Assembly (NCBI GenBank): GCA_016124375.1 | Contig: WGNV01000004.1 | Coordinates: 1-64,000, forward strand | Source of the DNA: Tepidisphaera sp. | GTDB lineage: Bacteria; Planctomycetota; Phycisphaerae; Phycisphaerales; UBA1924 | Reading direction: 5' to 3' | Length of the DNA: 64,000 nt | Part shown: positions 1 to 64,000 of the stretch, in pieces | Numbering within the stretch: the first letter of the stretch is position 1 | Layout of the letters: each line of letters starts with the position of its first letter | Program-made: the position numbers and the translations under genes | The notes under the pieces: generated by a model | The model's database searches: none | Told to the model about the DNA's origin: nothing | Seen by the model: only the letters and a program-made list of their open reading frames with translations

Positions 1-113
1 AGGTGGCCATGACCGCCTGCATGCGCAAACTGCTCACCATCCTCAACGCCCTGGTCCGCGATGACCTGCTGTGGAACCAAAAGAAAACCCCCAAAAACCC
101 CCAACACCCTTGA
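1..113 (+). mobile_element. 3' end of an IS110-family transposase (C-terminus only, truncated by window edge)
   Basis: Frame 3 translates to VAMTACMRKLLTILNALVRDDLLWNQKKTPKNPQHP*. The MRKLLTILNALVRD motif is characteristic of the IS110/IS116/IS902 C-terminal domain. Confidence 0.75.
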
Positions 114-155
114 CTCAGAACACAGTCGCTCTGTGGTGAATTCTTCTTCGCGTGC

Positions 156-623
156 TCACGTACCCGCGTTCAGCGCCTCGATCGCCCGCTTCACGAACCC
201 CGCGTGCTTTGACACTCGGAAGTCCGCCACCACGCTGTCCAGCACCTTGCCGTCGCGTCCGATCAGGTACGTCACCCGCCGCCCGCCGAAGGGCAAGCCG
301 AACCAGCCCGTCGCGCCGTATTGCTTCGCCACCACATTTCCCGGGTCCGCCAGCAGCGTGAAGTTGAGCCCGAGCTTGGCCTTGAACGACGCCTTGCTGG
401 CCGAGCCTTGCGGGCTGACGCCCACCACCCGCGCGCCCACCGCCGCCAGTTCGCTGGCCGCATCCCGATACATGCACGCCTCGGCGGTGCACACGGGCGT
501 GAAGTCGGCCGGATAGAAGTACAACACCAGCGGCCCCTGCGCCAGCAGATTCTCCAGCGACACCATCTCCCCCGTGTCGCTTGTCAACGTAAATGTCGGC
601 GCCTGATCGCCCGGTGTGAGCAT
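156..623 (-). CDS. Peroxiredoxin (AhpC/TSA, Bcp-like)
   Basis: MLTPGDQAPTFTLTSDTGEMVSLENLLAQGPLVLYFYPADFTPVCTAEACMYRD: thioredoxin-fold peroxidase motif. Confidence 0.9.
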   Translation of the reverse strand: MLTPGDQAPTFTLTSDTGEMVSLENLLAQGPLVLYFYPADFTPVCTAEACMYRDAASELAAVGARVVGVSPQGSASKASFKAKLGLNFTLLADPGNVVAKQYGATGWFGLPFGGRRVTYLIGRDGKVLDSVVADFRVSKHAGFVKRAIEALNAGT

Positions 624-706
624 GACAGATGTAAGGCCATCGGCGCGGCCAAGGCGAGCCCCGCGGCATCGTCCGGGCGACAGGCCCGCGAGCGATACCC
701 TGCGGC

Positions 707-1120
707 GTGCCCACGCGCCGCCTCAACTGGACCACGGTCTGGCTCGCCCTGCTGCTCGGCGCCTGGGCCCTCTCCGCCCTAGGCACCTACTGGCTCTCGC
801 AGTCATCGGGCCAAGACATCATCCTCTGCCCACTTCGCCGCTACACCGGCGTGCCCTGCCCCACCTGCGGCGGCACCCGCGCCGCCGTCGCCCTCGCCAC
901 GCTCCACCCCATGCGGGCCCTGGCCTTTAACCCGCTGGTGACCGTCGCCCTGGTGGTTGTGCCGCTGTGGGCCCTGCGCCGCTGGACCAAAGGGCACAGC
1001 CCCATCGACTGGTTCCCCTCACGCCGCGTGGTGTGGTTTCTTCTCGCGCTGCTCATGCTCAACTGGGCGTATGTCCTGTGGCACCAGTACGGCGCAGCGC
1101 TCGCGCTTCGCCACAACTGA
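707..1120 (+). CDS. DUF2752-type membrane protein
   Basis: CPLRRYTGVPCPTCGGTRAAVALATLHPMRALAFNPL is typical of the DUF2752 family; hydrophobic segments. Confidence 0.75.
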   Translation: MPTRRLNWTTVWLALLLGAWALSALGTYWLSQSSGQDIILCPLRRYTGVPCPTCGGTRAAVALATLHPMRALAFNPLVTVALVVVPLWALRRWTKGHSPIDWFPSRRVVWFLLALLMLNWAYVLWHQYGAALALRHN

Positions 1121-1215
1121 ACTCTCTGCACGCTTCGGACACCGTCGGCCACCACCAGGCCACCCAAAGCCATCCACCCCAAGCCGCGCCGCGGCCATCC
1201 ATCTACGCTCCCCTC

Positions 1216-2412
1216 ATGTCCCACCCCGCCCCGCCCGTCGCCCAGCGCTTCCGCTCCTTCGGCAAGTCCATCTTTGCCGAGATGACCGCGATGGCGACCG
1301 CCCACAACGCCGTCAACCTCTCCCAGGGCTTCCCGGATTTCGACGGCCCGGACATCGCCCGCCTCGCCGCCATTGACGCGATCAACAAAGGCCACTCGCA
1401 ATACGCTCCGATGACGGGCGTGCCGGTGCTGCGCCAAGCCATCGCCCGCGCCTGGGCCCGCGCGGGCCGCCCGACAATCGACCCCGACGCGCACATCACC
1501 GTCACTGCCGGCTGCTCCGAAGCCATCGGCGCCGCCCTCATGGGCCTGCTCGACCCGGGCGACGAAGTGATCATCTTCGAGCCTTACTTTGACTTCTACA
1601 CCGCCGGCGCCGCCATGGCCGGGGCCGTGGCCAAACCCGTCACGCTCCATTCGCCGGATGCCGCCCACCCGCACGACTTCTGGTTCGACGAAGCCGCCCT
1701 CCGCGCCGCCTTCACTCCCCGCACGCGGGCGATCATGGTCAACACGCCCCACAATCCCACTGGCAAGGTCTACTCGCGCGCCGAACTCGAACTCATCGCC
1801 GCGCTTTGCCAACAACACAACGTCACCGCCATCAGCGACGAGGTCTACGAACAACTCACCTTTAACCCCGCCAAGCCCCACATCAGCCTCGCCACGCTTC
1901 CCGGCATGTGGGAGCGCACCATTACCCTCTCGAGCCTGGGCAAGACCTTCAGCCTCACGGGCTGGAAGGTCGGCTGGTCCATCGCCCCGCCCGCGCTCAC
2001 GGCGTGCGTGCGAGCTGCCCATCAGTTCATGGTGTTCAGTGGCAGCACGCCCATGCAGCACGGCGCCGCCGCCGTCCTCGACGCGGGCGACGCCTACTGC
2101 GAAACCCTCCGCCGCCTCTTCGCTTCCAACCGCGACATACTGAGCGCCACGCTCACCCGCTGCGGGCTCACCGTGTACCCCAGCGACTCGACGTACTTCC
2201 TGATGGCCGACCACTCGGCTCTGGGCATCGGCACCGACCGCGCCTTCTGCGAGCACCTCACCAAGGTTGTCGGCGTCGCCGCGATCCCCCCCAGCGTCTT
2301 CTACCTCACCCCCGGCCTGGGCACCAACCTCGTGCGTTTCGCCTTCTGCAAGCGCGAAGAAACCATGCGCGAGGCCTGCCGGCGGCTCGAAGCCGGGCTC
2401 TTAAAGAACTAA
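1216..2412 (+). CDS. PLP-dependent class I/II aminotransferase (YbdL/kynurenine aminotransferase-like)
   Basis: NLSQGFPDFDGP, HNPTGKVYS, SLGKTFSLTGWKVGW motifs; ATG at 1216. Confidence 0.9.
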   Translation: MSHPAPPVAQRFRSFGKSIFAEMTAMATAHNAVNLSQGFPDFDGPDIARLAAIDAINKGHSQYAPMTGVPVLRQAIARAWARAGRPTIDPDAHITVTAGCSEAIGAALMGLLDPGDEVIIFEPYFDFYTAGAAMAGAVAKPVTLHSPDAAHPHDFWFDEAALRAAFTPRTRAIMVNTPHNPTGKVYSRAELELIAALCQQHNVTAISDEVYEQLTFNPAKPHISLATLPGMWERTITLSSLGKTFSLTGWKVGWSIAPPALTACVRAAHQFMVFSGSTPMQHGAAAVLDAGDAYCETLRRLFASNRDILSATLTRCGLTVYPSDSTYFLMADHSALGIGTDRAFCEHLTKVVGVAAIPPSVFYLTPGLGTNLVRFAFCKREETMREACRRLEAGLLKN

Positions 2413-2421
2413 TCGCCTGTC

Positions 2422-2490
2422 TTGGTGGCACCGCTCTCCAGAGCGGTGCTCTTCCCCCCCACGCACCGCTCTGGAGAGCGGTGCCACCAA
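2422..2490. repeat. Perfect 28-bp inverted repeat of the GGTGGCACCGCTCTCCAGAGCGGTGC family, between convergent genes
   Basis: 2422-2449 ttggtggcaccgctctccagagcggtgc and 2463-2490 gcaccgctctggagagcggtgccaccaa are exact reverse complements; each arm is itself palindromic. Confidence 0.95.
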
Positions 2491-2498
2491 ACATCCCC

Positions 2499-3461
2499 TC
2501 ACCCAAACATCGCATCCAGCGCCCGCCCGTACACCTCTTCCGCCAAAGCCGCGCCCCCCGTCACGCCCGCCAACGCCTCCATCATCACGCCCGAGTTCAC
2601 CTCCAACACCATCAACTTCCCACCCACCGACACCACATCCACGCTTCCGAACCTCAGGTTCAACGCCTTGGCCGCCGCCAGCGCCAGCCCCACGTGCGGC
2701 CGCAACATCTCCACCCCAATCAGCCGCACGCTTGCGCCCTGCCCCAGGTTGTGCCGCCAGTTGAGCAGCCTCGTTTCCCCCGCCCGCGGCACCTCCCCCA
2801 GCACCGCCGCCGCCTCCGCATCCACGCTCGCCAAATACCTCCCCAAATCCGCCGTCAACCCCTCGCCCGCCACCCGCCCCGCGACCAGTTCCAGCACCGT
2901 CCGCCGCCCGTCGCCCGTCACCGCCTGCCGCTCCTTCGCATACGCCGCCATCACTTCGCCATCCAGCAGCACCAGGCGCGTCTCCTGCTCCACCTCCACA
3001 AACGGGCACAGCGCCACCGCCGCCCCGCGTGAAAACAACTTCAGCACCGCCTCTTCCATCGCCACCAGCGACCGGGCCCGGAATACATCCCGCCCGCCCG
3101 TGCCGGTGTTGTCCTTGATGACAACATCCCGCCCGCAGCGCTCAAAGCACTCCAGCATCCCCGCCCAGTTCCCCGGGTGGCGCACATACCTCGCCATCTC
3201 CGGGTGCAAAAACAGCCTGTGTTCCACCCTCGCCACGCCCGCATCCAAGAGCACGTCGCTCGTCGCGGCCTTGTCGCAGGCGATCGCGTGCGTCGCCGCA
3301 CCGTTCAGATCAAATGAATACCCGTGAATGTGCCGCACCGTCTCGCCCCGCGTGAGCCGCAAGATCCACCCCTCGCTCAAGTCCGCCACGCAAATGCCGC
3401 GGCGCTCGCACAACCGGCGAACAATGCGGCTCAGAACTCGTTGGGTGTTTGGGGTCGACAT
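2499..3461 (-). CDS. ATP-grasp domain protein
   Basis: DVVIKDNTGTGGRDVFRA..., MVLEVNSGVMMEALA ATP-grasp-like motifs. Confidence 0.7.
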   Translation of the reverse strand: MSTPNTQRVLSRIVRRLCERRGICVADLSEGWILRLTRGETVRHIHGYSFDLNGAATHAIACDKAATSDVLLDAGVARVEHRLFLHPEMARYVRHPGNWAGMLECFERCGRDVVIKDNTGTGGRDVFRARSLVAMEEAVLKLFSRGAAVALCPFVEVEQETRLVLLDGEVMAAYAKERQAVTGDGRRTVLELVAGRVAGEGLTADLGRYLASVDAEAAAVLGEVPRAGETRLLNWRHNLGQGASVRLIGVEMLRPHVGLALAAAKALNLRFGSVDVVSVGGKLMVLEVNSGVMMEALAGVTGGAALAEEVYGRALDAMFG

Positions 3462-3598
3462 CTGACGGGATTTCTCCCGCCACTCTAGGGTGTCGCGAGA
3501 CGTTTTGGTCCCGCCGGCATCCAACCAGCGCGAGTGCGGCAGCAGCTCGCTTCCTCATCCGTACGATCAACTTCGAAGAACCCTCAGGAGGGGCAACC

Positions 3599-5143
3599 AT
3601 GGCCACCGACCGTTACGACGTCATCATCATCGGCACCGGCGCGGGCGGCGGCACCCTCGCCCGCCGACTCGCCCCCAGCGGCAAGCGCATCCTGATCCTC
3701 GAACGGGGTGGGTTCCTCCCCCGCGAACAGGAAAACTGGGATTCCCGCGCCGTCTTCATCGACGGCCGATACAAAGCCCACGAGCCCTGGATCGACAAGA
3801 ACGGCAAGCCCTTCCACCCCGGCATCCACTACTACGTCGGCGGCAACACCAAGGTCTACGGCTCGGCCCTCTTCCGCCTCCGCCGCGAAGATTTCGGCGA
3901 GCTGCGCCACCACGGGGGCCTCTCCCCGGCCTGGCCCATCCAATACGAACACCTCGCACCCTACTACCTCGAAGCCGAAACGTGGTACCACGTGCACGGC
4001 CAGCGAGGCGGCGACCCGACCGAACCCCCCGAATCCGCCCCCTACCCCCACGCCCCGCTGCCCCACGAGCCGCGAATCCAGAAACTGAACGACGACCTCG
4101 TCAAGCTCGGCCTGCGTCCGTTCCACCTCCCCATCGGCGTCAACCTCGACGACGACACCGGCACGCCCACCGCGCCCCATGTCCTGGGCCACTTTGACGG
4201 CTTCCCCGACCCCACCGAGGCCAAGGCCGATTCACACGTCGTCGGCATCAAGCCCGCCCTCAAGCACCCCAACGTCACCCTCAAGACCCACACCTACGTC
4301 GAGCGCCTCGCCGTCAGCCCATCGGGCCGCGAAGTGACGGAAGTGCACGCCAAGGACCAGGACGGCAAAGCCGTCGTCTATCGCGCCGGCATCGTGGTGG
4401 TCGCGTGCGGGGCCATCAACTCCGCCGCGCTTCTTCTCCGCTCCGCGTGCGACACTCACCCGCAGGGTTTGGCCAACCGCTCGGGCGTCGTGGGCCGGCA
4501 CTACATGTGCCACCACAACTCCGCGCTGCTGGCGATTTCGCTCGAGCCCAACCCCAGCCGGTTCCAGAAGACCCTGGGCATCAACGACTACTACTTCAAG
4601 AGCGACGACTTCGAGTTCCCGCTCGGGCACATCCAGATGCTGGGCAAGACCGACGCCGACCAACTTCGCTCCGACGCCCCCGGCTTCGCCCCCGGCATGG
4701 CCCTGGAGCAAATGGCCGCCCACTCCGTCGACTTCTGGCTGACGTCCGAAGACCTGCCCGAGCCGGACAACCGCGTCACGCTCGAGCCCGACGGCAACAT
4801 CCGCCTGCGCTACACCAGCACCAACACCGAGGGCCACGACCGCCTCACCCGCAAGCTCAAGGGCCTGCTCAGCAAGATCGGCTTCCGCGAAGGTCTCTTC
4901 GCTCGCTCGGTCTATCTGGGTAAGAAGATCCCCATCGCCGGCACCGCCCACCAGTGCGGCACCGTCCGCTTCGGCACCGACCCCGCCGCTTCCGCACTCG
5001 ATGTCAACTGCCGCGCCCACGACGTGGCCAATCTCTACGTCGTCGATGGCAGCTTCTTCCCCTCCAGCGGCGCGGTCAACCCCGCGCTCACCATCATGGC
5101 CAACGCCATCCGCGTGGGAGATCACATCCTGAAGCAGTTGTGA
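3599..5143 (+). CDS. GMC-family FAD-dependent oxidoreductase
   Basis: DVIIIGTGAGGGTLARRLAPSGKRILILERG (FAD-binding) and C-terminal NLYVVDGSFFPSSGAVNPALTIMANAIRVGD; RBS aggaggggcaacc upstream. Confidence 0.93.
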   Translation: MATDRYDVIIIGTGAGGGTLARRLAPSGKRILILERGGFLPREQENWDSRAVFIDGRYKAHEPWIDKNGKPFHPGIHYYVGGNTKVYGSALFRLRREDFGELRHHGGLSPAWPIQYEHLAPYYLEAETWYHVHGQRGGDPTEPPESAPYPHAPLPHEPRIQKLNDDLVKLGLRPFHLPIGVNLDDDTGTPTAPHVLGHFDGFPDPTEAKADSHVVGIKPALKHPNVTLKTHTYVERLAVSPSGREVTEVHAKDQDGKAVVYRAGIVVVACGAINSAALLLRSACDTHPQGLANRSGVVGRHYMCHHNSALLAISLEPNPSRFQKTLGINDYYFKSDDFEFPLGHIQMLGKTDADQLRSDAPGFAPGMALEQMAAHSVDFWLTSEDLPEPDNRVTLEPDGNIRLRYTSTNTEGHDRLTRKLKGLLSKIGFREGLFARSVYLGKKIPIAGTAHQCGTVRFGTDPAASALDVNCRAHDVANLYVVDGSFFPSSGAVNPALTIMANAIRVGDHILKQL

Positions 5144-5149
5144 GCCGGC

Positions 5150-6232
5150 CTACTTGTACCGGGTAAGCAGTTCGAGGATGATCGGCTGATCGCGCTCGAT
5201 CTGCAGGCTCTTGCGCCACTCGCTGAGCGCCTCCTGCCGCGCCGGCTCGTCGGTCTGGTTGCTGAAGATCCACTGGTTGATGAGGCACACGCCGATGCCG
5301 TTGTGCGCCGGGTAGTTGTTGGGGTCGATCTCCACCGCCTTGCGATACGCCCCGAGCGACTCGTCGTAGCGACGCAGCCGAAACAGCCCGGCGCCCAGAC
5401 GCTCATACGCGTTGGCCGTCGGCTCCGTCTTGGTGAGCTGCTCCAGCGTGTTGACCATCTCCTCGTAGCGCCCGACGCGCCCGAGGCTGTTCGCCAGGTT
5501 CAGCAGCAGTGGCGCGCTCAGCTCGGTCAGTTCCGCCGCCTGCTGATACTCGACGATCGCCTCGGCGTGCCGGTTCAGCAGGCTGTAGGCGGCGCCCAGA
5601 TTGGTGCGTGCCTCGGCGCTCTTGGGGTTCAGCTTGGCCGCGTGCTGGGCGAAGGGCAGCGCCTGGTCGGGCTCATTCAGCTGCAGGTAGGCGGTGCCCA
5701 GGTTCAAGTTGGCATTGAAATCATCCGGCCGGATCGTCAGCGCCCGCAGGTACGCCCGCACAGCGTCCGACAGGCGATTCAGAAGCTGCAGCGAAAGCCC
5801 GTGCAGATACTGCGCGCCGAAGTTCGTCGGCTCCAGGTCGGCCGCCTTGCCGTAGTTCTTTTCCGCGCTGCCGTAGTCGCCCTTCTCGCGGTAGATATCC
5901 CCCGCACCCAGGTACGCCACCGTCAGCGTCGGGTTCACCTCGATCGCCTTCTCAAACTCCATCAGCGCCGCGTCTTTGTCCCCCTTGGCCAACAGACTCT
6001 GCGCCTTGCTCACCGAATCCTGCCCCGCCGCCGCCGAGGGCATGGGTTTGTCCACCCCCGCGGGCGTCACCACCGCCTCTTTTCCGTTGTACTCCGGCGC
6101 CACCGTCGCCTTCTTGCGATACACCACCGAGTCGAGCGACTGGCAACCCGGGCCGAGCGCTGCCGCGATCATCGCGCACCCCGCCACCAAGGAACCCACG
6201 CGCCGAGTTGATACCCGCGATCGATCAGGCAT
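5150..6232 (-). CDS. TPR-repeat lipoprotein
   Basis: Multiple TPR motifs; N-terminal LVAGCAMIAAALGPGCQ resembles a lipoprotein signal. Confidence 0.8.
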   Translation of the reverse strand: MPDRSRVSTRRVGSLVAGCAMIAAALGPGCQSLDSVVYRKKATVAPEYNGKEAVVTPAGVDKPMPSAAAGQDSVSKAQSLLAKGDKDAALMEFEKAIEVNPTLTVAYLGAGDIYREKGDYGSAEKNYGKAADLEPTNFGAQYLHGLSLQLLNRLSDAVRAYLRALTIRPDDFNANLNLGTAYLQLNEPDQALPFAQHAAKLNPKSAEARTNLGAAYSLLNRHAEAIVEYQQAAELTELSAPLLLNLANSLGRVGRYEEMVNTLEQLTKTEPTANAYERLGAGLFRLRRYDESLGAYRKAVEIDPNNYPAHNGIGVCLINQWIFSNQTDEPARQEALSEWRKSLQIERDQPIILELLTRYK

Positions 6233-6319
6233 TCCAGTCCCCTCGAACTACCCCGGCCAGCCGCGGCCTACGCACCCGCTCGCCGGAATACGACTCACCG
6301 GGCAATATCGGTCCAAAGC

Positions 6320-7363
6320 CTAGCGCACCCGCGATTTTGTGCCAGATGCCCGCTTCGTCACCGCGGAACTACCTGCCGCACTCTTGGATCTTTCCCGCCC
6401 CTTCGACACCTTCCCCGGCGACTCTACTAGCCCCAGCAGCCGCTCCATGTTCACCAGATCCCATGCTTTTCCGTCCTTCGTGTCCCCTTTGGGCGTCTCC
6501 AACAGTCGCGGCACCTTTGCCCACTCCCCCCGATTCATCACCTCCACAAACCCGCTGCGCCCCAGCTTCGCCGCCGAAAACTCCCCCTCTCCCGCGTGCG
6601 CCTTGGCCCCGCCCCCCACCCACCCGTGCCCGATGTGGTCGTGCCGGTCCAGGTGGCTGCCCAGCTTCCCCTTGCTGTCGTTCACATGCAGCGCCTTCAC
6701 GCGCGACAACCCGCACACGCCGTCAAACCTGTCCAGCGTCGCCTGCGCCGCCTCCCGTGTTGACAGATCATGCCCGGCGGCGTGCAAGTGACACGTGTCC
6801 AGGCAATACCCCAGCCGCGAGTCGTCCCCAGCCGCCTCAGCCGTCCGCTCCCACAACGCGGCCAGATGCTCAAACGCCCCGCCGATCTGGCTCCCCGCAC
6901 CCGCCGTGCCCTCAAAGCACGAGATCGTCTTGTACCCGGGCGTCGCCGCGAAGACCTTCTTCCACCCCGCCGCGATGCGGCTCAGCCCCTCCTCCAGCGT
7001 CCACCCCACGAACGACCCGGGATGAAACACCAGGTACGGAATCGCCAGCGCCTCGCAGCGTTCCACTTCATCGATCATGAGCGCCACGCTCTTCTCCCAC
7101 AACTCGTCGTTGGGACTGGCCATGTTGATCAGATACGACGCGTGGCTGGTGATCCCGCCCCGCCCGTCCGGTCCTCCGGTGTTCCAGCCCAGGGCCGCCA
7201 CCTTCGCGAGCCAGTCTTTCACCATCCCGGCGTCCAGGGGCTTGGCCTTCCACTGCTGCTGGTTCTTGGTGAACACCTGCACGCACGAGAGCCCGAGCGT
7301 CTCGCCCTGGTCGAGCGCGTTCACCATGGACCCCGCGATCGACAAGTGAGACCCGATCAGCAT
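6320..7363 (-). CDS. nfo: Endonuclease IV (AP endonuclease)
   Basis: MLIGSHLSIAGSM..., CLDTCHLHAAGHDL, VKALHVNDSKGKLGSHLDRHDHIGHG motifs. Confidence 0.93.
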   Translation of the reverse strand: MLIGSHLSIAGSMVNALDQGETLGLSCVQVFTKNQQQWKAKPLDAGMVKDWLAKVAALGWNTGGPDGRGGITSHASYLINMASPNDELWEKSVALMIDEVERCEALAIPYLVFHPGSFVGWTLEEGLSRIAAGWKKVFAATPGYKTISCFEGTAGAGSQIGGAFEHLAALWERTAEAAGDDSRLGYCLDTCHLHAAGHDLSTREAAQATLDRFDGVCGLSRVKALHVNDSKGKLGSHLDRHDHIGHGWVGGGAKAHAGEGEFSAAKLGRSGFVEVMNRGEWAKVPRLLETPKGDTKDGKAWDLVNMERLLGLVESPGKVSKGRERSKSAAGSSAVTKRASGTKSRVR

Positions 7364-7387
7364 CGCGAAAGCCCTCCCTCCGTCACT

Positions 7388-7420
7388 CGATGCCTCGATG
7401 CCGCATGCCTCGATGCCTTC
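7388..7420. repeat. Short tandem (C)TCGATGCC/G octamer array
   Basis: tcgatgcctcgatgccgcatgcctcgatgcc in the nfo / TPR-YggX intergenic region. Confidence 0.6.
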
Positions 7421-7440
7421 TTCGCATCAACCTGCTCTGC

Positions 7441-8076
7441 TCAGCCCTTGACGATCTCCGCCAGCATCGCATCGTCGATCCCCAAGTACTCCCGCATCTG
7501 CCGGTCATACGTCGCGGCGTCCTCATCCCGCGACAAATCCAGCCTCATCTCATTAATCACCTTCGTCCCCTGGCGAACCCATCCATCAAACGTCTCCTTC
7601 GAGATGTTCGCGCGGATCCACTCGCCCAAGGGCCCCTTAAACGGCGCCCGCGTCATCTGCGTGCCGGGCTTCCCAGAGCGTTTGCACACAAACGTGCCGC
7701 CGGGAGTCGTGGGGGTGTTCGCCGCCGCGGCTCCGGCCACCTCGGGCAACCTCTCTCCCAGCGCCTCCAGCAAATCGCCCATCGCCTTCATCGGCATGCG
7801 GTCACCCCGCGTCGCCGCCGACGCATACCCCGCCTTCAGCGTCGAGATGCCCGCCTCGCGCTCGCCGCTGTCGAGCAGCGCCTTGCCCGCCAGTTGATAC
7901 GCCTTGCTCATCGCCGGGTTGAGTTCATAGCACTTGGTGTAGGCCTTGGCCGCGTCCGCGTGCCGCCCCGCCTGCGCGTAGGCCCCGCCCAGGCTAAACC
8001 ACGCCATGTCGTTGTCGGGGTCGGCGCCGGGGCGCACCATGGTCTCGAACTGCGCGATGCGTTGGTTGATGTCCAT
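7441..8076 (-). CDS. TPR protein fused to a C-terminal YggX (Fe2+-trafficking protein)-like domain
   Basis: C-terminus TFVCKRSGKPGTQMTRAPFKGPLGEWIRANISKETFDGWVRQGTKVINEMRLDLSRDEDAATYDRQMREYLGID follows the YggX pattern (C-x-K-x-G...PPF-x-G-x-LG..I...SKE.W..W...QT.LINE.RL.L). Confidence 0.8.
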   Translation of the reverse strand: MDINQRIAQFETMVRPGADPDNDMAWFSLGGAYAQAGRHADAAKAYTKCYELNPAMSKAYQLAGKALLDSGEREAGISTLKAGYASAATRGDRMPMKAMGDLLEALGERLPEVAGAAAANTPTTPGGTFVCKRSGKPGTQMTRAPFKGPLGEWIRANISKETFDGWVRQGTKVINEMRLDLSRDEDAATYDRQMREYLGIDDAMLAEIVKG

Positions 8077-8098
8077 GGAGAAAGTTAGGCGGAGGAAT

Positions 8099-8188
8099 CG
8101 GCATTCGGCATTCGGCATTCGCTGGCGCGGCTGCCCGGTGGGTTTCCCTGTCTTTCAACGAATGCCGAATCACGAATGCCGAATGCCG
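8099..8188. repeat. Inverted array of GGCATTC/GAATGCC heptamers (family shared with 54.4 kb)
   Basis: Left arm 8099-8121 cggcattcggcattcggcattcg; right arm 8156-8188 caacgaatgccgaatcacgaatgccgaatgccg. Confidence 0.93.
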
Positions 8189-9192
8189 GTTCCTCCTATC
8201 CTCCCTCCGCTTTGCCACCCGCCGATCCCATCCTCGCGACCGATCTCGCCGGGCTTGCGCTCCGCACTCCCGTCCTGCTGGCCGCCGGCACCGCGGGCAC
8301 GCTCGACGAAATGCAGAACGCCGTCGACCTCGCCCGTGTCGGGGGCATCGTCACCAAGTCCATCACCCCGGCGCCCCGCGAGGGCAACGCCACCTGGCGC
8401 CTCTGGCCCGTCGAAGGCGGCATGCTCAACGCCATCGGGCTGGCCAACGTCGGGCTCGATGCCTTCCTGCGCGACTACGCCCCTCGCATCGCGTCTGTTC
8501 CCGCCGCCGTCGTCGGCTCCATCTCGGGCTTCTCGGTCGACGACTTTGTGCAAGTCGCCGCGGCGTTCGGCACAATCTCCGCCATGCCCGCCGTCGAGCT
8601 CAACGTCAGTTGCCCCAACGTCAAGCACGGCACCGAGTTCGGCTCATCCCCCGACCTGCTCGCCGAACTGGTGCGCGAGGTCCGCGCCGTCCTCCCCCGC
8701 ACGCGCCTGTTCGTCAAGCTCAGCCCCATCGCCATGGGCCCCGTCAAACTCGCCGACATCGCCCGCGCCGCCGTCGAGCCCGCCAACTCATCCCCCAACG
8801 GCCCCAACCAGCGCCCCGGCGCCGACGCCCTCTGCATCGCCAACACCATGAGCGCCATGGCCATCGACGTCCGCACCCGCCGCCCCGTGCTCGCCAACAC
8901 CACGGGCGGCCTCTCCGGCCCGGCCATCCACCCCATCGCCGTCAAACTCGTGTTTGATGTTTACCGCGCCCTGGCTCGCGACACCAAGACGCCCATCATC
9001 GGCCTGGGGGGCGTCCTCCACTGGCGGCACGCCGCAGAGTTCATCCTCGCCGGCGCGAGCGCCGTCGAAATCGGCACCGGCCTCTTCGTCGATCCGCGCA
9101 GCCCCGTCAAGGTCGCAAAGGGCCTGGCTAGTTGGGTGCGCTCGCAAGGCGCCGCATCGATCAAAGACTTGGTCGGCGCCGTCGCCGCCTGA
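8176..9192 (+). CDS. pyrD: Dihydroorotate dehydrogenase, class 1
   Basis: VELNVSCPNVKHGTEFG, ALCIANTM, GLSGPAIHPIAVKLVFDVYRAL, IIGLGGVLHWRHAAEFILAGASAVEIGTGLF. The start lies in the repeat and is uncertain. Confidence 0.9.
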   Translation: MPNAGSSYPPSALPPADPILATDLAGLALRTPVLLAAGTAGTLDEMQNAVDLARVGGIVTKSITPAPREGNATWRLWPVEGGMLNAIGLANVGLDAFLRDYAPRIASVPAAVVGSISGFSVDDFVQVAAAFGTISAMPAVELNVSCPNVKHGTEFGSSPDLLAELVREVRAVLPRTRLFVKLSPIAMGPVKLADIARAAVEPANSSPNGPNQRPGADALCIANTMSAMAIDVRTRRPVLANTTGGLSGPAIHPIAVKLVFDVYRALARDTKTPIIGLGGVLHWRHAAEFILAGASAVEIGTGLFVDPRSPVKVAKGLASWVRSQGAASIKDLVGAVAA

Positions 9193-9337
9193 CTGGGTTT
9201 CGAGAGACTCAAGCGAGGGTGCATGGCAGTGGGCGCCGGTCGATACGCATCATCGAACAACTCAAGACCACCCTCAAAGCCTGCGCGACGACGAGCGTTG
9301 CGGATTTATCCTCCGACGCACCGAAATCATGCGCGAC

Positions 9338-10642
9338 CTAGGGCGCCAGCGTCGCGAGGTCGACCGTGGCCCCGGGGGCGTCGACGATGCTCGCGGGGCC
9401 GGCGGCTCGCAGGGCGCGGACGGTTTCGAGCATGTCGCCTCGGAGCGGGGCGATGAACTGCATGGGTTCGTCGGTGGCGGGGTGGCGGAAGCCCAGGACC
9501 GTGGCGTGCAGGGCCTGGCGGGCGATGAGCAGGTTTTTGGTCATCCGCTCGCGCGAGAGTTTTTCGTGTGGGGTGGTTGGCGGGTTGGCAGGCGGGGCGG
9601 GGGCTTCTTCGAGTGAGTCAATCGTGAGGGCGCGGCCGCCATACATGTCGTCGCCGACGATTGGCCACTGGTTGTAACTGAGATGCACGCGGATCTGATG
9701 CGTGCGGCCTGTCTTGAGTTCCAGTTCGACGAGTGAGTAGGCGCGCGGGCGTGGGCCGGGCACGGTGTAGCGTTCGCGCACGCGGACGATGGTGATGGCC
9801 TCGCGTCCTTCGTCGTCGAAGCGGACGACGTTTTTTTCGCGGAAGCCTTTTTCGCGGCTGGGGTGCGGGCCCAGGGGCAGGTCGATTCGCTGGACGTCGG
9901 GCTCGACAGCGCCGTGGACGAGGGCGACGTAGCGCTTGTCGACGCGGCGGTGTTCGAACTGGCGTGAGAGTTTCCAGTGAGCTTCTTCGGTTTTGGCGAA
10001 GACGATGCAGCCGCTGGTCTGGCGATCGAGGCGATGAACGACGCCGGGACGGGCGAACTCCTGGCCGACGTTGGAGAGGGAGCCCCCGGTGGAAGAGTGA
10101 TGGAGGAAGTGGAAGGCGAGGGCGGAGAGCATGGTGCCCTTGAGGTGGCTGCGGGCGGGATGCACGATGATGTCGGGCTGCTTGTTCAGCACGATCATGT
10201 GCTGATCTTCGAACATCACGTCGAGGGGAATGTCTTCGGGCTGGACGTTGCTGGGAGGCGGCTCGGGGACGACGACTTCGACGACGTCGCCTTTGTTGAG
10301 CTTGGTGGAGGCCTTGGGGGCGCGGGCGTTGACGGTGACGCCGCCATCGTCGATGAGGCGCTGGATCTGGTTGCGGCTGAGGAAGACGATGCGATCGACG
10401 AGGTATTTGTCGAGGCGCTTGTTGAGGTCGTGGCGCAGCGTGAGGCGGACGGTGCGCAGCGCGACTTCGTCGGCTTCTTCGCCGGTGGCTTCGGCGGCGT
10501 CGCGGGCTTGTTCGAGGGCGGCGCGGACGGTCTCGGCGTTGATGCGCCCGCCCGGGAGGATGAGGCCGGCGGCGGTCGCCTGGTCGGGGCTGGCGTCGTT
10601 GGCGGCGGCGGGATCTGGATCGCGGGGCTTCTTGGGCATCAC
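9338..10642 (-). CDS. RluD-family pseudouridine synthase (S4 domain)
   Basis: S4 domain RLDKYLVDRIVFLSRNQIQRLIDDGGVTVN; catalytic VVHRLDRQTSGCIVFAKT. Confidence 0.93.
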   Translation of the reverse strand: MMPKKPRDPDPAAANDASPDQATAAGLILPGGRINAETVRAALEQARDAAEATGEEADEVALRTVRLTLRHDLNKRLDKYLVDRIVFLSRNQIQRLIDDGGVTVNARAPKASTKLNKGDVVEVVVPEPPPSNVQPEDIPLDVMFEDQHMIVLNKQPDIIVHPARSHLKGTMLSALAFHFLHHSSTGGSLSNVGQEFARPGVVHRLDRQTSGCIVFAKTEEAHWKLSRQFEHRRVDKRYVALVHGAVEPDVQRIDLPLGPHPSREKGFREKNVVRFDDEGREAITIVRVRERYTVPGPRPRAYSLVELELKTGRTHQIRVHLSYNQWPIVGDDMYGGRALTIDSLEEAPAPPANPPTTPHEKLSRERMTKNLLIARQALHATVLGFRHPATDEPMQFIAPLRGDMLETVRALRAAGPASIVDAPGATVDLATLAP

Positions 10643-10652
10643 GCCCCCGGGC

Positions 10653-11609
10653 TCATTTCGGGGTGGCCGGCGCGGGGGTGGCGGGAGACTCCGCGGGCTT
10701 GGCGGGTTCGGAGGAGGGCGTCGCGGGCGGCGTGGTGGCGGGGGCGGTGGCCGGAGCGGCGGCGGGCGTGCCTTCGGCGGGCTTGGCCGCGGGGCTGGGC
10801 TGGGCGCCCGGCGGACCGGGAACGGGCGTGAGCGTAGCGCCCGGCGGCAGGCCCGCGGGGGCCTTGGGCGCGGGTGGGGCCGGGGGCTCGGGGCGTTTGG
10901 GCAGTTCGGCCAGGCTCAGCACGGGCTGCAGGTTTTTCAGTGTGTCGAGCTTGGCGATGCGCTCCTTGGCGATGGCGGCGTGAGCGGCGTAGGGAGTCTT
11001 GTCGGTCAGTTGCTCGATCTTTTCGTACATGCTCTTGGCGACGTCGAACTTCTCCTGGCTCTCGGCGACCGCGGCCAGTCCATAGAGCGAGTTAAGCGTG
11101 AGCAGCGCCTTGGCCGAATCGGTCGAGGCCTTGTCGTAGACCTGCTGGTAGAGGTCAGCCGCGCTGGTGAGGTAGGTGGCCTTGAGTTCGGGAGTGAGGG
11201 CGTCGTCGGGGTTCTCGAGGGTGCCGTCGAGTTGGTTCTTGTCGTTGGGCTTGAGGGTGGCGCCGAGCTTGAGGCCCTTCTGAACGGCGCCCAGGTAGGC
11301 GTCGGCGGCTTGCAGGCGGGCGAGCAGGCCGACGGATTTGACGTTGTCAAAGTCGTGAGCGACGGCGGCGAGGGCGTCGGGGCTGGGGTTGTCGCCCTGG
11401 CTGGCGCTATCGAGCTGGACGAAGGCGTCGTCGATCTTTTCGGCCTTGGCCTTGGCCCAGCGCTGCTGGAGCGCGTACGCCGCGGCGACGAGGGCGAGGA
11501 CGAGGAGGATGGGCGTGCCCCAGGTGCGGAGCCAGTCGATGAACTCCTGGTTCAGGCGCGATTCTTCAAGACCTGCCCGCTCGCGGATTTGTTGCTGCCG
11601 ATCGTCCAT
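10653..11609 (-). CDS. Membrane-anchored TPR (YfgM-like) protein with Pro/Ala-rich C-terminus
   Basis: N-terminal TM WGTPILLVLALVAAAYALQQRW then helical repeats; C-terminal P/A/T-rich tail. Confidence 0.65.
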   Translation of the reverse strand: MDDRQQQIRERAGLEESRLNQEFIDWLRTWGTPILLVLALVAAAYALQQRWAKAKAEKIDDAFVQLDSASQGDNPSPDALAAVAHDFDNVKSVGLLARLQAADAYLGAVQKGLKLGATLKPNDKNQLDGTLENPDDALTPELKATYLTSAADLYQQVYDKASTDSAKALLTLNSLYGLAAVAESQEKFDVAKSMYEKIEQLTDKTPYAAHAAIAKERIAKLDTLKNLQPVLSLAELPKRPEPPAPPAPKAPAGLPPGATLTPVPGPPGAQPSPAAKPAEGTPAAAPATAPATTPPATPSSEPAKPAESPATPAPATPK

Positions 11610-11685
11610 GGGGTCGTGATGCCTTATGAATTGTGCGATTTCGGAGGTAAGCGGAAAGTGTAGGCTCGGGCGGGCGTGGGTCGGG

Positions 11686-12693
11686 TCAGTCCCAGAAGTT
11701 CCAGGCTACGCGAGCACGGAGGGCGTGATCGGGAACGATGGCGGCGCGGACTTTGAGTTTGAGCTCTTCGAGGCCGGTGTGCTGGTGGACGCTCACGAGA
11801 TGGTCGAACCGGGATGCAAGGGCAGGTTGATCGCGGGCGAGGTCGGCGCGGAGTGAGATGCGCAGCAGGCGACCGGAGAGATCGCCGAGGGCTGCCGGAG
11901 GATCGAAATCCATCGTGTGCGGGTCGGCGGCGGCGATGACGAGGTCGGCGCTGGAGGCGATGCGCGTCGCGATCTCGACCGCGCGGCGTTCCAGCTCGGC
12001 GGACGCGGAGGCGGGCGAGTGCCCGAGGTCGCGGAAGCCCGGGCAGTCGACCAGGCGGATGGTGAGGCCGTCGAGCGTGACGGTGACGCCGACGTGGTCG
12101 CGGGTGGTGCCGGGCTGGTCGGCGACGATGCTGACGGCGCGATCGCACAGGGCGTTCACGAGGGTGCTCTTGCCGACGTTGGCGGGGCCGATGATGGCGA
12201 CCAGCGGCGGATGGATCAGGCGATTGAGCAGGCGGTCGATGTCGGGGTCGTTGGGAAGGTTTTCGCGCCAGCGGCGGGGTTGATCGAGGAGGAGATCGAC
12301 GCCTCGGGGAGAGGCGACGCGGGCGAGGGCGCGATCGAGGGCGGCGTCGGTGGGGTGGCTTGGGTGATTGGGGTGGCCCGGCGGTCCTCGCCGGTCCTCC
12401 GTTTCTACACCATCTTCTTCTTCGATCGCGCCGGCACGGGCGAGTGTTTCACGGAGTTGCTGGAGTTGGGCCAAGCCGCCGTGGGGCATCAGGTGGGCTT
12501 GGGTGTTGCTCCAGCGGGCGAGAACGAGGGAGCCGACGCCGGGGAGGTGGCGGAGCGCGACGCCCCCCACTGCTACCTGTGTGATGTTGATCGCGGCGAG
12601 GAGCGCGGCGATGTCACCCTGGATGCTCACGAGGCCGACGCCGCCGGGCGCGTGGGGGGACTCGAGGCGGAAGGTCGCCGCGGAGGCGGTCAC
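11686..12693 (-). CDS. TrmE/Era-type GTPase (MnmE-related)
   Basis: P-loop IIGPANVGKSTLVNAL, ADQPGTTRDHVGV, VDCPGFRD. GTG start overlaps the coaX stop (GTGA). Confidence 0.8.
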   Translation of the reverse strand: MTASAATFRLESPHAPGGVGLVSIQGDIAALLAAINITQVAVGGVALRHLPGVGSLVLARWSNTQAHLMPHGGLAQLQQLRETLARAGAIEEEDGVETEDRRGPPGHPNHPSHPTDAALDRALARVASPRGVDLLLDQPRRWRENLPNDPDIDRLLNRLIHPPLVAIIGPANVGKSTLVNALCDRAVSIVADQPGTTRDHVGVTVTLDGLTIRLVDCPGFRDLGHSPASASAELERRAVEIATRIASSADLVIAAADPHTMDFDPPAALGDLSGRLLRISLRADLARDQPALASRFDHLVSVHQHTGLEELKLKVRAAIVPDHALRARVAWNFWD

Positions 12694-13478
12694 GCGCGAC
12701 TGTCCGGATCGGCGCCGGGCTCGGCGTCGAGTTCGGCGTTGGCGGCTTCGAGTATTCCCACCAGCTGCAGGTCGGGCACGATGTGCTCGATGAGGTCGTC
12801 GTTTTCGAAGAGAAGCGCCGCGTCGCCACCGGTCGCGACGATCTGCGGGTAGGCCTCGTACGCCTGGGCGTAGCGCTCGATCGCTTCGCGTACCAGCCCG
12901 CGAACCGCGGCTTGCACGCCCAGGATCATGGCGTGGCGGGTGTCGAGCCCGAAGACGCCCCGCGCGGGGTCGGGCGGCGCGAACTCGAGCAAGGGCAGGG
13001 CGGCGGTGTGCTCGTGCAGGCTCTTGAGCATCATGTTGAGGCCCGGGGCGATGACGCCGCCCTGGAAGATGCCTTCGCCATCGATGAAATCGACGGTGAC
13101 AGCGGTGCCGACATCGACGACAACACAGGCCTGCTGGGCGCGGGCGTAGGCGGCCAGAGCGCACAGGGCGCGGTCCTGGCCCAGCGTCGAGGCGTCGTCG
13201 AGGGCGTGGGTGAGGGGGATCGGGATGTCGGAGCCGACCATGTACACGTCGCCCGCGGATTCGAGGGCGGTGCGGAGGGCTTCGCTGGCGGGGGTGTTCA
13301 CGCTCGAGATGAGGATGGGCACACCCGCGTGGTTGACGAGCATGTCGGCGACGGCCTTGGCGATCGCGCCGGGCTGATCGCTGGGCAGCGACGAGGCCCC
13401 GGAGAGGTCTTTGCCCTCAAAGAGGCCGAAGCGGGTGCGGGTGTTTCCGACGGCAATCGCCAGCAGACTTTGCTCCAT
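12690..13478 (-). CDS. coaX: Type III pantothenate kinase
   Basis: LLAIAVGNTRTRFGLFEG, CVVVDVGTAVTVDFIDGEGIFQGGVIAPGLNMMLKSLHEHTAALP. Confidence 0.93.
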   Translation of the reverse strand: MEQSLLAIAVGNTRTRFGLFEGKDLSGASSLPSDQPGAIAKAVADMLVNHAGVPILISSVNTPASEALRTALESAGDVYMVGSDIPIPLTHALDDASTLGQDRALCALAAYARAQQACVVVDVGTAVTVDFIDGEGIFQGGVIAPGLNMMLKSLHEHTAALPLLEFAPPDPARGVFGLDTRHAMILGVQAAVRGLVREAIERYAQAYEAYPQIVATGGDAALLFENDDLIEHIVPDLQLVGILEAANAELDAEPGADPDSRA

Positions 13479-13595
13479 GCGAAAGAGCGTACGCGGCGGT
13501 GGGTTCGAGCGGGGCGGAAATGAAAAGCCGCCCCCAGGCCGTTGGGCGAGGGGGCGCCTTCGAGGGAGGCACGCGTTGGGAGGAGGCGAGGGTGC

Positions 13596-14942
13596 TTATG
13601 GGCACTGGCCGCCGGCGATGTCATTGATGAGGGCATCGACATCGCCTTGATCGGCGACGCCGTCCTGGTTGAAGTCGGGATCGGCGCCGGTGGGGTTGGA
13701 GCCGCCGGCGACGACGTTGATGAGGTAGTCGACGTCACCCTGATCGGCGACGCCGTCTTGGTTCATGTCGGGGTCGCAGGTGGGGTTGGTGTGGACGGGG
13801 GGCATGTTGTGCCCGGTGATGAAGACCAGGGCGTTGGTGGAGAAACGGGTGGCGCAGAAGTTGGTCATTTTAACGCTGTAGAAGCCTTCGTTGGCGGGTT
13901 GGAGGCTGTCGATGCGGAGGTGGTTGGAGGTGGAGCCGCTGATGCCGTTGCCGTCGACGAGTTCGACGCCGTCCTTGAGCCAGGCGTAGGTGAGGGGGGT
14001 GACGTCGTCGCCGTGGGCGGTGATGCGGAGGTCGACGCGGGTGCCCTGGTCCTGGGTGGTGCTCTGGGGCGGAGTCACGACGGTGGGCGGACCGTGGGGG
14101 CAGCCGAGATCCTGCGGGTTGGCCTGTGCGGCGGTCATGACATTGCCCAGCAGCGGGCCGGCGACGTGGGGTTGGAAGGGGTCGGCGTTTTCGAGGTCCT
14201 GGAAGTACTCGGCGGCGAAGACGGCGCTCTGGTCCTCTTCGATTTCGATGAGATCATGAGCCACGGTGAGTGACTGCAACGGATCGAGGCGCACGGGCGC
14301 GGAATCGATCGGGAGGGTGCTGGTGACCACCGGGTCGTTGGGCATGAGTGATTCGAGCGAGACGAGCCCGGCGGAGATGATGGCCCGGCGCTTCACCCAG
14401 ATGATCTGGGAGGGGTCGGTGTTGGTGATGGTGAGGGTGACGCCTCCCTGGCCCTGGGACCCCTGGGTGACGGTGGCGGAGATGGCGGGGAGCATGGGCT
14501 GGGAGGCGTGGGTGGTGCCGCCGGCGGGGTTGGATACCTGGCCGTTGACGGTGGCAACGTGGCCATCGCGGTACCAGCGCACGTGTGTGGGGTAGTAGAC
14601 GGCGGGCGGGCCGTAGTAGTACGCGCTGCGGACGGAGACGCCGAAGTGCTCGATGCTGTTGACGTGGGTGAGGTGGTTGGGGTTGCGGTAGTCGACGATG
14701 GTGGAGTGGCCGTCGGCGGAAAGGGTGACGGTGGGCGCGCCGTAGTTGCCGTTGGTGTAGGTGTGGACGATGTCGCTGGGCTGGGCGCCTTCGAGCTCAA
14801 TCTCCATCTCGTCGCAGTCGTAATCGCAGTGGTTGGTGCAGTCAAAGTTCGACAAGGCACCGGTGATGGTGTATCCGGTTTGCGCGAACGCGGCGGCGGG
14901 CAGCACGCACAGGGCGAGCAGGCTCAAGGGGGAAAAGCGCAT
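13596..14942 (-). CDS. Secreted protein with Ig-like region and C-terminal Ca-binding (dockerin-like) module
   Basis: Signal peptide MRFSPLSLLALCVLPAAAFA; C-terminus CDPDMNQDGVADQGDVDYLINVVAGGSNPTGADPDFNQDGVADQGDVDALINDIAGGQCP. Confidence 0.85.
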   Translation of the reverse strand: MRFSPLSLLALCVLPAAAFAQTGYTITGALSNFDCTNHCDYDCDEMEIELEGAQPSDIVHTYTNGNYGAPTVTLSADGHSTIVDYRNPNHLTHVNSIEHFGVSVRSAYYYGPPAVYYPTHVRWYRDGHVATVNGQVSNPAGGTTHASQPMLPAISATVTQGSQGQGGVTLTITNTDPSQIIWVKRRAIISAGLVSLESLMPNDPVVTSTLPIDSAPVRLDPLQSLTVAHDLIEIEEDQSAVFAAEYFQDLENADPFQPHVAGPLLGNVMTAAQANPQDLGCPHGPPTVVTPPQSTTQDQGTRVDLRITAHGDDVTPLTYAWLKDGVELVDGNGISGSTSNHLRIDSLQPANEGFYSVKMTNFCATRFSTNALVFITGHNMPPVHTNPTCDPDMNQDGVADQGDVDYLINVVAGGSNPTGADPDFNQDGVADQGDVDALINDIAGGQCP

Positions 14943-15438
14943 GCAATAACTCCTTCTCACTTCTCATCGACAGGCCATCGGTTCCACACCGATATGGCAC
15001 CCCCGACGCCGACAGGGCGTTACGGGGTTACACATGTGGCTCGCGCGATGAGTGGGCAAGGAGCCCGCGCGAGGGACGGTTCGGATGGAACCGTCCGCGG
15101 AAATCACTGCACGATCTGTCGCCAGCCCGAACGCGTGATCGCCGCGGGGAGAAACGCGGGACGCACGTCCGAGGCAGGCGGAATCCCCGGCCCGGGATTC
15201 TGATCGCTGGGACCCAGGCACACGAGCCCGGCCGGCGCGTGTGCGTGATTGGGACACATCAATCCGCAATGAATGTCCGCTCGCATGGCGGGGCTTGCAA
15301 AATTTGTTCGCCCGGGCGCAGAATCCTTTTCGGGGGGGTGTGGCATCGACGGGCGGAGGCCTGCGGGAGGGGAACCGGGCCCCCCCCGCGACGTGCGAGC
15401 CGCCGAACGCGTCGGCGACGCTCATAGACTCCCGCCCA

Positions 15439-16434
15439 ATGCCGACCTGCAAGGCCGACCCCAGCATCACGCGCCAGGAGAATGAGGGATTCAAGTTCCC
15501 GCTCGGGGCGTACCCCGTGGAGCCCATGAAGCCCAAGGCGGGGTACTCCATGCACTTTGAGCAGTCTGACGGAGGTGGGGAAGAGGGTGACTGGGAAGAA
15601 TGGCCCGACCGCTACCTGTTTGACTGCGTGGTGTCTGCGGAGCGCGTCGAGCCGCTGTTTCGGATGCTCACGACGCTGCTGCCCGGGAGGGTGTACCCGA
15701 TCCTGGACATCCTGGGGCACGACGCGTTCCGGGAGATCGATCCGTACATCTCGTACGACCTGGTCGGGCTCGACCGGATGACCGACGCGGTGCGGCGATA
15801 CCGCGATTTTCTCTTCGAAGACGGCCTGTGCGGGTTTGGGGCGATGTCCGAAGAGCCCTTCGTCTACATCTTTGTGGATGAACACAAGATCATCACGGTG
15901 CGGGTGGAGCCTTCGCTCAAGGAGCGGGTGGAGAAGATCCTGGCGTCGTTTGATCTGGAGATGATGGATGAGCCGGCGGGCGCGGACGCGGCGGCGCACG
16001 AGCACCGGTCGGTGCTGTGGATGCCCGACGACCGCCCCGAACTGCTGGGACCCGACGAAGTGGTCGAGCAGTTGCGCGACGACTGGCAGTTGCTGCTGAA
16101 TGTGGATCCTGACACGAACGTGGACGACGACGGGAAGGACCTGGGCATCACGCTGTGGCGCTGCGTGGCCCGCTGCGAGTTCGAGAAGCAGCCCCCGAAA
16201 TACGCCGAGATCGTGCTCAGGGCGTCGAGCCTGCGGGCGGCGGAAGAAACGGCCTTTGACGCGGTCGCCGCGCTGGGCGGGGACGAGGCAGATAGCTGGC
16301 AGGATGTGTTCATTGTGGCCTCGGACCGGCTAAAGCCCGAACAGATCGGGGCATTGAAGGGCCCCGGAAAGCGCAGCAAGGTTCCCGGGGGCGGCTCGGG
16401 CTTCATCATTGCGTCGCGCTGGATGGAGGGGTGA
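15439..16434 (+). CDS. Conserved hypothetical protein
   Basis: Long acidic ORF with coherent composition; ATG at 15439; no family recognised. Confidence 0.65.
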   Translation: MPTCKADPSITRQENEGFKFPLGAYPVEPMKPKAGYSMHFEQSDGGGEEGDWEEWPDRYLFDCVVSAERVEPLFRMLTTLLPGRVYPILDILGHDAFREIDPYISYDLVGLDRMTDAVRRYRDFLFEDGLCGFGAMSEEPFVYIFVDEHKIITVRVEPSLKERVEKILASFDLEMMDEPAGADAAAHEHRSVLWMPDDRPELLGPDEVVEQLRDDWQLLLNVDPDTNVDDDGKDLGITLWRCVARCEFEKQPPKYAEIVLRASSLRAAEETAFDAVAALGGDEADSWQDVFIVASDRLKPEQIGALKGPGKRSKVPGGGSGFIIASRWMEG

Positions 16435-16787
16435 AGGGCGGGATGGTGGTGAGGGAGTGTCGCCCGGCGGGGGTGAGGGGGGGCGGGTTGCATCTTGTAT
16501 CGCGGGCGAGTATCTTCCGCGACTCGCTCAAGGTCGGTCGTCGCCGGGGGTTCGCCCTTGGTGGCGGCGATTGACACCCGGCGTCTCGCCTTCGGGGGCG
16601 TGTCGTTTCGGGGCGGCTCGGCGTGCAGACGGCGAATGCGGGACCTATGCTCCCGCCCCCCGGGGGCTCCGAAGGGGTTTCCGGGTACGTCAGTCGGTAC
16701 GTCTGAAGACGCGAGCGAGGTTTGATTCCGGGCGGCCTGGGTTCGTTTTGTGCGGCCGCTTCGTGGTATGCCTGTTGGAGAAGCCAA

Positions 16788-19700
16788 TGTTCAGCCGTGA
16801 CATCTTCTGCGTTCGTTCCCTCTTCGCAGCCGCGGGCCTGGCGGTGGCCATCTCCGCCCCGCTCGCCTATTCGCAGGCCCAGCCCGGGCCGGACGCGGGC
16901 GCGGCCCGCGAGCGTTCGAACACAGAGATTCTGGACAAGGCGGCGGACCTGATCGCCGGCGGGCAGCCGGTCAAGGCCCGCAACTTGTTGAGCCCGTTGG
17001 CATCGCCCAACTCGGGGTTGTCGCTGAGCGATCACGAGCGTGCACGCCTGTACACGCTGCTGCGGAACGCGGATGTGCGGATCAAGGCGCTGAGCCAGGT
17101 GCAGGTGAGCCTGCAGGCCGCGGACGACGCCTTGTCGAACGACGACCTGGTGATCGCGACCCGTCAGGCCCGGGCGGTCGTTGATGCCCCGACGGCGACC
17201 AACGCCGAAGTGGCGCACGCCAAGGCGGTGCTGGCGGGCGTGGCGGCGCGGCAGGCGGCGCTGACTCCCTCGATTCCCGGGTTGATCGAGCAGGCGGGTC
17301 AGCAGTTGGATAGTGGCGAGCTGCGGACGTCTCGGGCGACGCTGGAGTCGATCACGCGTTCGGGCGTGGACCTGACGCCCGAGCAGACGCACCGGGTGAG
17401 CGAGCTGCAGTTGCGGGTGGTGGCGGCGTCGTCCGCGAACGCGGGCATGATGCAGCCGGGAGTCATTAAGAAGAGGGAGCCCGAGCCCGCTCCGGCACCC
17501 GCACCCGCACCCGCACCCGCTCCGGCTCCGGCCGCGAGCCCTGCGGCTGAGCCCGCACCGGCGGCGGCCCCTGCGGCTGAGCCCGCCCCCGCGGCTCCGG
17601 CGGCGCAGCCCATGAGCCAGCCTGAAACGACGCCGGCGGCGCAGCCCGAGGCGACTCCGGCCGCACAGCCCGCTGCCCCGATGCAGCCTCCGCCGGCGCA
17701 GCCGAGCGGACAGGGCGACTTGGTGCAGATGGCGCGGCATTTTGACGCGCAGTCGATCTTGAGCGAGGCGGACGCGGCGTATGAGCAGTCGCTGGTGAAG
17801 GACGCCGGGGACAAGTACCAGCGGGTGCTGAGCGAGTTTGCGAACGACATCAGCGCGGAAGAGAAGAGCCACGCGGAGCAGCGTCTGGCGGAATGCCGTG
17901 CACGCCTGAACCTGAACCCGGGCCAGCCCGAGGCGGGGATTCAGCAGGTTCTTGACAACAACGCCATCCGCAAGCAGGCCTTCCTGGCGGAGTTCAACAA
18001 CGACCTGGATTCGGCCAAGCGGGCCCTGGGCAGCGGGGACACCTCCAAGGCGAGGGACCTGGCCGCGTCGGCGAATCTGCGGCTGAACACCAACAAGGAT
18101 CTGACGGCCCAGGGCGAGTTCGAGGACCTTTCCAAGCAGATCTCCGACCTGCGGACGCAGATCGACAACACCGACAACGACATCCGCGCCAAGCAGGCGG
18201 CGGAACGGGCGGCGAAGCTGAAGGACGAGGCGGACCGGGCCGCGATGCAAGCGGCGGCGGCCAAGGCGAACAAGATCGCCGAGAGCATCGGGCGGGTGCG
18301 GGCGCTGCAGGCCGAGATGAAGTACGAGGAAGCGCTGCAGGTGTGCGACAACATCCTCTTCCTGGACCCGACGAACTCGACGGGGCTGGTGCTGAAGGAT
18401 GTGCTGCGCGACATCGTGCTGCTGCGCCGGGCCCACCAGTCGGACATGGACCGGAACCGGGGCATTGCCGAGAACACGGCCGACAACATGGAGGCGATGG
18501 TGCCGAACAAGGGCATCGTCGACTACCCGGCGGAGTGGCCCCAGATCAGCGAGCTGCGGGGCGAGCCCTCGGCGTTCAACGATTCGCCCGACAATCGGCG
18601 GGCGCTGGCCAAGATCGACAGCACGCGGGTGCCGGTGAACTTCAACGACACCCCGCTGTCGAGCGTGGTGGCGTTCCTCTCGCAGATCACCAACCTGAGC
18701 GTCGATGTCGACTGGCAGAGCCTGAGCAACGCGGGTGTCGACAAGGAAACGCCCGTCACGCTGAACCTGAACAACGCGTCGGTGCGGACGGTGCTCGACC
18801 GGGTCGTTGAGAAGATCAGCCCGGATCCGCTGGGCACCAACGGGGCCGCGTGGTCGATGACCGACGGCATCCTGAACATCGCGTCGCGCGAGGTGATCAA
18901 CAAGAACAAGGTGATCGCGATCTACGACATCCGCGATCTGCTGATCGAGGTTCCCAACTACACCAACGCCCCCGAGTTCGACCTGCAGCAGGTGCTGCAG
19001 TCGGCTTCGCAGCGCGGCGGCGGCAGCGGCCAGAGCCCGTTCCGCGATACCAACAACAACAACATTCAACGCCGCAGCCTGGAAGACCGCACCAACGACC
19101 TGATCCAGATCATCACCAACAACGTGGACAACCAGGGGTGGCGTGAGAACGGGGGCGACACCGGGTTCATCCAGCAGCTCCAGGGCGCGCTGATCATCAC
19201 CAACACCCCGGCCAACCACCGGGCGATCCAGGGTCTCTTGAGCCAGCTGCGGGCCCAGCGGGCGCTGCAGGTGAACGTTGAGACCCGCTTCCTGCTGGTG
19301 GCGCAGGACTTCTTCGAGCAGATCGGGTTCGACCTCGACGTGTACTTCAACGCGAACAACAACCAGGTGCGTGCGGCCCGCGCGACGCAGCCCAACGCCC
19401 AGGCGTCGGACTTCTTCTCCAACACGGGCGAGTACCTGGGTGGACGGTTCCTGCCCAACGGCAGCAGCACGCCGGTGTTCGCCGGGGCGCGGCCCAGCCC
19501 GCTCTCGCCGATCTCCGCGGCCCAGGATTCGCTGGGAATCACCCAGGCCCTGACCACCAGCTCGTTCGCGAACACGATTCTGCAGGGCGCCCCGGCGCTG
19601 GGCGTGGCCGGTCAGTTCCTGGACGACGTGCAGGTCGACTTCCTGATCAAGGCGACGCAGGCGGATCGGCGGACGGTCTCGCTGACGGCGCCGCGCTTGA

Positions 19701-20278
19701 CCTTCACCAACGGCCAGACCTCGTACATCGTCGTGGCGACCAGCGTCGCCTTCGTGTCGGACCTGACCCCGGTCGTGAGCGAGTCGGCGGTCGGCTTCGA
19801 TCCGCAGACCAACGCGATTCCCGAGGGTGTGACGATGGGCGTGTCGGGCACGGTGTCGGCGGACCGCCGCTACGTGACGCTGGACATCGACACCGCCACC
19901 AACCGCATCGTGGGCTTCGCGACGCAGACGATCACGGCGGTCGCGGGCGGCCAGCTGCAGAACTCGGGCCAGGTCGGCTCGAACATCCAGCTGCCGACGG
20001 TGACGACAACTCGAGTTCAGACGACGGTCACGGTGCCCGACCAGGGCACGCTGCTGCTGGGCGGCCAGCGCATGGTGACCGAGCAGGAAGTCGAGAGCGG
20101 CGTGCCGGTGCTGTCCAAGATCCCGATCCTCAACCGCTTCTTCACCAACCGCACCACGACCAAGGAAGAGCAGACCCTGCTGATCCTGGTGAAGCCGACG
20201 ATCCTGATCCAGAACGAGCAGGAGGAGCGTCACTTCCCCGGCCTGGCCGAGTCGCTCAAGCTGCCCGGCGGGCTGTAG
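16788..20278 (+). CDS. Large secretin (type II/III secretion outer-membrane channel-like)
   Basis: Signal peptide MFSRDIFCVRSLFAAAGLAVAISAPLAYSQA, (PA)n linker, STN/secretin-N-like region, C-terminal secretin TVTVPDQGTLLLGGQRMVTEQEVESGVPVLSKIPILNRFFTNRTTTKEEQTLLILVKPTIL. Confidence 0.9.
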
Positions 20279-20304
20279 GCTCCGGGAGCACGTCCACCCC
20301 CTTC

Positions 20305-20338
20305 GACCCGGGCTCGTCGAGCGCCCGGGTCTTTTTTT
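20305..20338 (+). terminator. Rho-independent terminator after secretin
   Basis: gacccgggc-tcgtcgagc-gcccgggtc followed by T7. Confidence 0.9.
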
Positions 20339-20419
20339 CCCGGTGGGCGGGACAGGTTTGGAGGGCGCCCGGACCCTCGCTATCATCGAACGATAAAGAG
20401 CTATTCAGGAGTCTCGAGC

Positions 20420-20779
20420 ATGCCCGCTTCCGAGTCGCGCATCAGGGTCAAGAGGACCGACGGCCACATCCAGATCGAGTTCGTTGATCGGAACATTCTC
20501 GACGAAGGGAACATCCGGTCGATCAGCGACGAGATCGCGGCGATCATCGAGGCGGAGCCCAAGCCCCGCATGGTGATCAGCTTCGCCAACGTGGAGCACT
20601 TGTCGTCGGCCGCCCTGGGCGCGCTGATCACGCTGAACAACCGGATCCGGGCCCGCTCGGGTCAGTTGCGGCTGTCGAACATCAACCCGCAGATCTACGA
20701 GGTTTTCGCGATCACGCGGCTGAACACGATTCTGCAGATCCACCCCACCAACGAAGACGCCGCCAAGAGCTTCGTGTGA
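20420..20779 (+). CDS. STAS-domain anti-sigma factor antagonist
   Basis: RMVISFANVEHLSSAALGALITLNNRIRARSGQLRLSNINPQIYEVFAITRLNTIL is typical of SpoIIAA/RsbV. Confidence 0.9.
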   Translation: MPASESRIRVKRTDGHIQIEFVDRNILDEGNIRSISDEIAAIIEAEPKPRMVISFANVEHLSSAALGALITLNNRIRARSGQLRLSNINPQIYEVFAITRLNTILQIHPTNEDAAKSFV

Positions 20780-21219
20780 GCCCCATGGCCGCTCCCCATG
20801 GCCAGCATGATCGGGCCGTCATCACCGTCGTCAACGACGCCGCGGCCATCGAGCGCGCGGAAGACCGCGTCGTCGAGGCGCTCGCGCGATTCAACTATCC
20901 CCGGGCCTCGGTGTTCGCGGTGCGGCTGTCGCTGCACGAGGCGATGAGCAACGGCTTCCGGCACGGGCATCGGAGCCTGCCCGAGGACACGCCCATCTCG
21001 GTGAAGTTCGACGCGTCCGACGAGCACATCGAGATCGTGGTGGAAGATCAGGGACCAGGGTTTGACCCCAGTGCCATCCCGGATCCGACGCTGGAAGAGA
21101 ATCTTGAGCGCGGCTCGGGACGCGGGCTGCTTCTGATCCGGGCCTACATGACCTCGGCCGAGTACAACCAGAAGGGCAACGTGCTGCGGATGACGTATCG
21201 GCGGCCGGCGGGGACGTGA
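20776..21219 (+). CDS. Anti-sigma factor serine kinase (RsbW-like HATPase)
   Basis: SLHEAMSNGFRHGH (N-box), VVEDQGPGFDPSAIPDP, GSGRGLLLIRAYM; overlaps the STAS gene. Confidence 0.9.
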   Translation: MSPMAAPHGQHDRAVITVVNDAAAIERAEDRVVEALARFNYPRASVFAVRLSLHEAMSNGFRHGHRSLPEDTPISVKFDASDEHIEIVVEDQGPGFDPSAIPDPTLEENLERGSGRGLLLIRAYMTSAEYNQKGNVLRMTYRRPAGT

Positions 21220-21403
21220 TCGGCATCCAAGCCGGGGGTCTGGCTCGAATGCAGGCTTGCAGGTCCATTTTCTTGAAGGATTCTAAATCGCAAGAGCGCC
21301 TACAGTCGGTCTAAAGCGACAGTGGGTGCCAAGCCACGTCCGTACACACTCCGAACTTTGATGTCGGCCGGGCGTATCAGATCTTGAGCCATTGGAGACG
21401 ACG

Positions 21404-22645
21404 ATGACCAGCCATCCCGAAACGATTTACCTTGATCATGCCGCCACGACGCCTTGCGACCCGCGGGTGGTGGAGGCGATGCTGCCGTATTTCACGACGA
21501 TGTTCGGGAACCCGGGCAGCCGCAACCACCGGTTTGGATGGGACAGCGAGGCGGCGGTGGACAAGGCCCGCGAGCAGGTGGCGAGGCTGCTGGGCGCGGA
21601 CGAGAAAGAGATCATTTTCACGTCCGGGGCGACGGAGAGCAACAACCTGGCGATCAAAGGGGCGGCGTACCTCTACGAGAAGGCCCCGGCGGGCTCGATG
21701 AATCGCGGGCACATCATCACCAGCATCATCGAGCACAAGGCCGTGCTGGACCCGTGCAAGCGGCTTCAAAAGGAAGGCTTTGAGGTGACGTTTCTGGAGC
21801 CGCCTCAGGATGGTGTGATCACCGCGGAGATGGTGAAGGCGGCGATGCGCGAGGACACCATCCTGGTGTCGCTGATGTGGGCGAACAACGAGATCGGCAC
21901 GATCAACGAGATTCCGGAGATCGGGGCGCTGTGCCACGAGCGGGGCGTGATCTTCCACACCGACGCCACGCAGTGGGCGGGGAAGATGCCGACGGATGTG
22001 GAGAAGGCCCAGGTGGACCTGCTGAGCATGAGCGGGCACAAGATCTACGGGCCCAAGGGCGTGGGGGCGTTGTATGTTCGCCGCCGCAAGCCCCGCGTGC
22101 GGCTGCAGGCCCTGGCCGACGGCGGCGGGCAGGAACGCGGCTTCCGCTCCGGCACGCTGAACGTGACGGGGATCGTGGGGCTGGGCAAGGCGTGCGAGAT
22201 CGCGATGGCGGAGATGGAGAAGGACGCGGCCAGATTGATCCAGTTGCGCGATCGCGTGGAGAAGACGATCACGAGCCAGCTCGACAGCTGCCAGGTAAAC
22301 GGGCACGCGACCAAGCGCCTGCCCCACATCACGAACATCTCTTTCGGCTTCGTCGAGGGCGAGGGGCTGATGATGGCGATCAAGGACATCGCCTGCTCCA
22401 GCGGCAGCGCGTGCACCAGCGCCAGCCTGGAGCCGAGCTATGTGCTGAAGGGCCTGGGAGTGGGCGATGAACTGGCCCACAGCAGCCTGCGGCTGAGCAT
22501 GGGCAAGTGGACGACGCCCGAGCAGGTGGAGTACGCGACGGCGAAGATCGTCGAGGCGGTGAAGCGCCTGCGCGAGATGAGCCCGCTGTACGACATGCAT
22601 AAGGAAGGGATTGATTTGAGCAAGGTGGAATGGGCGCACCACTAG
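21404..22645 (+). CDS. iscS: Cysteine desulfurase
   Basis: [76 protein letters not shown]. Confidence 0.95.
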
Positions 22646-23220
22646 CGAAATTGCCAAAGGGCTAAATTGCTAAATGGCTAAATTTAGACCTTCGCGTATG
22701 GGCAGTTGACAGAACTTTGGAGCGAAGATGGCACGCGGGCGGTTGAAACCTGAGTTTTTGGAGCGAGCCGAATCGTTCAGCGATCGGTGCGTGGCAGTGG
22801 CGGAGCAACTGGCTGCGGACGGGAGGTTCTTGCGAATTGTGGAGCAGTTGGCCGCGGCTGGCTCGTCGGTGGGTGCGAACCTCGCTGAGGCTGACGAAGC
22901 CATGAGCACGAAGGACTTTCGGAAGTGTTTGGCGATCGCGACGAAAGAACTGGCAGAGACGCGGTTTTGGCTGCGGCTTTGTATTCGACGGAAGTGGGTG
23001 CCCGAAGGACGCCTTTCGTCGTTGCTCGAGGAACTCACAGAGATCAAGACGATCGTCGGTTCGATTCTGAAGGGCACGCAGTGGGAGTCCACGAAGAAAC
23101 CCGCCCGAAGTTTCACGGGACGACCGATCCGAGAAACCCAATCGAATGCACGCCCGGCAATGGAATCTCGTCGCACCTCTGATTTAGCCATTTAGCAATT
23201 TGGTATTTAGCAATTTGGAG
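22646..23220. mobile_element. Putative small inverted-repeat-bounded element carrying a four-helix-bundle gene, inserted between iscS and iscU
   Basis: 22664-22683 aaattgctaaatggctaaat is the exact reverse complement of 23182-23201; the partial match extends to ~40 bp with internal 7-8-mer repetition on both sides. Confidence 0.65.
22728..23195 (+). CDS. Four-helix-bundle protein (S23 / 23S rRNA intervening-sequence protein family)
   Basis: FLERAESFSDRCVAVAEQLA..RFLRIVEQLAAAGSSVGANLAEADEAMSTKDFRKCLAIATKELAETRFWLRL: hallmark of the family. The stop codon lies inside the right inverted repeat. Confidence 0.85.
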   Translation: MARGRLKPEFLERAESFSDRCVAVAEQLAADGRFLRIVEQLAAAGSSVGANLAEADEAMSTKDFRKCLAIATKELAETRFWLRLCIRRKWVPEGRLSSLLEELTEIKTIVGSILKGTQWESTKKPARSFTGRPIRETQSNARPAMESRRTSDLAI

Positions 23221-23227
23221 ACTTCCC

Positions 23228-23662
23228 ATGGCATACGGCCCGAAGATCATTGAGCATTACGAAAAACCCCGCAACGTCGGCTCCTTCGGCACGACCGCCG
23301 AAGTCAAGACTCGCAAGGACGTCGGCGTCGGGTTGGTCGGCGCGCCCGAGTGCGGCGACGTGATGCAGCTGCAGATCCGCGTCAACCCCACCACCGGCGT
23401 CATCGAGGACGCCAAGTTCAAGACCTTCGGCTGCGGCTCGGCGATCGCGTCGTCTTCGCTGGCGACCGAGTGGCTGAAGGGCAAGACGCTGGACGAGGCT
23501 GAGTCGATCAAGAACACGCAGATCGTCGAGGAACTAAGCCTGCCCCCGGTGAAGATTCACTGCTCGGTGCTGGCGGAAGATGCGATCCACGCCGCGATCA
23601 AGGATTATCAGGAGAAGAACGGGATCGCGGCCAAGGCCGGCGAGCAGTCCGCGGCTCATTAG
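23228..23662 (+). CDS. iscU: Fe-S cluster scaffold protein IscU
   Basis: MAYGPKIIEHYEKPRNVGSF, GAPECGDVMQLQIRV, FKTFGCGSAIASSSLATEWLKGKTLDEA, PPVKIHCSVLAEDAIHAAIKDY. Confidence 0.95.
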   Translation: MAYGPKIIEHYEKPRNVGSFGTTAEVKTRKDVGVGLVGAPECGDVMQLQIRVNPTTGVIEDAKFKTFGCGSAIASSSLATEWLKGKTLDEAESIKNTQIVEELSLPPVKIHCSVLAEDAIHAAIKDYQEKNGIAAKAGEQSAAH

Positions 23663-23795
23663 GATGAGATGAGGACGCGTCTGCTCGGCGATCAAGCCTC
23701 GCGAACTCGATGCAATTGCTCTTGCGGCTGGGCCGAGAGGTGATAGCCTTTCTCCGTCGATGTCTCTTTTGATGAGATCGGCAGAGGAGGGACGC

Positions 23796-24539
23796 ATGAT
23801 CAAGATTGTGGCGATCGTGGCGGTGGCGGCGTTTGCCGGCGCGGCCTCGGCACAGAATCTGTTGGTCAATCCGAGTTTCGAATTCGGGACGTTCCTCCCG
23901 AATGGCGACAACACGATGGACCTTGGGCCCGGGTCGGCAAACATCGCCGGGTGGTCGGTGACGGGGCCGGGCGTCGCGTGGATCGGTACACCCAACCCGT
24001 TCAGCTTGCTGCCTTCGGACGGAACGAAATTTTTGGATTTGACGGACTACCCGGGCGTCGCGGGGGGCGTGTTCCAGGTGGTCGCACTCACGCCCGGCGC
24101 GACGTACCGGATCACGTTTGACCAGGGCTCGGGCTACTACGGCAACTCCTATCTGCGCGTGCTGGTGACCGACTCGATGGGCACGGTCGCATCGTCGGAC
24201 TTTACCGAGATCGGCATCGCGCAGTCACGCTGGTTTGCGCACAGCGTTGATTTCGTCGCTCGCAGCGCGTCGACCACGATCACGTTCGGGCACTTTTTTG
24301 GGGACGGCAACTACACGGGATTGGACAACGTGAGCCTGGAACTTGCTGGCCCATCGTGCGACCCGGATGTGAACCAGGACGGCGTGGCGGATCAGGGAGA
24401 TGTGGACTACCTGATCAACGTCATCGCCGGCGGCGACAATCCGACGGGGATCGACGCGGATTTCAATCAGGACGGCGTAGCCGACCAGGGCGACATCGAC
24501 GCGCTGATCAACGTGATCGCGGGCGGGCCTTGCCCGTAA
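23796..24539 (+). CDS. Secreted protein with C-terminal dockerin-like Ca-binding module
   Basis: Signal peptide MIKIVAIVAVAAFAGAASA; NLLVNPSFEFGTF carbohydrate-binding-like start; C-terminal CDPDVNQDGVADQGDVDYLINVIAGG...GGPCP. Confidence 0.85.
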   Translation: MIKIVAIVAVAAFAGAASAQNLLVNPSFEFGTFLPNGDNTMDLGPGSANIAGWSVTGPGVAWIGTPNPFSLLPSDGTKFLDLTDYPGVAGGVFQVVALTPGATYRITFDQGSGYYGNSYLRVLVTDSMGTVASSDFTEIGIAQSRWFAHSVDFVARSASTTITFGHFFGDGNYTGLDNVSLELAGPSCDPDVNQDGVADQGDVDYLINVIAGGDNPTGIDADFNQDGVADQGDIDALINVIAGGPCP

Positions 24540-24814
24540 TCCTCTGATCATGAGTCCTTGCGACGAAGGCTGTGCGATGCGGGGTTCTCAGGCGTCGGCG
24601 TAGCGAGCTGTGATCGAACACTTGCGAGTTTGTGTTGCACGGGCACCGGCGGCGGGTAAACTGACTTCTCCGCATTTCTGTTCGCGGCGTGAACTCTCCT
24701 CGGTCGAACTCACGTGCCGGAACGAGCCATGGCCGTGGCGCCTGGTTGCCTGTGGTTTCGGCTCGCCGCTGCTTCGCAGGTTCGGAGCCCGACGTTTTTC
24801 AGAGGAGCCAACGC

Positions 24815-25567
24815 ATGAACTCGACGTGCTCGATCGTTTCGCTTGCCGCGTGCTTGGTGTGTGGTGGCGTGTGTGCGGCGGGGAACGTGGTGACGATCAA
24901 CTTTGACGTGAACCCGGCGGGGCAGGCGATCTCCGCGCCCGCGGCGTTCGACAACGCATCGCCCTTGCATAACACATTCGCGGCGTGGGGCGTGCACTTT
25001 TCCGGAGCCAACAGCAACCAGGGCGGGGCGTTGCTGAACGATTCGACGTTCAGCGTGCGGGCGTTCAGCGGGCACAATTTTTTGGCGCTCTCGACGGTCG
25101 AGTCGACCGAGTTTGGCGGGCCGGAGACGATCACGTTTGATGTGCCGATGACCCAGGTGTCCATCGAGGCGTCGGGCATCGGGCACCCTCTGGCGTTTCA
25201 GATGCAGGCGTTCGATGCGAGCGGGGTGATGGTGGATTCCGACACGCTGACGACGGCCGGCTGGAGCCAGATGACCGTGGCATCGAACGCGGGGATTCGC
25301 AGCGTGACGCTGCGGGTGTTGACGTCGGGCGTGAACACCGTGACGTTCGATGACTTGCTTGCGGTGCCGGAGATGCCGCCCTCGTGCGACGCGGATGTGA
25401 ATCAGGACGGCGTGGTTGATCAGGGGGACGTGGATTACCTCGTCAACGTGATCGCGGGGGGCGAAAACCCGACGGGCATCGACGCGGATTTCAACGGCGA
25501 CGGCGTGGCAGACCAGGGGGATGTGGATGCGATCATCGATGTGATCGCCGGTGGTTCGTGCCCGTGA
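24815..25567 (+). CDS. Secreted protein with C-terminal dockerin-like Ca-binding module
   Basis: Signal peptide MNSTCSIVSLAACLVCGGVCAAG; C-terminal CDADVNQDGVVDQGDVDYLVNVIAGG...GGSCP. Confidence 0.85.
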   Translation: MNSTCSIVSLAACLVCGGVCAAGNVVTINFDVNPAGQAISAPAAFDNASPLHNTFAAWGVHFSGANSNQGGALLNDSTFSVRAFSGHNFLALSTVESTEFGGPETITFDVPMTQVSIEASGIGHPLAFQMQAFDASGVMVDSDTLTTAGWSQMTVASNAGIRSVTLRVLTSGVNTVTFDDLLAVPEMPPSCDADVNQDGVVDQGDVDYLVNVIAGGENPTGIDADFNGDGVADQGDVDAIIDVIAGGSCP

Positions 25568-25579
25568 GCCGCGGGCGGG

Positions 25580-26191
25580 TCAGACTTCGATGACGCGCCC
25601 GGGCGCGATGGCGAACACCCGATCACCCGGTTGGCGGGCGTAGACGGTGCCCGCGGCCATGCGGGCGAAGGCGGGCAGCACGCCCACGCGGGGCGAGAGG
25701 TGAAAGCACGCGAGCTTGGTGGGCAGGCGCCCGCCGTGCAGCGTGACGGCCGGGTGCAGGTGCCCGCACCAGGCGTAGTCGGCGTCGTCGCCCGGGTTCT
25801 GCGGCTCGTGTGTGAACAGCGTGCGGTGCTCCAGGTGACGCTCACCCAGGACTTCGATGTTCCAGGCTTTCGTCGCCTCGCGCGAGCGGCGGTCGTGGTT
25901 GCCAACGACCAGTTGCATGGGGAGTGGGAACTCTTCGCGCCACGCGGCGACCGAGGCGAGCAGGGCGGGCGTTGTGCCGGCGGGTGCGTGGAGCAGGTCG
26001 CCAAGGATGAGGACGCGCCTGGGGGCGGCGGCGCGGATGGCGTCGCCGAGCCGCGCGAGCGTTTCGCTGTGCAGACCGGCGGGCACGGGCACGCCAGCCG
26101 CGTGGAAGGTTTCACTCTTGCCCAGGTGCAGGTCGGCGACGAGCAGCGTGTCGCCTCGCCACAGGGCGGCCCGGTGGGGCAGCAGCGTCAC
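25580..26191 (-). CDS. pdeM: Ligase-associated metallophosphoesterase (PdeM-like)
   Basis: LLPHRAALWRGDTLLVADLHLGKSETFHAAGVPVP, ILGDLLHA, VVGNHDRRS, WCGHLHPAV. GTG start at 26191 overlaps the Lhr stop (GTGA). Confidence 0.85.
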   Translation of the reverse strand: MTLLPHRAALWRGDTLLVADLHLGKSETFHAAGVPVPAGLHSETLARLGDAIRAAAPRRVLILGDLLHAPAGTTPALLASVAAWREEFPLPMQLVVGNHDRRSREATKAWNIEVLGERHLEHRTLFTHEPQNPGDDADYAWCGHLHPAVTLHGGRLPTKLACFHLSPRVGVLPAFARMAAGTVYARQPGDRVFAIAPGRVIEV

Positions 26192-29058
26192 CACCTGGGA
26201 ATCGTCGGGCGGGGCGGGCGGCGGCGCTTGGGTCGCGGCGAGGCCGGCTCCTGCTCGATCTTGGGAATCGGCAGTCCGTCGTCCCACGTTGGCGTGGGCA
26301 GGGTCGAACCGGAGTGTGACGCTGCCTTCCAAGGTGAGCCGGCTCCTTCCGGATCGGTTTGCCAGACGTCGCGCATGCGCTGCACGCGTTCCAGGATCGT
26401 TTCGCTGCTGAGGCGACCTGCTTGCCGCTCGATGAGGAGCGGAAACGACAGGGGCGTCGGGCGGCGAGTGACCACGATACGCAGGTGGCCCTCGCTCAGG
26501 CGCTGGCAGGTGCGCCCCAGGCGGCTTTCCTCGAAGTGGCGCTCCATGACTTCGCGCCGGGCCTGGGCAAGCAGCAGGTTGCCGGGGTCGAACTCGCTTA
26601 GCACGTCATAGATGAGAGACGAGTTGGCTTGCAGTTGCTTCCCGCTGCGAGCGCGGCCCGGCATGCTCTGAATGACCAGCCCCGACACGCGAGCCACCTC
26701 GCGGAACTGCAGTTTGGCGAGGAGGCTCGTGCCGGCACTCTCCGCGGCGTCGGCGGCGAGATTGGTCACGCTGAACAACTCGGGCGTGAGCAGCGTTTCG
26801 AAGGGCACGTCCTCGGCGGAGAGGATTTCGAAGCCGTAATCGTTGGCGGCGATGGAGAACGTGGCTTTGCGCTGACGCGTGAGGCGCAGGGCGATGATGG
26901 CCGCGAGGCCGCCGTGCACGAGGCGGCCCTCGAACGGGAACACGAACGCGTGCGTGCCCTCGCGGGTGCGGGTGATCTCGATCAGCACATCGCGGGCGGC
27001 GGGGATGATGCTCTCGCGTTGTTGAATCGCGGCAACGGGCAGGGCGTGGGCCAGTTCCGCACAATCGGCGCGGCCTTGGCCCAGTTCTTCGAGGGTTTGG
27101 CGGATGGCACGGGAGAGGGATTCGGAGATGGGGAGACGCGTGCCGCCCCAGATGGGCGTGAGGTGAGCCTGGCCGTAACCGGGGCGGACATACGCGACCA
27201 TGTCCTGGAACATCACGTAGCGCAGCACTTTGCCCGCGAAGACGAACTTCTGGCCTTCGCTGAGCCCGGCGATGAAGTTCTCTTCGATGCGCCCGAGGCT
27301 GCGCCCGCCCAGGAAGCGGATCTCGACGGTGCTGTCGCCCGTGATGGTGCCGACGTTGAAGCGGTGCAGTTGGGCGATTCGCGGGGACTTGACGACCATG
27401 CGGCCATTGTCTTCTTCGACGCGCCGATAGTCCGGGTAGGCCTTGAGTGCTTCGCCCCCGTGGCGGACCTGGGCGAGGCACCAGTCGAAGTCGTTGCGGG
27501 AGAGATCGCGGAACGACCAGGCGCGGCGGACTTCGTCGTAGAGCGCCTCGGGCTCGAAGCCGCCACCTAAGGCGCAGGTGACCATGTGCTGCGTGAGCAC
27601 GTCGAGCGGGGCGACGATCGCGTCGCGCGGCTCGACTTCGCCCCGCGACAGGGCGTCGCGGGCGGCGACGATCTCGATGAGTTCGAGCGCGTGCGTCGGT
27701 ACGCACGTCACGCGGCAGGGCGTGCGGGGGCGATGGCTGGAGCGCCCGGCGCGCTGCACGAGCCGCGCGATGCCCTTGGGCGAACCGATCTGGAGGACAC
27801 GCTCGACGGGCGCGAAGTCGACGCCGAGGTCGAGCGAGGAGGTGGCGACGACGATGCGGATGGCGCCGGACTTCAGGCCCGCCTCGACGCGCTCGCGTTC
27901 GGCGCGGTCGATGCTGCCGTGATGCAGGGCGGCGAGTTCGGTCCACTCGGGGCGAATCGCGAGCAGTGCGTGGAACCAGCGCTCGGCCTGACTGCGGGTG
28001 TTGGTGAAGATGAGCGTGGGCTCGCGCGGGTCGAGAGCCGCGGCGACTTCTTGGACCATGACGAGGCCCAGGTGCCCGGCGAGGGGTAGGCGCAAACCTT
28101 CGCGGGGCAGGATGCTGTCGATGACGACGGGACGATCCATGTCGGCGCGGATGACGACGGGGTCGGCTGTTTGGGTGGCACCTCTCTCCAGAGCGGTGCG
28201 GCGCGGGGCCCCCACTGCCGCCCGCGCGGCTTCGAGCGCGTTGGGCAGCGTGGCCGACAACGCCCACGTGCGGCACATAGGCGACAACTCGCGCAGGCGG
28301 GCCATGGCCAGTTCGGTCTGGCTGCCCCGCTTGCTGGCGAGCAGTTCGTGCCATTCGTCGAGGATGACGCAGCGGACGCCGCCAAGTTGGGCGCGGGCGT
28401 CGGGGCGGGTCAGCAGCAGCGTAAGCGACTCGGGCGTGGTGACCAGCACGTGGGGCAGGCGTTCGCGCTGGCGGGCGCGGACGCTCGAACTCGTGTCGCC
28501 CGTGCGGCTTTCGACGATGAGGCCGGTGTCGAGCTCGTCCACCGGCTCGCGCAGGGCCAGTTCGATGTCGCGCGACACAGCGCGGAGCGGCGTGACGTAG
28601 ATGATCTTGAGCCCGGGGGACAGCCCCGCGGGCGAGCGCGAGTCGCGGATAAGTTCGGCCAGCGGGCCTAGATACGCGGCGTAGGTTTTTCCCGAGCCGG
28701 TAGCGACCTGCACCAAGCCGCTGCGGCCCGCCAAATAGGCTCGCCAGCAATCGCGCTGAAACTCCCAGGGCGTCCAGCCCTTGGAGGCGAACCAGGATTC
28801 GATCGGGGCGAGCGGGCCAGACTCGCTGTGCAGTCGTTGCTCGTTTCGTGACGCTTCAGGTGAGGCTTTGAGAAGTTTCGGGTGTCGCGGGCGTGGGACC
28901 CGGACCTTCGAAGACTCAGGTCCGGCGTCTGAGTCAGTCGCATCCGGACCTGGAGGCGTCGAGTCGAGCGGAGCGTGCGGCGAGCCTGTCGTGTCGCCCG
29001 CTCGCTTACGCGTCTTCCCCGAAGAGCCCGAGTTGTTGGTCGGTTTTCGCTTCGCCAT
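26188..29058 (-). CDS. Ligase-associated DEAD/H helicase (Lhr-Core type)
   Basis: VQVATGSGKTYAAYLGPL, ILDEWHELLASKRGSQTELA, LSATLPN, RLVQRAGRSSHRP, C-terminal winged-helix/DUF4910-like region. Confidence 0.93.
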   Translation of the reverse strand: MAKRKPTNNSGSSGKTRKRAGDTTGSPHAPLDSTPPGPDATDSDAGPESSKVRVPRPRHPKLLKASPEASRNEQRLHSESGPLAPIESWFASKGWTPWEFQRDCWRAYLAGRSGLVQVATGSGKTYAAYLGPLAELIRDSRSPAGLSPGLKIIYVTPLRAVSRDIELALREPVDELDTGLIVESRTGDTSSSVRARQRERLPHVLVTTPESLTLLLTRPDARAQLGGVRCVILDEWHELLASKRGSQTELAMARLRELSPMCRTWALSATLPNALEAARAAVGAPRRTALERGATQTADPVVIRADMDRPVVIDSILPREGLRLPLAGHLGLVMVQEVAAALDPREPTLIFTNTRSQAERWFHALLAIRPEWTELAALHHGSIDRAERERVEAGLKSGAIRIVVATSSLDLGVDFAPVERVLQIGSPKGIARLVQRAGRSSHRPRTPCRVTCVPTHALELIEIVAARDALSRGEVEPRDAIVAPLDVLTQHMVTCALGGGFEPEALYDEVRRAWSFRDLSRNDFDWCLAQVRHGGEALKAYPDYRRVEEDNGRMVVKSPRIAQLHRFNVGTITGDSTVEIRFLGGRSLGRIEENFIAGLSEGQKFVFAGKVLRYVMFQDMVAYVRPGYGQAHLTPIWGGTRLPISESLSRAIRQTLEELGQGRADCAELAHALPVAAIQQRESIIPAARDVLIEITRTREGTHAFVFPFEGRLVHGGLAAIIALRLTRQRKATFSIAANDYGFEILSAEDVPFETLLTPELFSVTNLAADAAESAGTSLLAKLQFREVARVSGLVIQSMPGRARSGKQLQANSSLIYDVLSEFDPGNLLLAQARREVMERHFEESRLGRTCQRLSEGHLRIVVTRRPTPLSFPLLIERQAGRLSSETILERVQRMRDVWQTDPEGAGSPWKAASHSGSTLPTPTWDDGLPIPKIEQEPASPRPKRRRPPRPTIPRW
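28171..28199. repeat. Half-copy of the GGTGGCACC...GGTGC palindrome, in frame inside the helicase gene
   Basis: ttgggtggcacctctctccagagcggtgc, encoding RTALERGATQ on the minus strand. Confidence 0.85.
28897..28951. repeat. Hairpin-family repeat (CCGGACCT-TCGAAGACTC-AGGTCCGG plus third complementary arm)
   Basis: 28897-28929 is identical over 33 nt to 39954-39986; extra CCGGACCT at 28944-28951. Confidence 0.9.
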
Positions 29059-30688
29059 GCCTTGCCTTCAGCAGTGCTCGCAGCGTGTCGAGCGTATCCG
29101 CCTCGCGGGCGGGCTTGTCGTCGCGGATGCGGCTGATGCGGGGGAATCGCAGGGCCACGCCTGATTTGTGGCGGGTCGAGGCCGCGATGCCTTCGAAGGC
29201 GATCTCGAAGACACGCTCGGGCTTCACCTCGCGGGCGCGGCCGTACCGCCCGGTGGTGTTGCGATGAATCCACGCGTCCAAGGTTTTGATCTCGTCGTGC
29301 GTCAGGCCCGAGTAGGCACGCGTCACGGGCACCAGTTTGCCCTGGTCCCACACGGCAAACGTGTAATCGGTAAGCAGCCCGGCGCGGCGGCCATGCCCGG
29401 GCTCGGCGTGGGTCATCACGGCGTCGAACGTGTACGGATCGATCTTCCACTTCCACCAGTCGCCCCGCGTGCGACCCGACGCGTAGGCCGAATCGAGACG
29501 TTTGAGCATGAGCCCTTCGACGCCGCGCTCGCGGCTGAGTTCGCGCTGCGAGCGGGCGCTGTCCCACGTCGGCGCATCCACGCGCTGCGAGAGACGCAGG
29601 CGCGAGGAGCCGAAGGTGGTGAGGAGTTGCTCGAGCCGGGCGCGGCGGTCGCGCAGCGGGGTTTGTCGAAGGTCGAAGCCGCCCTCTTCGAGCAGGTCGT
29701 AGGCGATGAACGCGGCGGGGAAGTTGCTGAGAATGCGGGGCGAAAGGGCGGTGCGGCCGATGCGGCGCTGCAAAGCCGCGAAGCCGAGGGGCGCGTCGCC
29801 TTTCCAGGCGAGCACTTCGCCATCGAGCACGGTGCCGCCGGGCAGGCGGGCGGCGGCGTCGACGATCTCGGGAAAGCGTGGCGTCAGCAGTTCATCGCCC
29901 CGCGACCAGAGGTGGGTGCTGACGCCCCGACGGATGAGTTGGGCGCGGATGCCGTCCCACTTCCACTCGAGCAGCCACTGCGAGGTGGGGCCGAGGGTGT
30001 CGTCGCTGGGCGGGGTGTCGATGGGGCTGGCGAGGAAGAACGGGTACGGCCGCGATGCTTCGCCCGCGTCGCCCGCGGCGCCTTCGCCCCGCATGAGGGC
30101 CTCGAAGAACGCGGGCGTGGGTTTCCAATCGCCCGCGAGGAGGTGGGCGGCGTGGTCTTTGGGGATGTTCGCGGCTTTGGCGATGGCGCGTTCGACCAGC
30201 GTGCGCGAGACGCCCACGCGCAGGCTGCCGGTGATCATCTTGAGCAGCAGGAATCGCTGCGTGCCGGGCAGCGCGGCCAGCCAGCCGAGAAGAGCCGCAC
30301 GCTGCTCGGGCTCATCGAGCGTGCGGAGGTGCTGGGCGCGGTCGATCCACTCGTGCAGGGGCGTGTCGGGGGCCTCGCTCGGCGCGTCGCTTGAGGTCGC
30401 GATGTTGGCAGTCGAATCCAGCAGCAGGCACACCGTCTCGGCCAAGTCGCCCACAGCGCTGTAGCACTCGCGGAAGAGCCAGTCGGGGGTGTTGGTCGCG
30501 GCCCGCACCCAATCGGCGATTGCGCGCGAGGGGAGCAGGCGCTTGAGCTTCTGGCCCGTGAGCAGGAACAGGCCCCACGCGGCATCGGCGGGCGGCGCGC
30601 TCTTGAAGTACGAGGCCATGGCGTCGACCTTGGCGTTGGTCGAGTTGGTGGCGTCGAGGTCGTCGTAGAGAGCCGCGAGGCGTTTCAA
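29006..30688 (-). CDS. ATP-dependent DNA ligase
   Basis: WLLEWKWDGIRAQLIRRG (KxDG), LDGEVLAW, EGLMLKRLDSAYASGRTRGDWWKWK. Likely TTG start overlapping the stop of the upstream gene. Confidence 0.92.
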   Translation of the reverse strand: MKRLAALYDDLDATNSTNAKVDAMASYFKSAPPADAAWGLFLLTGQKLKRLLPSRAIADWVRAATNTPDWLFRECYSAVGDLAETVCLLLDSTANIATSSDAPSEAPDTPLHEWIDRAQHLRTLDEPEQRAALLGWLAALPGTQRFLLLKMITGSLRVGVSRTLVERAIAKAANIPKDHAAHLLAGDWKPTPAFFEALMRGEGAAGDAGEASRPYPFFLASPIDTPPSDDTLGPTSQWLLEWKWDGIRAQLIRRGVSTHLWSRGDELLTPRFPEIVDAAARLPGGTVLDGEVLAWKGDAPLGFAALQRRIGRTALSPRILSNFPAAFIAYDLLEEGGFDLRQTPLRDRRARLEQLLTTFGSSRLRLSQRVDAPTWDSARSQRELSRERGVEGLMLKRLDSAYASGRTRGDWWKWKIDPYTFDAVMTHAEPGHGRRAGLLTDYTFAVWDQGKLVPVTRAYSGLTHDEIKTLDAWIHRNTTGRYGRAREVKPERVFEIAFEGIAASTRHKSGVALRFPRISRIRDDKPAREADTLDTLRALLKARHGEAKTDQQLGLFGEDA

Positions 30689-31788
30689 TCGTCTTCCTCC
30701 GGCGTGCTCGCGAACGCGGAGGAGAGCGGCGCGGCATCGAGCCCCTTTTCGCAGAGGAACCGGGCGAGCGGGGCGGCGTAGCCGTGCGTCGCGAGGACGC
30801 GCCGGCAGCCGGTCTCGCGGATGGTGTGCAACAGCCCGGGCCAATCCGCGTGGTCGGAGAGGACGAAGCCCCGGTCGTAGCCCTGGCGGCGGCGCACGCC
30901 CCGCACCCGCATCCACCCCGAGGCGAAGGCGGTGGCCGCGTCATCGCCGAAGCGGCGCATCCAAGGGCTGCCCGCGGCACTGGGCGGAGCGATGACGAGC
31001 GCACGGGCGAACTGGCCGGGATCGGAGCGATTGGCGCGGCGGGCGGCCTTTTCGCCTTCGGCGAGGTTGTCGGCCGGGACGGGTTCGTCGCGCTCGCTCA
31101 CGGGCGAGGTGTCGAGCATCGGCACGCCCTGAGCACGGTACGCATCGGTGAGGGGGACGGCGGCGCCGTGCAGGCGCACGGGCTGGTCGCGCATCCAAGC
31201 CCAGGACGCATCGCACGAGAGCGACCACAGTTCGCCAAGCACGCGCTGGGCCTTGCCAAGCGAATACGTGAACAGGACGCTGGGGCGGCGTTGTTCGCGA
31301 TTGCCCCGCCACCACGCGGCGAGCTCACGAGCCACCTCGCGCGGGTCGTCCCACTTGTAGATAGGCAGCGCGAAGGTCGCCTCGGTGATAAACGTGTCGC
31401 ACGCCACGGGCTCGAAGGGTTCGGCGGTCGGGTCGGCGTCGCGTTTGTAGTCGCCCGAGGCGACCCACACCTGGCCGGCGTGCTCGACGCGCACCTGGGC
31501 GCTGCCCCGGATGTGCCCGGCGGGGTGGAATGACACGATCGCCTCGCCCAACGGCACGCGCTCGCCCCAGGGCGCGCTGCGGATGGTCGTGCCGGGCGGC
31601 AGTCGCAGCCTCAGGAACGGCTCGCACGCGCCGGCGCACAGATACTCGCGCGAGCCCGCGCGGGCGTGGTCGCTGTGGGCGTGGGTGATGACCGCGACCT
31701 TGGCCGCGCCCCAGGGGTCGATGTGGAAGCCGCCCGGCACACACGCCAGGCCGACGCCGTCGTTCATCAAGAGATCGGGCTTTGCCAC
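30685..31788 (-). CDS. Ligase-associated metallo-beta-lactamase-fold DNA exonuclease
   Basis: VITHAHSDHARAGSREYLC, FHPAGHIRGSAQVRVEHAGQVWVASGDYKRDADPTAEPFEPVACDTFITEATFALPIYKW. Confidence 0.9.
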   Translation of the reverse strand: MAKPDLLMNDGVGLACVPGGFHIDPWGAAKVAVITHAHSDHARAGSREYLCAGACEPFLRLRLPPGTTIRSAPWGERVPLGEAIVSFHPAGHIRGSAQVRVEHAGQVWVASGDYKRDADPTAEPFEPVACDTFITEATFALPIYKWDDPREVARELAAWWRGNREQRRPSVLFTYSLGKAQRVLGELWSLSCDASWAWMRDQPVRLHGAAVPLTDAYRAQGVPMLDTSPVSERDEPVPADNLAEGEKAARRANRSDPGQFARALVIAPPSAAGSPWMRRFGDDAATAFASGWMRVRGVRRRQGYDRGFVLSDHADWPGLLHTIRETGCRRVLATHGYAAPLARFLCEKGLDAAPLSSAFASTPEEDD

Positions 31789-31831
31789 ATCGCCCTCCCG
31801 CCCGCATCAAGCAGGCCCGGCGGCATGGGCT

Positions 31832-32608
31832 TCAGCGACGCGAGGCCTTCGCGCTCGCCTGCGGGGGCTGCAGGGCCTTGGCCGCGTCTTCGCCGATGTA
31901 CAGCAGGCACTGGCACGACGAGCACATGGTGAGGCGCCCGTTGGTCAAGAGCCCGTTGACGGCGTCCACGGGCAGGCTCATCTGGCAGGAGCCACAGGTG
32001 TATTCGTGGCGCTTGCGGTCCTGCACCTCGACACTGGCCATCGCCTCTTCGCCGCGGGTCGTCAGCAGGCGATTGAGAATCGTCAGAGCGTCCGCCGGCA
32101 CCTCGGCGGCCATCGCGTCGCGCTTGGCCTTGAGCTCCTGCACCTGCGAGGCAATCTCGCCCGAGCGTGCGTCGCGATCACCAGCCGCCACTTGGCGCAC
32201 CTGGTCTCGCTCCGCCCGCTGGCTGTCGAGCTCCGCGAGCTGCTTTTTCGCTTCGTCGGCCTTGGCCAGCAGTTCGAGTGCGGCGGTCTCGGCCCGATCG
32301 CGATCGGCCTTGTAGTTGTTGACCTCGGTCAGGAAGGCCTGGTATTCCTTGTTGGTCTGGGCCGAGTCGAGCTGCTTGCGGATCTGCTCCAGCCGGGCGT
32401 CGAGGCGCGCCACCTCGCCCTGGTGGTCGGCCGCCTGAGCGGTGATGTTCTTGATCTGTGTCTCGAGCGCGGTCCGCTTGGCGTCGATCTGCTGCAAGTC
32501 CTTGCTCTGCTGAGAGAGGAAGGATTCCGCCGCCCGTAACCGGGACTGCAGACCCCGCAGTTGCTTCTCTACTTGGTAGACGTTGACCAACTTCGCCGTA
32601 ACGTGCAT
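31832..32608 (-). CDS. Coiled-coil protein with C-terminal C4 zinc ribbon (CdsZ-like)
   Basis: Long coiled coil then YTCGSCQMSLPVDAVNGLLTNGRLTMCSSCQCLLYIGED. Confidence 0.85.
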   Translation of the reverse strand: MHVTAKLVNVYQVEKQLRGLQSRLRAAESFLSQQSKDLQQIDAKRTALETQIKNITAQAADHQGEVARLDARLEQIRKQLDSAQTNKEYQAFLTEVNNYKADRDRAETAALELLAKADEAKKQLAELDSQRAERDQVRQVAAGDRDARSGEIASQVQELKAKRDAMAAEVPADALTILNRLLTTRGEEAMASVEVQDRKRHEYTCGSCQMSLPVDAVNGLLTNGRLTMCSSCQCLLYIGEDAAKALQPPQASAKASRR

Positions 32609-32646
32609 CGAGTGCTCCGTACCAGACCTGACGCAGTGTAGCGTGG

Positions 32647-33573
32647 TCAGGCGCCGCCGGCCACGCCGTCGCTCAGCGCCCCCACCCGCACCAGCGCGTG
32701 CAGCATCCAATAGGCCAGGGGGGCCACCAGCACGGGCGAATCGATCACATCGAGGATTCCGCCGAATCCCGGCAGCCCGCGCCCGGAATCCTTAATCCCC
32801 GCGTCACGCTTGTACATGCTCTCCAGCAGGTCACCCGCCTGCCCCACCAGCGCGCAACCGACACCCAGCACGATGCACCAGCCCGGGCCCGGGCCCCGCA
32901 TCGGCGTCGTCGCGTGCAGCACCAGCGACCCCGCCCACGCCACCACCGCCGACAGCACCAGCCCGCCTCCGAGCCCCTCCCAGGTCTTGCCCGGGCTCAG
33001 CCAGGGGATCAGCTTGTGCCGCCCGATGGCCCGCCCGGTGAAGTACGCCCCGATGTCGCAGGCCTTGGTGATCAGCAGCACCCACAGCAGCACCCAGGCC
33101 GAGTGGTCGCGCCGAATCGCCAGCAGAAACCCGAACGTGAGGCCCAGATAGACGAAGCTCAGCAGCGCCCCGCCCGTGGCGGCCACCACACCCTCCACCG
33201 ACTTGTGCCGCGAATAAAACGCCTGCGCCACCACCAGCACGCACACCGCCGCCGAACCCACCGCCGCCACCGCCACCGGCCCGGGCACGCCGATCGGCAC
33301 GACGATGCTGACCACCAGCCCAAGCAGCGCGGCGAAGGTCATGATGCGTTTGGAAGCGACGACGCCGTTGGCGATGAGAATGGCCGCCAGTTCGCGAGCC
33401 GCGAGCACGCACACCAGCGTCATCACCACGAACTGCACGCTGCCCGGCGGAAAATGGGCCTGCCCGAGGCGCTCGCCCCAGGGCATCGGCACGCGCGTGA
33501 GGTATTCGTCCAGCCAGAGGGCGCCGATGAGCGCGGCAATCAGGATCGGCCCCAGCACCAGCCGATCACGCAT
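32647..33573 (-). CDS. cdsA: Phosphatidate cytidylyltransferase
   Basis: Multiple TM segments; KTWEGLGGGLVLSAVVAW, SMYKRDAGIKDSGRGLPGFGGILDVIDS signature. Confidence 0.92.
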   Translation of the reverse strand: MRDRLVLGPILIAALIGALWLDEYLTRVPMPWGERLGQAHFPPGSVQFVVMTLVCVLAARELAAILIANGVVASKRIMTFAALLGLVVSIVVPIGVPGPVAVAAVGSAAVCVLVVAQAFYSRHKSVEGVVAATGGALLSFVYLGLTFGFLLAIRRDHSAWVLLWVLLITKACDIGAYFTGRAIGRHKLIPWLSPGKTWEGLGGGLVLSAVVAWAGSLVLHATTPMRGPGPGWCIVLGVGCALVGQAGDLLESMYKRDAGIKDSGRGLPGFGGILDVIDSPVLVAPLAYWMLHALVRVGALSDGVAGGA

Positions 33574-34465
33574 TGCTGGGTCCTTCGCTGGCCGCCCCGA
33601 AGCGCCGCTTGCGGCTTGCAAAATCCCGCACTGCTTCCTCCAGATGGCTCGGGAGATAGTCAGGCCAAAGCACGGGCGTCACGAACAGCTCGGTGTAGCT
33701 GATCTGCCACAGCAGGTAGTTGCTCACGCGCATCTCGCCCCCGGTGCGGATCAAGAGATCCGGGTCGGGCAGGCCCGCGGTGTAGAGCCGGGCTTCCAAC
33801 GCGGCCTCGTCCACGTCTTCGGGGTTCAGGCGCCCGGCCTTCACGTCGCGGGCGATCTGGCGGGCGGCGTGGGCGATCTCGTTGCGCGAGCCGTAGTTGA
33901 TCGCGACGCACAGCGTGCCCCGCGTGCCCGCGGCGGTGCTGCCCTCGACCCGATCGATCCCCGCCACCACCTGAGCGGGCAACCCCTCGCGCTGGCCGAT
34001 GACGCGGAACCGAATGCCCCGCCGGATCAGCTCGGGTTCTTCGCTGTCCAGGTACAGATTGCACAGGTGCATCAGGGCTTCGACTTCTTCCGCCGGTCGC
34101 CGCCAGTTCTCCAGCGAGAACGAATACAGCGTGACGACCTCAACCCCGATGCGGGCGGCATGCTCGACGACATCACGCACGCGGGTGGCCCCGTGAATGT
34201 GCCCCATGTGCCGGGGCATGCCCCGCTGCGTCGCCCAGCGGCCGTTGCCGTCCATGATGATCGCGATGTGGCGCGGGATGCGCTCGGGATTGACATCGGG
34301 CAGATAGCGGGCGGGGTCGGCCTCGGGGTTGCGGGCCCGCATGCGGGCCGCGGCGAGCGCGGCGGCCCCGTCGCGCCCCTCGAGCGCCTCACGCGAGACC
34401 AACGTGCTGACATGCTCCGAAGCCAGAAAGATCCCCTTGTGCGAGGCGTCCTTTGCTTGTGACAC
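33566..34465 (-). CDS. uppS: Isoprenyl (undecaprenyl) diphosphate synthase
   Basis: HIAIIMDGNGRWATQRGMPRHMGHIHG, YSFSLENWRRP, LLIRTGGEMRVSNYLLWQISYTELFVTPVLWPDY. Confidence 0.94.
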   Translation of the reverse strand: MSQAKDASHKGIFLASEHVSTLVSREALEGRDGAAALAAARMRARNPEADPARYLPDVNPERIPRHIAIIMDGNGRWATQRGMPRHMGHIHGATRVRDVVEHAARIGVEVVTLYSFSLENWRRPAEEVEALMHLCNLYLDSEEPELIRRGIRFRVIGQREGLPAQVVAGIDRVEGSTAAGTRGTLCVAINYGSRNEIAHAARQIARDVKAGRLNPEDVDEAALEARLYTAGLPDPDLLIRTGGEMRVSNYLLWQISYTELFVTPVLWPDYLPSHLEEAVRDFASRKRRFGAASEGPSNA

Positions 34466-34512
34466 AGGCCTGCCGCCGGTTCACAGGGTAGGAACCCCTC
34501 GCCCCGCCATCG

Positions 34513-35883
34513 TCACCCGAGAATCGTCTGCTCGCGCCCCGGTCCGACGCTGACGACGTCAACCGGCACGCCCACCTCACGCTCGATGAACTCCACATAT
34601 CGCCTGGCGCCGTCCGGAAGTTCGCGCCGAGCGCGGCAGGTCCCCAGTTCTTCTGTGAATCCCCGCACGGTTTCGTACACGGGCTCCGCCCTGGCCAGGT
34701 CAAAGGCATCGGGCGGGAAGTCCTTGATCACCTGCCCGTTGACGCGATACCCCGTGCACACGTTGATCTCGTCCAGCCCCGCCAGCACGTCAAGCATGGT
34801 GAGCGCGATCCCGGTCGCGCCATTGATCATCGCGGAATATCGGACTGCGACCAGATCCAGCCATCCCACCCGGCGCGGGCGCCCCGTCGTCGTGCCAAAC
34901 TCACGCCCCTTTACCCGAATCTGGTCCCCCAGGGCGTTCTTAAGCTCTGTCGGCATCGGCCCGGAGCCCACGCGGGTCGAATAGGCCTTCATCACGCCCA
35001 GAACCCTTCCCAGGCGCGTGCTGGGGACGCCCGTGCCCGGGCCGACCCCCGATGCGATGCACGTCGAGCCCGTGACGTAGGGGTACGTGCCGTGATCGAC
35101 ATCCAGAAGCGATCCGTTGGCGCCCTCGAACAGGATCCGTTTACCCTCGCGAAGCATGGCGTGGAGCACCTGGGTGGTGTCGCGCACCATCGGCGAGAGG
35201 CGAGCGCCGATGGCCAGGGCCTGCTCGAGCATCTGGTTCAGGTTGAGCGCCGGCTCGTTGGGGGCGAGCACGCGCAGCATCGGGTCTTTGAGGGCCAGCG
35301 CCAGCGCGAGCTTTTCGCGGAGCTGCTCGGGACGGGAGAGATCGGACATTCGGACGCCGCAGGCACGCTGAACCTTGTCGGCGTAGGCCGGGCCGATGCC
35401 CCGACGGGTGGTTCCGATCTCCGACACCGGCACCGCGCCTTGGGCCTGATCCGGCCCCGAGGGGGCACGCTCAGCCCCGACGCGCTTCAGCAGGTCCTCG
35501 CGCAAGCCGTCTTCGAGCTTGTGGTATTGCAGCACGGCATGAGCGCGGCTGGAGATCACCAGGCCCGAGGTGTCGACCCCCTTGGCCGCCAGCCCATCGA
35601 GTTCTTCAGCAAGTTTCCAGGGATCGACCACGACCCCGTTGCCGATCACCGCCGCCTTGCCGGGGTACAGAATGCCCGAGGGGATCAGGTGCAGCGAGTA
35701 GCGTGTGCCCCCCACCACCACCGAATGCCCGGCGTTCGCGCCCCCGTTATATCGGACCACGGCGTGGTGATCCGCGGCCAGTAAATCCACCAGCTTGCCC
35801 TTGCCCTCATCTCCCCATTGCAGGCCAACCACCACAGAGCACATTGCCGGGGATGTCGAACTGCCAGAAGTCGATTGAGCCAT
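34513..35883 (-). CDS. purA: Adenylosuccinate synthetase
   Basis: VVVGLQWGDEGKGKLVDLLA, VVRYNGGANAGHSVV, TTRRGIGPAYADKVQR, FEGANGSLLDVDHGTYPYVTGS. Confidence 0.95.
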   Translation of the reverse strand: MAQSTSGSSTSPAMCSVVVGLQWGDEGKGKLVDLLAADHHAVVRYNGGANAGHSVVVGGTRYSLHLIPSGILYPGKAAVIGNGVVVDPWKLAEELDGLAAKGVDTSGLVISSRAHAVLQYHKLEDGLREDLLKRVGAERAPSGPDQAQGAVPVSEIGTTRRGIGPAYADKVQRACGVRMSDLSRPEQLREKLALALALKDPMLRVLAPNEPALNLNQMLEQALAIGARLSPMVRDTTQVLHAMLREGKRILFEGANGSLLDVDHGTYPYVTGSTCIASGVGPGTGVPSTRLGRVLGVMKAYSTRVGSGPMPTELKNALGDQIRVKGREFGTTTGRPRRVGWLDLVAVRYSAMINGATGIALTMLDVLAGLDEINVCTGYRVNGQVIKDFPPDAFDLARAEPVYETVRGFTEELGTCRARRELPDGARRYVEFIEREVGVPVDVVSVGPGREQTILG

Positions 35884-36100
35884 GGGTGCCAGAATCCGGG
35901 GGTGAGGTGCTTGTGAAATTGGGTCAGCGGCGAGGGATATCACCGGGCGCGGTGCCAAGCCGCGTCGGATAACCCCCGTGGGTTCAGGATAGGGAGCGTC
36001 TTGAGTGGCAGGTTCGCAAGAGTCACGGACAACTTGGGACGATATCTGCTGGCGGCAGGTGTTGTCACCGGCCGAAAATCATCGGGGAGCGTGTAGGCCG

Positions 36101-36283
36101 ATGGCAGAAACGACCGTGCGCATCATGTGTCCCAAGCTGACTTGCCGCAAGGTGTTGGCCGTGCCGACATCCTGCCGCGGGAAGACCGTGCGCTGCAAGT
36201 CGTGCGGCACGAACATCCGCGTGCCGTCGATCGGCGGCGGTGCGGCCAAGCCCGAGACCAAGGACGGAACGAAAGCAGCCTGA
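36101..36283 (+). CDS. Small zinc-ribbon protein
   Basis: MAETTVRIMCPKLTCRKVLAVPTSCRGKTVRCKSCGTNIRVPS; CxxxxC..CxxC pattern. Confidence 0.65.
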   Translation: MAETTVRIMCPKLTCRKVLAVPTSCRGKTVRCKSCGTNIRVPSIGGGAAKPETKDGTKAA

Positions 36284-36301
36284 TCGCGAAGGCCGGCTCG
36301 C

Positions 36302-36838
36302 TCAGAGCTTGGGCTGCTTCTTGATGTCCTCGTCTTCGTCGAGGAAATCGAAATCGACCACGCTGCTGTCGTCCAACAGGCCCTTCTTGGCCGCGGGCGG
36401 TGCAACGCGCGTCGGGGCGTCGGGCTTCGAGGCCTTGGCGGCCGGGGCGGACTTGACCGGAAGCACCTGCCCGTCGTCCAGCGCGTCATCGGAATCGACC
36501 GAAGCCGGCGTGCCGTCGATCTTCACGACCATCACCATGTCAGCGATGGCGATGAGGTCGCCCGGCGCGAGTTCGGACTGAGCGACGCGACGCTTGTTGA
36601 CAAACGTGCCGTTACTCGAGCCCAGGTCGCGGATCGAAAGGCGCCCATCGGCAAGGGCGATCTCGCAGTGGTGACGCGACACGTCGGCGCTGGGGATGCG
36701 GATCTGGCAGTCGGTTTGGCGACCGACGACCATGACGCTCTTCTTGACGGGGATTTCGCTCTGCTTCCCGTCGGCTTGCACCAGCACCAGCGTGGCGTTC
36801 ATTGTGGCTCCGTTCTTGCTGAGATCATGCATGGCCAC
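36302..36838 (-). CDS. FHA-domain protein
   Basis: VVGRQTDCQIRIPSADVSRHHCEIALADGRLSIRDLGSSNGTFVNKRRV. Confidence 0.93.
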   Translation of the reverse strand: MAMHDLSKNGATMNATLVLVQADGKQSEIPVKKSVMVVGRQTDCQIRIPSADVSRHHCEIALADGRLSIRDLGSSNGTFVNKRRVAQSELAPGDLIAIADMVMVVKIDGTPASVDSDDALDDGQVLPVKSAPAAKASKPDAPTRVAPPAAKKGLLDDSSVVDFDFLDEDEDIKKQPKL

Positions 36839-36948
36839 GCCCGGCCGCCACGCTGGCGGGGGCGCTGAGGCAACTCCTTCACCCGCAATACTCTAGCACA
36901 ATTTTCGCGGGCGGGAACCTCCAAGTTCTCGGCTATCCTCTGTTTCGA

Positions 36949-38223
36949 GTGCCAGAATCCGCCCCAATTTCGCTTCCTCAGCGCCCCGCCCGACAAAGCC
37001 CCCGCGCGACCCTGGCCGGCCTGTCGCTTCGCCCGGTTCGGCGACTGTACATCCATGTGCCATTCTGCTTTCACAAGTGTCACTACTGCGACTTTTACAG
37101 CCTGGTGGACACGCGCGATCGGCAGGGGCCGTTTATCAGACGCCTGACCAACGAACTGAGCGCCCTTGCGTCGCTCGCCGGGCCCGTGAAGAGCATTTTT
37201 GTCGGGGGCGGCACGCCCAGCCTGTTGGCTCCCACGCTGTGGCAGGACCTGCTGCGGGCGCTGGGTGAGCGATTCGATCTGGGGGAGATTCGAGCCGGGC
37301 GGGGGGAGTTCACCGTCGAGTGCAACCCCGAGACAGTGACACCGGAACTGATGGACACGCTGGCTGCCGGGGGCGTGAACCGCGTCAGCGTCGGTGCGCA
37401 GTCGTTCAACCCGGCGCACCTCAAGACCCTGGAACGCTGGCATGATCCGGCGAACGTGGGGCGGGCGATCGAGATGGCGCGAGCCGCGGGGATTCGGAGG
37501 CAGAGTGTGGACCTGATCTACGCCATCCCCGGGCAAACCCTCGCCGAGTGGCGCGACGACCTGAGGCAGGCGCTGGCCTTGGGCACCGAGCACGTGTCGG
37601 CGTATGCGCTGACGTACGAACCCGGCACGGCGATGACGGCAAGATTGGCGCGCGACGAGTTTGAACGGGCGGACGAAGACGTCGAAGCCGACATGTTCGA
37701 GGAGACGCTGCGGGTGCTCCGAGGGGCGGGGCTGGACCGGTATGAGGTGAGCAACTTCGCGCGGGCGGGCGCCGAGTGCGATCACAACCTGGGATACTGG
37801 CGGCACGAGGACTGGCTGGCGGCGGGCCCGGCGGCCAGCGCCCACGTGGGCGGGGCACGCTGGAAGAACGCCCCCCGGCTGGATGATTACCTTGATTTCA
37901 GCGACGAGGGCTTTGCGCCGGTGGTGGATCTGGAAACGCCCGACCCGAAGCGGGCGCTGATCGAGGCGATCATGACCGGTCTCAGGCTGCGCGAGGGGGT
38001 GGACTTATCTCGCGTGCGCGAGAGGGCGGAAGAACTGCGTCCCGGCGCGGGGGAGCGACTGCTCGCAAAGGCACAATCGCTCGCGGGCGAGGGGTTGCTG
38101 GTGTTCGCGCACAACGAGGCAGCCCACGCTCTGGAGCGAGTGGGCTACGTCTCACTCACCGACCGGGGGTTCCTCGTCGCCGACGGGGTCATCCGGCGGC
38201 TGGTTGGCGTGCTGGGGGTGTGA
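36949..38223 (+). CDS. hemW: Radical SAM heme chaperone / coproporphyrinogen III oxidase-like protein
   Basis: LYIHVPFCFHKCHYCDFYS (CxxxCxxC), FVGGGTPSLL, ECNPETVTPELMDTLAAGGVNRVSVGAQSF. Confidence 0.93.
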   Translation: MPESAPISLPQRPARQSPRATLAGLSLRPVRRLYIHVPFCFHKCHYCDFYSLVDTRDRQGPFIRRLTNELSALASLAGPVKSIFVGGGTPSLLAPTLWQDLLRALGERFDLGEIRAGRGEFTVECNPETVTPELMDTLAAGGVNRVSVGAQSFNPAHLKTLERWHDPANVGRAIEMARAAGIRRQSVDLIYAIPGQTLAEWRDDLRQALALGTEHVSAYALTYEPGTAMTARLARDEFERADEDVEADMFEETLRVLRGAGLDRYEVSNFARAGAECDHNLGYWRHEDWLAAGPAASAHVGGARWKNAPRLDDYLDFSDEGFAPVVDLETPDPKRALIEAIMTGLRLREGVDLSRVRERAEELRPGAGERLLAKAQSLAGEGLLVFAHNEAAHALERVGYVSLTDRGFLVADGVIRRLVGVLGV

Positions 38224-38973
38224 GGGCAGGTCGGGGCGATCGAGCTTGAGCCGCTTGAGCAGGCTGCGCAGATCGCTGGGCCAGGGGGTGTGCACGTCGA
38301 CGCGCTTGCCGGTGATGGGGTGAGCGAAAGCGATGCGGTGGGCGTGCAGAGCCAAGCGAGAAGAGGCATGGCGGGCGGCGCTGGGGGCGTAGAAGGCGTC
38401 GCCCAAGATGGCGCAGCCGATAGATTCGAGGTGGACGCGGACCTGGTGGAGTCGCCCGGTGACGGCGCGGCACTCGAGGAGCGCCGAGTGGTCGTTGGCT
38501 TGCAAGACGCGATAGGCCGTCAGCGCCGGCTTGCCCGACGCGCCGACCTTGGCGAGCTTTTTCGTGCGGGTGTCGCCCGGAACCTTGCCGTCGTACTCGA
38601 GGATCGGGCGGCGGATCAGGCCCTTGGGCGTGCGCGGGGCACCCTTGGTGACGGCCCAGTAGTACTTCTCGATGGAGCGGGTTTCGAAGAGGGCGCGCAG
38701 GGCGTCGTAGGCGGCGGTGGTTTTGGCGACGATGACGAGGCCGCTGGTGTCGCGATCCAGGCGGTGCAGCAGCCCGAAGTCGCGCTGGCGGCCCAGGTTT
38801 TGCAGTTGCGGACCGAGCGTGGCGAAAAGTCCGTTCAGCAGCGAATCACGCTCATGCCCCAGCCCGGGCGTCGTGACAACGCCCGCGGGCTTGCCGACCA
38901 GCATGAGGTGGTCATCTTGATAGCGCACCTTGAAGGTGACGCGGTCGTTGGGCTCGATGGAGAGGGTGGGCAT
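38152..38973 (-). CDS. RluA/RluD-family pseudouridine synthase (second paralog)
   Basis: GLLHRLDRDTSGLVIVAKT, GRLHQVRVHLESIGCAILGD. 3' end overlaps hemW convergently. Confidence 0.88.
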   Translation of the reverse strand: MPTLSIEPNDRVTFKVRYQDDHLMLVGKPAGVVTTPGLGHERDSLLNGLFATLGPQLQNLGRQRDFGLLHRLDRDTSGLVIVAKTTAAYDALRALFETRSIEKYYWAVTKGAPRTPKGLIRRPILEYDGKVPGDTRTKKLAKVGASGKPALTAYRVLQANDHSALLECRAVTGRLHQVRVHLESIGCAILGDAFYAPSAARHASSRLALHAHRIAFAHPITGKRVDVHTPWPSDLRSLLKRLKLDRPDLPSHPQHANQPPDDPVGDEEPPVGE

Positions 38974-38980
38974 GGGGAGG

Positions 38981-39100
38981 GGAGAGAGACGAAGAGACGA
39001 AGTGCCGGAGAGACGAAGTTCAGGAGACACACGATACGGCGGCGACTGCACTTCCGAACTTCGTCTCTTCGTCTCTTCGGAACTTCGTCTCTTTCTTACT
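38981..39100. repeat. Inverted array of GAGACGAA/TTCGTCTC octamers
   Basis: gagagagacgaagagacgaagtgccggagagacgaagttc ... gaacttcgtctcttcgtctcttcggaacttcgtctcttt. Confidence 0.9.
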
Positions 39101-39872
39101 TCTTCGCCGGGCAGGCCGCGTGGTCCAAGTACCACCTGGCTTCGCCCGCGGCGGGCATGGGGACGAAGACGCCGCTGCCGGGGTGCGTGGGCCTCAGGGT
39201 GGCTTGTTCCTGGGCGAGCACGCCCGGCAGGCGCTCGGGGCCGGTGGCGAAGATGGCGACGAAGCGGCTCGAGTTGATGAGGCGACGGCCCATACCGACG
39301 CTCGCGCCGGGCTGGGTGGAGAGGAGTTGTTCGTCGTCGGCCCACGCGCCGACCGGGCCCAGCGAGCCATCGGGCTCGAGCGACAACAGCACAAAGTCGA
39401 GGCGGTCCTGGCCTGGGGGTCGCCAGCCCAGGGTTTCGCGGAGCGTCGCGGAATACTGGGCGGCGGCATCGGGGGCGAAGGGGATGGCGTGGGCCTGCTC
39501 GCGGGGGATGCCGCTGGCTTCGAGCATGACGTCGCACAGGGCGAGCCAGCGCGGGCCCGCGGGACCGGGGGATTGGCCCGGGGCGATGGCGGCTTCGTCG
39601 GTGAGCCACAGGCGGGTGCGCGACCACGGAAACTCGCGATAGGGCGGGTCGTACATCAGGCGCATGAGGACGGGTTCGAGGGCCGGGGCGGGGCTGGCGG
39701 CCAGGTGGAAGTCGCCAAAGGCGCGGACGCAGTTGGTGGCGTGGATGTAGAGATCGGCCAACAGGGCGTCGATGGCGGCGTCGGCGTCCTTGCGGATCAT
39801 CACCTCGCCAGAGAGGCGGGGGCGACGGGGCACGGGCTGGGTGACCAGCTCAATCGGCGGTTCGTCGGGCAC
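39096..39872 (-). CDS. Conserved hypothetical protein
   Basis: Coherent ORF MPDEPPIELVTQPVPRRPRLSGEVMIRKDADAAIDALLADLYIHATNCVRAFGDFHLA; no family recognised. Confidence 0.65.
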   Translation of the reverse strand: MPDEPPIELVTQPVPRRPRLSGEVMIRKDADAAIDALLADLYIHATNCVRAFGDFHLAASPAPALEPVLMRLMYDPPYREFPWSRTRLWLTDEAAIAPGQSPGPAGPRWLALCDVMLEASGIPREQAHAIPFAPDAAAQYSATLRETLGWRPPGQDRLDFVLLSLEPDGSLGPVGAWADDEQLLSTQPGASVGMGRRLINSSRFVAIFATGPERLPGVLAQEQATLRPTHPGSGVFVPMPAAGEARWYLDHAACPAKK

Positions 39873-39953
39873 GCCTTATTGTGGAGCGCCGGGGCGGGGA
39901 ATGCAAGGGGGAGAAGGTTGGGCTTCGCGAAGTTCCGGATGAAGCGGGCGTTC

Positions 39954-39986
39954 GACCCGGACCTTCGAAGACTCAGGTCCGGCGTC
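39954..39986. repeat. Hairpin-family repeat (CCGGACCT-TCGAAGACTC-AGGTCCGG)
   Basis: Identical over 33 nt to 28897-28929. Confidence 0.93.
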
Positions 39987-40149
39987 CAAGTGAGCGGATT
40001 TCGACAGGTACTGCAGCGCCTGTCCCGCCGACAGCCGGGCGGAGGCTCCCCCACTATTGTTGATGGTTTTGCGGCTGGGCGGACGATGCACCGGCCGGGC
40101 GAGGGGCTGAGGCTGGCCCAGCGCCACAATCGCCAAGGAGGGCGGGACG

Positions 40150-42474
40150 ATGTCGACATTGGCTCTGGACGCGCCAACAAGGAATGAGATGAGCAAGAAG
40201 ACGAGCGCCCCGAAGGTGACGGCCGAGACGATGGCCGCCAAGCAGCGGGATATTTCGGTTTCGGAGTTTTTCGCGAAGAATCGGCACTTGTTGGGGTTTG
40301 ACAACCCTCGCAAGGCATTGCTGACGACGGTGAAGGAAGCCGTGGACAACTCGCTGGACGCGTGCGAGGAAGCGGGAATTCTGCCCGACATCACGGTGGT
40401 GATCGAAGACTTGCAGCCCGAACGGGCGGCGAGCGTGAAGAGCAGCCGCTATCGCATCACGGTGGTCGACAACGGGCCGGGGATCGTTCGCAAGCAGGTC
40501 GAGAACATCTTCGGCAGGCTGCTCTACGGCTCGAAGTTTCACCGGCTGAAGATGAGCCGCGGGCAGCAGGGAATCGGCATTTCGGCGGCCGGCATGTACG
40601 GGCTGATCACCACCGGCAAGCCCATGGTGATCCATACCAAGCCGAAAACGAATCAAGCGGCTCATCACATTGAGCTCGCGATGAACACCAAGACCAACCG
40701 GGCCGAGGTGACCGTCGACGACGAGACGGACGATTTTCCGCCCGGGCGATTGAGCGGGCTGGGCAAGGGGACTCGGGTTGAGACGTTTCTCGCGACGCGC
40801 GATTATCCGACGGGCACGAGCGTGTCGATCGAGTTGGAGGGGCGGTATCAGAAAGGCCGCGGGAGCGTTGATGAGTTTCTGGATCTGACGGCGATCGCGA
40901 ACCCGCACGCGAAGATCACGTTTGTGCCGCCCACGCGTGAGAGCGCGGCTGAAGAAGAGGACGTGCCCCTGCTGAAGCAGGGCAAGGGCGCGAAGGACAA
41001 AGTCGACGACACCGACGACGAGCAGACGCCCGACCCGCGCTCGCTGGCGGATCCGTCGCTGACGCAGGCGGCCCCCACGGGCCCGACGGTGACGACCGAG
41101 CAGGACGGGGTGATCGTGTTTCCGCGAGCGGTGGACGAGTTGCCGCCGGAAACCAAGGAAATTCAGCCTCACCCCAAGGGGATCGAACTGGGCATTCTGC
41201 TGCAGATGCTCAAGGACTACGAGCTGGAGAACAAGGGCGGCACGCTCTATACGTTCTTGCAGGAGAAGTTCTGTCGCGTGAGCGCGGCGACCGCCAGCGG
41301 GTTCTGCGAGAAGATCGGCGTGACGAGCCGGACCAAGGCGGGCGATATCGAGCCGCCTCAGGTCGAGAAGTTGTTCCAGGAGTTTCAGGAAGCCAAGTTG
41401 GCGCCGCCTCCGACGGATTGCCTGGCGCCGATCGGGGTGCGGCAGCTCTTGGCGGGCATGCTCAAGGGCGTGCGGGCGGAGTTTTACGCGGCATCGTCGC
41501 GCGATGCGGCGATTTATCGCGGGAGGCCGTTTCAGATCGAAGCCGCGATCGCGTTCGGGGGTGACTTGCCGAGCGAGGATTCGGCGCGGGTGATCCGGTT
41601 TGCCAATCGCGTGCCGCTGTTGTTTCAGCAGAGCGCGTGCTCGAGTTTCAAGGCGGTGACGGAGACGGCGTGGAAGAACTACAGCCTGCAGCAGCCGCGG
41701 GGGAGTCTGCCCTTGGGCCCGCTGGTGATCATGCTGCACATGGCGAGCGTGTGGGTGCCGTTCACGAGCGAGAGCAAAGAGGCGATCGCGGACTACGACG
41801 AGATCCGCAAGGAGATGAAACTCGCGCTGATGGAGTGCGGGCGGAAACTCGGGACGTACTTGCGGAAGCGCCTGAAGATGAAGCGCGAGGCCGAGCGGCG
41901 CGACGTGTTTGAGCGGTACATCGGGGAGATCGCGCAGGCCGTGAGCGCGATCAATGGGACGGACGCGAAGAAGCTGTACGAGGCGCTGCAGGCGCAGGCG
42001 AGGCGGCACACGGCGATCGCGGACTTGCAACTCGATGAGGACGGCAAGGCGATCAAGGACGATGACCCGGCGGACCAGGACGGGGTGATCATCGTACAGG
42101 GCGCTTCGAAGGAAGAGCCGCCTTCGAACGAGCCCGAATCGCAGGCGAGGATCTCTTCGGCTCGCGGCAAGCGCGACGCCGACCCCTTTGCCCAGAGCAA
42201 GGCCGAAGCCGCGGCTCTCAAGGTGTCGTCCATTCGCGACGACGAGCAGCCGGAGTTGATCGATACCAAGCCCGTGAAGCGCCTGAACAAGAAGGGCGAG
42301 AAGCCCAAGGCGACAACAGCGACCAAGGCAGAGAAGCCGGCGAAAACAACGAAGGCGAAATCTCCCGAGCCGGCGCCGAGCCCGCCGGCTTCGAAGCCGG
42401 CGGCTTCCTCCAAACTGCGAATGCGCCTTGTGAACGGCAAACTCGAACGCGTGGATGAGCCGGGGCTGTTCTAG
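40150..42474 (+). CDS. top6B: DNA topoisomerase VI subunit B
   Basis: ISVSEFFAKNRHLLGFDNPRKALLTTVKEAVDNSLDACEEAGILPDI, VVDNGPGIVRKQVENIFGRLLYGSKFH, SRGQQGIGISAAGMYG. Lys/Ala-rich C-terminal tail. Confidence 0.95.
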   Translation: MSTLALDAPTRNEMSKKTSAPKVTAETMAAKQRDISVSEFFAKNRHLLGFDNPRKALLTTVKEAVDNSLDACEEAGILPDITVVIEDLQPERAASVKSSRYRITVVDNGPGIVRKQVENIFGRLLYGSKFHRLKMSRGQQGIGISAAGMYGLITTGKPMVIHTKPKTNQAAHHIELAMNTKTNRAEVTVDDETDDFPPGRLSGLGKGTRVETFLATRDYPTGTSVSIELEGRYQKGRGSVDEFLDLTAIANPHAKITFVPPTRESAAEEEDVPLLKQGKGAKDKVDDTDDEQTPDPRSLADPSLTQAAPTGPTVTTEQDGVIVFPRAVDELPPETKEIQPHPKGIELGILLQMLKDYELENKGGTLYTFLQEKFCRVSAATASGFCEKIGVTSRTKAGDIEPPQVEKLFQEFQEAKLAPPPTDCLAPIGVRQLLAGMLKGVRAEFYAASSRDAAIYRGRPFQIEAAIAFGGDLPSEDSARVIRFANRVPLLFQQSACSSFKAVTETAWKNYSLQQPRGSLPLGPLVIMLHMASVWVPFTSESKEAIADYDEIRKEMKLALMECGRKLGTYLRKRLKMKREAERRDVFERYIGEIAQAVSAINGTDAKKLYEALQAQARRHTAIADLQLDEDGKAIKDDDPADQDGVIIVQGASKEEPPSNEPESQARISSARGKRDADPFAQSKAEAAALKVSSIRDDEQPELIDTKPVKRLNKKGEKPKATTATKAEKPAKTTKAKSPEPAPSPPASKPAASSKLRMRLVNGKLERVDEPGLF

Positions 42475-42483
42475 TTTTTTGCC

Positions 42484-42561
42484 TTGGGTGGCACCGGTCT
42501 CCAGACCGGTGCTCCGGAGATCGCGAACGAAGACGCACCGCTCTGGAGCGCGGTGCCACCA
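42484..42561. repeat. GGTGGCACC...GGTGC palindromic pair between the Topo VI genes
   Basis: ttgggtggcaccggtctccagaccggtgc (42484-42512) and gcaccgctctggagcgcggtgccacca (42535-42561). Confidence 0.9.
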
Positions 42562-42573
42562 GGATCGAGCATC

Positions 42574-43722
42574 ATGGCCAAGAAGACATCGAAGAAGGAA
42601 TCCCCGCAGCGCGGCTCGGCCCTCAGCAAAGAGCGAGACGAGAAGACGCTGAAAAAGCTCATCGACCTAGCGGACGAGGTCGCCAAGAAAACTTTCGGCG
42701 GCAAGGACCCTCGCCTCGAAATCCCGCTGCGCACCAAGTCGAACACCATCTGGGAGTCGAAGAAGCGCATCCTGCAGATGGGCGATGCCACCAGCGACCG
42801 CGAACTGTTCAATCTGAACCAGGCCAAGCAGTTCATGCAGACGATGCTGCACGCCAGCATCATCCGCGGATTGATCGACGAGGGCAAGACGCACTCACTT
42901 CGTGGCGTGTACTACAAGGCCAAGCACACCGTTTCGGGCACCAAGGAGAACACGTTCGAGGATCAGGACGAGAGCGATCCCATCTTGGAGGACCTCGAAG
43001 TGTCGCTGGGCGTGCTTCGCGAGGAACTGCACATCTTCGCGTCCAAGCGGGGCGACCTGGTCGGCAACATCACGCTGGTGGACAAGGGCGACGAGATCGA
43101 TTGCCGCCGCATGGGCTCGGGAGGCTACGGCATCCCGTCGATCGTCGAGCCCAGCGTGATCCAGTTCAAGAAGTGCGAGGCGAAGTTTGTGCTGCACGTC
43201 GAAAAGGACACGGTGTGGCAGCGGTTCAACGAGGACCGGTTCTGGGAGGTGAACAACTGCATCCTGACCCACGGCGGCGGACAGCCCCCTCGGGGCGTGC
43301 GTCGGCTCTTGCAGCGGCTGAACCAGGAACTCAAACTGCCGATCATCTGCCTGCTCGATTGCGACCCCTGGGGGCACTACATCTATAGCGTCATCAAGCA
43401 GGGCTCGATCTCGCTGGCGTTCGAAAGTTCGCGACTGGCGATTCCCGACGCCAAGTTCCTCGGCGTGCGTGCCAAGGACTACAAGGAGTGCGATCTGTCG
43501 GACGCGGTGAAGATCGACATGAACGACAACGACGTGAAGCGTGCCAAGGAGATCGCCGCGTACCCGTGGTTCGAGGGGCACAAGGGCTGGCAGCGCGAGA
43601 TCAACACCATGCTGAGCAACGGCTTCAAGATGGAAGTGGAAGCGTTGGCGAATGAACACACGTCGTACGTCACCGAGGAGTATGTGCCGCAGCGGCTCAA
43701 GGCGCGGGACTGGCTGGAGTAG
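42574..43722 (+). CDS. top6A: DNA topoisomerase VI subunit A (Spo11-like)
   Basis: HSLRGVYYKAKHT (catalytic Tyr region), LPIICLLDCDPWGHYIYSVIKQGSISLAFES (Toprim DxD), C-terminal EEYVPQRLKARDWLE. Confidence 0.95.
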   Translation: MAKKTSKKESPQRGSALSKERDEKTLKKLIDLADEVAKKTFGGKDPRLEIPLRTKSNTIWESKKRILQMGDATSDRELFNLNQAKQFMQTMLHASIIRGLIDEGKTHSLRGVYYKAKHTVSGTKENTFEDQDESDPILEDLEVSLGVLREELHIFASKRGDLVGNITLVDKGDEIDCRRMGSGGYGIPSIVEPSVIQFKKCEAKFVLHVEKDTVWQRFNEDRFWEVNNCILTHGGGQPPRGVRRLLQRLNQELKLPIICLLDCDPWGHYIYSVIKQGSISLAFESSRLAIPDAKFLGVRAKDYKECDLSDAVKIDMNDNDVKRAKEIAAYPWFEGHKGWQREINTMLSNGFKMEVEALANEHTSYVTEEYVPQRLKARDWLE

Positions 43723-43733
43723 CGGACTGCCTG

Positions 43734-43763
43734 CCGGCGAGCCGCGCACTGCGGCCTCGCCGG
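43734..43763. terminator. Hairpin between convergent top6A and the 43.8 kb gene
   Basis: ccggcgagccgc-gcact-gcggcctcgccgg (one bulge). Confidence 0.55.
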
Positions 43764-43782
43764 TGGCACCCGGAGCCGTTCC

Positions 43783-44643
43783 TCAAGGCCGCCCGTACAC
43801 GCTGACCCGGTCCTTGGATTTCAGCACCAGCGCCCGAGTGGTGGCGTAGACCACGGCGTATTCGCGGGCCGGCGGCGGTGCCTTGGTTTCCACCTCGTTG
43901 CCCTTCTCGTCGGTCCGCCTGCTGGTGAGGATCGGCGCCTCGGGCGTCAGCCGCAGCGTTGTCCCCTCGTGCGACCACTTGCCCGCTTCGCTGGCGCTCT
44001 GCGACACGAACGGCGCCGAGGCCGCGTACGTGCCATCGGCAAAGAGCACGATGAAGCGTGCGACTTGGTCCTTTTGCAGCGGCGCACGCTCGACCCAGGC
44101 GCCTTCGAGCACATCGCGACGGGCGGCGGGTACGGCCGTGGGTGCGGATGATGCGGCCTTGGCATCTGCGGAAGCGTTCGTGCCCTCGGGCTTTTCGCCT
44201 TCGGCGATAGTGGGCGTTGGGGCCGCCGCCGGCGCCGCCGCGGGCTGGGTCTCTTCCGGCCCGCCGCCCAGATCCATGAACGGGATCATCGAGTTGATCG
44301 AGCCGATGGTCTTGCGGACCGCGGCCAGGTGCTGGTCGAGGTGGCCGAGCGAGGTGTCGATCGAGCCGAGCAGAGCGAGTTGCTTTTCGAGCCCGTCGAG
44401 GGACTTGTTGGTCGTATCGATGCGGCTCAGGCCCGCTTCGACCTTGTCGAGCCGTTCGTTGGCCTTGGCAAGGTCGGCATTCGCCACGTCGATCGCGGCG
44501 TTGGCCTTGTCGAGGGCCTGCTTCACCTCGCCGATCTGTTGGTTGCTCTTGACCAGGTTGTCGCGGATGTCCCACACGACGCAGCCCGGCAGGAACACAC
44601 AGGAGGCGGCGCACACGAGCACGATGGAGATGGCTTTGTGCAT
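43783..44643 (-). CDS. Coiled-coil lipoprotein
   Basis: MHKAISIVLVCAASCVFLPGCVVWDIRDNL lipobox; long heptad region LDKANAAIDVANADLAKANERLDKVEAGLSRID. Confidence 0.7.
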   Translation of the reverse strand: MHKAISIVLVCAASCVFLPGCVVWDIRDNLVKSNQQIGEVKQALDKANAAIDVANADLAKANERLDKVEAGLSRIDTTNKSLDGLEKQLALLGSIDTSLGHLDQHLAAVRKTIGSINSMIPFMDLGGGPEETQPAAAPAAAPTPTIAEGEKPEGTNASADAKAASSAPTAVPAARRDVLEGAWVERAPLQKDQVARFIVLFADGTYAASAPFVSQSASEAGKWSHEGTTLRLTPEAPILTSRRTDEKGNEVETKAPPPAREYAVVYATTRALVLKSKDRVSVYGRP

Positions 44644-44735
44644 GGTCGAAGCGTATCGCGGACGGCACGGCGCTCGAAAGAAAATCATCACCCCGGAGGG
44701 GTCACGAAGCATGCCGAGCGCGATATGGTTGCGAC

Positions 44736-45116
44736 ATGCCTGACGCGAAACTCTTGGTTGCCTTCCCCACGCCCTCCGATACGCCGTTTGTGGTTGAGCA
44801 CATCGCCGAGGAGTTCACGAGCGTGTGCCCGGAGACGGGTCACCCGGACTTCGGCACGGTGACGGTGCGGTTTGTGCCGCGGGCGAAGAAGGACGGCGGC
44901 ACGTGTGTGGAACTGAAAAGCTTGAAGCTGTACCTCCAAAGTTTCCGCAACGAGGGAATCTACTACGAGGCGGTGACGAACCGGATCAGAGACGACATGG
45001 TCGGGCTGATGAAGCCGGTATGGGTTTTGATCAGGACGGATTGGCGGGGTCGGGGCGGAATTCGCTCGATTGTTCGGGCTTCGTCAGGTGATGTGCCCGC
45101 CGATGCCCGGTGGTAA
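44736..45116 (+). CDS. queF: 7-cyano-7-deazaguanine reductase (QueF type I)
   Basis: EEFTSVCPETGHPDFGTVTVRFVPRAKKDGGTCVELKSLKLYLQSFRNEGIYYEAVTNRI: QueF catalytic Cys and substrate motifs. Confidence 0.88.
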   Translation: MPDAKLLVAFPTPSDTPFVVEHIAEEFTSVCPETGHPDFGTVTVRFVPRAKKDGGTCVELKSLKLYLQSFRNEGIYYEAVTNRIRDDMVGLMKPVWVLIRTDWRGRGGIRSIVRASSGDVPADARW

Positions 45117-45170
45117 CCCCTGTTTTCAGGGGCGAGTTATCCACACCCCGGACAGGGACCGGAAAAATGC

Positions 45171-45200
45171 TTGTGTTTTTCTGTTGACAGGGCGTATACT
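45171..45200 (+). promoter_or_regulatory. Candidate promoter of the RRM gene
   Basis: TTGTGT (45171-45176), 18-nt spacer, TATACT (45195-45200). Confidence 0.5.
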
Positions 45201-45263
45201 TTCGCAGTCAGTGGGGTGCAGCCCGGGTCGTCCGGGGGCACGCTTCGCGGCCGGCGTGAGCTC

Positions 45264-45311
45264 TTGCCCGAGTCTTAGCTAGCGTTTCCGGATTCAGTAG
45301 ATCTCGGGCAA
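45264..45311 (+). promoter_or_regulatory. 5'-UTR stem-loop immediately upstream of the RRM gene
   Basis: ttgcccgag (45264-45272) is the exact reverse complement of ctcgggcaa (45303-45311), ending 13 nt before the ATG. Confidence 0.6.
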
Positions 45312-45324
45312 AGGTTCGTGAAAG

Positions 45325-45678
45325 ATGAAGAAGCTTTACGTCGGTAATTTGCCTTTCAGCACGGATGACACGCAGCTCCGCGAGTTGTTCTCGGCGAAGG
45401 GCGCCGTGGCCTCGGCCTCGGTGGTGATGGATCGTGAGACCGGCCGCAGCCGCGGCTTTGGTTTCGTGGAGATGAGCAACGACGCCGAGGCTGATGCCGC
45501 GGTGACCGCGCTCAACGGCCAGTCGTTCGGCGGCCGCGCCCTCGTGGTGAACGAGGCTCGCCCGAAGACCGAGGGCGGCGGCGGTGGTGGTCGTGGCGGC
45601 TTCGGTGGTGGCGGCGGTGGCCGCGGCCGTGGCGGCTTCGGTGGCGGCGGTGGTGGCGGCGGCCGCGGCGGGTGGTAA
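45325..45678 (+). CDS. RRM RNA-binding protein with Gly-rich C-terminus
   Basis: KLYVGNLPFSTDDTQLRELFSAKG (RNP2), GRSRGFGFVEM (RNP1), GGGGGGRGGFGGGGGGRGRGG tail. Confidence 0.95.
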   Translation: MKKLYVGNLPFSTDDTQLRELFSAKGAVASASVVMDRETGRSRGFGFVEMSNDAEADAAVTALNGQSFGGRALVVNEARPKTEGGGGGGRGGFGGGGGGRGRGGFGGGGGGGGRGGW

Positions 45679-45748
45679 TCACCTCGCCTCGACTGGCCTC
45701 ACTTCGCTTCAGCACACGCTGAGACGACCACATAACTCAAACAGGATC

Positions 45749-45785
45749 CACCCCCGCGGCGACGCGGGGGTGTTTGTTTTTGGGC
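45749..45785 (+). terminator. Rho-independent terminator of the RRM gene
   Basis: cacccccgc-ggcgac-gcgggggtg followed by tttgttttt. Confidence 0.92.
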
Positions 45786-45851
45786 CCTGCGGTGTGCGGG
45801 ACTTGAATCCGCGACTGCGCGTGATCGACGCACGCCGGAAACCCGCGAAGA

Positions 45852-46433
45852 TCACGGCGCGTCGGGAGATGCAATCCGGCGCACGACGTCCTTGAGTTCC
45901 TGGCGCTTCGCCTCATCGGCGCGGCCTCGGATGGACCAGTACACCTTGCCCTCGCGATCGACAAGGCCCACCCAGATGCGATCCTGGCCGTCGATGCCGG
46001 CCAGGTCGCGGAACTTCTGGGTGTCCAGGTAAAGCGTGATCGTGCGCTCGCGGGCGGCGAAGGCGGGGATGCCGCTGCGCATGCCGCCGTCCAGGAACAT
46101 CTTGAACAGCGGCCCGCCGTTGCGGACCGTGGGAAGTTCGTAGTACTCGACGTTGGCGTGATCGGCGGCGATCTCGCGAGCGGTGTCGAGCCAGGTGTCG
46201 ACGTCCGCCTGCTGCTCGCGCAGGAACGCGACCATCAGGATGTTGTACGGCGCGTCGAGCCCGGCGGGGATTTCGATGCGGCGCTCGTTCAGGTTGTCGC
46301 CGGCGGTGGTTGGAAATCGCGGCGCGGCCGGGTCGTAGGGCTTGCCCGCAAGGGGCGAACCCGAGCACGAGGCGAGCAGGCCGATGGCCAGACCGGTGAG
46401 CAAGAGTGCGATTGATCTCAGGAGGCGTCGCAT
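45852..46433 (-). CDS. Hypothetical lipoprotein
   Basis: MRRLLRSIALLLTGLAIGLLASCSGSPLAG lipobox. Confidence 0.65.
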   Translation of the reverse strand: MRRLLRSIALLLTGLAIGLLASCSGSPLAGKPYDPAAPRFPTTAGDNLNERRIEIPAGLDAPYNILMVAFLREQQADVDTWLDTAREIAADHANVEYYELPTVRNGGPLFKMFLDGGMRSGIPAFAARERTITLYLDTQKFRDLAGIDGQDRIWVGLVDREGKVYWSIRGRADEAKRQELKDVVRRIASPDAP

Positions 46434-46550
46434 GGCGGTTGGTTCGGGGCGCGGCGCGGGGCCGATGCAGGCAGGTTGCGGTTTTGGAAAGGTGCCTGCC
46501 TGGAGAACGGGATTGACAGCCTTGGGGTATGTAGTTAGTATCTGCTAACT

Positions 46551-47432
46551 ATGAGCACTCTCGCAGGAATCCAGATGAGACTGCATCGCCAGTTCCCGCG
46601 CTTTGACTGGCGGGCGGGCGTGATCTTGGGGATGGTGCTTGTCGCGGCCGGGATCTTGGCGTGCGTACCTCCGATCGCGCAGCCCGCGGCTTTTCACCGC
46701 TTCGCCGACGCACGAGCGTGGCTCGGCGTGCCGAACTTCGCGGATGTGGCGTCGAACGCGCCGTTCGCGCTCGCGGCAGTGGTTGGCATGTTGAACCTCT
46801 GGCGGCGGGTGCGCCGCGAGCGGGCGGGCGTGGGCGGCGCGTCTCTGCCACTGACGACCATTGACATCGTGTGCCTGGCCACGCTATTCAGCGGCGTCGG
46901 GCTCACGTCGATCGGATCGGCGTACTACCACCTCGCCCCGAGCAACGAGCGGCTGTTCTGGGATCGCCTGCCGATGATCCTGACATTCACAAGTTTGCTC
47001 GTCACGCTTATTGCCGAGCGCGTGAGCCCGAAGACGGCGGCATGGTTGCTCGGGCCGCTGCTTGTGGCAGGCACGGCGAGCCTGATGTATTGGCGACACA
47101 CGGAGCGTCTGGGGCAGGGAGACCTTCGCGCGTACTTCTTGCTTGAGGGCGCGGCGCTGGTGAGTGTTCTGCTCATCGTCTTGCTTTATCCAGCGCGGTA
47201 TTTGGCGACGAGGCGGCTGGGGTTGGGGCTGGCGTGCTATGCACTGGCGGTGGTGCTGGAGCAACTGGACCACGCGGTGTGGGATGCGTGGGGCACACTT
47301 GGGGTGCACATTGTGAGCGGGCACACGCTGAAGCACCTGGCGGCCGGGGCGGGGGCGATGGTGCTGGTGGGGGCGATCAGTGGTCCAGCGTCGCCTTCTT
47401 GCTGTGAACCTCCGGCTTGCCCCGGTCGTTGA
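46551..47432 (+). CDS. Ceramidase-like multi-pass membrane protein
   Basis: PNFADVASNAPFALAAVVGM, GVGLTSIGSAYYHLAPSNERLFWDRLPMIL, DAWGTLGVHIVSGHTLKHLAA; resembles the alkaline phytoceramidase family. Confidence 0.7.
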   Translation: MSTLAGIQMRLHRQFPRFDWRAGVILGMVLVAAGILACVPPIAQPAAFHRFADARAWLGVPNFADVASNAPFALAAVVGMLNLWRRVRRERAGVGGASLPLTTIDIVCLATLFSGVGLTSIGSAYYHLAPSNERLFWDRLPMILTFTSLLVTLIAERVSPKTAAWLLGPLLVAGTASLMYWRHTERLGQGDLRAYFLLEGAALVSVLLIVLLYPARYLATRRLGLGLACYALAVVLEQLDHAVWDAWGTLGVHIVSGHTLKHLAAGAGAMVLVGAISGPASPSCCEPPACPGR

Positions 47433-47490
47433 AGAAGTTGGCGAAACAAGGCGTATCACGGAACATGCCAGTTTCGTTGTGTAGCCAAAT
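47387..47490 (-). pseudogene. Orphan C-terminal fragment homologous to the 3' end of the 605-aa protein at 48048-49865
   Basis: Minus-strand frame reads FANFFNDRGKPEVHSKKATLDH*; the intact gene ends IAHVINDRGEPVVHSKKATID*. Confidence 0.6.
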
Positions 47491-47516
47491 GGACGCCGAG
47501 CGCCAGGAGTCATCGC

Positions 47517-48005
47517 TTACTCGGCAACGGGGCCACCCCAAACGACCGCCGTGCGAACAAGTTCGGCGATCTCCTTAATCGCATCTCGGCATCGCTCCGG
47601 GGTTGAAAGGTGCGGCACGATGGTCGCGTGGAAACTCGCCAAGCGAACGGTCCTCGGCGGCACCGCGCGACCGACGATCCAACTTGCAATTTCGATCACA
47701 TGACCCCGTTCTTCCGCTCGTCGAACGCCCCGACTCGCCAGGAGTTGTCCCTCCGGCAATGGCACATTCTCGACATCCCGGAACGCAGGCGAACTCCGCA
47801 ACACTCCCTCGGCAGACTCGGAATCGAAGGACCTTGGAGACTCCATCGTGAGTACGTTCAAGCGCAGGGTCACCGACTCATCTGCCGGGTCGTAATACAC
47901 GCCGGTGCCGTCGCGCTCATGTTCTTGCACCCAATGGGAGAAAACGTTGAATATCACCAGCTGGCCGCGATAATGCACCAGTTTCATTGGCTTCGAGCGC
48001 TGCAC
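47517..48005 (-). CDS. Hypothetical protein (162 aa)
   Basis: Coherent ORF MKLVHYRGQLVIFNVFSHWVQEHERDGTGVYYDPADESVTLRLNVL; no family recognised. Confidence 0.6.
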   Translation of the reverse strand: MQRSKPMKLVHYRGQLVIFNVFSHWVQEHERDGTGVYYDPADESVTLRLNVLTMESPRSFDSESAEGVLRSSPAFRDVENVPLPEGQLLASRGVRRAEERGHVIEIASWIVGRAVPPRTVRLASFHATIVPHLSTPERCRDAIKEIAELVRTAVVWGGPVAE

Positions 48006-48047
48006 TTGCCACTCCTTGGTTGCTCTTCGCCATAGATCGCTTTCAGT

Positions 48048-49865
48048 TCAGTCTATCGTTGCTTTCTTGCTGTGCACCACCGGCTCGCCCCGGTCGTTGA
48101 TGACGTGGGCGATGCCGCTGTCGGGCAGGCCATTGAGGCGGATGGTGACGACGTGGTGGAACTTCACGCCTGAGGCCTGCGGACCCTCGGGCGCTTCGAT
48201 AGCGGTGTGAGCGATGACGGGCGAGCCGCGGAAGACGCAGTAGATGCCCAGGCCCCAAGCCTCGTGCATGGTGACGTTGGGCGAGACCTTGTACGACGCG
48301 TAGCCGGTGATGCCGTCGTGCGACCAGGCCTGTGGGCTGGGCGGGTCGTAGGGCATTTCGGACTGGTAGAAATACACGCGCCCGCCGTTGGCGTTCCACA
48401 GGGTTTGGTATTGCTGCGTGTGCTCGGCGAAGAGGGCGTAGGCGGTGACGTCGTCGCCGTTCACGACCAGCGCGTTGCGGGTGGTGTTGCTGTCCCACGC
48501 GGCGCCCTCGCCGTGGTCGGCGCGCCAGAGCCAGGCGTTGTCGATGATGACGTCTTTGCTGTTGATCGTGAGCAGGCTGCCGGCGCGGCCGTTTCGGGCC
48601 CCACCCGTGCGGCAAGTGATATCGGCCAGCAGCGTGGGCGATTGCTTGTGAGAAGTGCTCGCGCCGGACGGCCCCACTTGCACCAGGTCGGGCGATTCGA
48701 TCTCGCTGCCTTCGAAGATGATGCCGGCGATGGTGGCGCCATCGACATCGCCGACGGCGAGCGCGGCGTTACCTCGCGTGGGCGTGAGCGTCGGGTAGCC
48801 CAGGCCCAGCACCACGGTGCCCGGACGGGTGACTTCGATCGGCGCATCGAGTTCGTACAGCCCGGGCGTGAGCAGGAGATTTTTCCCGCTCGCGAGCGCC
48901 TCGTTGATGCTCGCGGCGGTGTCTCGCCCCGCGTGGGCGATGTAGAACGACTCGATGCCGAGCGACGTGCCTTCGCGAGGCGCTGTGGCGCTGACGGACG
49001 CGTCGTTGCCGCCCCACGTCGGGCCGCGTGCATCGCGCGTCAGCCCCGGCACCCGCACCGCGAATCGGTCGCCCTCCATGGAGAGGTACGGCTTCTCGCG
49101 GACCACCGGCGCGGCATCCACAGTGGTGTAGGGCTTCTCAGGCCACTGACCTGGCGGCGGGTTCTCAACGCCCACGAAGACCATGTTCCAGTTGCCGCCA
49201 TGCCACTGGCCCCAGGAGGTGTTGCGTGAGAACCACTGCTGCTGCGTGCCGGAATCGACGATGCCGTCGATGCGCGAATCCGCGAGGAAGCCGCCGCTGG
49301 ACCAGCCGCCGTCGGAGAAGATGATGTCGCCGCGAACATGCACGCGTCGCAGCCAGGTGCCCTGCGAGACCGCCCAGATGTTGGTGCCGCCGTCGGGCGT
49401 GAGCGTGAGGTTTTCGATGGATCGCCAGAAGTTGCAGGTGGCGTTGCGGTTCTTGAGAAACGGCTTAGAGGTGATCGACCCACGAACGCGCGTATCGGCG
49501 GGCGATGCGCCCAGGCCCAGCACCTGGGTGTAAAAGCCGACGGGGATGGTGACGTGATGCTCGCCCGGCGCGAGAAGGATGGCAAAACGATCCGGCCCGA
49601 ACTGGCTGGACTCTTGCTGCGCGAAGATGCCGTCGACCTTGGCCTGCGCCGCGGGGTCGCCGGGGGCAAGGATGAGGACGTTGGGGCCGAAGTCAGGGGG
49701 CTGCTCGCCTCGCGGTTGGACGACCGAACGAGACGAAGTGCAACCAACCATCGCCCCCAAGGCGAGAAGTGGAACAAACAGCGCAGACAAACTGACGAGG
49801 TGAGTCATAGTTCCTTTCGGGTGGAGCGATGCCCACCCCAACCAGCAGTTGGTCCGGGTGAGCAT
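48048..49865 (-). CDS. Secreted pectate-lyase-like beta-helix protein
   Basis: Lipoprotein-like N-terminus GAMVGCTSSRS, internal FYIAHAGRDTAASINEALASGKNLLLTPGLYELDAPIEVTRPGTVVLGLGYPTLTPTRGN. Confidence 0.75.
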   Translation of the reverse strand: MLTRTNCWLGWASLHPKGTMTHLVSLSALFVPLLALGAMVGCTSSRSVVQPRGEQPPDFGPNVLILAPGDPAAQAKVDGIFAQQESSQFGPDRFAILLAPGEHHVTIPVGFYTQVLGLGASPADTRVRGSITSKPFLKNRNATCNFWRSIENLTLTPDGGTNIWAVSQGTWLRRVHVRGDIIFSDGGWSSGGFLADSRIDGIVDSGTQQQWFSRNTSWGQWHGGNWNMVFVGVENPPPGQWPEKPYTTVDAAPVVREKPYLSMEGDRFAVRVPGLTRDARGPTWGGNDASVSATAPREGTSLGIESFYIAHAGRDTAASINEALASGKNLLLTPGLYELDAPIEVTRPGTVVLGLGYPTLTPTRGNAALAVGDVDGATIAGIIFEGSEIESPDLVQVGPSGASTSHKQSPTLLADITCRTGGARNGRAGSLLTINSKDVIIDNAWLWRADHGEGAAWDSNTTRNALVVNGDDVTAYALFAEHTQQYQTLWNANGGRVYFYQSEMPYDPPSPQAWSHDGITGYASYKVSPNVTMHEAWGLGIYCVFRGSPVIAHTAIEAPEGPQASGVKFHHVVTIRLNGLPDSGIAHVINDRGEPVVHSKKATID

Positions 49866-49938
49866 ATCGATTCAGCGAGACGGGATTGGGTCAGCGATGG
49901 CCGCGAAGTGCGGGTCGCGATTGGTGTTGCAGGGCTAT

Positions 49939-50592
49939 CTACGGCGTCACAGCCGAGCCGCACTCCGTGCAGGTCGGGCTAGCGCCGATTGGGTAGCCGC
50001 AAGAAGCGCACTGGCGTCTCGTCCGCCGGCGTCTGCCAACCGCCGCGCGAATGCCGCGACGGACGAAGAGCGGGCCGAAGAGCAACGCCGCGGCCGCCAC
50101 GGCGAAACACATCGTGTCGAGTACAAGCCCGCCGGGGAGAACCTCCACACCGGTCTGGTCGGGCGTGGAAGTCTTCCATTGTGGATCATTCCAGGGCCAC
50201 CAGAACTGCGCATTCATCAGGCATGGCATCGGCCAGCCGTAGAGGTGGGCCTCGAAACTGTGCGTGGGCTGGCGCCCACTATCCCGATGCCAATAGTGGT
50301 AGTGGAGATGGGCGAAAGTCCGGCTCACCGACCACTGACTAGCCGGCGGCCAGGGTTTCGTGTGCGGGGTGGAAATCATGATCGCCATTTGAGCCGCCGC
50401 GGGGCCTTGCACATTGACGATCTGATTGCCTTGCCATGCCCGCTCTGGCCCCATCACTGATATCGCAACCAGCAGCGACACCGCCAGGCCAATCGCGAGA
50501 CAGGCAAGGATCGCGATCAAGTGCGTGACGTTGAGTCGTCGCCGCTTTGCCTCAGTTGTGGGACCGGCATGAGGAACGCCATCGCTGTTCAT
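49939..50592 (-). CDS. Membrane protein with C-terminal zinc ribbon (paralog of next gene)
   Basis: TM segments; C-terminal CASCGYPIGASPTCTECGSAV. Confidence 0.65.
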   Translation of the reverse strand: MNSDGVPHAGPTTEAKRRRLNVTHLIAILACLAIGLAVSLLVAISVMGPERAWQGNQIVNVQGPAAAQMAIMISTPHTKPWPPASQWSVSRTFAHLHYHYWHRDSGRQPTHSFEAHLYGWPMPCLMNAQFWWPWNDPQWKTSTPDQTGVEVLPGGLVLDTMCFAVAAAALLFGPLFVRRGIRAAVGRRRRTRRQCASCGYPIGASPTCTECGSAVTP

Positions 50593-51248
50593 GCTCCGCT
50601 CCCTTGCAGACCCAACTTGTTTCTCACCGGCGATCCGCACTCGGTGCACACGGATGAAGCCCCAACCGGGTAGCAGCACACCGGGCACAGCCCGCGGCGG
50701 CGTCGCCATGCGCGAACCAGCTTCCGCAGCAGGAGCGGCGTGAGAAACACCAACCCGATCGGAGCCGCAAATGTGAGGGTATCGACGAAAAGCCCGATCC
50801 ATCGCACGTTGAGGGGGGTGCGGCTCGGCGGCGAGGTGTGCCGCTCCGGGTCGCCGTCCGGCCCCCAGCGATCGACCTCGATGAGGCACCCCATGGGCCA
50901 GCCGTACAGGTTTACACGAGCGGAATGGGTGATCGGCCTTCCCGGCGGAGCGAACGCGACCTCGTACTCGCGACGACCCAGTAAATAGAGCTCGAGGTAC
51001 TCACGCGCAGGGGGCCAACCGACAGTATCGATGGGCAAAGGCTTGGCGGCCGCGGTCGCGTCATGAATGTTGGCAACCGTGAAAGGAGACCAGGGTTGGC
51101 CGGGGCGGGGAATCACCGAGACCGCGAAGATCAGGCTCACGCACATCGCGAACAGCAGAATGAGGGCGGCTACCACCGGCGGCGAATCGGTGACGGCCCG
51201 CCGATTGACCACTTCTTGCGACGCAATGTGGACAGGCTGAGTGTTCAT
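50589..51248 (-). CDS. Membrane protein with C-terminal zinc ribbon
   Basis: TM segments; C-terminal LCPVCCYPVGASSVCTECGSPV; overlaps the paralog by 4 nt. Confidence 0.65.
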   Translation of the reverse strand: MNTQPVHIASQEVVNRRAVTDSPPVVAALILLFAMCVSLIFAVSVIPRPGQPWSPFTVANIHDATAAAKPLPIDTVGWPPAREYLELYLLGRREYEVAFAPPGRPITHSARVNLYGWPMGCLIEVDRWGPDGDPERHTSPPSRTPLNVRWIGLFVDTLTFAAPIGLVFLTPLLLRKLVRAWRRRRGLCPVCCYPVGASSVCTECGSPVRNKLGLQGSGA

Positions 51249-51494
51249 AAGCGTGCGAAGTGCTGAAGTGTGACCGAGGCTACCCCACGAACTGCAATTC
51301 GTTCGGTATCTGCGTGGGTATATACGGGGATGCGGGTGCGAGGTTGCAGCTGGGCGGCGGCAGGGCGTGCCGCACGGTTCAACGGAGTTTGGCGGGAGTT
51401 ATCCCCAACTGCCAGGAAGCGAGCTTGGGCAACCTGTCGGGAATGCGAGCCGCCTTCCGCCGAGCGTGCCCCGGCGCGCCGACACTTGCCCGGC

Positions 51495-53204
51495 ATGACC
51501 GACGCCCCCACCCCACGCAGCCGCTTCCGCCAGCCGACTGTCACCATGCAGTCGCTCTTTGACAAGCAGCCTCCCGCCAGCCCCGAGGCGGAGATGAGCC
51601 TGCTGGGCTCGCTGATTCTCGATCCCGGCGTCATCCCCGACGTGCTGGGCATCGTGAAGGGCCCGGCCGACTTTTCCAGCGAGCGCCATAACCACATCTA
51701 CAGCGCGGTCATCGACATCTACGACAAGCACCACAGCGGCGACCTGGTGCAGATCACCGACCTCTTGCGAGACCGGGGCGTGCTGGATCTTGTGGGCGGG
51801 GCGGATTACCTCGTCGAGCTCGCCAGCGCCGTGCCCGCTGCGGTCAACGCGCCGCACTTTGCTCGAATCGTGGCGGAAAAGGCCAAACTCAGGCGACTGA
51901 TCGAAGCCGCGGGGCAGATCCTCTACGACGCGTATCACGCGGGAGATCTGGGCCCGGAGGGCGCTCGCGAGGTATTGGACAGCGCGGAGATGCGCGTGTT
52001 CGAGATCGCGCAGGAGCAGGCCGCGAGCGACCCGCAGAGTTTGACGGAACTGCTGGACCTGGAGCTGGCTCGGCTGGAAGCCGCGGATTTCGAAGGCGGC
52101 GGGCTCTCGGGTGTGCCCACGGGCTATCACGAACTGGACGAACTGCTGCGGGGCATGCAGCCGGGCGAAATGATCGTGCTGGCGGCTCGCCCCTCGATGG
52201 GCAAGACGGCACTCGCGCTCAACCTTGCCGAGCAGATGGCGATCGGGGGACTCCCGGTCGCGGGGGCGCCAGCGGGGAAGAAGAACCCAGTCGGTCTTTT
52301 CAGCCTGGAAATGAGCAAGAACGCGATCGTGCAGCGCTTGCTGTCGGCCCGCTCGGGGGTCAGCAGCCAGGCCCTGCGAGGCGGGCACAAGATCCCCGAC
52401 GCGGACTTTCGCTCGCTGATGATGGCCGCGGAGGACTTGAAGGTTGCGCCTGTTTTCGTGGACGACACGCCCAACCTGACCGTGCTGAACCTGCGAGCCC
52501 GGGCCCGGCGCATGGTCGCCCAGCACGGGGTGAAGGTGATCATGATCGACTACCTGCAGTTGATGAGCGCTCCCGGCGCGGCTCGCGAAAGCCGCCAGGT
52601 GGAAGTGAGCGCGATCTCGCGCGGCATCAAGGCGCTGGCCCGCGAACTCAACGTGCCGGTGTTGTGCCTGAGCCAGTTGAACCGTGCGAGCGAAAGCCGC
52701 GAGGGGAACCGGCCCCGCATGAGCGACCTGCGCGAATCGGGCTCGATCGAGCAGGACGCGGACGTGATCATGCTGCTGCACCGCGAGGAGTATTACCACG
52801 TCCAAGACGAGGACTGGAAGATCGACAACCCGGACAAGATCGGAATCGCGGAAATCATCATCGCCAAGCAGCGAAACGGGCCGACGGGCGTCGTGAAGCT
52901 GAGCTGGGACAGCAAGACCACGCGCTTCAAGAGCTTCGACCCGCACGCACGGGCCCCGGGGGACATCGAGCGCGAGTTCGGCATGAGCACGCCCAGCCGC
53001 AGTTCCGGCGGCTCCATGGGCACTGGCGGCCCCGGCGGCGCCAAGCCCTGGACGCACCAGGCCGAGCCCAAACCCGGGGGCGAAGAGGCGCCCTTTTCGC
53101 CCGGCTATGGCGGGTTCGCGCCGGGCAAGAAGACGGGCCCGATCGAGAACCACCGCGACGGGGGCGGGCCGGAGATCGACGAAGAAACGGATCTGCCGGG
53201 GTGA
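51495..53204 (+). CDS. dnaB: Replicative DNA helicase
   Basis: PPASPEAEMSLLGSLILDP, MIVLAARPSMGKTALALNLAEQMA, VIMIDYLQLMSAPGAARESRQVEVSAISRGIKALARELNVPVLCLSQLNRASESR. Confidence 0.96.
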   Translation: MTDAPTPRSRFRQPTVTMQSLFDKQPPASPEAEMSLLGSLILDPGVIPDVLGIVKGPADFSSERHNHIYSAVIDIYDKHHSGDLVQITDLLRDRGVLDLVGGADYLVELASAVPAAVNAPHFARIVAEKAKLRRLIEAAGQILYDAYHAGDLGPEGAREVLDSAEMRVFEIAQEQAASDPQSLTELLDLELARLEAADFEGGGLSGVPTGYHELDELLRGMQPGEMIVLAARPSMGKTALALNLAEQMAIGGLPVAGAPAGKKNPVGLFSLEMSKNAIVQRLLSARSGVSSQALRGGHKIPDADFRSLMMAAEDLKVAPVFVDDTPNLTVLNLRARARRMVAQHGVKVIMIDYLQLMSAPGAARESRQVEVSAISRGIKALARELNVPVLCLSQLNRASESREGNRPRMSDLRESGSIEQDADVIMLLHREEYYHVQDEDWKIDNPDKIGIAEIIIAKQRNGPTGVVKLSWDSKTTRFKSFDPHARAPGDIEREFGMSTPSRSSGGSMGTGGPGGAKPWTHQAEPKPGGEEAPFSPGYGGFAPGKKTGPIENHRDGGGPEIDEETDLPG

Positions 53205-53221
53205 GCGGGCTCAATGTGACG

Positions 53222-53338
53222 CCGGAGGTGAGTCTTCGAACCTCCGGGTCGATTCGGACCGCATCTCTCGCGTGCGACACTCAAGACATTCGCGAACTCG
53301 CTCGCTCGACCCGGATCTTCGCCAAGCCTCAGATCCGG
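53222..53338. repeat. Inverted pair of hairpin-family repeats between dnaB and the LysR gene
   Basis: CCGGAGGT-gagtcttcga-ACCTCCGG (53222-53247) and, inverted, CCGGATCT-tcgccaagcctc-AGATCCGG (53311-53338). Confidence 0.88.
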
Positions 53339-53352
53339 CTTCTCCCGAGCGC

Positions 53353-54261
53353 TCACTTCGCAATCGTGCGCACCGACGCCAGCAGTTGCTTTTCGAAGGC
53401 CGCCGACGCGGCACTGGGCTCGCGATCGCGCCGCCTGATGATCGCCAGCTGGCGCGTGAGCCTCGCATCGCGGCACGTCAGCCCCTCGCCCGGGGGCAAC
53501 GCAAACCGGCTCACCAGCGCCAGGCCGATGCCCGCCGCGACCATGCTCTTGATGGGCTCGATCGACCTGAGTTCCATCACGACATCGAGCGTGACGCCCG
53601 CGTTCCGCGACGCGGCATCCACCACCGCCCGCACCGCCGTCCCCGCCTCGAAGGCCACGAAGGGCTCGCGTTCGACGTCCTTCCACCGAAAGCCGCCGGT
53701 CTTTTTCTTGTCGGCGTCGATGTCGCGCAGCGGGTGGGCCGGAGGGGTGATCAACCTGAGTTCATCCTGCACCAGCGGGATACGAAGCAGCACATCCGAG
53801 TCGGGCACATCGACGGGCAGCGTGACGATGCCGAGGTCGAGCTCGCCCCGGATCACCGCCTCGGCGACCTGCGCCGAGCCGACCTCTCGCACGAAGAACC
53901 GCAGCCCGGGGTGCGCCCGCCGCAGAGCTCGCACCACGCCCGGGAGCAGGTAGGCCGTCGCCGTCGCGCCGCCCCCGACGCGAATCGACCCTTGCTCAAG
54001 ACCTTGCAGGCGCCGCACCGCGGCCAGCCCCGCGTCAGCCGCGGCCAGCGCGTCCTTGGCATGCCGCAGAAACACCCGCCCCGCTTCGGTCAGTTCCACG
54101 CCCTTGCCGGTGCGATGCAACAGCGTCGCGCCTAGGTCGCGTTCAAGCTTCTTGACCACCGCCGACAGCGCCGGCTGCGTCACGCCCAGCGACCGAGCCG
54201 CTCGCGTCAGGTGCTGCTGCTCGCCGATCTCGCGGAAGTAGCGAAGGGGCGTGAGTTCCAT
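53353..54261 (-). CDS. LysR-family transcriptional regulator
   Basis: MELTPLRYFREIGEQQHLTRAARSLGVTQPALSAVVKKLERDLGATLLHRTGKGVELTEAG. Confidence 0.94.
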   Translation of the reverse strand: MELTPLRYFREIGEQQHLTRAARSLGVTQPALSAVVKKLERDLGATLLHRTGKGVELTEAGRVFLRHAKDALAAADAGLAAVRRLQGLEQGSIRVGGGATATAYLLPGVVRALRRAHPGLRFFVREVGSAQVAEAVIRGELDLGIVTLPVDVPDSDVLLRIPLVQDELRLITPPAHPLRDIDADKKKTGGFRWKDVEREPFVAFEAGTAVRAVVDAASRNAGVTLDVVMELRSIEPIKSMVAAGIGLALVSRFALPPGEGLTCRDARLTRQLAIIRRRDREPSAASAAFEKQLLASVRTIAK

Positions 54262-54326
54262 GGGGTGAAGGGTAACGCGCGTGATCGCGACAACGGGTGG
54301 GTCGGGCTTGCCGGGCAATTGGCTTT

Positions 54327-54464
54327 CGGCATTCGGCATTCGTGATTCGGCATTCGTTGGAAGACAAGGCGCTCGCGGCCGCGCGTCTGCCGCCCGATCT
54401 CGCATCACGAATGCCGAATGCCTAATGCCGAATGCCGTCCCACTCATGCCCAATGCCGAATGCC
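54327..54464. repeat. Inverted array of GGCATTC/GAATGCC heptamers
   Basis: 54327-54359 is identical over 33 nt to the reverse complement of 8156-8188; right arm atcacgaatgccgaatgcctaatgccgaatgccg...caatgccgaatgccgg. Confidence 0.93.
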
Positions 54465-55814
54465 GGCCTCGGCCGCCCCCACCACCAGCGCCGAGTTCTT
54501 CGCCCCGAACGCCAGGCAGTTGATCAGCGCCACCCTCGCCCGCGTGGGGCGGCTCTCCAGCGGCGTGTAATCCAAGTCACACGCCTCATCGCGCTCGCGC
54601 AGGTTGATCGTCGGCGGGGCAAACGGCTCGCCCCCGTCCGCGCCCGTCAGCGCCCCGAGCGTGCACACCAGGGCCGCGAGCCCGCACGCGCCCTGCGGGT
54701 GGCCGATGGCGCCCTTGACGCTGTGCCCGATGAGCCGCCGCGCATGCTCGCCAAACGCGAGCTTCACCGCCAGCGTCTCCAGTTCGTCGTTCATCTTGGT
54801 GGCGGTGCCGTGGTAGTGCACCATCTCGATCGCATCGGGCTCAAGCCCTGCGTCGGCGATGGCCAGGCGAATCGCGCGTGCCGACTCGGCCATGTCCGGC
54901 GCGGGCCTCACCCGGTGGAACGCGTCGCACGTCGCGCCGTAGCCAAGCATGCGGCCCACGGGCTTTGCCCCGCGCGCGGCCGCGTGGTCTTCACGCTCCA
55001 GCATCACAGCCCACGCCCCCTCGCCCAGCACAAAGCCGTCGCGCGTGGCGTCGAACGGGCGGGCCGCAGTCGGGGCCGCCTCCGGGTTCTCCGAAAAATC
55101 CCGCGTCGAGATCACCCGCAACAGCTCCATCCCCAGCAGCGTCTCCCAACGTACGTGCGCGTCGGCCCCCACCACCACCATCGCGCTGGGGGCGCCGGGC
55201 CGCGGGCTCCTCAGCAGTTCCATCGCCAGGCCCACGGCATCCGATGCGCTGGCGCATCCGTCCGACACGCACATGCTCGGGCCGTGCAGGCCAAGGCCAA
55301 TCGACAGTTCGCCCGCCAGGTTGCCGTGCGTGGCGTTGGTGATGGTCCACAGGCTGGGGCGTCGCCCGGCGTGCCCGGCGTCGGATTGATCGAGCGTGAA
55401 GTCGATCCCCCCGGCACCGGTGCCCAGGAACAACCCAGTGTCCGAGGTATCGGTCTTGGACGCGTCCAGGCCCGCCCGCGCCATCGCCTCCCGGCACGCC
55501 GCCAGCGCCATCGGAATAAGCCGCGGCACCCGGGCCTGCTCCGCTGGAGGCATCACGCTGCCGGGATCAAATTCCGGGCAGGTCGCGGCGACCGTGCTGC
55601 GGATGCGATGGTCGGAAAATGTGAGCCGCCGCACGCCCGAGCGCCCAATCCGGCAGCCTCGCACGTACGCCTCAACGCCCACGCCAAGGGGCGAAACGGC
55701 GCCCATGCCAGTGATCACCACGCCGGGTCGAAGCAAGATGGGCCTCCATGCGGGTGTCGCCCAAGTCGGACCGGCATCTGCCGGAGGTGCCACCCCCGAC
55801 GACCTCTGCCGCAC
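54444..55814 (-). CDS. Beta-ketoacyl-ACP synthase (FabF-like)
   Basis: PGVVITGMGAVSPLGVGVEAYVRG, SVKGAIGHPQGACGLAALVCTLGAL, NCLAFGAKNSALVV. True start is probably downstream of 55814. Confidence 0.9.
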   Translation of the reverse strand: MRQRSSGVAPPADAGPTWATPAWRPILLRPGVVITGMGAVSPLGVGVEAYVRGCRIGRSGVRRLTFSDHRIRSTVAATCPEFDPGSVMPPAEQARVPRLIPMALAACREAMARAGLDASKTDTSDTGLFLGTGAGGIDFTLDQSDAGHAGRRPSLWTITNATHGNLAGELSIGLGLHGPSMCVSDGCASASDAVGLAMELLRSPRPGAPSAMVVVGADAHVRWETLLGMELLRVISTRDFSENPEAAPTAARPFDATRDGFVLGEGAWAVMLEREDHAAARGAKPVGRMLGYGATCDAFHRVRPAPDMAESARAIRLAIADAGLEPDAIEMVHYHGTATKMNDELETLAVKLAFGEHARRLIGHSVKGAIGHPQGACGLAALVCTLGALTGADGGEPFAPPTINLRERDEACDLDYTPLESRPTRARVALINCLAFGAKNSALVVGAAEAGIRHWA

Positions 55815-55921
55815 CCCCCCGCGACCACCATGGCGAATCGCAGCGTGCCCCGGATTGGATGCGGACGCCTCTCAAGACGTGCCGCTCCCGGGCGTCCGAA
55901 CTCAAGGTATGCTTGTCGCTC

Positions 55922-56992
55922 ATGACCCGATGGCTTCTCGTATTCGGCATCGCAATGGCGGCTATCCCCGCCCGCGCCCAAACCTCGCTCACGCTGGACC
56001 CCGACGGACAGTGGCGGCCAGTGCAGCGGGCGGGCCAAGACGACCCCGACGCCAAGGTCATGGACCAGGCCCGACGCCTGTTGGCCGAGCGCAAGCCCGA
56101 AGAAGCGTTCGATCTGCTCGACGGGTGGATGAAGGCGGAAGACCGCAGAAAGAACCCCTACACGCCCGAGGCCCTGCTGCTCAAGGGCCAGGCCAAGCTC
56201 GACGACGACGAAGAGACCAACGCCCTGCGCGAGTGGGAGGAGATCGTCAAGAACTATCCGGAGTCGGAGCAGTTCGTCCCCGCGCTGGAGAATGAGTTCG
56301 AAGTCGCCAAGCTCTACATCAACGGGCTCAGCCCGCGCGTGCTCGGTCTGCGCATCGACGACGGCAAGCCCGTCGCCGAGGAGATCATTCTTCGGATCAA
56401 CGAGCGGCTGCCCGGCAGCAAGCTGGCCGAAAAGGCACTGATCACGCTCGCCGACATGTATTACCGCATCCGCGACCTGCCGATCGCCGTGGAAACCTAC
56501 GACGTGTTCCTGAGGCTCTACCCGCGCAGCGCCTATCGCTCGCGGGCGCTGCAGCGCCGGGCATTCGCCACGATCGCGCAGTTCCGCGGGCCCGGGCACG
56601 ACCCCTCCGGGCTGCTGGAAGCCCGGTACCAGATCGAGGATTTCCAGAGGGAGTTTCCCTCCGAGGCAGATCGGCTGGGAATGAGCGACGCGCTGGTGGC
56701 AAGGCTCGATGACTCGGCCGCGGCCCACCTGCTGGAGGTCGCGCAGTGGTACGCGGACCGGGGTGACGTCACCTCCCAGAAATACATCCTGGGAAGGCTG
56801 ATCACCAAACACCCCGGCAGCGGGGCGGCGGTCGAGGCGCTGGCGACCTTTGACAAGAACCACTGGCCGCTGCCCGGAGCGAAAAAAGGCCCAGACGCGG
56901 GCAACGCCGCCGCGCCTGCAGCCCCGGACCAGCCCGCCAAAGGTCAAGCAGGGCAGCCCGAGCAGGCCAATCCCAAGGAGCCCACGCCTTGA
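55922..56992 (+). CDS. Secreted TPR protein (BamD/YbgF-like)
   Basis: Signal peptide MTRWLLVFGIAMAAIPARAQ; TPR region AEKALITLADMYYRIRDLPIAVETYDVFLRLYPRSAYR. Confidence 0.75.
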   Translation: MTRWLLVFGIAMAAIPARAQTSLTLDPDGQWRPVQRAGQDDPDAKVMDQARRLLAERKPEEAFDLLDGWMKAEDRRKNPYTPEALLLKGQAKLDDDEETNALREWEEIVKNYPESEQFVPALENEFEVAKLYINGLSPRVLGLRIDDGKPVAEEIILRINERLPGSKLAEKALITLADMYYRIRDLPIAVETYDVFLRLYPRSAYRSRALQRRAFATIAQFRGPGHDPSGLLEARYQIEDFQREFPSEADRLGMSDALVARLDDSAAAHLLEVAQWYADRGDVTSQKYILGRLITKHPGSGAAVEALATFDKNHWPLPGAKKGPDAGNAAAPAAPDQPAKGQAGQPEQANPKEPTP

Positions 56993-57531
56993 GCCCCAGA
57001 TGGCGATCCCTCTTCATGGCCGGCGGCTCGCTCGTGCTGGGCTTTGCCTGCTGCCTGTCGCCCGGCTGCGCGTCCGAGCCCTCCGAGGGCTACTCCTTTC
57101 AGAGCACCTACCCCGCGGGCGTGCGGACCGTCAGCGTGCCGATCTTCGATAACTACTCGTTCGACACCGGGGTTGAAGTCGAGCTCACCGACGCCATCAT
57201 CAAGGAGATTCAGCGCTCGACCGATCTCAAGGTCGTTCAGGGAGGCAGCGCCGAATCTCAGCTCAAGGGCGTCGTCACCAAGTCGCAGTTGCGACGCCTC
57301 TCCATCCAGCGCGGCAGCGGCTACGTGCAAGAGGTCGCCGTCACGCTCACCGTCGACTTTGACTGGAAGGACACCCGCACCGGCAAGCTGCTCACCAGCC
57401 GGCGCCAGTTCGCCGCCAGCGATTCATTTGTGCCCGTGCCAGGTTCCGGAGAGCGCATCGAGACGGGGCGGCATGGGGCGGTGCAGCGCCTGGCCCACGA
57501 CATCGTCGCGGAACTTCGGGAAGGCTGGTAG
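56989..57531 (+). CDS. LptE-like LPS-assembly lipoprotein
   Basis: Lipobox LSPGCASEPSEGY; VRTVSVPIFDNYSFDTGVEVELTDAIIKEIQRSTDLKVVQGGSAESQLKGVV. TTG start overlaps the previous stop. Confidence 0.75.
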   Translation: MSPRWRSLFMAGGSLVLGFACCLSPGCASEPSEGYSFQSTYPAGVRTVSVPIFDNYSFDTGVEVELTDAIIKEIQRSTDLKVVQGGSAESQLKGVVTKSQLRRLSIQRGSGYVQEVAVTLTVDFDWKDTRTGKLLTSRRQFAASDSFVPVPGSGERIETGRHGAVQRLAHDIVAELREGW

Positions 57532-57918
57532 CCCTCGGAGGCACTCCCCGCCGCCCGGCACCTCTCAGCAAGTTCCGGGCGGCGCGATCCATCACCCCAC
57601 GAGTGACGTACAGATATAGACCATCGGTCCGTTCGTCGCCCTGGGGGAAACAGCGCAACCCCGCCGGGCGCCTACCTTTGTCCTACTCGAGCCCGAATGG
57701 CCGGGCCGGGGAGCTGATGGCGGGCTATTCCTGCTCTCGGACCTGACGCCCGCCCGCCCCGGTGCATCCCGGCGACGCGGCCGCCGAAAACATGACGTCC
57801 GGATCACACGTATACCTGTGTGCATCCGATACGGAGATCAAGCGTGCCGAGCATCGAAATCACCGCCTCAGCAATCCCGGAAACGTCACGCTCGCTGAGG
57901 CACTCCCTGGCGACTTTC

Positions 57919-59943
57919 ATGGCCGGCCCCGACAAAGAAAATCGTCCGCAGCAGCGCCGAACCAAGCAGGGCCCGGAAGGCAAAGGCCAGGGCCCCGGCC
58001 GCCCGCCCTCGCTGGGCATCTTCGGCATGGTCGCGATGGCGGTGCTGGCGCTGTTCGTGGTGATGCTCTTCACCCAGCCCCGGGGCGAGAACATCGACCT
58101 GGCGAAGTTCAAGCAGCTTTGGGATGCGGGCCAGATCGCCAAGGACTCCGTCGTGATCCGTGACGACGCGATTCTCGCCAAGCAGGCCCCGGGCCCGGAC
58201 AGCCAGACCAGCACCAGCGTCCGCATCCAACTCAACAGCGCCACCTCGAAGTCGACCGTCGACGAAGTCAAGGAAATCACCGGAGGGCAGTTCACCTCCC
58301 AGCCCACCTCGGCGCTCATGCAGCTGCTGATCGTCACGGCGCCCATCGTCATCGTGATCGGGTTCATCTACTTCTTGATCTCCCGCAGTCTGCGCGGGGC
58401 GGGAGGCGGCGCGGGCGTCTTGGGCAACTTCGGCAAGAGCCGCCACCGAACCCTCAACAAGGAAATGACCGGCATCACCTTCGCCGACGTCGCGGGCATC
58501 GACGAGGCCAAGGAAGAAGTCACCGAGATCATCGAGTTCCTCAAGAACCCCAAGAAGTTCACCAAGCTGGGCGGGCGCATCCCCCGGGGCGTGCTGCTCG
58601 TCGGCGAGCCGGGCTGCGGCAAAACCCTCCTCGCCAAGGCCATCGCGGGCGAGGCCGACGTGCCCTTCTTCTCGATCTCGGGCTCGGACTTTGTCGAGAT
58701 GTTTGTGGGCGTCGGCGCCAGCCGCGTGCGCGACCTCTTCAAGCAGGCCAAGGACTCCGCCCCCTGCATCATCTTCCTCGACGAAATCGACGCCGTGGGC
58801 CGTCGTCGCGGCTCTGGCTTCAACCAGGGCGGACACGACGAGCGCGAGCAGACGTTGAACGCCATCCTGGTTGAGATGGATGGCTTTACGCCCAGCGACG
58901 GCGTGATCGTCGTCGCCGCGACCAACCGGGCCGACGTGCTGGACCCCGCGCTGGTCCGCCCCGGCCGGTTTGACCGCCAGGTGGTCGTGCCGCTGCCGGA
59001 CCTCAAGGGCCGCCTCGAGATCCTGCGCGTGCACGCCAAGCGCGTGAAGATGGACCCCAGCGTCGACCTCGAAAAGATCGCCCGCGGCACCCCCATGTTC
59101 AGCGGGGCGGACCTCGCGGCCATCATCAACGAAGCCGCCATCTCCGCCACCATGCAGAACAAAGAGGCCGTCGAGCACGATGACCTCGAAGAAGCCCGCG
59201 ACAAGATCAAGTTCGGCCGCTCCAAAAAGTCGCGCGTGCGTGAGAAGGAAGAAAACCGCCTGGTCGCCTACCACGAGGCCGGGCACGCCGTGCTGCAGAT
59301 GCTGCTGAAGGACGCCGATCCGCTGCACAAGGTCACCATCATCCCGCGCGGGAACTACGGCGGCGCCACCTTCAGCCTGCCGCAGAAGGATCGCACGGGG
59401 TACTCGCTCAAGTGGCTCATCGCCTCGATGCGCGTCGTCTGTGGCGGGCGCATCGCCGAGGAACGCATCTCCAGCGACATCACCTCCGGCGCCTCGCAGG
59501 ACATCACCCAGGCCACCACCATGGCCCGCGCGATGATCCTCGAATGGGGCATGAGCCCCAAGCTCGGGTTCGTGCGATACGCCCCGAGCGACACCAAGGA
59601 TGTCTACCTGCGCGAGCGCGACTTCAGCGAAGAGACCGCACGGCTCATCGACGACGAGATCCGCCGCCTGGTCGACGAGGCGTTCATCGACGCCAAGCGC
59701 CTCATCGATGAGAACTGGGACAAGGTCGTCGCCGTGGCCGAGGCGCTCATCCGCTACGAGACGCTGAACGCCGAAGACGTCGAGCGCCTCATGCGGGGTG
59801 AGACCATCACCAAGCCCACGGTGAGCGAGCAGATCCGCGCCGAGGAACGCCGCAAGGCCGCCGCGGCGGTGCTGGAGCAGCTTGAAAAGAACCCCGCCGA
59901 CAAGCCCGACATGCCCCCCGGGGGTCTGCCGACGCCGGCGTGA
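57919..59943 (+). CDS. ftsH: ATP-dependent zinc metalloprotease FtsH
   Basis: [55 protein letters not shown] zinc site. Confidence 0.96.
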
Positions 59944-59960
59944 GCAGAACTCTGTCCGCC

Positions 59961-60455
59961 CTACTTCGCCAGCTTCGCCACCAGGCGCCACAGCGTGTGA
60001 GGCGTCAGGCTGCGCCCGGTCTGGCCGTTGAAGGCCGCGACGATCTGATCGAACTTTTCGTCGTACAGCAGTTGGTCGCGCTGGCCGAGCGTGCCGACCG
60101 CCCCCACCACCAGCTCGATCAGGAATCGTTCTTCCTCGGGCTCCACCACCGACGGCGCGCTCTCCGCTCGCCCCAGCTTGGGCAGTTTGCCGGCTTTGCG
60201 CAGGTTCTGGAGGCGGTGAAAGGTCTCCCGCCGCCGCGTGGCGCCCTCGCGGGGCGATTCGATGTTCCGCCCGACCTGCCCCGCCTGGGCCACCGGGCCG
60301 AACCCGCCCCCCGCCACCAGTTCGAGCAGTGATTCGAAGTCCTGGGTGTAAGGCAGATCGTCCAGCGTGCGTCCGATCTCGATGTACGCGTCGATCAATC
60401 GCGCATCGGCGCTGTGCTGCACAGCCCCGGCATCTTCAAAGAGCATTTCGCTCAT
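59961..60455 (-). CDS. Conserved hypothetical protein
   Basis: Coherent ORF; no family recognised. Confidence 0.6.
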   Translation of the reverse strand: MSEMLFEDAGAVQHSADARLIDAYIEIGRTLDDLPYTQDFESLLELVAGGGFGPVAQAGQVGRNIESPREGATRRRETFHRLQNLRKAGKLPKLGRAESAPSVVEPEEERFLIELVVGAVGTLGQRDQLLYDEKFDQIVAAFNGQTGRSLTPHTLWRLVAKLAK

Positions 60456-60482
60456 ACCGATCCCCCCGAAGCCGACGAAATC

Positions 60483-62195
60483 CTACACCTTGCCCGAGAT
60501 CGCCTTGCGCACGTCTTCCAGCAGGCGCTCGACCTGGAAGGGCTTGAACAACACCGTCTGCAAGCCTTCCTGCGAAGCCCGCACGATCGAGTGGTGCGGG
60601 TCATACCCGAAGCCGGTCATGAGGATCACCGGGATCGACGCCGAGTTCTTTTTCGCGGCCGCGAAAATTTCATACCCGTTGTGGTCTGGCATGCGGATGT
60701 CGGAGATCACCAGGTCAAAAGCGCCGGGGCCGCTCTCTTCCAAAGTACGGATCGCCACGCCCCCATCCTCGCACACCGTGACCTTGGCGCCCCGCAGCGA
60801 CAGCACGTCGCCGATGGTCTTGCGGATGCGGGGTTCGTCGTCGGCCACCAGGATCCGCCGCCCGGCGATGATCGGGTCGATCGTCTTCTCCGCGAGCGCC
60901 TTCTCGACGCCCAGCAGCGAACTCGGGCCCGCGGCACACTCGAGAATCCGCTGGCGGATCGACGCCAGATCGGTGTTGATCCGCTCCAGATGGGCGGCCG
61001 TGCCCGGATCCGTCGACGGGATCTGCGTGCGCAGCAGTTCCACTTCGTGGGCGATGTCCTCGAGCGGCTCTTTGATCTCGCTGGCAACGCGCCCCGTGAT
61101 GGTCTGGTTGGTGGTGCTGCGTTCGACCACCAGCAGATCGAGCATGTGGATCGCCACCGCGATGTACCTGGCGAAGATCTCGGCCAGCTGGCGTTCCTCG
61201 TCGCCAAAGGCGTCGGTCGTCAGGCTCTCGACGTTCATGATGCCGATGACCTTGTCCTGCAGCCGCAGCGGGACAGTGAGGCTGGAGCGGGCGTCCTTGA
61301 CGCCGGGCAGGTAGAGCGGGTCGGTCGTGGTGTCACCCGCGACGTAGCTGCGCCCGCTGGCGGCGACGTACCCCGAGATGCCGTAGCCCTCCAGCCCGGG
61401 CTTGATGACGAAGGAGTCAAACTCCGGGGGGAGGTTGCAGCCGATGACCAGCTCGAGCTTGCCGGTGCGATCATCAAGCAGCCGGATGGCGAAGTGGTCA
61501 AAGTGCAGCAGGTTTCGGGCAAAGCCCACGATCTTGGTTTCGAGCAGCTTTAGCCGCTCGTGGGCGTTGTGTTTTCGAACCAGTTCCGCGTCAAACCTCA
61601 CGAGCTCGCTGCCGGCCTGATCGATGGTGTTGATGCGTTGCTGAAGTCGCCGGGCCGCCGTCACGTCTCGCACCACCACCAGCAGCCATTCCCCCTTGAT
61701 CCCTTGCGCGACGCCGACGTCGGGCGGGAGCGAAAGGCCCAGCTCGTACCATCGCTCGCCGTCGGTCATCGAGATGTCGTCGTGGGGAGGCAAGGCGCCG
61801 CCCGCCGGTTTGACGCCCGGGGGAATCGCCGGGTGGTCGCGATCGAACTGTCGACACGCGCCGCTGATGCGTTCCTGCATCGCCCCGCCCAGGCGTTTCA
61901 CGGGCTCATTGGCCCAGACGATCGAACCCCCGCGGGTAACGAGGGCCACGCCTTCACCGATGGCGTTGAGCAGGGCCAGACCAAGACCGCCCACTTTGAA
62001 CTCGTGTTCACCGGCCGCGGGCGCGTTCCCCTGTTCCGGCGTCATCTGGGGATCAGAATCTGACAAACCACCGCTCCCACGCGCAGAAGCCGCGCTCCGC
62101 GATTGCGGGCCGGCCCCCGCCGACGACGCCACCGGGGTGCTAACTGGCACGTTGGCACCGCCTTGCGGCAAAGTTGGCCCACCGCCGCCGACCAT
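60483..62195 (-). CDS. PAS-GAF-receiver signalling protein lacking an evident kinase ATPase domain
   Basis: GAF-like ISGYVAASGRSYVAGDTTTDPLYLPGVKDARSSLTVPL; C-terminal receiver RILVADDEPRIRKTIGDVLSLRG...FDLVISDIRMPDHNGYEIF. Confidence 0.85.
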   Translation of the reverse strand: MVGGGGPTLPQGGANVPVSTPVASSAGAGPQSRSAASARGSGGLSDSDPQMTPEQGNAPAAGEHEFKVGGLGLALLNAIGEGVALVTRGGSIVWANEPVKRLGGAMQERISGACRQFDRDHPAIPPGVKPAGGALPPHDDISMTDGERWYELGLSLPPDVGVAQGIKGEWLLVVVRDVTAARRLQQRINTIDQAGSELVRFDAELVRKHNAHERLKLLETKIVGFARNLLHFDHFAIRLLDDRTGKLELVIGCNLPPEFDSFVIKPGLEGYGISGYVAASGRSYVAGDTTTDPLYLPGVKDARSSLTVPLRLQDKVIGIMNVESLTTDAFGDEERQLAEIFARYIAVAIHMLDLLVVERSTTNQTITGRVASEIKEPLEDIAHEVELLRTQIPSTDPGTAAHLERINTDLASIRQRILECAAGPSSLLGVEKALAEKTIDPIIAGRRILVADDEPRIRKTIGDVLSLRGAKVTVCEDGGVAIRTLEESGPGAFDLVISDIRMPDHNGYEIFAAAKKNSASIPVILMTGFGYDPHHSIVRASQEGLQTVLFKPFQVERLLEDVRKAISGKV

Positions 62196-62349
62196 GGCGC
62201 TGTGCTGCCTCCTGCATCCGCTCCAGTGTAGCGAGCCGACACGCTACTGTGTTTATCGCCCTGTTTGCAGTCATATCATCGACCGAGCCGACATTATCGT
62301 GCACTTCCACCTCGTTCGGGGCTACCGATAGGGAGAAACAGGTGCCGCG

Positions 62350-63360
62350 ATGGTAGGTGTTTATCAGGTACACAAGGCCTTTGGGAACGTACAAGCCGTG
62401 CGTGGGCTGTCTTTTGAACTGCAGCCCGGACAGATCGCGGGGCTGCTGGGTCCAAACGGCGCCGGAAAGACAACCACTATACGAATGATCGCGGGATACC
62501 TGTTGCCGGATGCTGGCAAAGTTTTGGTCGCCGGCTTCGATACCGCGGCCCACCCCGCGATCGCACGCAGCAGCCTGGGCTATTTACCGGAGCACACGCC
62601 GCTGTACACCGAGATGCGGGTGGGCGAGTACCTGACCTATCGGGCCAAACTCTTCCGCGTGCCTCGCGATGTGCGCCGGCGCGCGGTCGACTGGGCCGCC
62701 ACCCGCTGCTGGCTGGGTGATGTGCTCAAGCGTCGCATCGGGGCGCTGAGCAAGGGGTATCGGCAGCGGGTGGGCCTCGCCGGGGCGCTGCTGCACAACC
62801 CCAAGGTGCTGATCCTGGACGAACCCACCAACGGGCTCGATCCCACGCAGATCCGCGAGACGCGCCAGCTCATCCGCGAACTGGCGACCGACCGCACCAT
62901 GCTCATCTGCTCGCACATCTTGCCCGAGGTCGAGCGACTGTGCCACCGCGTGCTGATCATCGCCGGGGGACAACTGCGGGCGGACGGCTCGCCTCAGGAG
63001 CTCACCAAGGCGGGCGGCTCCCGCTACTTCGTGCAGGCCCGCGAGGCCCGCGTCGGCGACGCCGAGCGCATCACCAAGCTCTGGGCGACGCTGCCGTTCG
63101 TTGGAGAAGTCACCAGCCGCCCCGCGGGCGACAAGCCCACCCAGAGCGTCGGTTGGATCGAGTGGACCATCGTCGCCCGTCCGGGTTCGCCTGACCTTCG
63201 CGAGCAGATCGCGGCCGCCGCCCAGCAGCAGGGCGTGCTGCTCCGCGAACTGCGCGCCCAGGCCCCGACCCTGGAGGGGGTGTTCATGGACATCATGGAC
63301 AAGGCGGGCGAAGTGACCGAAGACCCTCGCGCACTGGGCGCCAAGGAGACCGCGGCGTGA
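62350..63360 (+). CDS. ABC transporter ATP-binding protein (GldA/gliding/CcmA-like)
   Basis: LLGPNGAGKTTTIRMIAGYL, LSKGYRQRVGLAGALLHNPKVLILDEPTNGLDPTQ. Confidence 0.94.
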   Translation: MVGVYQVHKAFGNVQAVRGLSFELQPGQIAGLLGPNGAGKTTTIRMIAGYLLPDAGKVLVAGFDTAAHPAIARSSLGYLPEHTPLYTEMRVGEYLTYRAKLFRVPRDVRRRAVDWAATRCWLGDVLKRRIGALSKGYRQRVGLAGALLHNPKVLILDEPTNGLDPTQIRETRQLIRELATDRTMLICSHILPEVERLCHRVLIIAGGQLRADGSPQELTKAGGSRYFVQAREARVGDAERITKLWATLPFVGEVTSRPAGDKPTQSVGWIEWTIVARPGSPDLREQIAAAAQQQGVLLRELRAQAPTLEGVFMDIMDKAGEVTEDPRALGAKETAA

Positions 63361-64000
63361 AGGGCCTTGGCGTCATCGCGCGTCGCGAGCTTACGGCCTA
63401 CTTCCGCGCCCCCGCGGGGTGGCTGATCATCGCGCTGTACATGCTCCTGGCGGGCGTCATCTTCTCGGTGTACGTGCTGCGTCCGGGCGGCCCGGCCTCG
63501 ATGCGCGACTTCTTCGCCGTCTCGGGTTGGCTGCTCATGCCCGTCGCTCCGGCGGTCGCGATGCGGCTGTTTTCCGACGAGATCCGCTCCGGCACCCTCG
63601 AGGCGCTGCTGACCTCCCCCGTCTCCCCGGGCGCCATCGTCATCGGCAAGTTTCTCGGCGCCATGGGGTTCATCACCTGCATGCTGCTGCCCACGCTCCT
63701 CTATGTCGGCACGCTCTACCGCGTCGCCAACATCGCCCCCGATCCCGGACCCATCATCTGCGGCTACCTCTGCCTGTACCTCCTCAGCACGGCTTATCTC
63801 GGCATCGGCACGCTGGCCTCGAGCCTTACTTCCAACAGCACCCTGGCGTTCATGGTCACGCTCTTCGCGATTCTTGGGCTGCTCTTCGCGGCCGCCCCCG
63901 CCGACCTCGCGCCCGCGCCGGTGCGGACGGTCCTGTACGCGATCTCCATCGGCCCCAAGGTCAGCGAGTTTGCCCGCGGCGTGATCGACGCAGCGAACGT
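63357..64000 (+). CDS. ABC transporter permease (GldF-like), truncated at window edge
   Basis: GTG start overlaps the ATPase stop; VIARRELTAYFRAPAGWLIIALYMLLAGVIFSVYV, LFSDEIRSGTLEALLTSPVSPGAIVIGKFLGA. Confidence 0.88.
   Translation, partial: MKGLGVIARRELTAYFRAPAGWLIIALYMLLAGVIFSVYVLRPGGPASMRDFFAVSGWLLMPVAPAVAMRLFSDEIRSGTLEALLTSPVSPGAIVIGKFLGAMGFITCMLLPTLLYVGTLYRVANIAPDPGPIICGYLCLYLLSTAYLGIGTLASSLTSNSTLAFMVTLFAILGLLFAAAPADLAPAPVRTVLYAISIGPKVSEFARGVIDAAN

Follow-up and report, generated by a model that had tools for sequence, protein, structure and literature searches.

An S23/IVP gene between inverted word arrays at iscS-iscU: a likely copy of a widespread family of mobile elements

The S23 protein family has been known since the 1990s. 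In Coxiella burnetii, the intervening sequence (IVS) of the 23S rRNA comprises 428 nt with an S23 ORF, a 28-bp terminal stem, and tandem heptamers (GACAGAT) beside the ORF on its upstream side, and is excised by RNase III; its mobility has long been suspected (PMC4990558). The S23 protein of Xanthomonas has been described as a homopentamer (PMC4990558). Heptamer repeats have been reported separately, among them GGGAATC, which forms 70 to 75 inverted pairs per genome in Xanthomonas (PMC4692102), and TAACTGA in the Beggiatoaceae (PMC4679880). A text search of both papers (PMC4692102 and PMC4679880) found no mention of S23.

Here, we describe an S23 gene enclosed by inverted arrays of short words. 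The element shares with an IVS the S23 ORF and terminal inverted repeats that pair with each other, but it does not lie inside a 23S rRNA gene; it sits between iscS and iscU. Terminal inverted repeats are also a trait of transposons, although those found here have a sequence private to each element. No transposase is encoded in the window element, of which S23 is the only convincing ORF.

The cassette between iscS and iscU

The cassette occupies positions 22648-23218 of the window, by which we mean the whole 64-kb stretch of DNA analyzed. Its features and the evidence for them are as follows.

21392-22645, plus strand: iscS (cysteine desulfurase), the upstream host gene (ORF; PF00266, E 5e-84)
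22648-22686, plus strand: left array of 7-8-nt words, AAATTGCC AAAGGGCT AAATTGCT AAATGGCT AAATTTA (sequence; direct repeat D2, inverted repeats I1 and I2)
22664-22683, plus strand: left exact inverted-repeat arm, 20 nt (repeat search; RNA MFE pairing)
22728-23195, plus strand: S23/IVP four-helix-bundle gene, 155 aa (PF05635, TIGR02436)
23182-23201, plus strand: right exact inverted-repeat arm, 20 nt (repeat search; sequence)
23182-23218, plus strand: right array, ATTTAGCC ATTTAGCA ATTTGGT ATTTAGCA ATTTGG (direct repeat family D1; sequence)
23228-23662, plus strand: iscU, the downstream host gene (PF01592, E 2e-50)

The TAG stop codon of iscS (22643-22645) lies directly 5' of the element, and the 3' end of the right array overlaps the GGAG that precedes iscU. 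The two arms, spaced 498 nt apart, are complementary at 20 of 20 positions. An exact inverted repeat of this length is expected by chance about 1.5e-7 times in 582 nt, and a search of the 64-kb window for exact inverted 16-mers 100-1200 nt apart returned this pair and only one other, a GC-rich 16-mer. When the element is folded as RNA, the arms pair over all 20 positions (MFE of -226.8 kcal/mol); no Rfam match was found within the window. A preliminary description of this DNA had proposed that inverted repeats built of 7-8-nt words bound an S23/IVP gene whose stop codon is supplied by the right repeat. Each of these points was confirmed: the repeats are exact over 20 nt, the outer words are real (22648-22683 on the left, 23182-23218 on the right), the gene is recognized by both profiles, and its TAG stop is provided by the ATTTAGC of the right arm.

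The S23 protein of the window matches PF05635 with an E-value of 6e-18 (65.4 bits, curated cut-off 33.8) and TIGR02436 ('four helix bundle protein') with an E-value of 2e-20 (73.1 bits, cut-off 24), and it belongs to a divergent subfamily with GANLAEA where others have SNIAEG. Its predicted structure (pLDDT of 86) found 2rld as the best PDB match in a Foldseek search (E 4e-6, TMt 0.93) and also matched 2gsc, which points to the four-helix-bundle fold of these two structures. Both solved members of the family have five chains per PDB entry. The comparison with the orthologue of the congener G003 gave a dN of 0.17 with saturated dS, two other S23 comparisons gave dN/dS values of about 0.3, and, judged from these alignments, the protein is under purifying selection. 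A defence-system identity was rejected because the window protein has no match in PADLOC; it has none among the PHROG profiles either. A phage origin was rejected as well, there being no S23 match across 50,697 phage records.

Is the gene a fixed part of the isc operon? Within the genus, S23 is present at iscS-iscU in three genomes (the window's own, G000, as well as G003 and G002, with 84% and 74% identity to the window protein, respectively), and 4 of 7 congeners (G001, G004, G005, and G006) have an empty spacer of 17-44 nt. The preliminary description had suggested looking for such empty sites, and neither of the outcomes that it regarded as fatal was found: relatives do not always carry the gene, and the repeats are not confined to this copy with no empty site. 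The arms in G002 use a different word (AAATGGGC / AAATGGTC) on both sides; therefore, the two ends of what seems to be an orthologous element have changed jointly. The iscS-iscU spacers of G011, G017, and G018 contain gene-less inverted word arrays that total 109-147 bp. Probably a common ancestor of G000, G002, and G003 already had the insertion, and at this site the element is probably no longer obviously moving. In another genome (G015, locus L056), the iscS-iscU spacer is 695 nt long and has no S23 element but another small ORF (SASRFYYACYQAAHA) that appears HEPN-like by eye.

Arrays and private words across the S23 family

We surveyed 191 PF05635 loci, 111 from 61 genomes of the order and 80 from many phyla (Bacteroidota, Acidobacteriota, Proteobacteria, Verrucomicrobiota, Patescibacteria, Chloroflexota, and others). 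Flanks were counted as inverted matches at a score of at least 13 in a strict local alignment scheme, with cross-paired and shuffled flanks as controls. Such matches bound 154 of the 191 genes (81%), compared with 2% of cross-paired flanks. The order set reached 81% (cross-paired, 2.2%; shuffled, 0.7%), and when its 81 strongly tandem flanks were examined for lags of 3 to 12, only 7 (52 flanks) and 8 (29 flanks) occurred, with none in shuffled sequences. The set from many phyla gave 80% against 2%, with periods of 7 (43 flanks), 8 (11 flanks), and 6 (1 flank), and of five copies inspected on cyanobacterial plasmids, four had the same inverted arms. As a further control, 10 of 257 ordinary spacers on contig C4 of G000 reached a score of 14, about four of which are themselves word arrays. 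Across the family, an element measures roughly 420-650 bp and consists of one S23/IVP gene between two inverted terminal arrays.

The words vary widely (GGCACTAG, GTGACGGA, ATTTTCC, TCGTTCC, and GGGAATC, for example). For five recurrent loci, arm similarity within an element (median of 21-30) far exceeds that between same-side arms of different copies at the locus (6-12). The ends evolve in concert: each element has a private word, and both arms change together. The preliminary description had suggested a search for other S23 genes with ATTTAGC-type arms; the anatomy recurs at other loci, but ATTTAGC is no family signature, each element having its own word. The median array of 35 nt would correspond to five heptamers and thus match the S23 pentamer; this match can do no more than suggest a link, since the arrays were measured in steps of 7 nt.

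The genome of the window (3.1 Mb, 76% complete) contains many such arrays. A 101-nt probe from the left end of the cassette matched 21 further places, one of them the right arm, and the matches inspected were word arrays beside or between genes. Some were inverted pairs around a gene-less core of 30-50 nt, some were single, and others had a differing word on either side. Gene-less elements with unlike left and right words around a 30-50-nt core were noted at C11:121265 and C4:552557 of G000 and at L006. Over 640 kb of contig C4, the tandem arrays in spacers mostly have a period of 7 or 8; array counts are lower bounds because the strict tandem scan overlooks degenerate arrays. G000 has two more S23 genes, a second one at dcd-nrdJ that is broken by a TGA codon (L028, C8:185908-186222) and a third at accB-accC with a perfect 40-nt arm match (L077).

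The arrays appear to be linked to the presence of S23. In sampled sequence, spacer arrays of period 7 or 8 numbered 22 in 1.24 Mb from S23-carrying genomes (15 of them contributed by G000), and 0.6 Mb from S23-free genomes gave a single one, which is a stretch rich in G (p 0.017). The word family GGCAYYR occurred 349 times in 26 S23-carrying genomes of the family and 8 times in 11 S23-free ones (p 0.007). Across all 61 genomes this association had a p value of 0.056, in part because genus g34 is rich in GGCAYYR, notably G055, which has 50 array matches and lacks PF05635 genes. Arrays may persist after S23 is lost.

Host sites, target duplications, and inheritance

The left arm starts a median of 2 nt past the upstream stop codon and contains more G than C in 88% of cases. 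The downstream gene is co-oriented with S23 at 121 of 146 loci and both neighbours are at 80 of 146. Named by reading the flanking proteins, the recurrent sites are dcd-nrdJ, groES-groEL, dnaE, probably sdhA-sdhB, accB-accC, iscS-iscU, and rfb, and some are common to different phyla, such as accB-accC in Planctomycetota and Xanthomonadales. An rRNA location considered for three loci (L177, L206, and L228) was rejected; these lie in an apparent dTDP-sugar (rfb) operon, not in 23S. In CRISPR operons of Pseudanabaena and Anabaena, two S23 elements with differing words (L363 and L366) separate cas6 from cas4.

Among cyanobacterial plasmids, close pairs of occupied and empty sites demonstrate insertion. 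Plasmid C of Trichormus variabilis (L365) differs from plasmid2 of Nostoc linckia (L368) by a clean 428-bp insertion between flanks that are 98.8% identical; GTAAT stands on each side and takes in the upstream gene's TAA stop. Two Nostoc plasmids (L375 and L377), compared with the empty L379, have TTCTA on each side, again at the stop codon. The duplication is longer at a third locus (TACTAAG, 7 nt; L385 versus L389) and imperfect at a fourth (TTAGT/TTAGC; L384 versus L390), and no clear target duplication was found at the junctions of four other pairs (L364, L374, L383, and L386). Moreover, one subfamily with 78-82% identity is found at three distinct plasmid loci that have no flanks in common. 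The target duplications sought at the suggestion of the preliminary description hence exist as 5-bp repeats in cyanobacterial relatives, and none is resolvable for the window copy.

How often do these elements move? On a tree of 191 S23 proteins, built from 105 columns only, the labels for locus group strongly (22 changes, compared with a shuffled mean of 50), and well-supported branches alone require at least two or three origins for dcd-nrdJ, accB-accC, and two other sites. Vertical descent therefore prevails, the same sites having been entered more than once, and movement, judged by the clustering of the proteins by locus, is rare. The idea that the gene and its repeats form a minimal mobile unit is upheld by the empty sites, the same anatomy at other loci, and the clean plasmid insertions, with the qualification that the unit moves rarely and is mostly passed on vertically. 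It had also been put forward as a candidate undescribed element; the gene family was known from rRNA intervening sequences, and what is apparently new is the general, array-bounded form outside rRNA.

Some elements lie within a gene. S23 elements sit within a dnaE2-type gene in six genomes (L034, L035, L039, L080, L093, and L107) and within dnaE1 in two (L090 and L097); both genes have the insertion in one and the same loop, which precedes the GVFQ[IF]ES motif. In all eight, the host reading frame stays open through the entire element, with S23 in another, constant frame; the same frame is open in 3 of 47 comparable elements outside dnaE (Fisher p 1e-7, orthologous copies being non-independent). 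Empty loops of about 41 aa are present in G000 (L282), G001, G003, G005, G011, and G016, and the loop of G006 is 35 aa longer and contains word arrays that are probably the remnant of an element. In the simplest reading of these frames, the insertion would be translated through as a loop of about 150 aa; the dnaE product could also be split or processed. A methylase-like gene (L158) offers a case similar to the dnaE insertions: from L158:1714-2367 and downstream, a DNA-methylase-like gene has an S23 element together with several in-frame arrays that lack a gene and encode TDNRKLTTDN-type peptides.

Explanations and known systems

We consider it likely that the window cassette is one copy of a widespread family of S23 mobile elements that are bounded by inverted word arrays and moved by a trans-acting enzyme. 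The evidence supports viewing it as the form that the S23 'intervening sequence' takes outside rRNA, usually inherited vertically and rarely moving. No catalytic protein is encoded in the element, and none was identified in trans. How could ends so variable be recognized? We hypothesize that the S23 homopentamer, a relative of Avd, recognizes the arms by their structure (a foldback or cruciform) and 7-nt spacing rather than by sequence; under this proposal, the words would therefore be free to drift while both arms match. The trans-acting enzyme would perform the strand transfer, and foldback template switching or gene conversion could keep the arms alike. Ends that lack a fixed sequence and stay matched through concerted change would represent an uncommon principle of recognition. 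In the transcript, the arms may enclose the S23 ORF in a long stem that shields the flanking cistrons; alternatively, by analogy with rRNA intervening sequences, RNase III might cut the element from the transcript. Insertions into essential operons would be tolerated because the duplicated stop codon keeps the upstream protein intact.

Several other explanations deserve consideration. A known transposase, either a DDE enzyme with 5-bp duplications or a RAYT/Y1 enzyme, could mobilize the cassette in trans as a non-autonomous, MITE-like element with S23 as a bound accessory or as cargo. Target duplications of 5 bp are typical of several DDE families, and Y1_Tnp (RAYT-like) is commoner among genomes of the order with S23 (36 of 40) than among those without it (11 of 21; p 0.003; 61 genomes). 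We nevertheless find this explanation doubtful, as known transposases, to our knowledge, do not tolerate end sequences that differ from element to element, and IS200/IS605-type Y1 transposition leaves no target duplication. Y1_Tnp is, moreover, missing from four S23-carrying genomes (G007, G023, G027, and G041), for which reason a Y1/RAYT transposase was rejected as an obligate partner. It is unlikely that the arrays themselves are the moving or expanding unit, spreading like STRR by slippage and homologous recombination with the S23 gene as a passenger between two inverted arrays. Arrays do stand alone, or with unlike words around a short core, in G000, and they remain in the S23-free G055; however, in a census of the S23 family alone, four-fifths of S23 genes are bounded by them; the two arms of each element share a private word, the whole unit inserted cleanly with a 5-bp duplication, and S23-free genomes within the same family hold few arrays.

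The purifying selection on S23, the repeated occupation of the same essential operons in co-orientation, and the persistence of the element at a locus across genera would all suit a host gene that regulates the expression of iscS-iscU (or groE, acc, dcd-nrdJ, and dnaE), the arrays acting as RNA stems in that regulation. We regard such a role as improbable in view of the patchy presence within one genus, the unrelated host operons and words, the target duplications, and the insertion within dnaE at two paralogues. Movement by reverse transcription, with S23 as an Avd-like partner of the reverse transcriptase, is very improbable. It could draw on the match of the cyanobacterial S23 protein of L365 to the Avd profile phrog_3206 (E 1.5e-9) and on a weak fold match of the S23 model to Avd in the complex of diversity-generating retroelements (DGRs), but PF00078 is absent from G000 (76% complete) and most S23-carrying genomes, and a reverse transcriptase acting in trans was rejected since the domain is not associated with S23 (11 of 40 genomes with S23, 5 of 21 without). 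A broader claim can be made only tentatively, and we lean against it at present: S23/IVP elements might be a distinct class of mobile elements in which a four-helix-bundle pentamer rather than a recognizable transposase drives insertion at stop codons, the ends are heptamer arrays that match each other but have no fixed sequence, and the elements are the autonomous source of the heptamer repeats dispersed in bacterial genomes (STRR, GGGAATC, and others) and of rRNA intervening sequences.

The system is real and general; within the reach of our search, it is undescribed as a mobile one. No paper making a general connection between S23 genes and heptamer arrays came to light; most subscription papers were beyond the search, and priority is not certain. 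REP/REPIN sequences and their RAYT partner are alike in being dispersed short inverted repeats with one small partner gene and mostly vertical inheritance, but S23 is a four-helix bundle and not an HUH/Y1 enzyme, its elements have private words, and they make 5-bp duplications. The palindromic elements of Rickettsia are likewise selfish insertions that keep the host frame open, as in dnaE here, but they carry no gene, whereas S23 elements carry one in another frame. Avd of DGRs is a related protein with a related fold, but no reverse transcriptase was found in G000, and no template or variable repeat was seen.

Among the known systems closest to the window element are the 23S rRNA intervening sequences, which likewise have one S23 ORF and terminal inverted repeats that give rise to a long RNA stem. 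The elements described here differ in lying in protein operons or dnaE, in having arrays at both ends, and in showing empty sites and target duplications. STRR of cyanobacteria, GGGAATC of Xanthomonas, and TAACTGA of Beggiatoaceae are also intergenic tandem arrays of 7-nt units; in contrast to these published repeats, S23 is here the gene inside paired arrays, and an S23 element of Xanthomonas arboricola at accB-accC (L195) has GGGAATC arms. The S23 family and the heptamer repeats reported separately from cyanobacteria, Xanthomonas, and Beggiatoaceae look like two halves of a single mobile system. If this is true, very many simple repeats and genes annotated as 'four helix bundle protein' are open to re-annotation, and the long-standing question of the mobility of rRNA intervening sequences becomes testable.

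Follow-up and report, generated by a model that had tools for sequence, protein, structure and literature searches.

Hairpins resembling REP elements, often in BIME-like inverted pairs, and a candidate RAYT-like transposase in a Phycisphaerales-type planctomycete

The window, that is, the whole stretch of 64,000 bp analysed here (G000:C4:1-64000), belongs to genome G000, an incomplete assembly of 3.1 Mb in 16 contigs that is 76% complete. It carries four short hairpins, two of which form an inverted pair between the convergent genes for dnaB and a LysR-type regulator, with 13 bp separating the dnaB stop codon from the first unit of this pair. The features are as follows (CM, covariance model):

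28898-28929, minus strand: probable REP unit 1; GACG tag (CGTC on the plus strand at 28926-28929), hairpin 28900-28925, GT tail; CM match C4:28896-28930, minus strand, 52.2 bits; intergenic by the coding HMM
39955-39986, minus strand: probable REP unit 2; stem CCGGACCT, the same as in unit 1; CM 54.9 bits
51270-53204, plus strand: dnaB, flanking gene outside the element; Pfam DnaB_C 335.8 bits, DnaB 83.7 bits
53218-53249, plus strand: probable REP unit 3; GACG at 53218-53221, hairpin 53222-53247, stem CCGGAGGT, GT tail; CM 55.7 bits
53309-53342, minus strand: probable REP unit 4; hairpin 53311-53338, stem CCGGATCT, 12-nt loop, GT tail; CM 48.8 bits
53218-53342: BIME-like inverted pair of units 3 and 4; hairpins 63 bp apart, tags facing outwards
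53353-54453, minus strand: LysR-type regulator, flanking gene outside the element; Pfam LysR_substrate and HTH_1

An earlier note on this DNA had placed hairpins at 28900-28925, 39957-39982, 53222-53247 and 53311-53338, and all four are confirmed with the stems it described. A stem-neutral pattern matches the first three in the window against a chance expectation of 0.05, and no Rfam family reaches its gathering threshold there. The coding HMM places all four units outside genes; unit 1 has an Lhr-type helicase gene on one side and a DNA ligase gene on the other, and unit 2 lies in a divergent intergenic region upstream of a topoisomerase VI B-like gene. The members of the pair after dnaB differ in stem and in loop type; unit 4 has the tag GAAG (CTTC on the plus strand at 53339-53342).

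The family extends over the whole of genome G000, where a strict pattern, CCGGANNTTCGN{3,10}CTCANNTCCGG, finds 82 copies and the reversed pattern, used as control, none. A covariance model and genome scan, which the earlier note had proposed, gave 105 matches at E ≤ 1e-3, a count that depends on the pattern since the model was built on strict-pattern matches; many of the additional copies are degenerate partners of known ones. Among 40 relatives the strict pattern occurs in five (G017 with 46 copies, G040 with 9, G019 and G006 with 3 each, G003 with 2) and the hairpins are thus near-absent from most of them. When GACG and GGG are added to the pattern, it is present solely in G000 among 299 genomes of its class.

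On one strand the unit has the sequence 5'-GACG-CCGGAnnT-GA-G(n)C-GA-AnnTCCGG-GT-3'. The tag GACG stands at the 5' foot of 80 of the 82 strict copies (GAAG and GATG replace it once each) and can partly pair with the 3' GT(C), whose GT varies hardly more than the tag (T at +2 in 78/82). Neither the GACG tag nor the 3' GT, both conserved parts of the unit, appears in the earlier note. What that note took for a conserved loop is more than a loop: the GAGTCTTCGA strand has a GA/GA internal mismatch here, followed by an inner G-C pair and a variable apical loop. Beyond tag and tail the 82 copies have no comparably strong conservation, apart from T being favoured at -5 and an enrichment of CT, at -6/-5 (17 versus 4 expected) and at -12/-11 (16 versus 4 expected, p ~2e-6, or ~5e-4 when corrected for the positions and dinucleotides tested). 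CT is the published cut site of TnpA_REP (PMC8266576).

The strict pattern leaves two stem pairs adjoining the closing T-A pair unconstrained, and it is these that bear on whether pairing or sequence is kept. Watson-Crick pairing at both is seen in 79 of 82 copies (shuffled mean 22.4, maximum 35) and in 41 of the 44 distinct sequences (shuffled mean 8.3, maximum 20), with the types CC/GG, GG/CC, GA/TC, AC/GT and some rarer ones. The covariation score is 0.219, while shuffles give 0.072 and slid controls no more than 0.062; as copies within one genome are related, these figures are not strict probabilities, and they nevertheless exclude an explanation by sequence conservation only. The stems change in a compensated manner, so the earlier suggestion that base pairing rather than sequence is kept holds good. 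That note had named two outcomes that would speak against the family, a genome scan without further copies and stem changes that are not compensatory; we found the opposite of both, 82 to 105 copies and compensated changes.

Gene context, as called by a simple codon HMM, is intergenic for 74 of the 82 copies, versus ~15% intergenic sequence in the window; 42 of these lie between tandem, 20 between convergent and 11 between divergent genes, with one unresolved. Such a distribution raises the question of whether the hairpins are mainly terminators or stabilisers of mRNA 3' ends that are kept at gene ends, acting in both directions between dnaB and the LysR gene. The convergent copies, the many copies just past stop codons and the strong RNA folding of the pair after dnaB (z -2.5) would agree with this, and effects on mRNA ends have been described for REPs in other bacteria (PMC3733652). 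However, no T tract follows the GC-rich stem, which continues with GT(C/G) on its 3' side, and a terminator scan was negative at both loci scanned, which led us to reject an intrinsic terminator as the main explanation. The 11 divergent copies do not suit this reading either; GACG, the GA/GA mismatch and the orientation of the pairs are not terminator features, and the near-absence of the hairpins from most relatives and their tie to a transposase gene (see below) also stand against it. We consider it unlikely.

The remaining copies are found in coding regions, in frame and in linkers, loops or inter-domain stretches. Their host proteins, recognised by eye, are NadE, MutM, RlmKL (a pair), an RluA-like protein (a pair) and an amidohydrolase-like protein. 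In-frame units were seen at the loci L220, L217, L207, L022 and L226, where they encode peptides such as DAGPESAKVRV and DAGDEALRISG. Relatives have nadE without the unit-encoded peptide, but the linker is hypervariable there, so this comparison gives no clean empty site.

The inverted arrangement after dnaB, which the earlier note had likened to a BIME, turns out to be the rule. Genome G000 has 22 close pairs where 0.4 are expected at random, and all 22, the dnaB pair among them, are inverted in a single orientation (-+) with the tags outside. Their spacers measure 13-63 bp, most commonly 18 bp. A 26-mer is joined to a 28-mer in 13 pairs, 27 to 27 in six and 27 to 28 in three, while 26-26 and 28-28 pairs are absent (0/22; 4.6 expected, P = 0.0025). 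Pairs with the same stem number two of 22 (P = 0.07), weak as sole evidence of heterodimers; the lack of 26-26 and 28-28 combinations has better support than a preference for stem heterodimers. Preferential heterodimers are known in other REP families, where avoiding removal of the hairpin has been suggested as their role (PMC3733652).

A REP-associated (RAYT) transposase, which the earlier note had recommended looking for, was found on another contig with the same hairpins on both sides:

G000:C16:20433-20936: candidate RAYT-like transposase; HUH/Tyr protein of 181 aa

A Pfam Y1_Tnp search of G000 missed this cognate gene and gave five others, none near a strict-pattern hairpin; they are true IS200 proteins, a RAYT embedded in LeuRS and a class-3-like gene, and were rejected as candidates. 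The route to the cognate gene led solely through G040, where a weak-scoring Y1 gene (38.3 bits, passing Y1_Tnp, PF01797) lies 53 bp from a hairpin and is flanked by hairpins on both sides; with its protein as query we obtained the G000 relative at 42% identity. The latter has THVH as its HUH motif and YIAEH as its Tyr motif, and GACG-CCGGAGGT hairpins on both flanks, with one upstream and two, as an inverted pair, downstream (hairpins at 20308, minus, 20362, plus, and 20979, plus). Since it has no match to Pfam Y1_Tnp and scores 15.1 bits against REP_Tyr_transpos (NF047646), versus a cut-off of 80, we file it as a divergent RAYT-like lineage and not as an NF047646 equivalog. Enzymes of this sort escape detection by standard profiles (Pfam, NCBIfam).

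When species genomes were scanned, 161 relatives of the transposase were detected, of which 80 were kept; those with names are mostly MAGs of Phycisphaerae/Planctomycetota. H97, H99 and Y154 are invariant in 67 sequences, and W133 and an N-terminal block, W..GD.RG.R...H..H..GD, are invariant or nearly so. Against the PDB the family profile has TnpA_REP (4ER8) as its best match (E 2.2e-4). An AF2 model of the relative L123 (pLDDT 92.5; not the protein of G000 itself) also finds 4ER8 first in Foldseek, at 5.7e-5 and with moderate overlap (TM 0.48-0.51, rmsd 6.7), and its top 30 matches are all RAYT or IS200/IS605 TnpA chains. By both measures the family is predicted to have the Y1 HUH fold.

Hairpins accompany these relatives as well. 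Within 350 bp of the 80 genes there are many that have stems of ≥7 bp and the GA/GA mismatch, versus five elsewhere in the loci. When any hairpin type is allowed, one type stands on both sides in 40 of 80 loci, versus 3/71 and 2/72 in shifted control windows; the scan found no shared flanking hairpin in the other half, partly because some contigs end nearby. The foot could be classified in 39 loci as nACG (21), nAAG (11) or other (7), proportions that are biased somewhat upward for the first two since ties were resolved toward ACG/AAG. On the RAYT tree the distribution of these two feet is clustered, with 6 changes against an average of 9.4 in shuffles (as low in 8 of 1000), and in the nine-row clade with the G000 protein the foot is ACG wherever it can be read.

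It also appears that stem and enzyme go together. A different stem, CCGAGGCT, flanks the RAYT of G014, G008 and G012. Searched for in 41 genomes in the form seen beside the G012 and G014 genes, it has 97 copies in G014, 15 in G008, 5 in G013, 2 in G012 and none in the other 37, G000 included. The prediction that a stem variant beside another genome's transposase would be dispersed there and absent from G000 thus held, and stem types go with the RAYT of the genome in question. In G017 there are 46 related hairpins, and no close member of the G000 RAYT family was found. Its cognate gene may have been lost, in which case hairpins can persist without a detectable one, or may sit in a gap.

Flanking hairpins around a Y1 enzyme also bring to mind an IS200/IS605-type insertion sequence, of which the dispersed units would be solo ends or deletion derivatives and the C16 gene the transposase. 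The enzyme does belong to the Y1 HUH superfamily, and several relatives have 3-4 close paralogues of it. Yet G000 has one close transposase gene versus ~100 hairpins, the outward-tagged inverted pairs are a BIME and not an IS-end arrangement, flanking units vary in number and orientation from locus to locus, and the best structural match is TnpA_REP and not an IS TnpA; we regard this origin as very improbable. A chance GC-rich hairpin family, or a non-mobile conserved protein-binding or DNA-uptake site, could be imagined in a high-GC genome, as binding sites may also be palindromic and dispersed, but the empty reversed-pattern control, stem variation that is compensated, unlike that of a sequence-specific duplex-binding site, and the tie between stem type and the transposase of the genome, which it leaves unexplained, make it hardly credible.

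Returning to REP elements, we compared the unit with known systems. E. coli REP/BIME with TnpA_REP (4ER8) shares with it the dispersed, intergenic, imperfect palindromes, a 5' foot tetranucleotide, an internal mismatch, inverted pairs and a HUH/Tyr transposase with flanking units, 4ER8 being the best match by profile and by fold. It differs in its tag (GTAG versus GACG here, with a family-wide foot A(C/A)G-CC) and its mismatch (AA-GC versus GA/GA); the stem here closes with CC/GG, and the G000 transposase, unlike the E. coli one, is too divergent for Pfam Y1_Tnp and far under the NCBIfam cut-off.

The CGTC-tagged REPs (Di Nocera 2013, PMC3733652; including Rickettsia RPE and Neisseria dRS3) also have 8-bp stems, inverted pairs and some in-frame copies, and the G000 tag reads CGTC on its complementary strand. 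The published families have CGTC at the 5' end, AT at the stem base, loops of 4-5 nt and a CCA tail, and reportedly lack a dedicated transposase (PMC3733652), whereas in G000 the tag-side strand has GACG followed by a stem starting with CC and then a GT tail, and there is a linked transposase. In a comparison with the text of that paper, tag orientation included, we therefore rejected membership of this super-family, as tag side, stem base, loop and tail all differ. Rickettsia palindromic elements resemble our units in that some lie in frame in protein genes (here NadE, MutM, RlmKL, RluA-like), but the G000 units are mostly intergenic and transposase-linked.

TnpA Y1 class 3 (Quentin 2018, PMC6006769) comprises planctomycete-centred HUH/Tyr proteins of ~178 aa with atypical flanking hairpins, which can be numerous, and is marked by NHVH, W[TA], Y....Q and a CnGA foot. 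The G000 family has xHxH, W[AG], YI..H...GAWVW and an A(C/A)G foot instead, as well as an N-terminal block, WLPGDPRGFR..HR.H.SGDYK, so that by the text of the motif table it falls outside class 3. Outside this class and the CGTC super-family, the G000 unit is placed as a variant of the REP/BIME kind. A separate HUH/Tyr group of the same order (L104, L110 and L116; YFLTWTTHGTWLHGD.RG..., NHVH, VWT, Y....Q) does have class 3 motifs, and one member, L110 (G000:C8), is a protein of G000 without GACG-type hairpins.

From the copy number and tag observed, the covariation, the orientation of the pairs, the genomic context, the hairpins on both sides of the transposase and the link between stem and RAYT, we judge that the hairpins are very probably REP elements, often in BIME-like inverted pairs, of a Phycisphaerales-type planctomycete with a RAYT-like enzyme. 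The comparison with BIMEs made in the earlier note gains support from the dispersed, mainly intergenic family, its tetranucleotide foot, the single orientation of its pairs, the imperfect stem and the RAYT-type transposase, and the elements are REP/BIME-like in all tested structural and genomic respects, the GTAG tag excepted. The enzymes belong to a divergent RAYT lineage whose foot is A(C/A)G-CC.

E. coli TnpA_REP cuts single-stranded REP at CT and needs GTAG and the mismatched state of the stem (PMC8266576). By analogy, this model would fit here with GACG as the foot and GA/GA as the mismatch. A single-stranded unit, for example on the lagging-strand template, would fold into the form given above; the resident transposase would recognise foot tag and imperfect stem and cut nearby single-stranded DNA, and copies would spread between genes and, now and then, in frame into flexible parts of proteins, with selection preserving the pairing and not the stem sequence. 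The CT enrichment and the lineage-specific copy numbers lend indirect support to mobility and cleavage; binding by the enzyme and any secondary effect on mRNA ends are likewise presumed.

REPs have been known for decades, and their spread by RAYTs is still mostly a matter of inference. We lean somewhat towards a new planctomycete-centred REPtron lineage, in which this RAYT family would go with A(C/A)G-CC as guide foot and with hairpins, mismatched at GA/GA, whose stems have diversified with the transposase between genomes. If true, it would give a non-GTAG REP class a dedicated transposase; a 2013 paper reported that the tagged REPs not belonging to the GTAG group lack one (PMC3733652). Here a REP family without GTAG is found together with a plausible cognate enzyme, in a phylum rich in natural tag and stem variants, and dozens of such pairs make tag recognition, guide-directed choice of cut sites and hairpin-enzyme co-evolution testable.

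RAYT-type domains were also seen in frame inside housekeeping genes, namely those for LeuRS (G000, G017, G002), ValRS (G003, G012), MiaA (G004) and RdgB/Ham1 (G019), at these loci:

L093:2780-6700, plus strand: RAYT domain-bearing housekeeping gene, G000:C4 ~470.8-474.7 kb, outside the window
L084:1024-4713, minus strand: further locus of this kind
L090:413-4177, plus strand: further locus
L092:4136-8023, minus strand: further locus
L091:1717-5865, minus strand: further locus
L056:610-2328, plus strand: further locus
L089:3538-5064, plus strand: further locus

By Pfam, host-gene domains flank the RAYT insert on either side (G002 was read by eye only). The RAYT-bearing LeuRS is the sole LeuRS found in G017 and in G000, which is 76% complete. 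These domains seem to have retained HUH and Tyr, look intein-like and are possibly our most surprising observation; a limited literature search found no description of a RAYT insertion in LeuRS.

A second dispersed repeat consists of short tandem heptamer arrays (GGCATTC / CGAATGC) in inverted pairs ~40-50 bp apart, with 17 pattern matches in the genome at ≤1 mismatch. Besides L010, it is found in the window at:

54321-54356 / 54408-54437: heptamer arrays
8098-8121 / 8158-8188: heptamer arrays

Inverted pairs of tandem arrays with 8-bp units (AGAGACGA / CTTCGTCT; AAATTGCT / ATTTAGCA), built like the heptamer arrays, lie in the window at 38985-39027 / 39049-39102 and 22648-22684 / 23182-23218.
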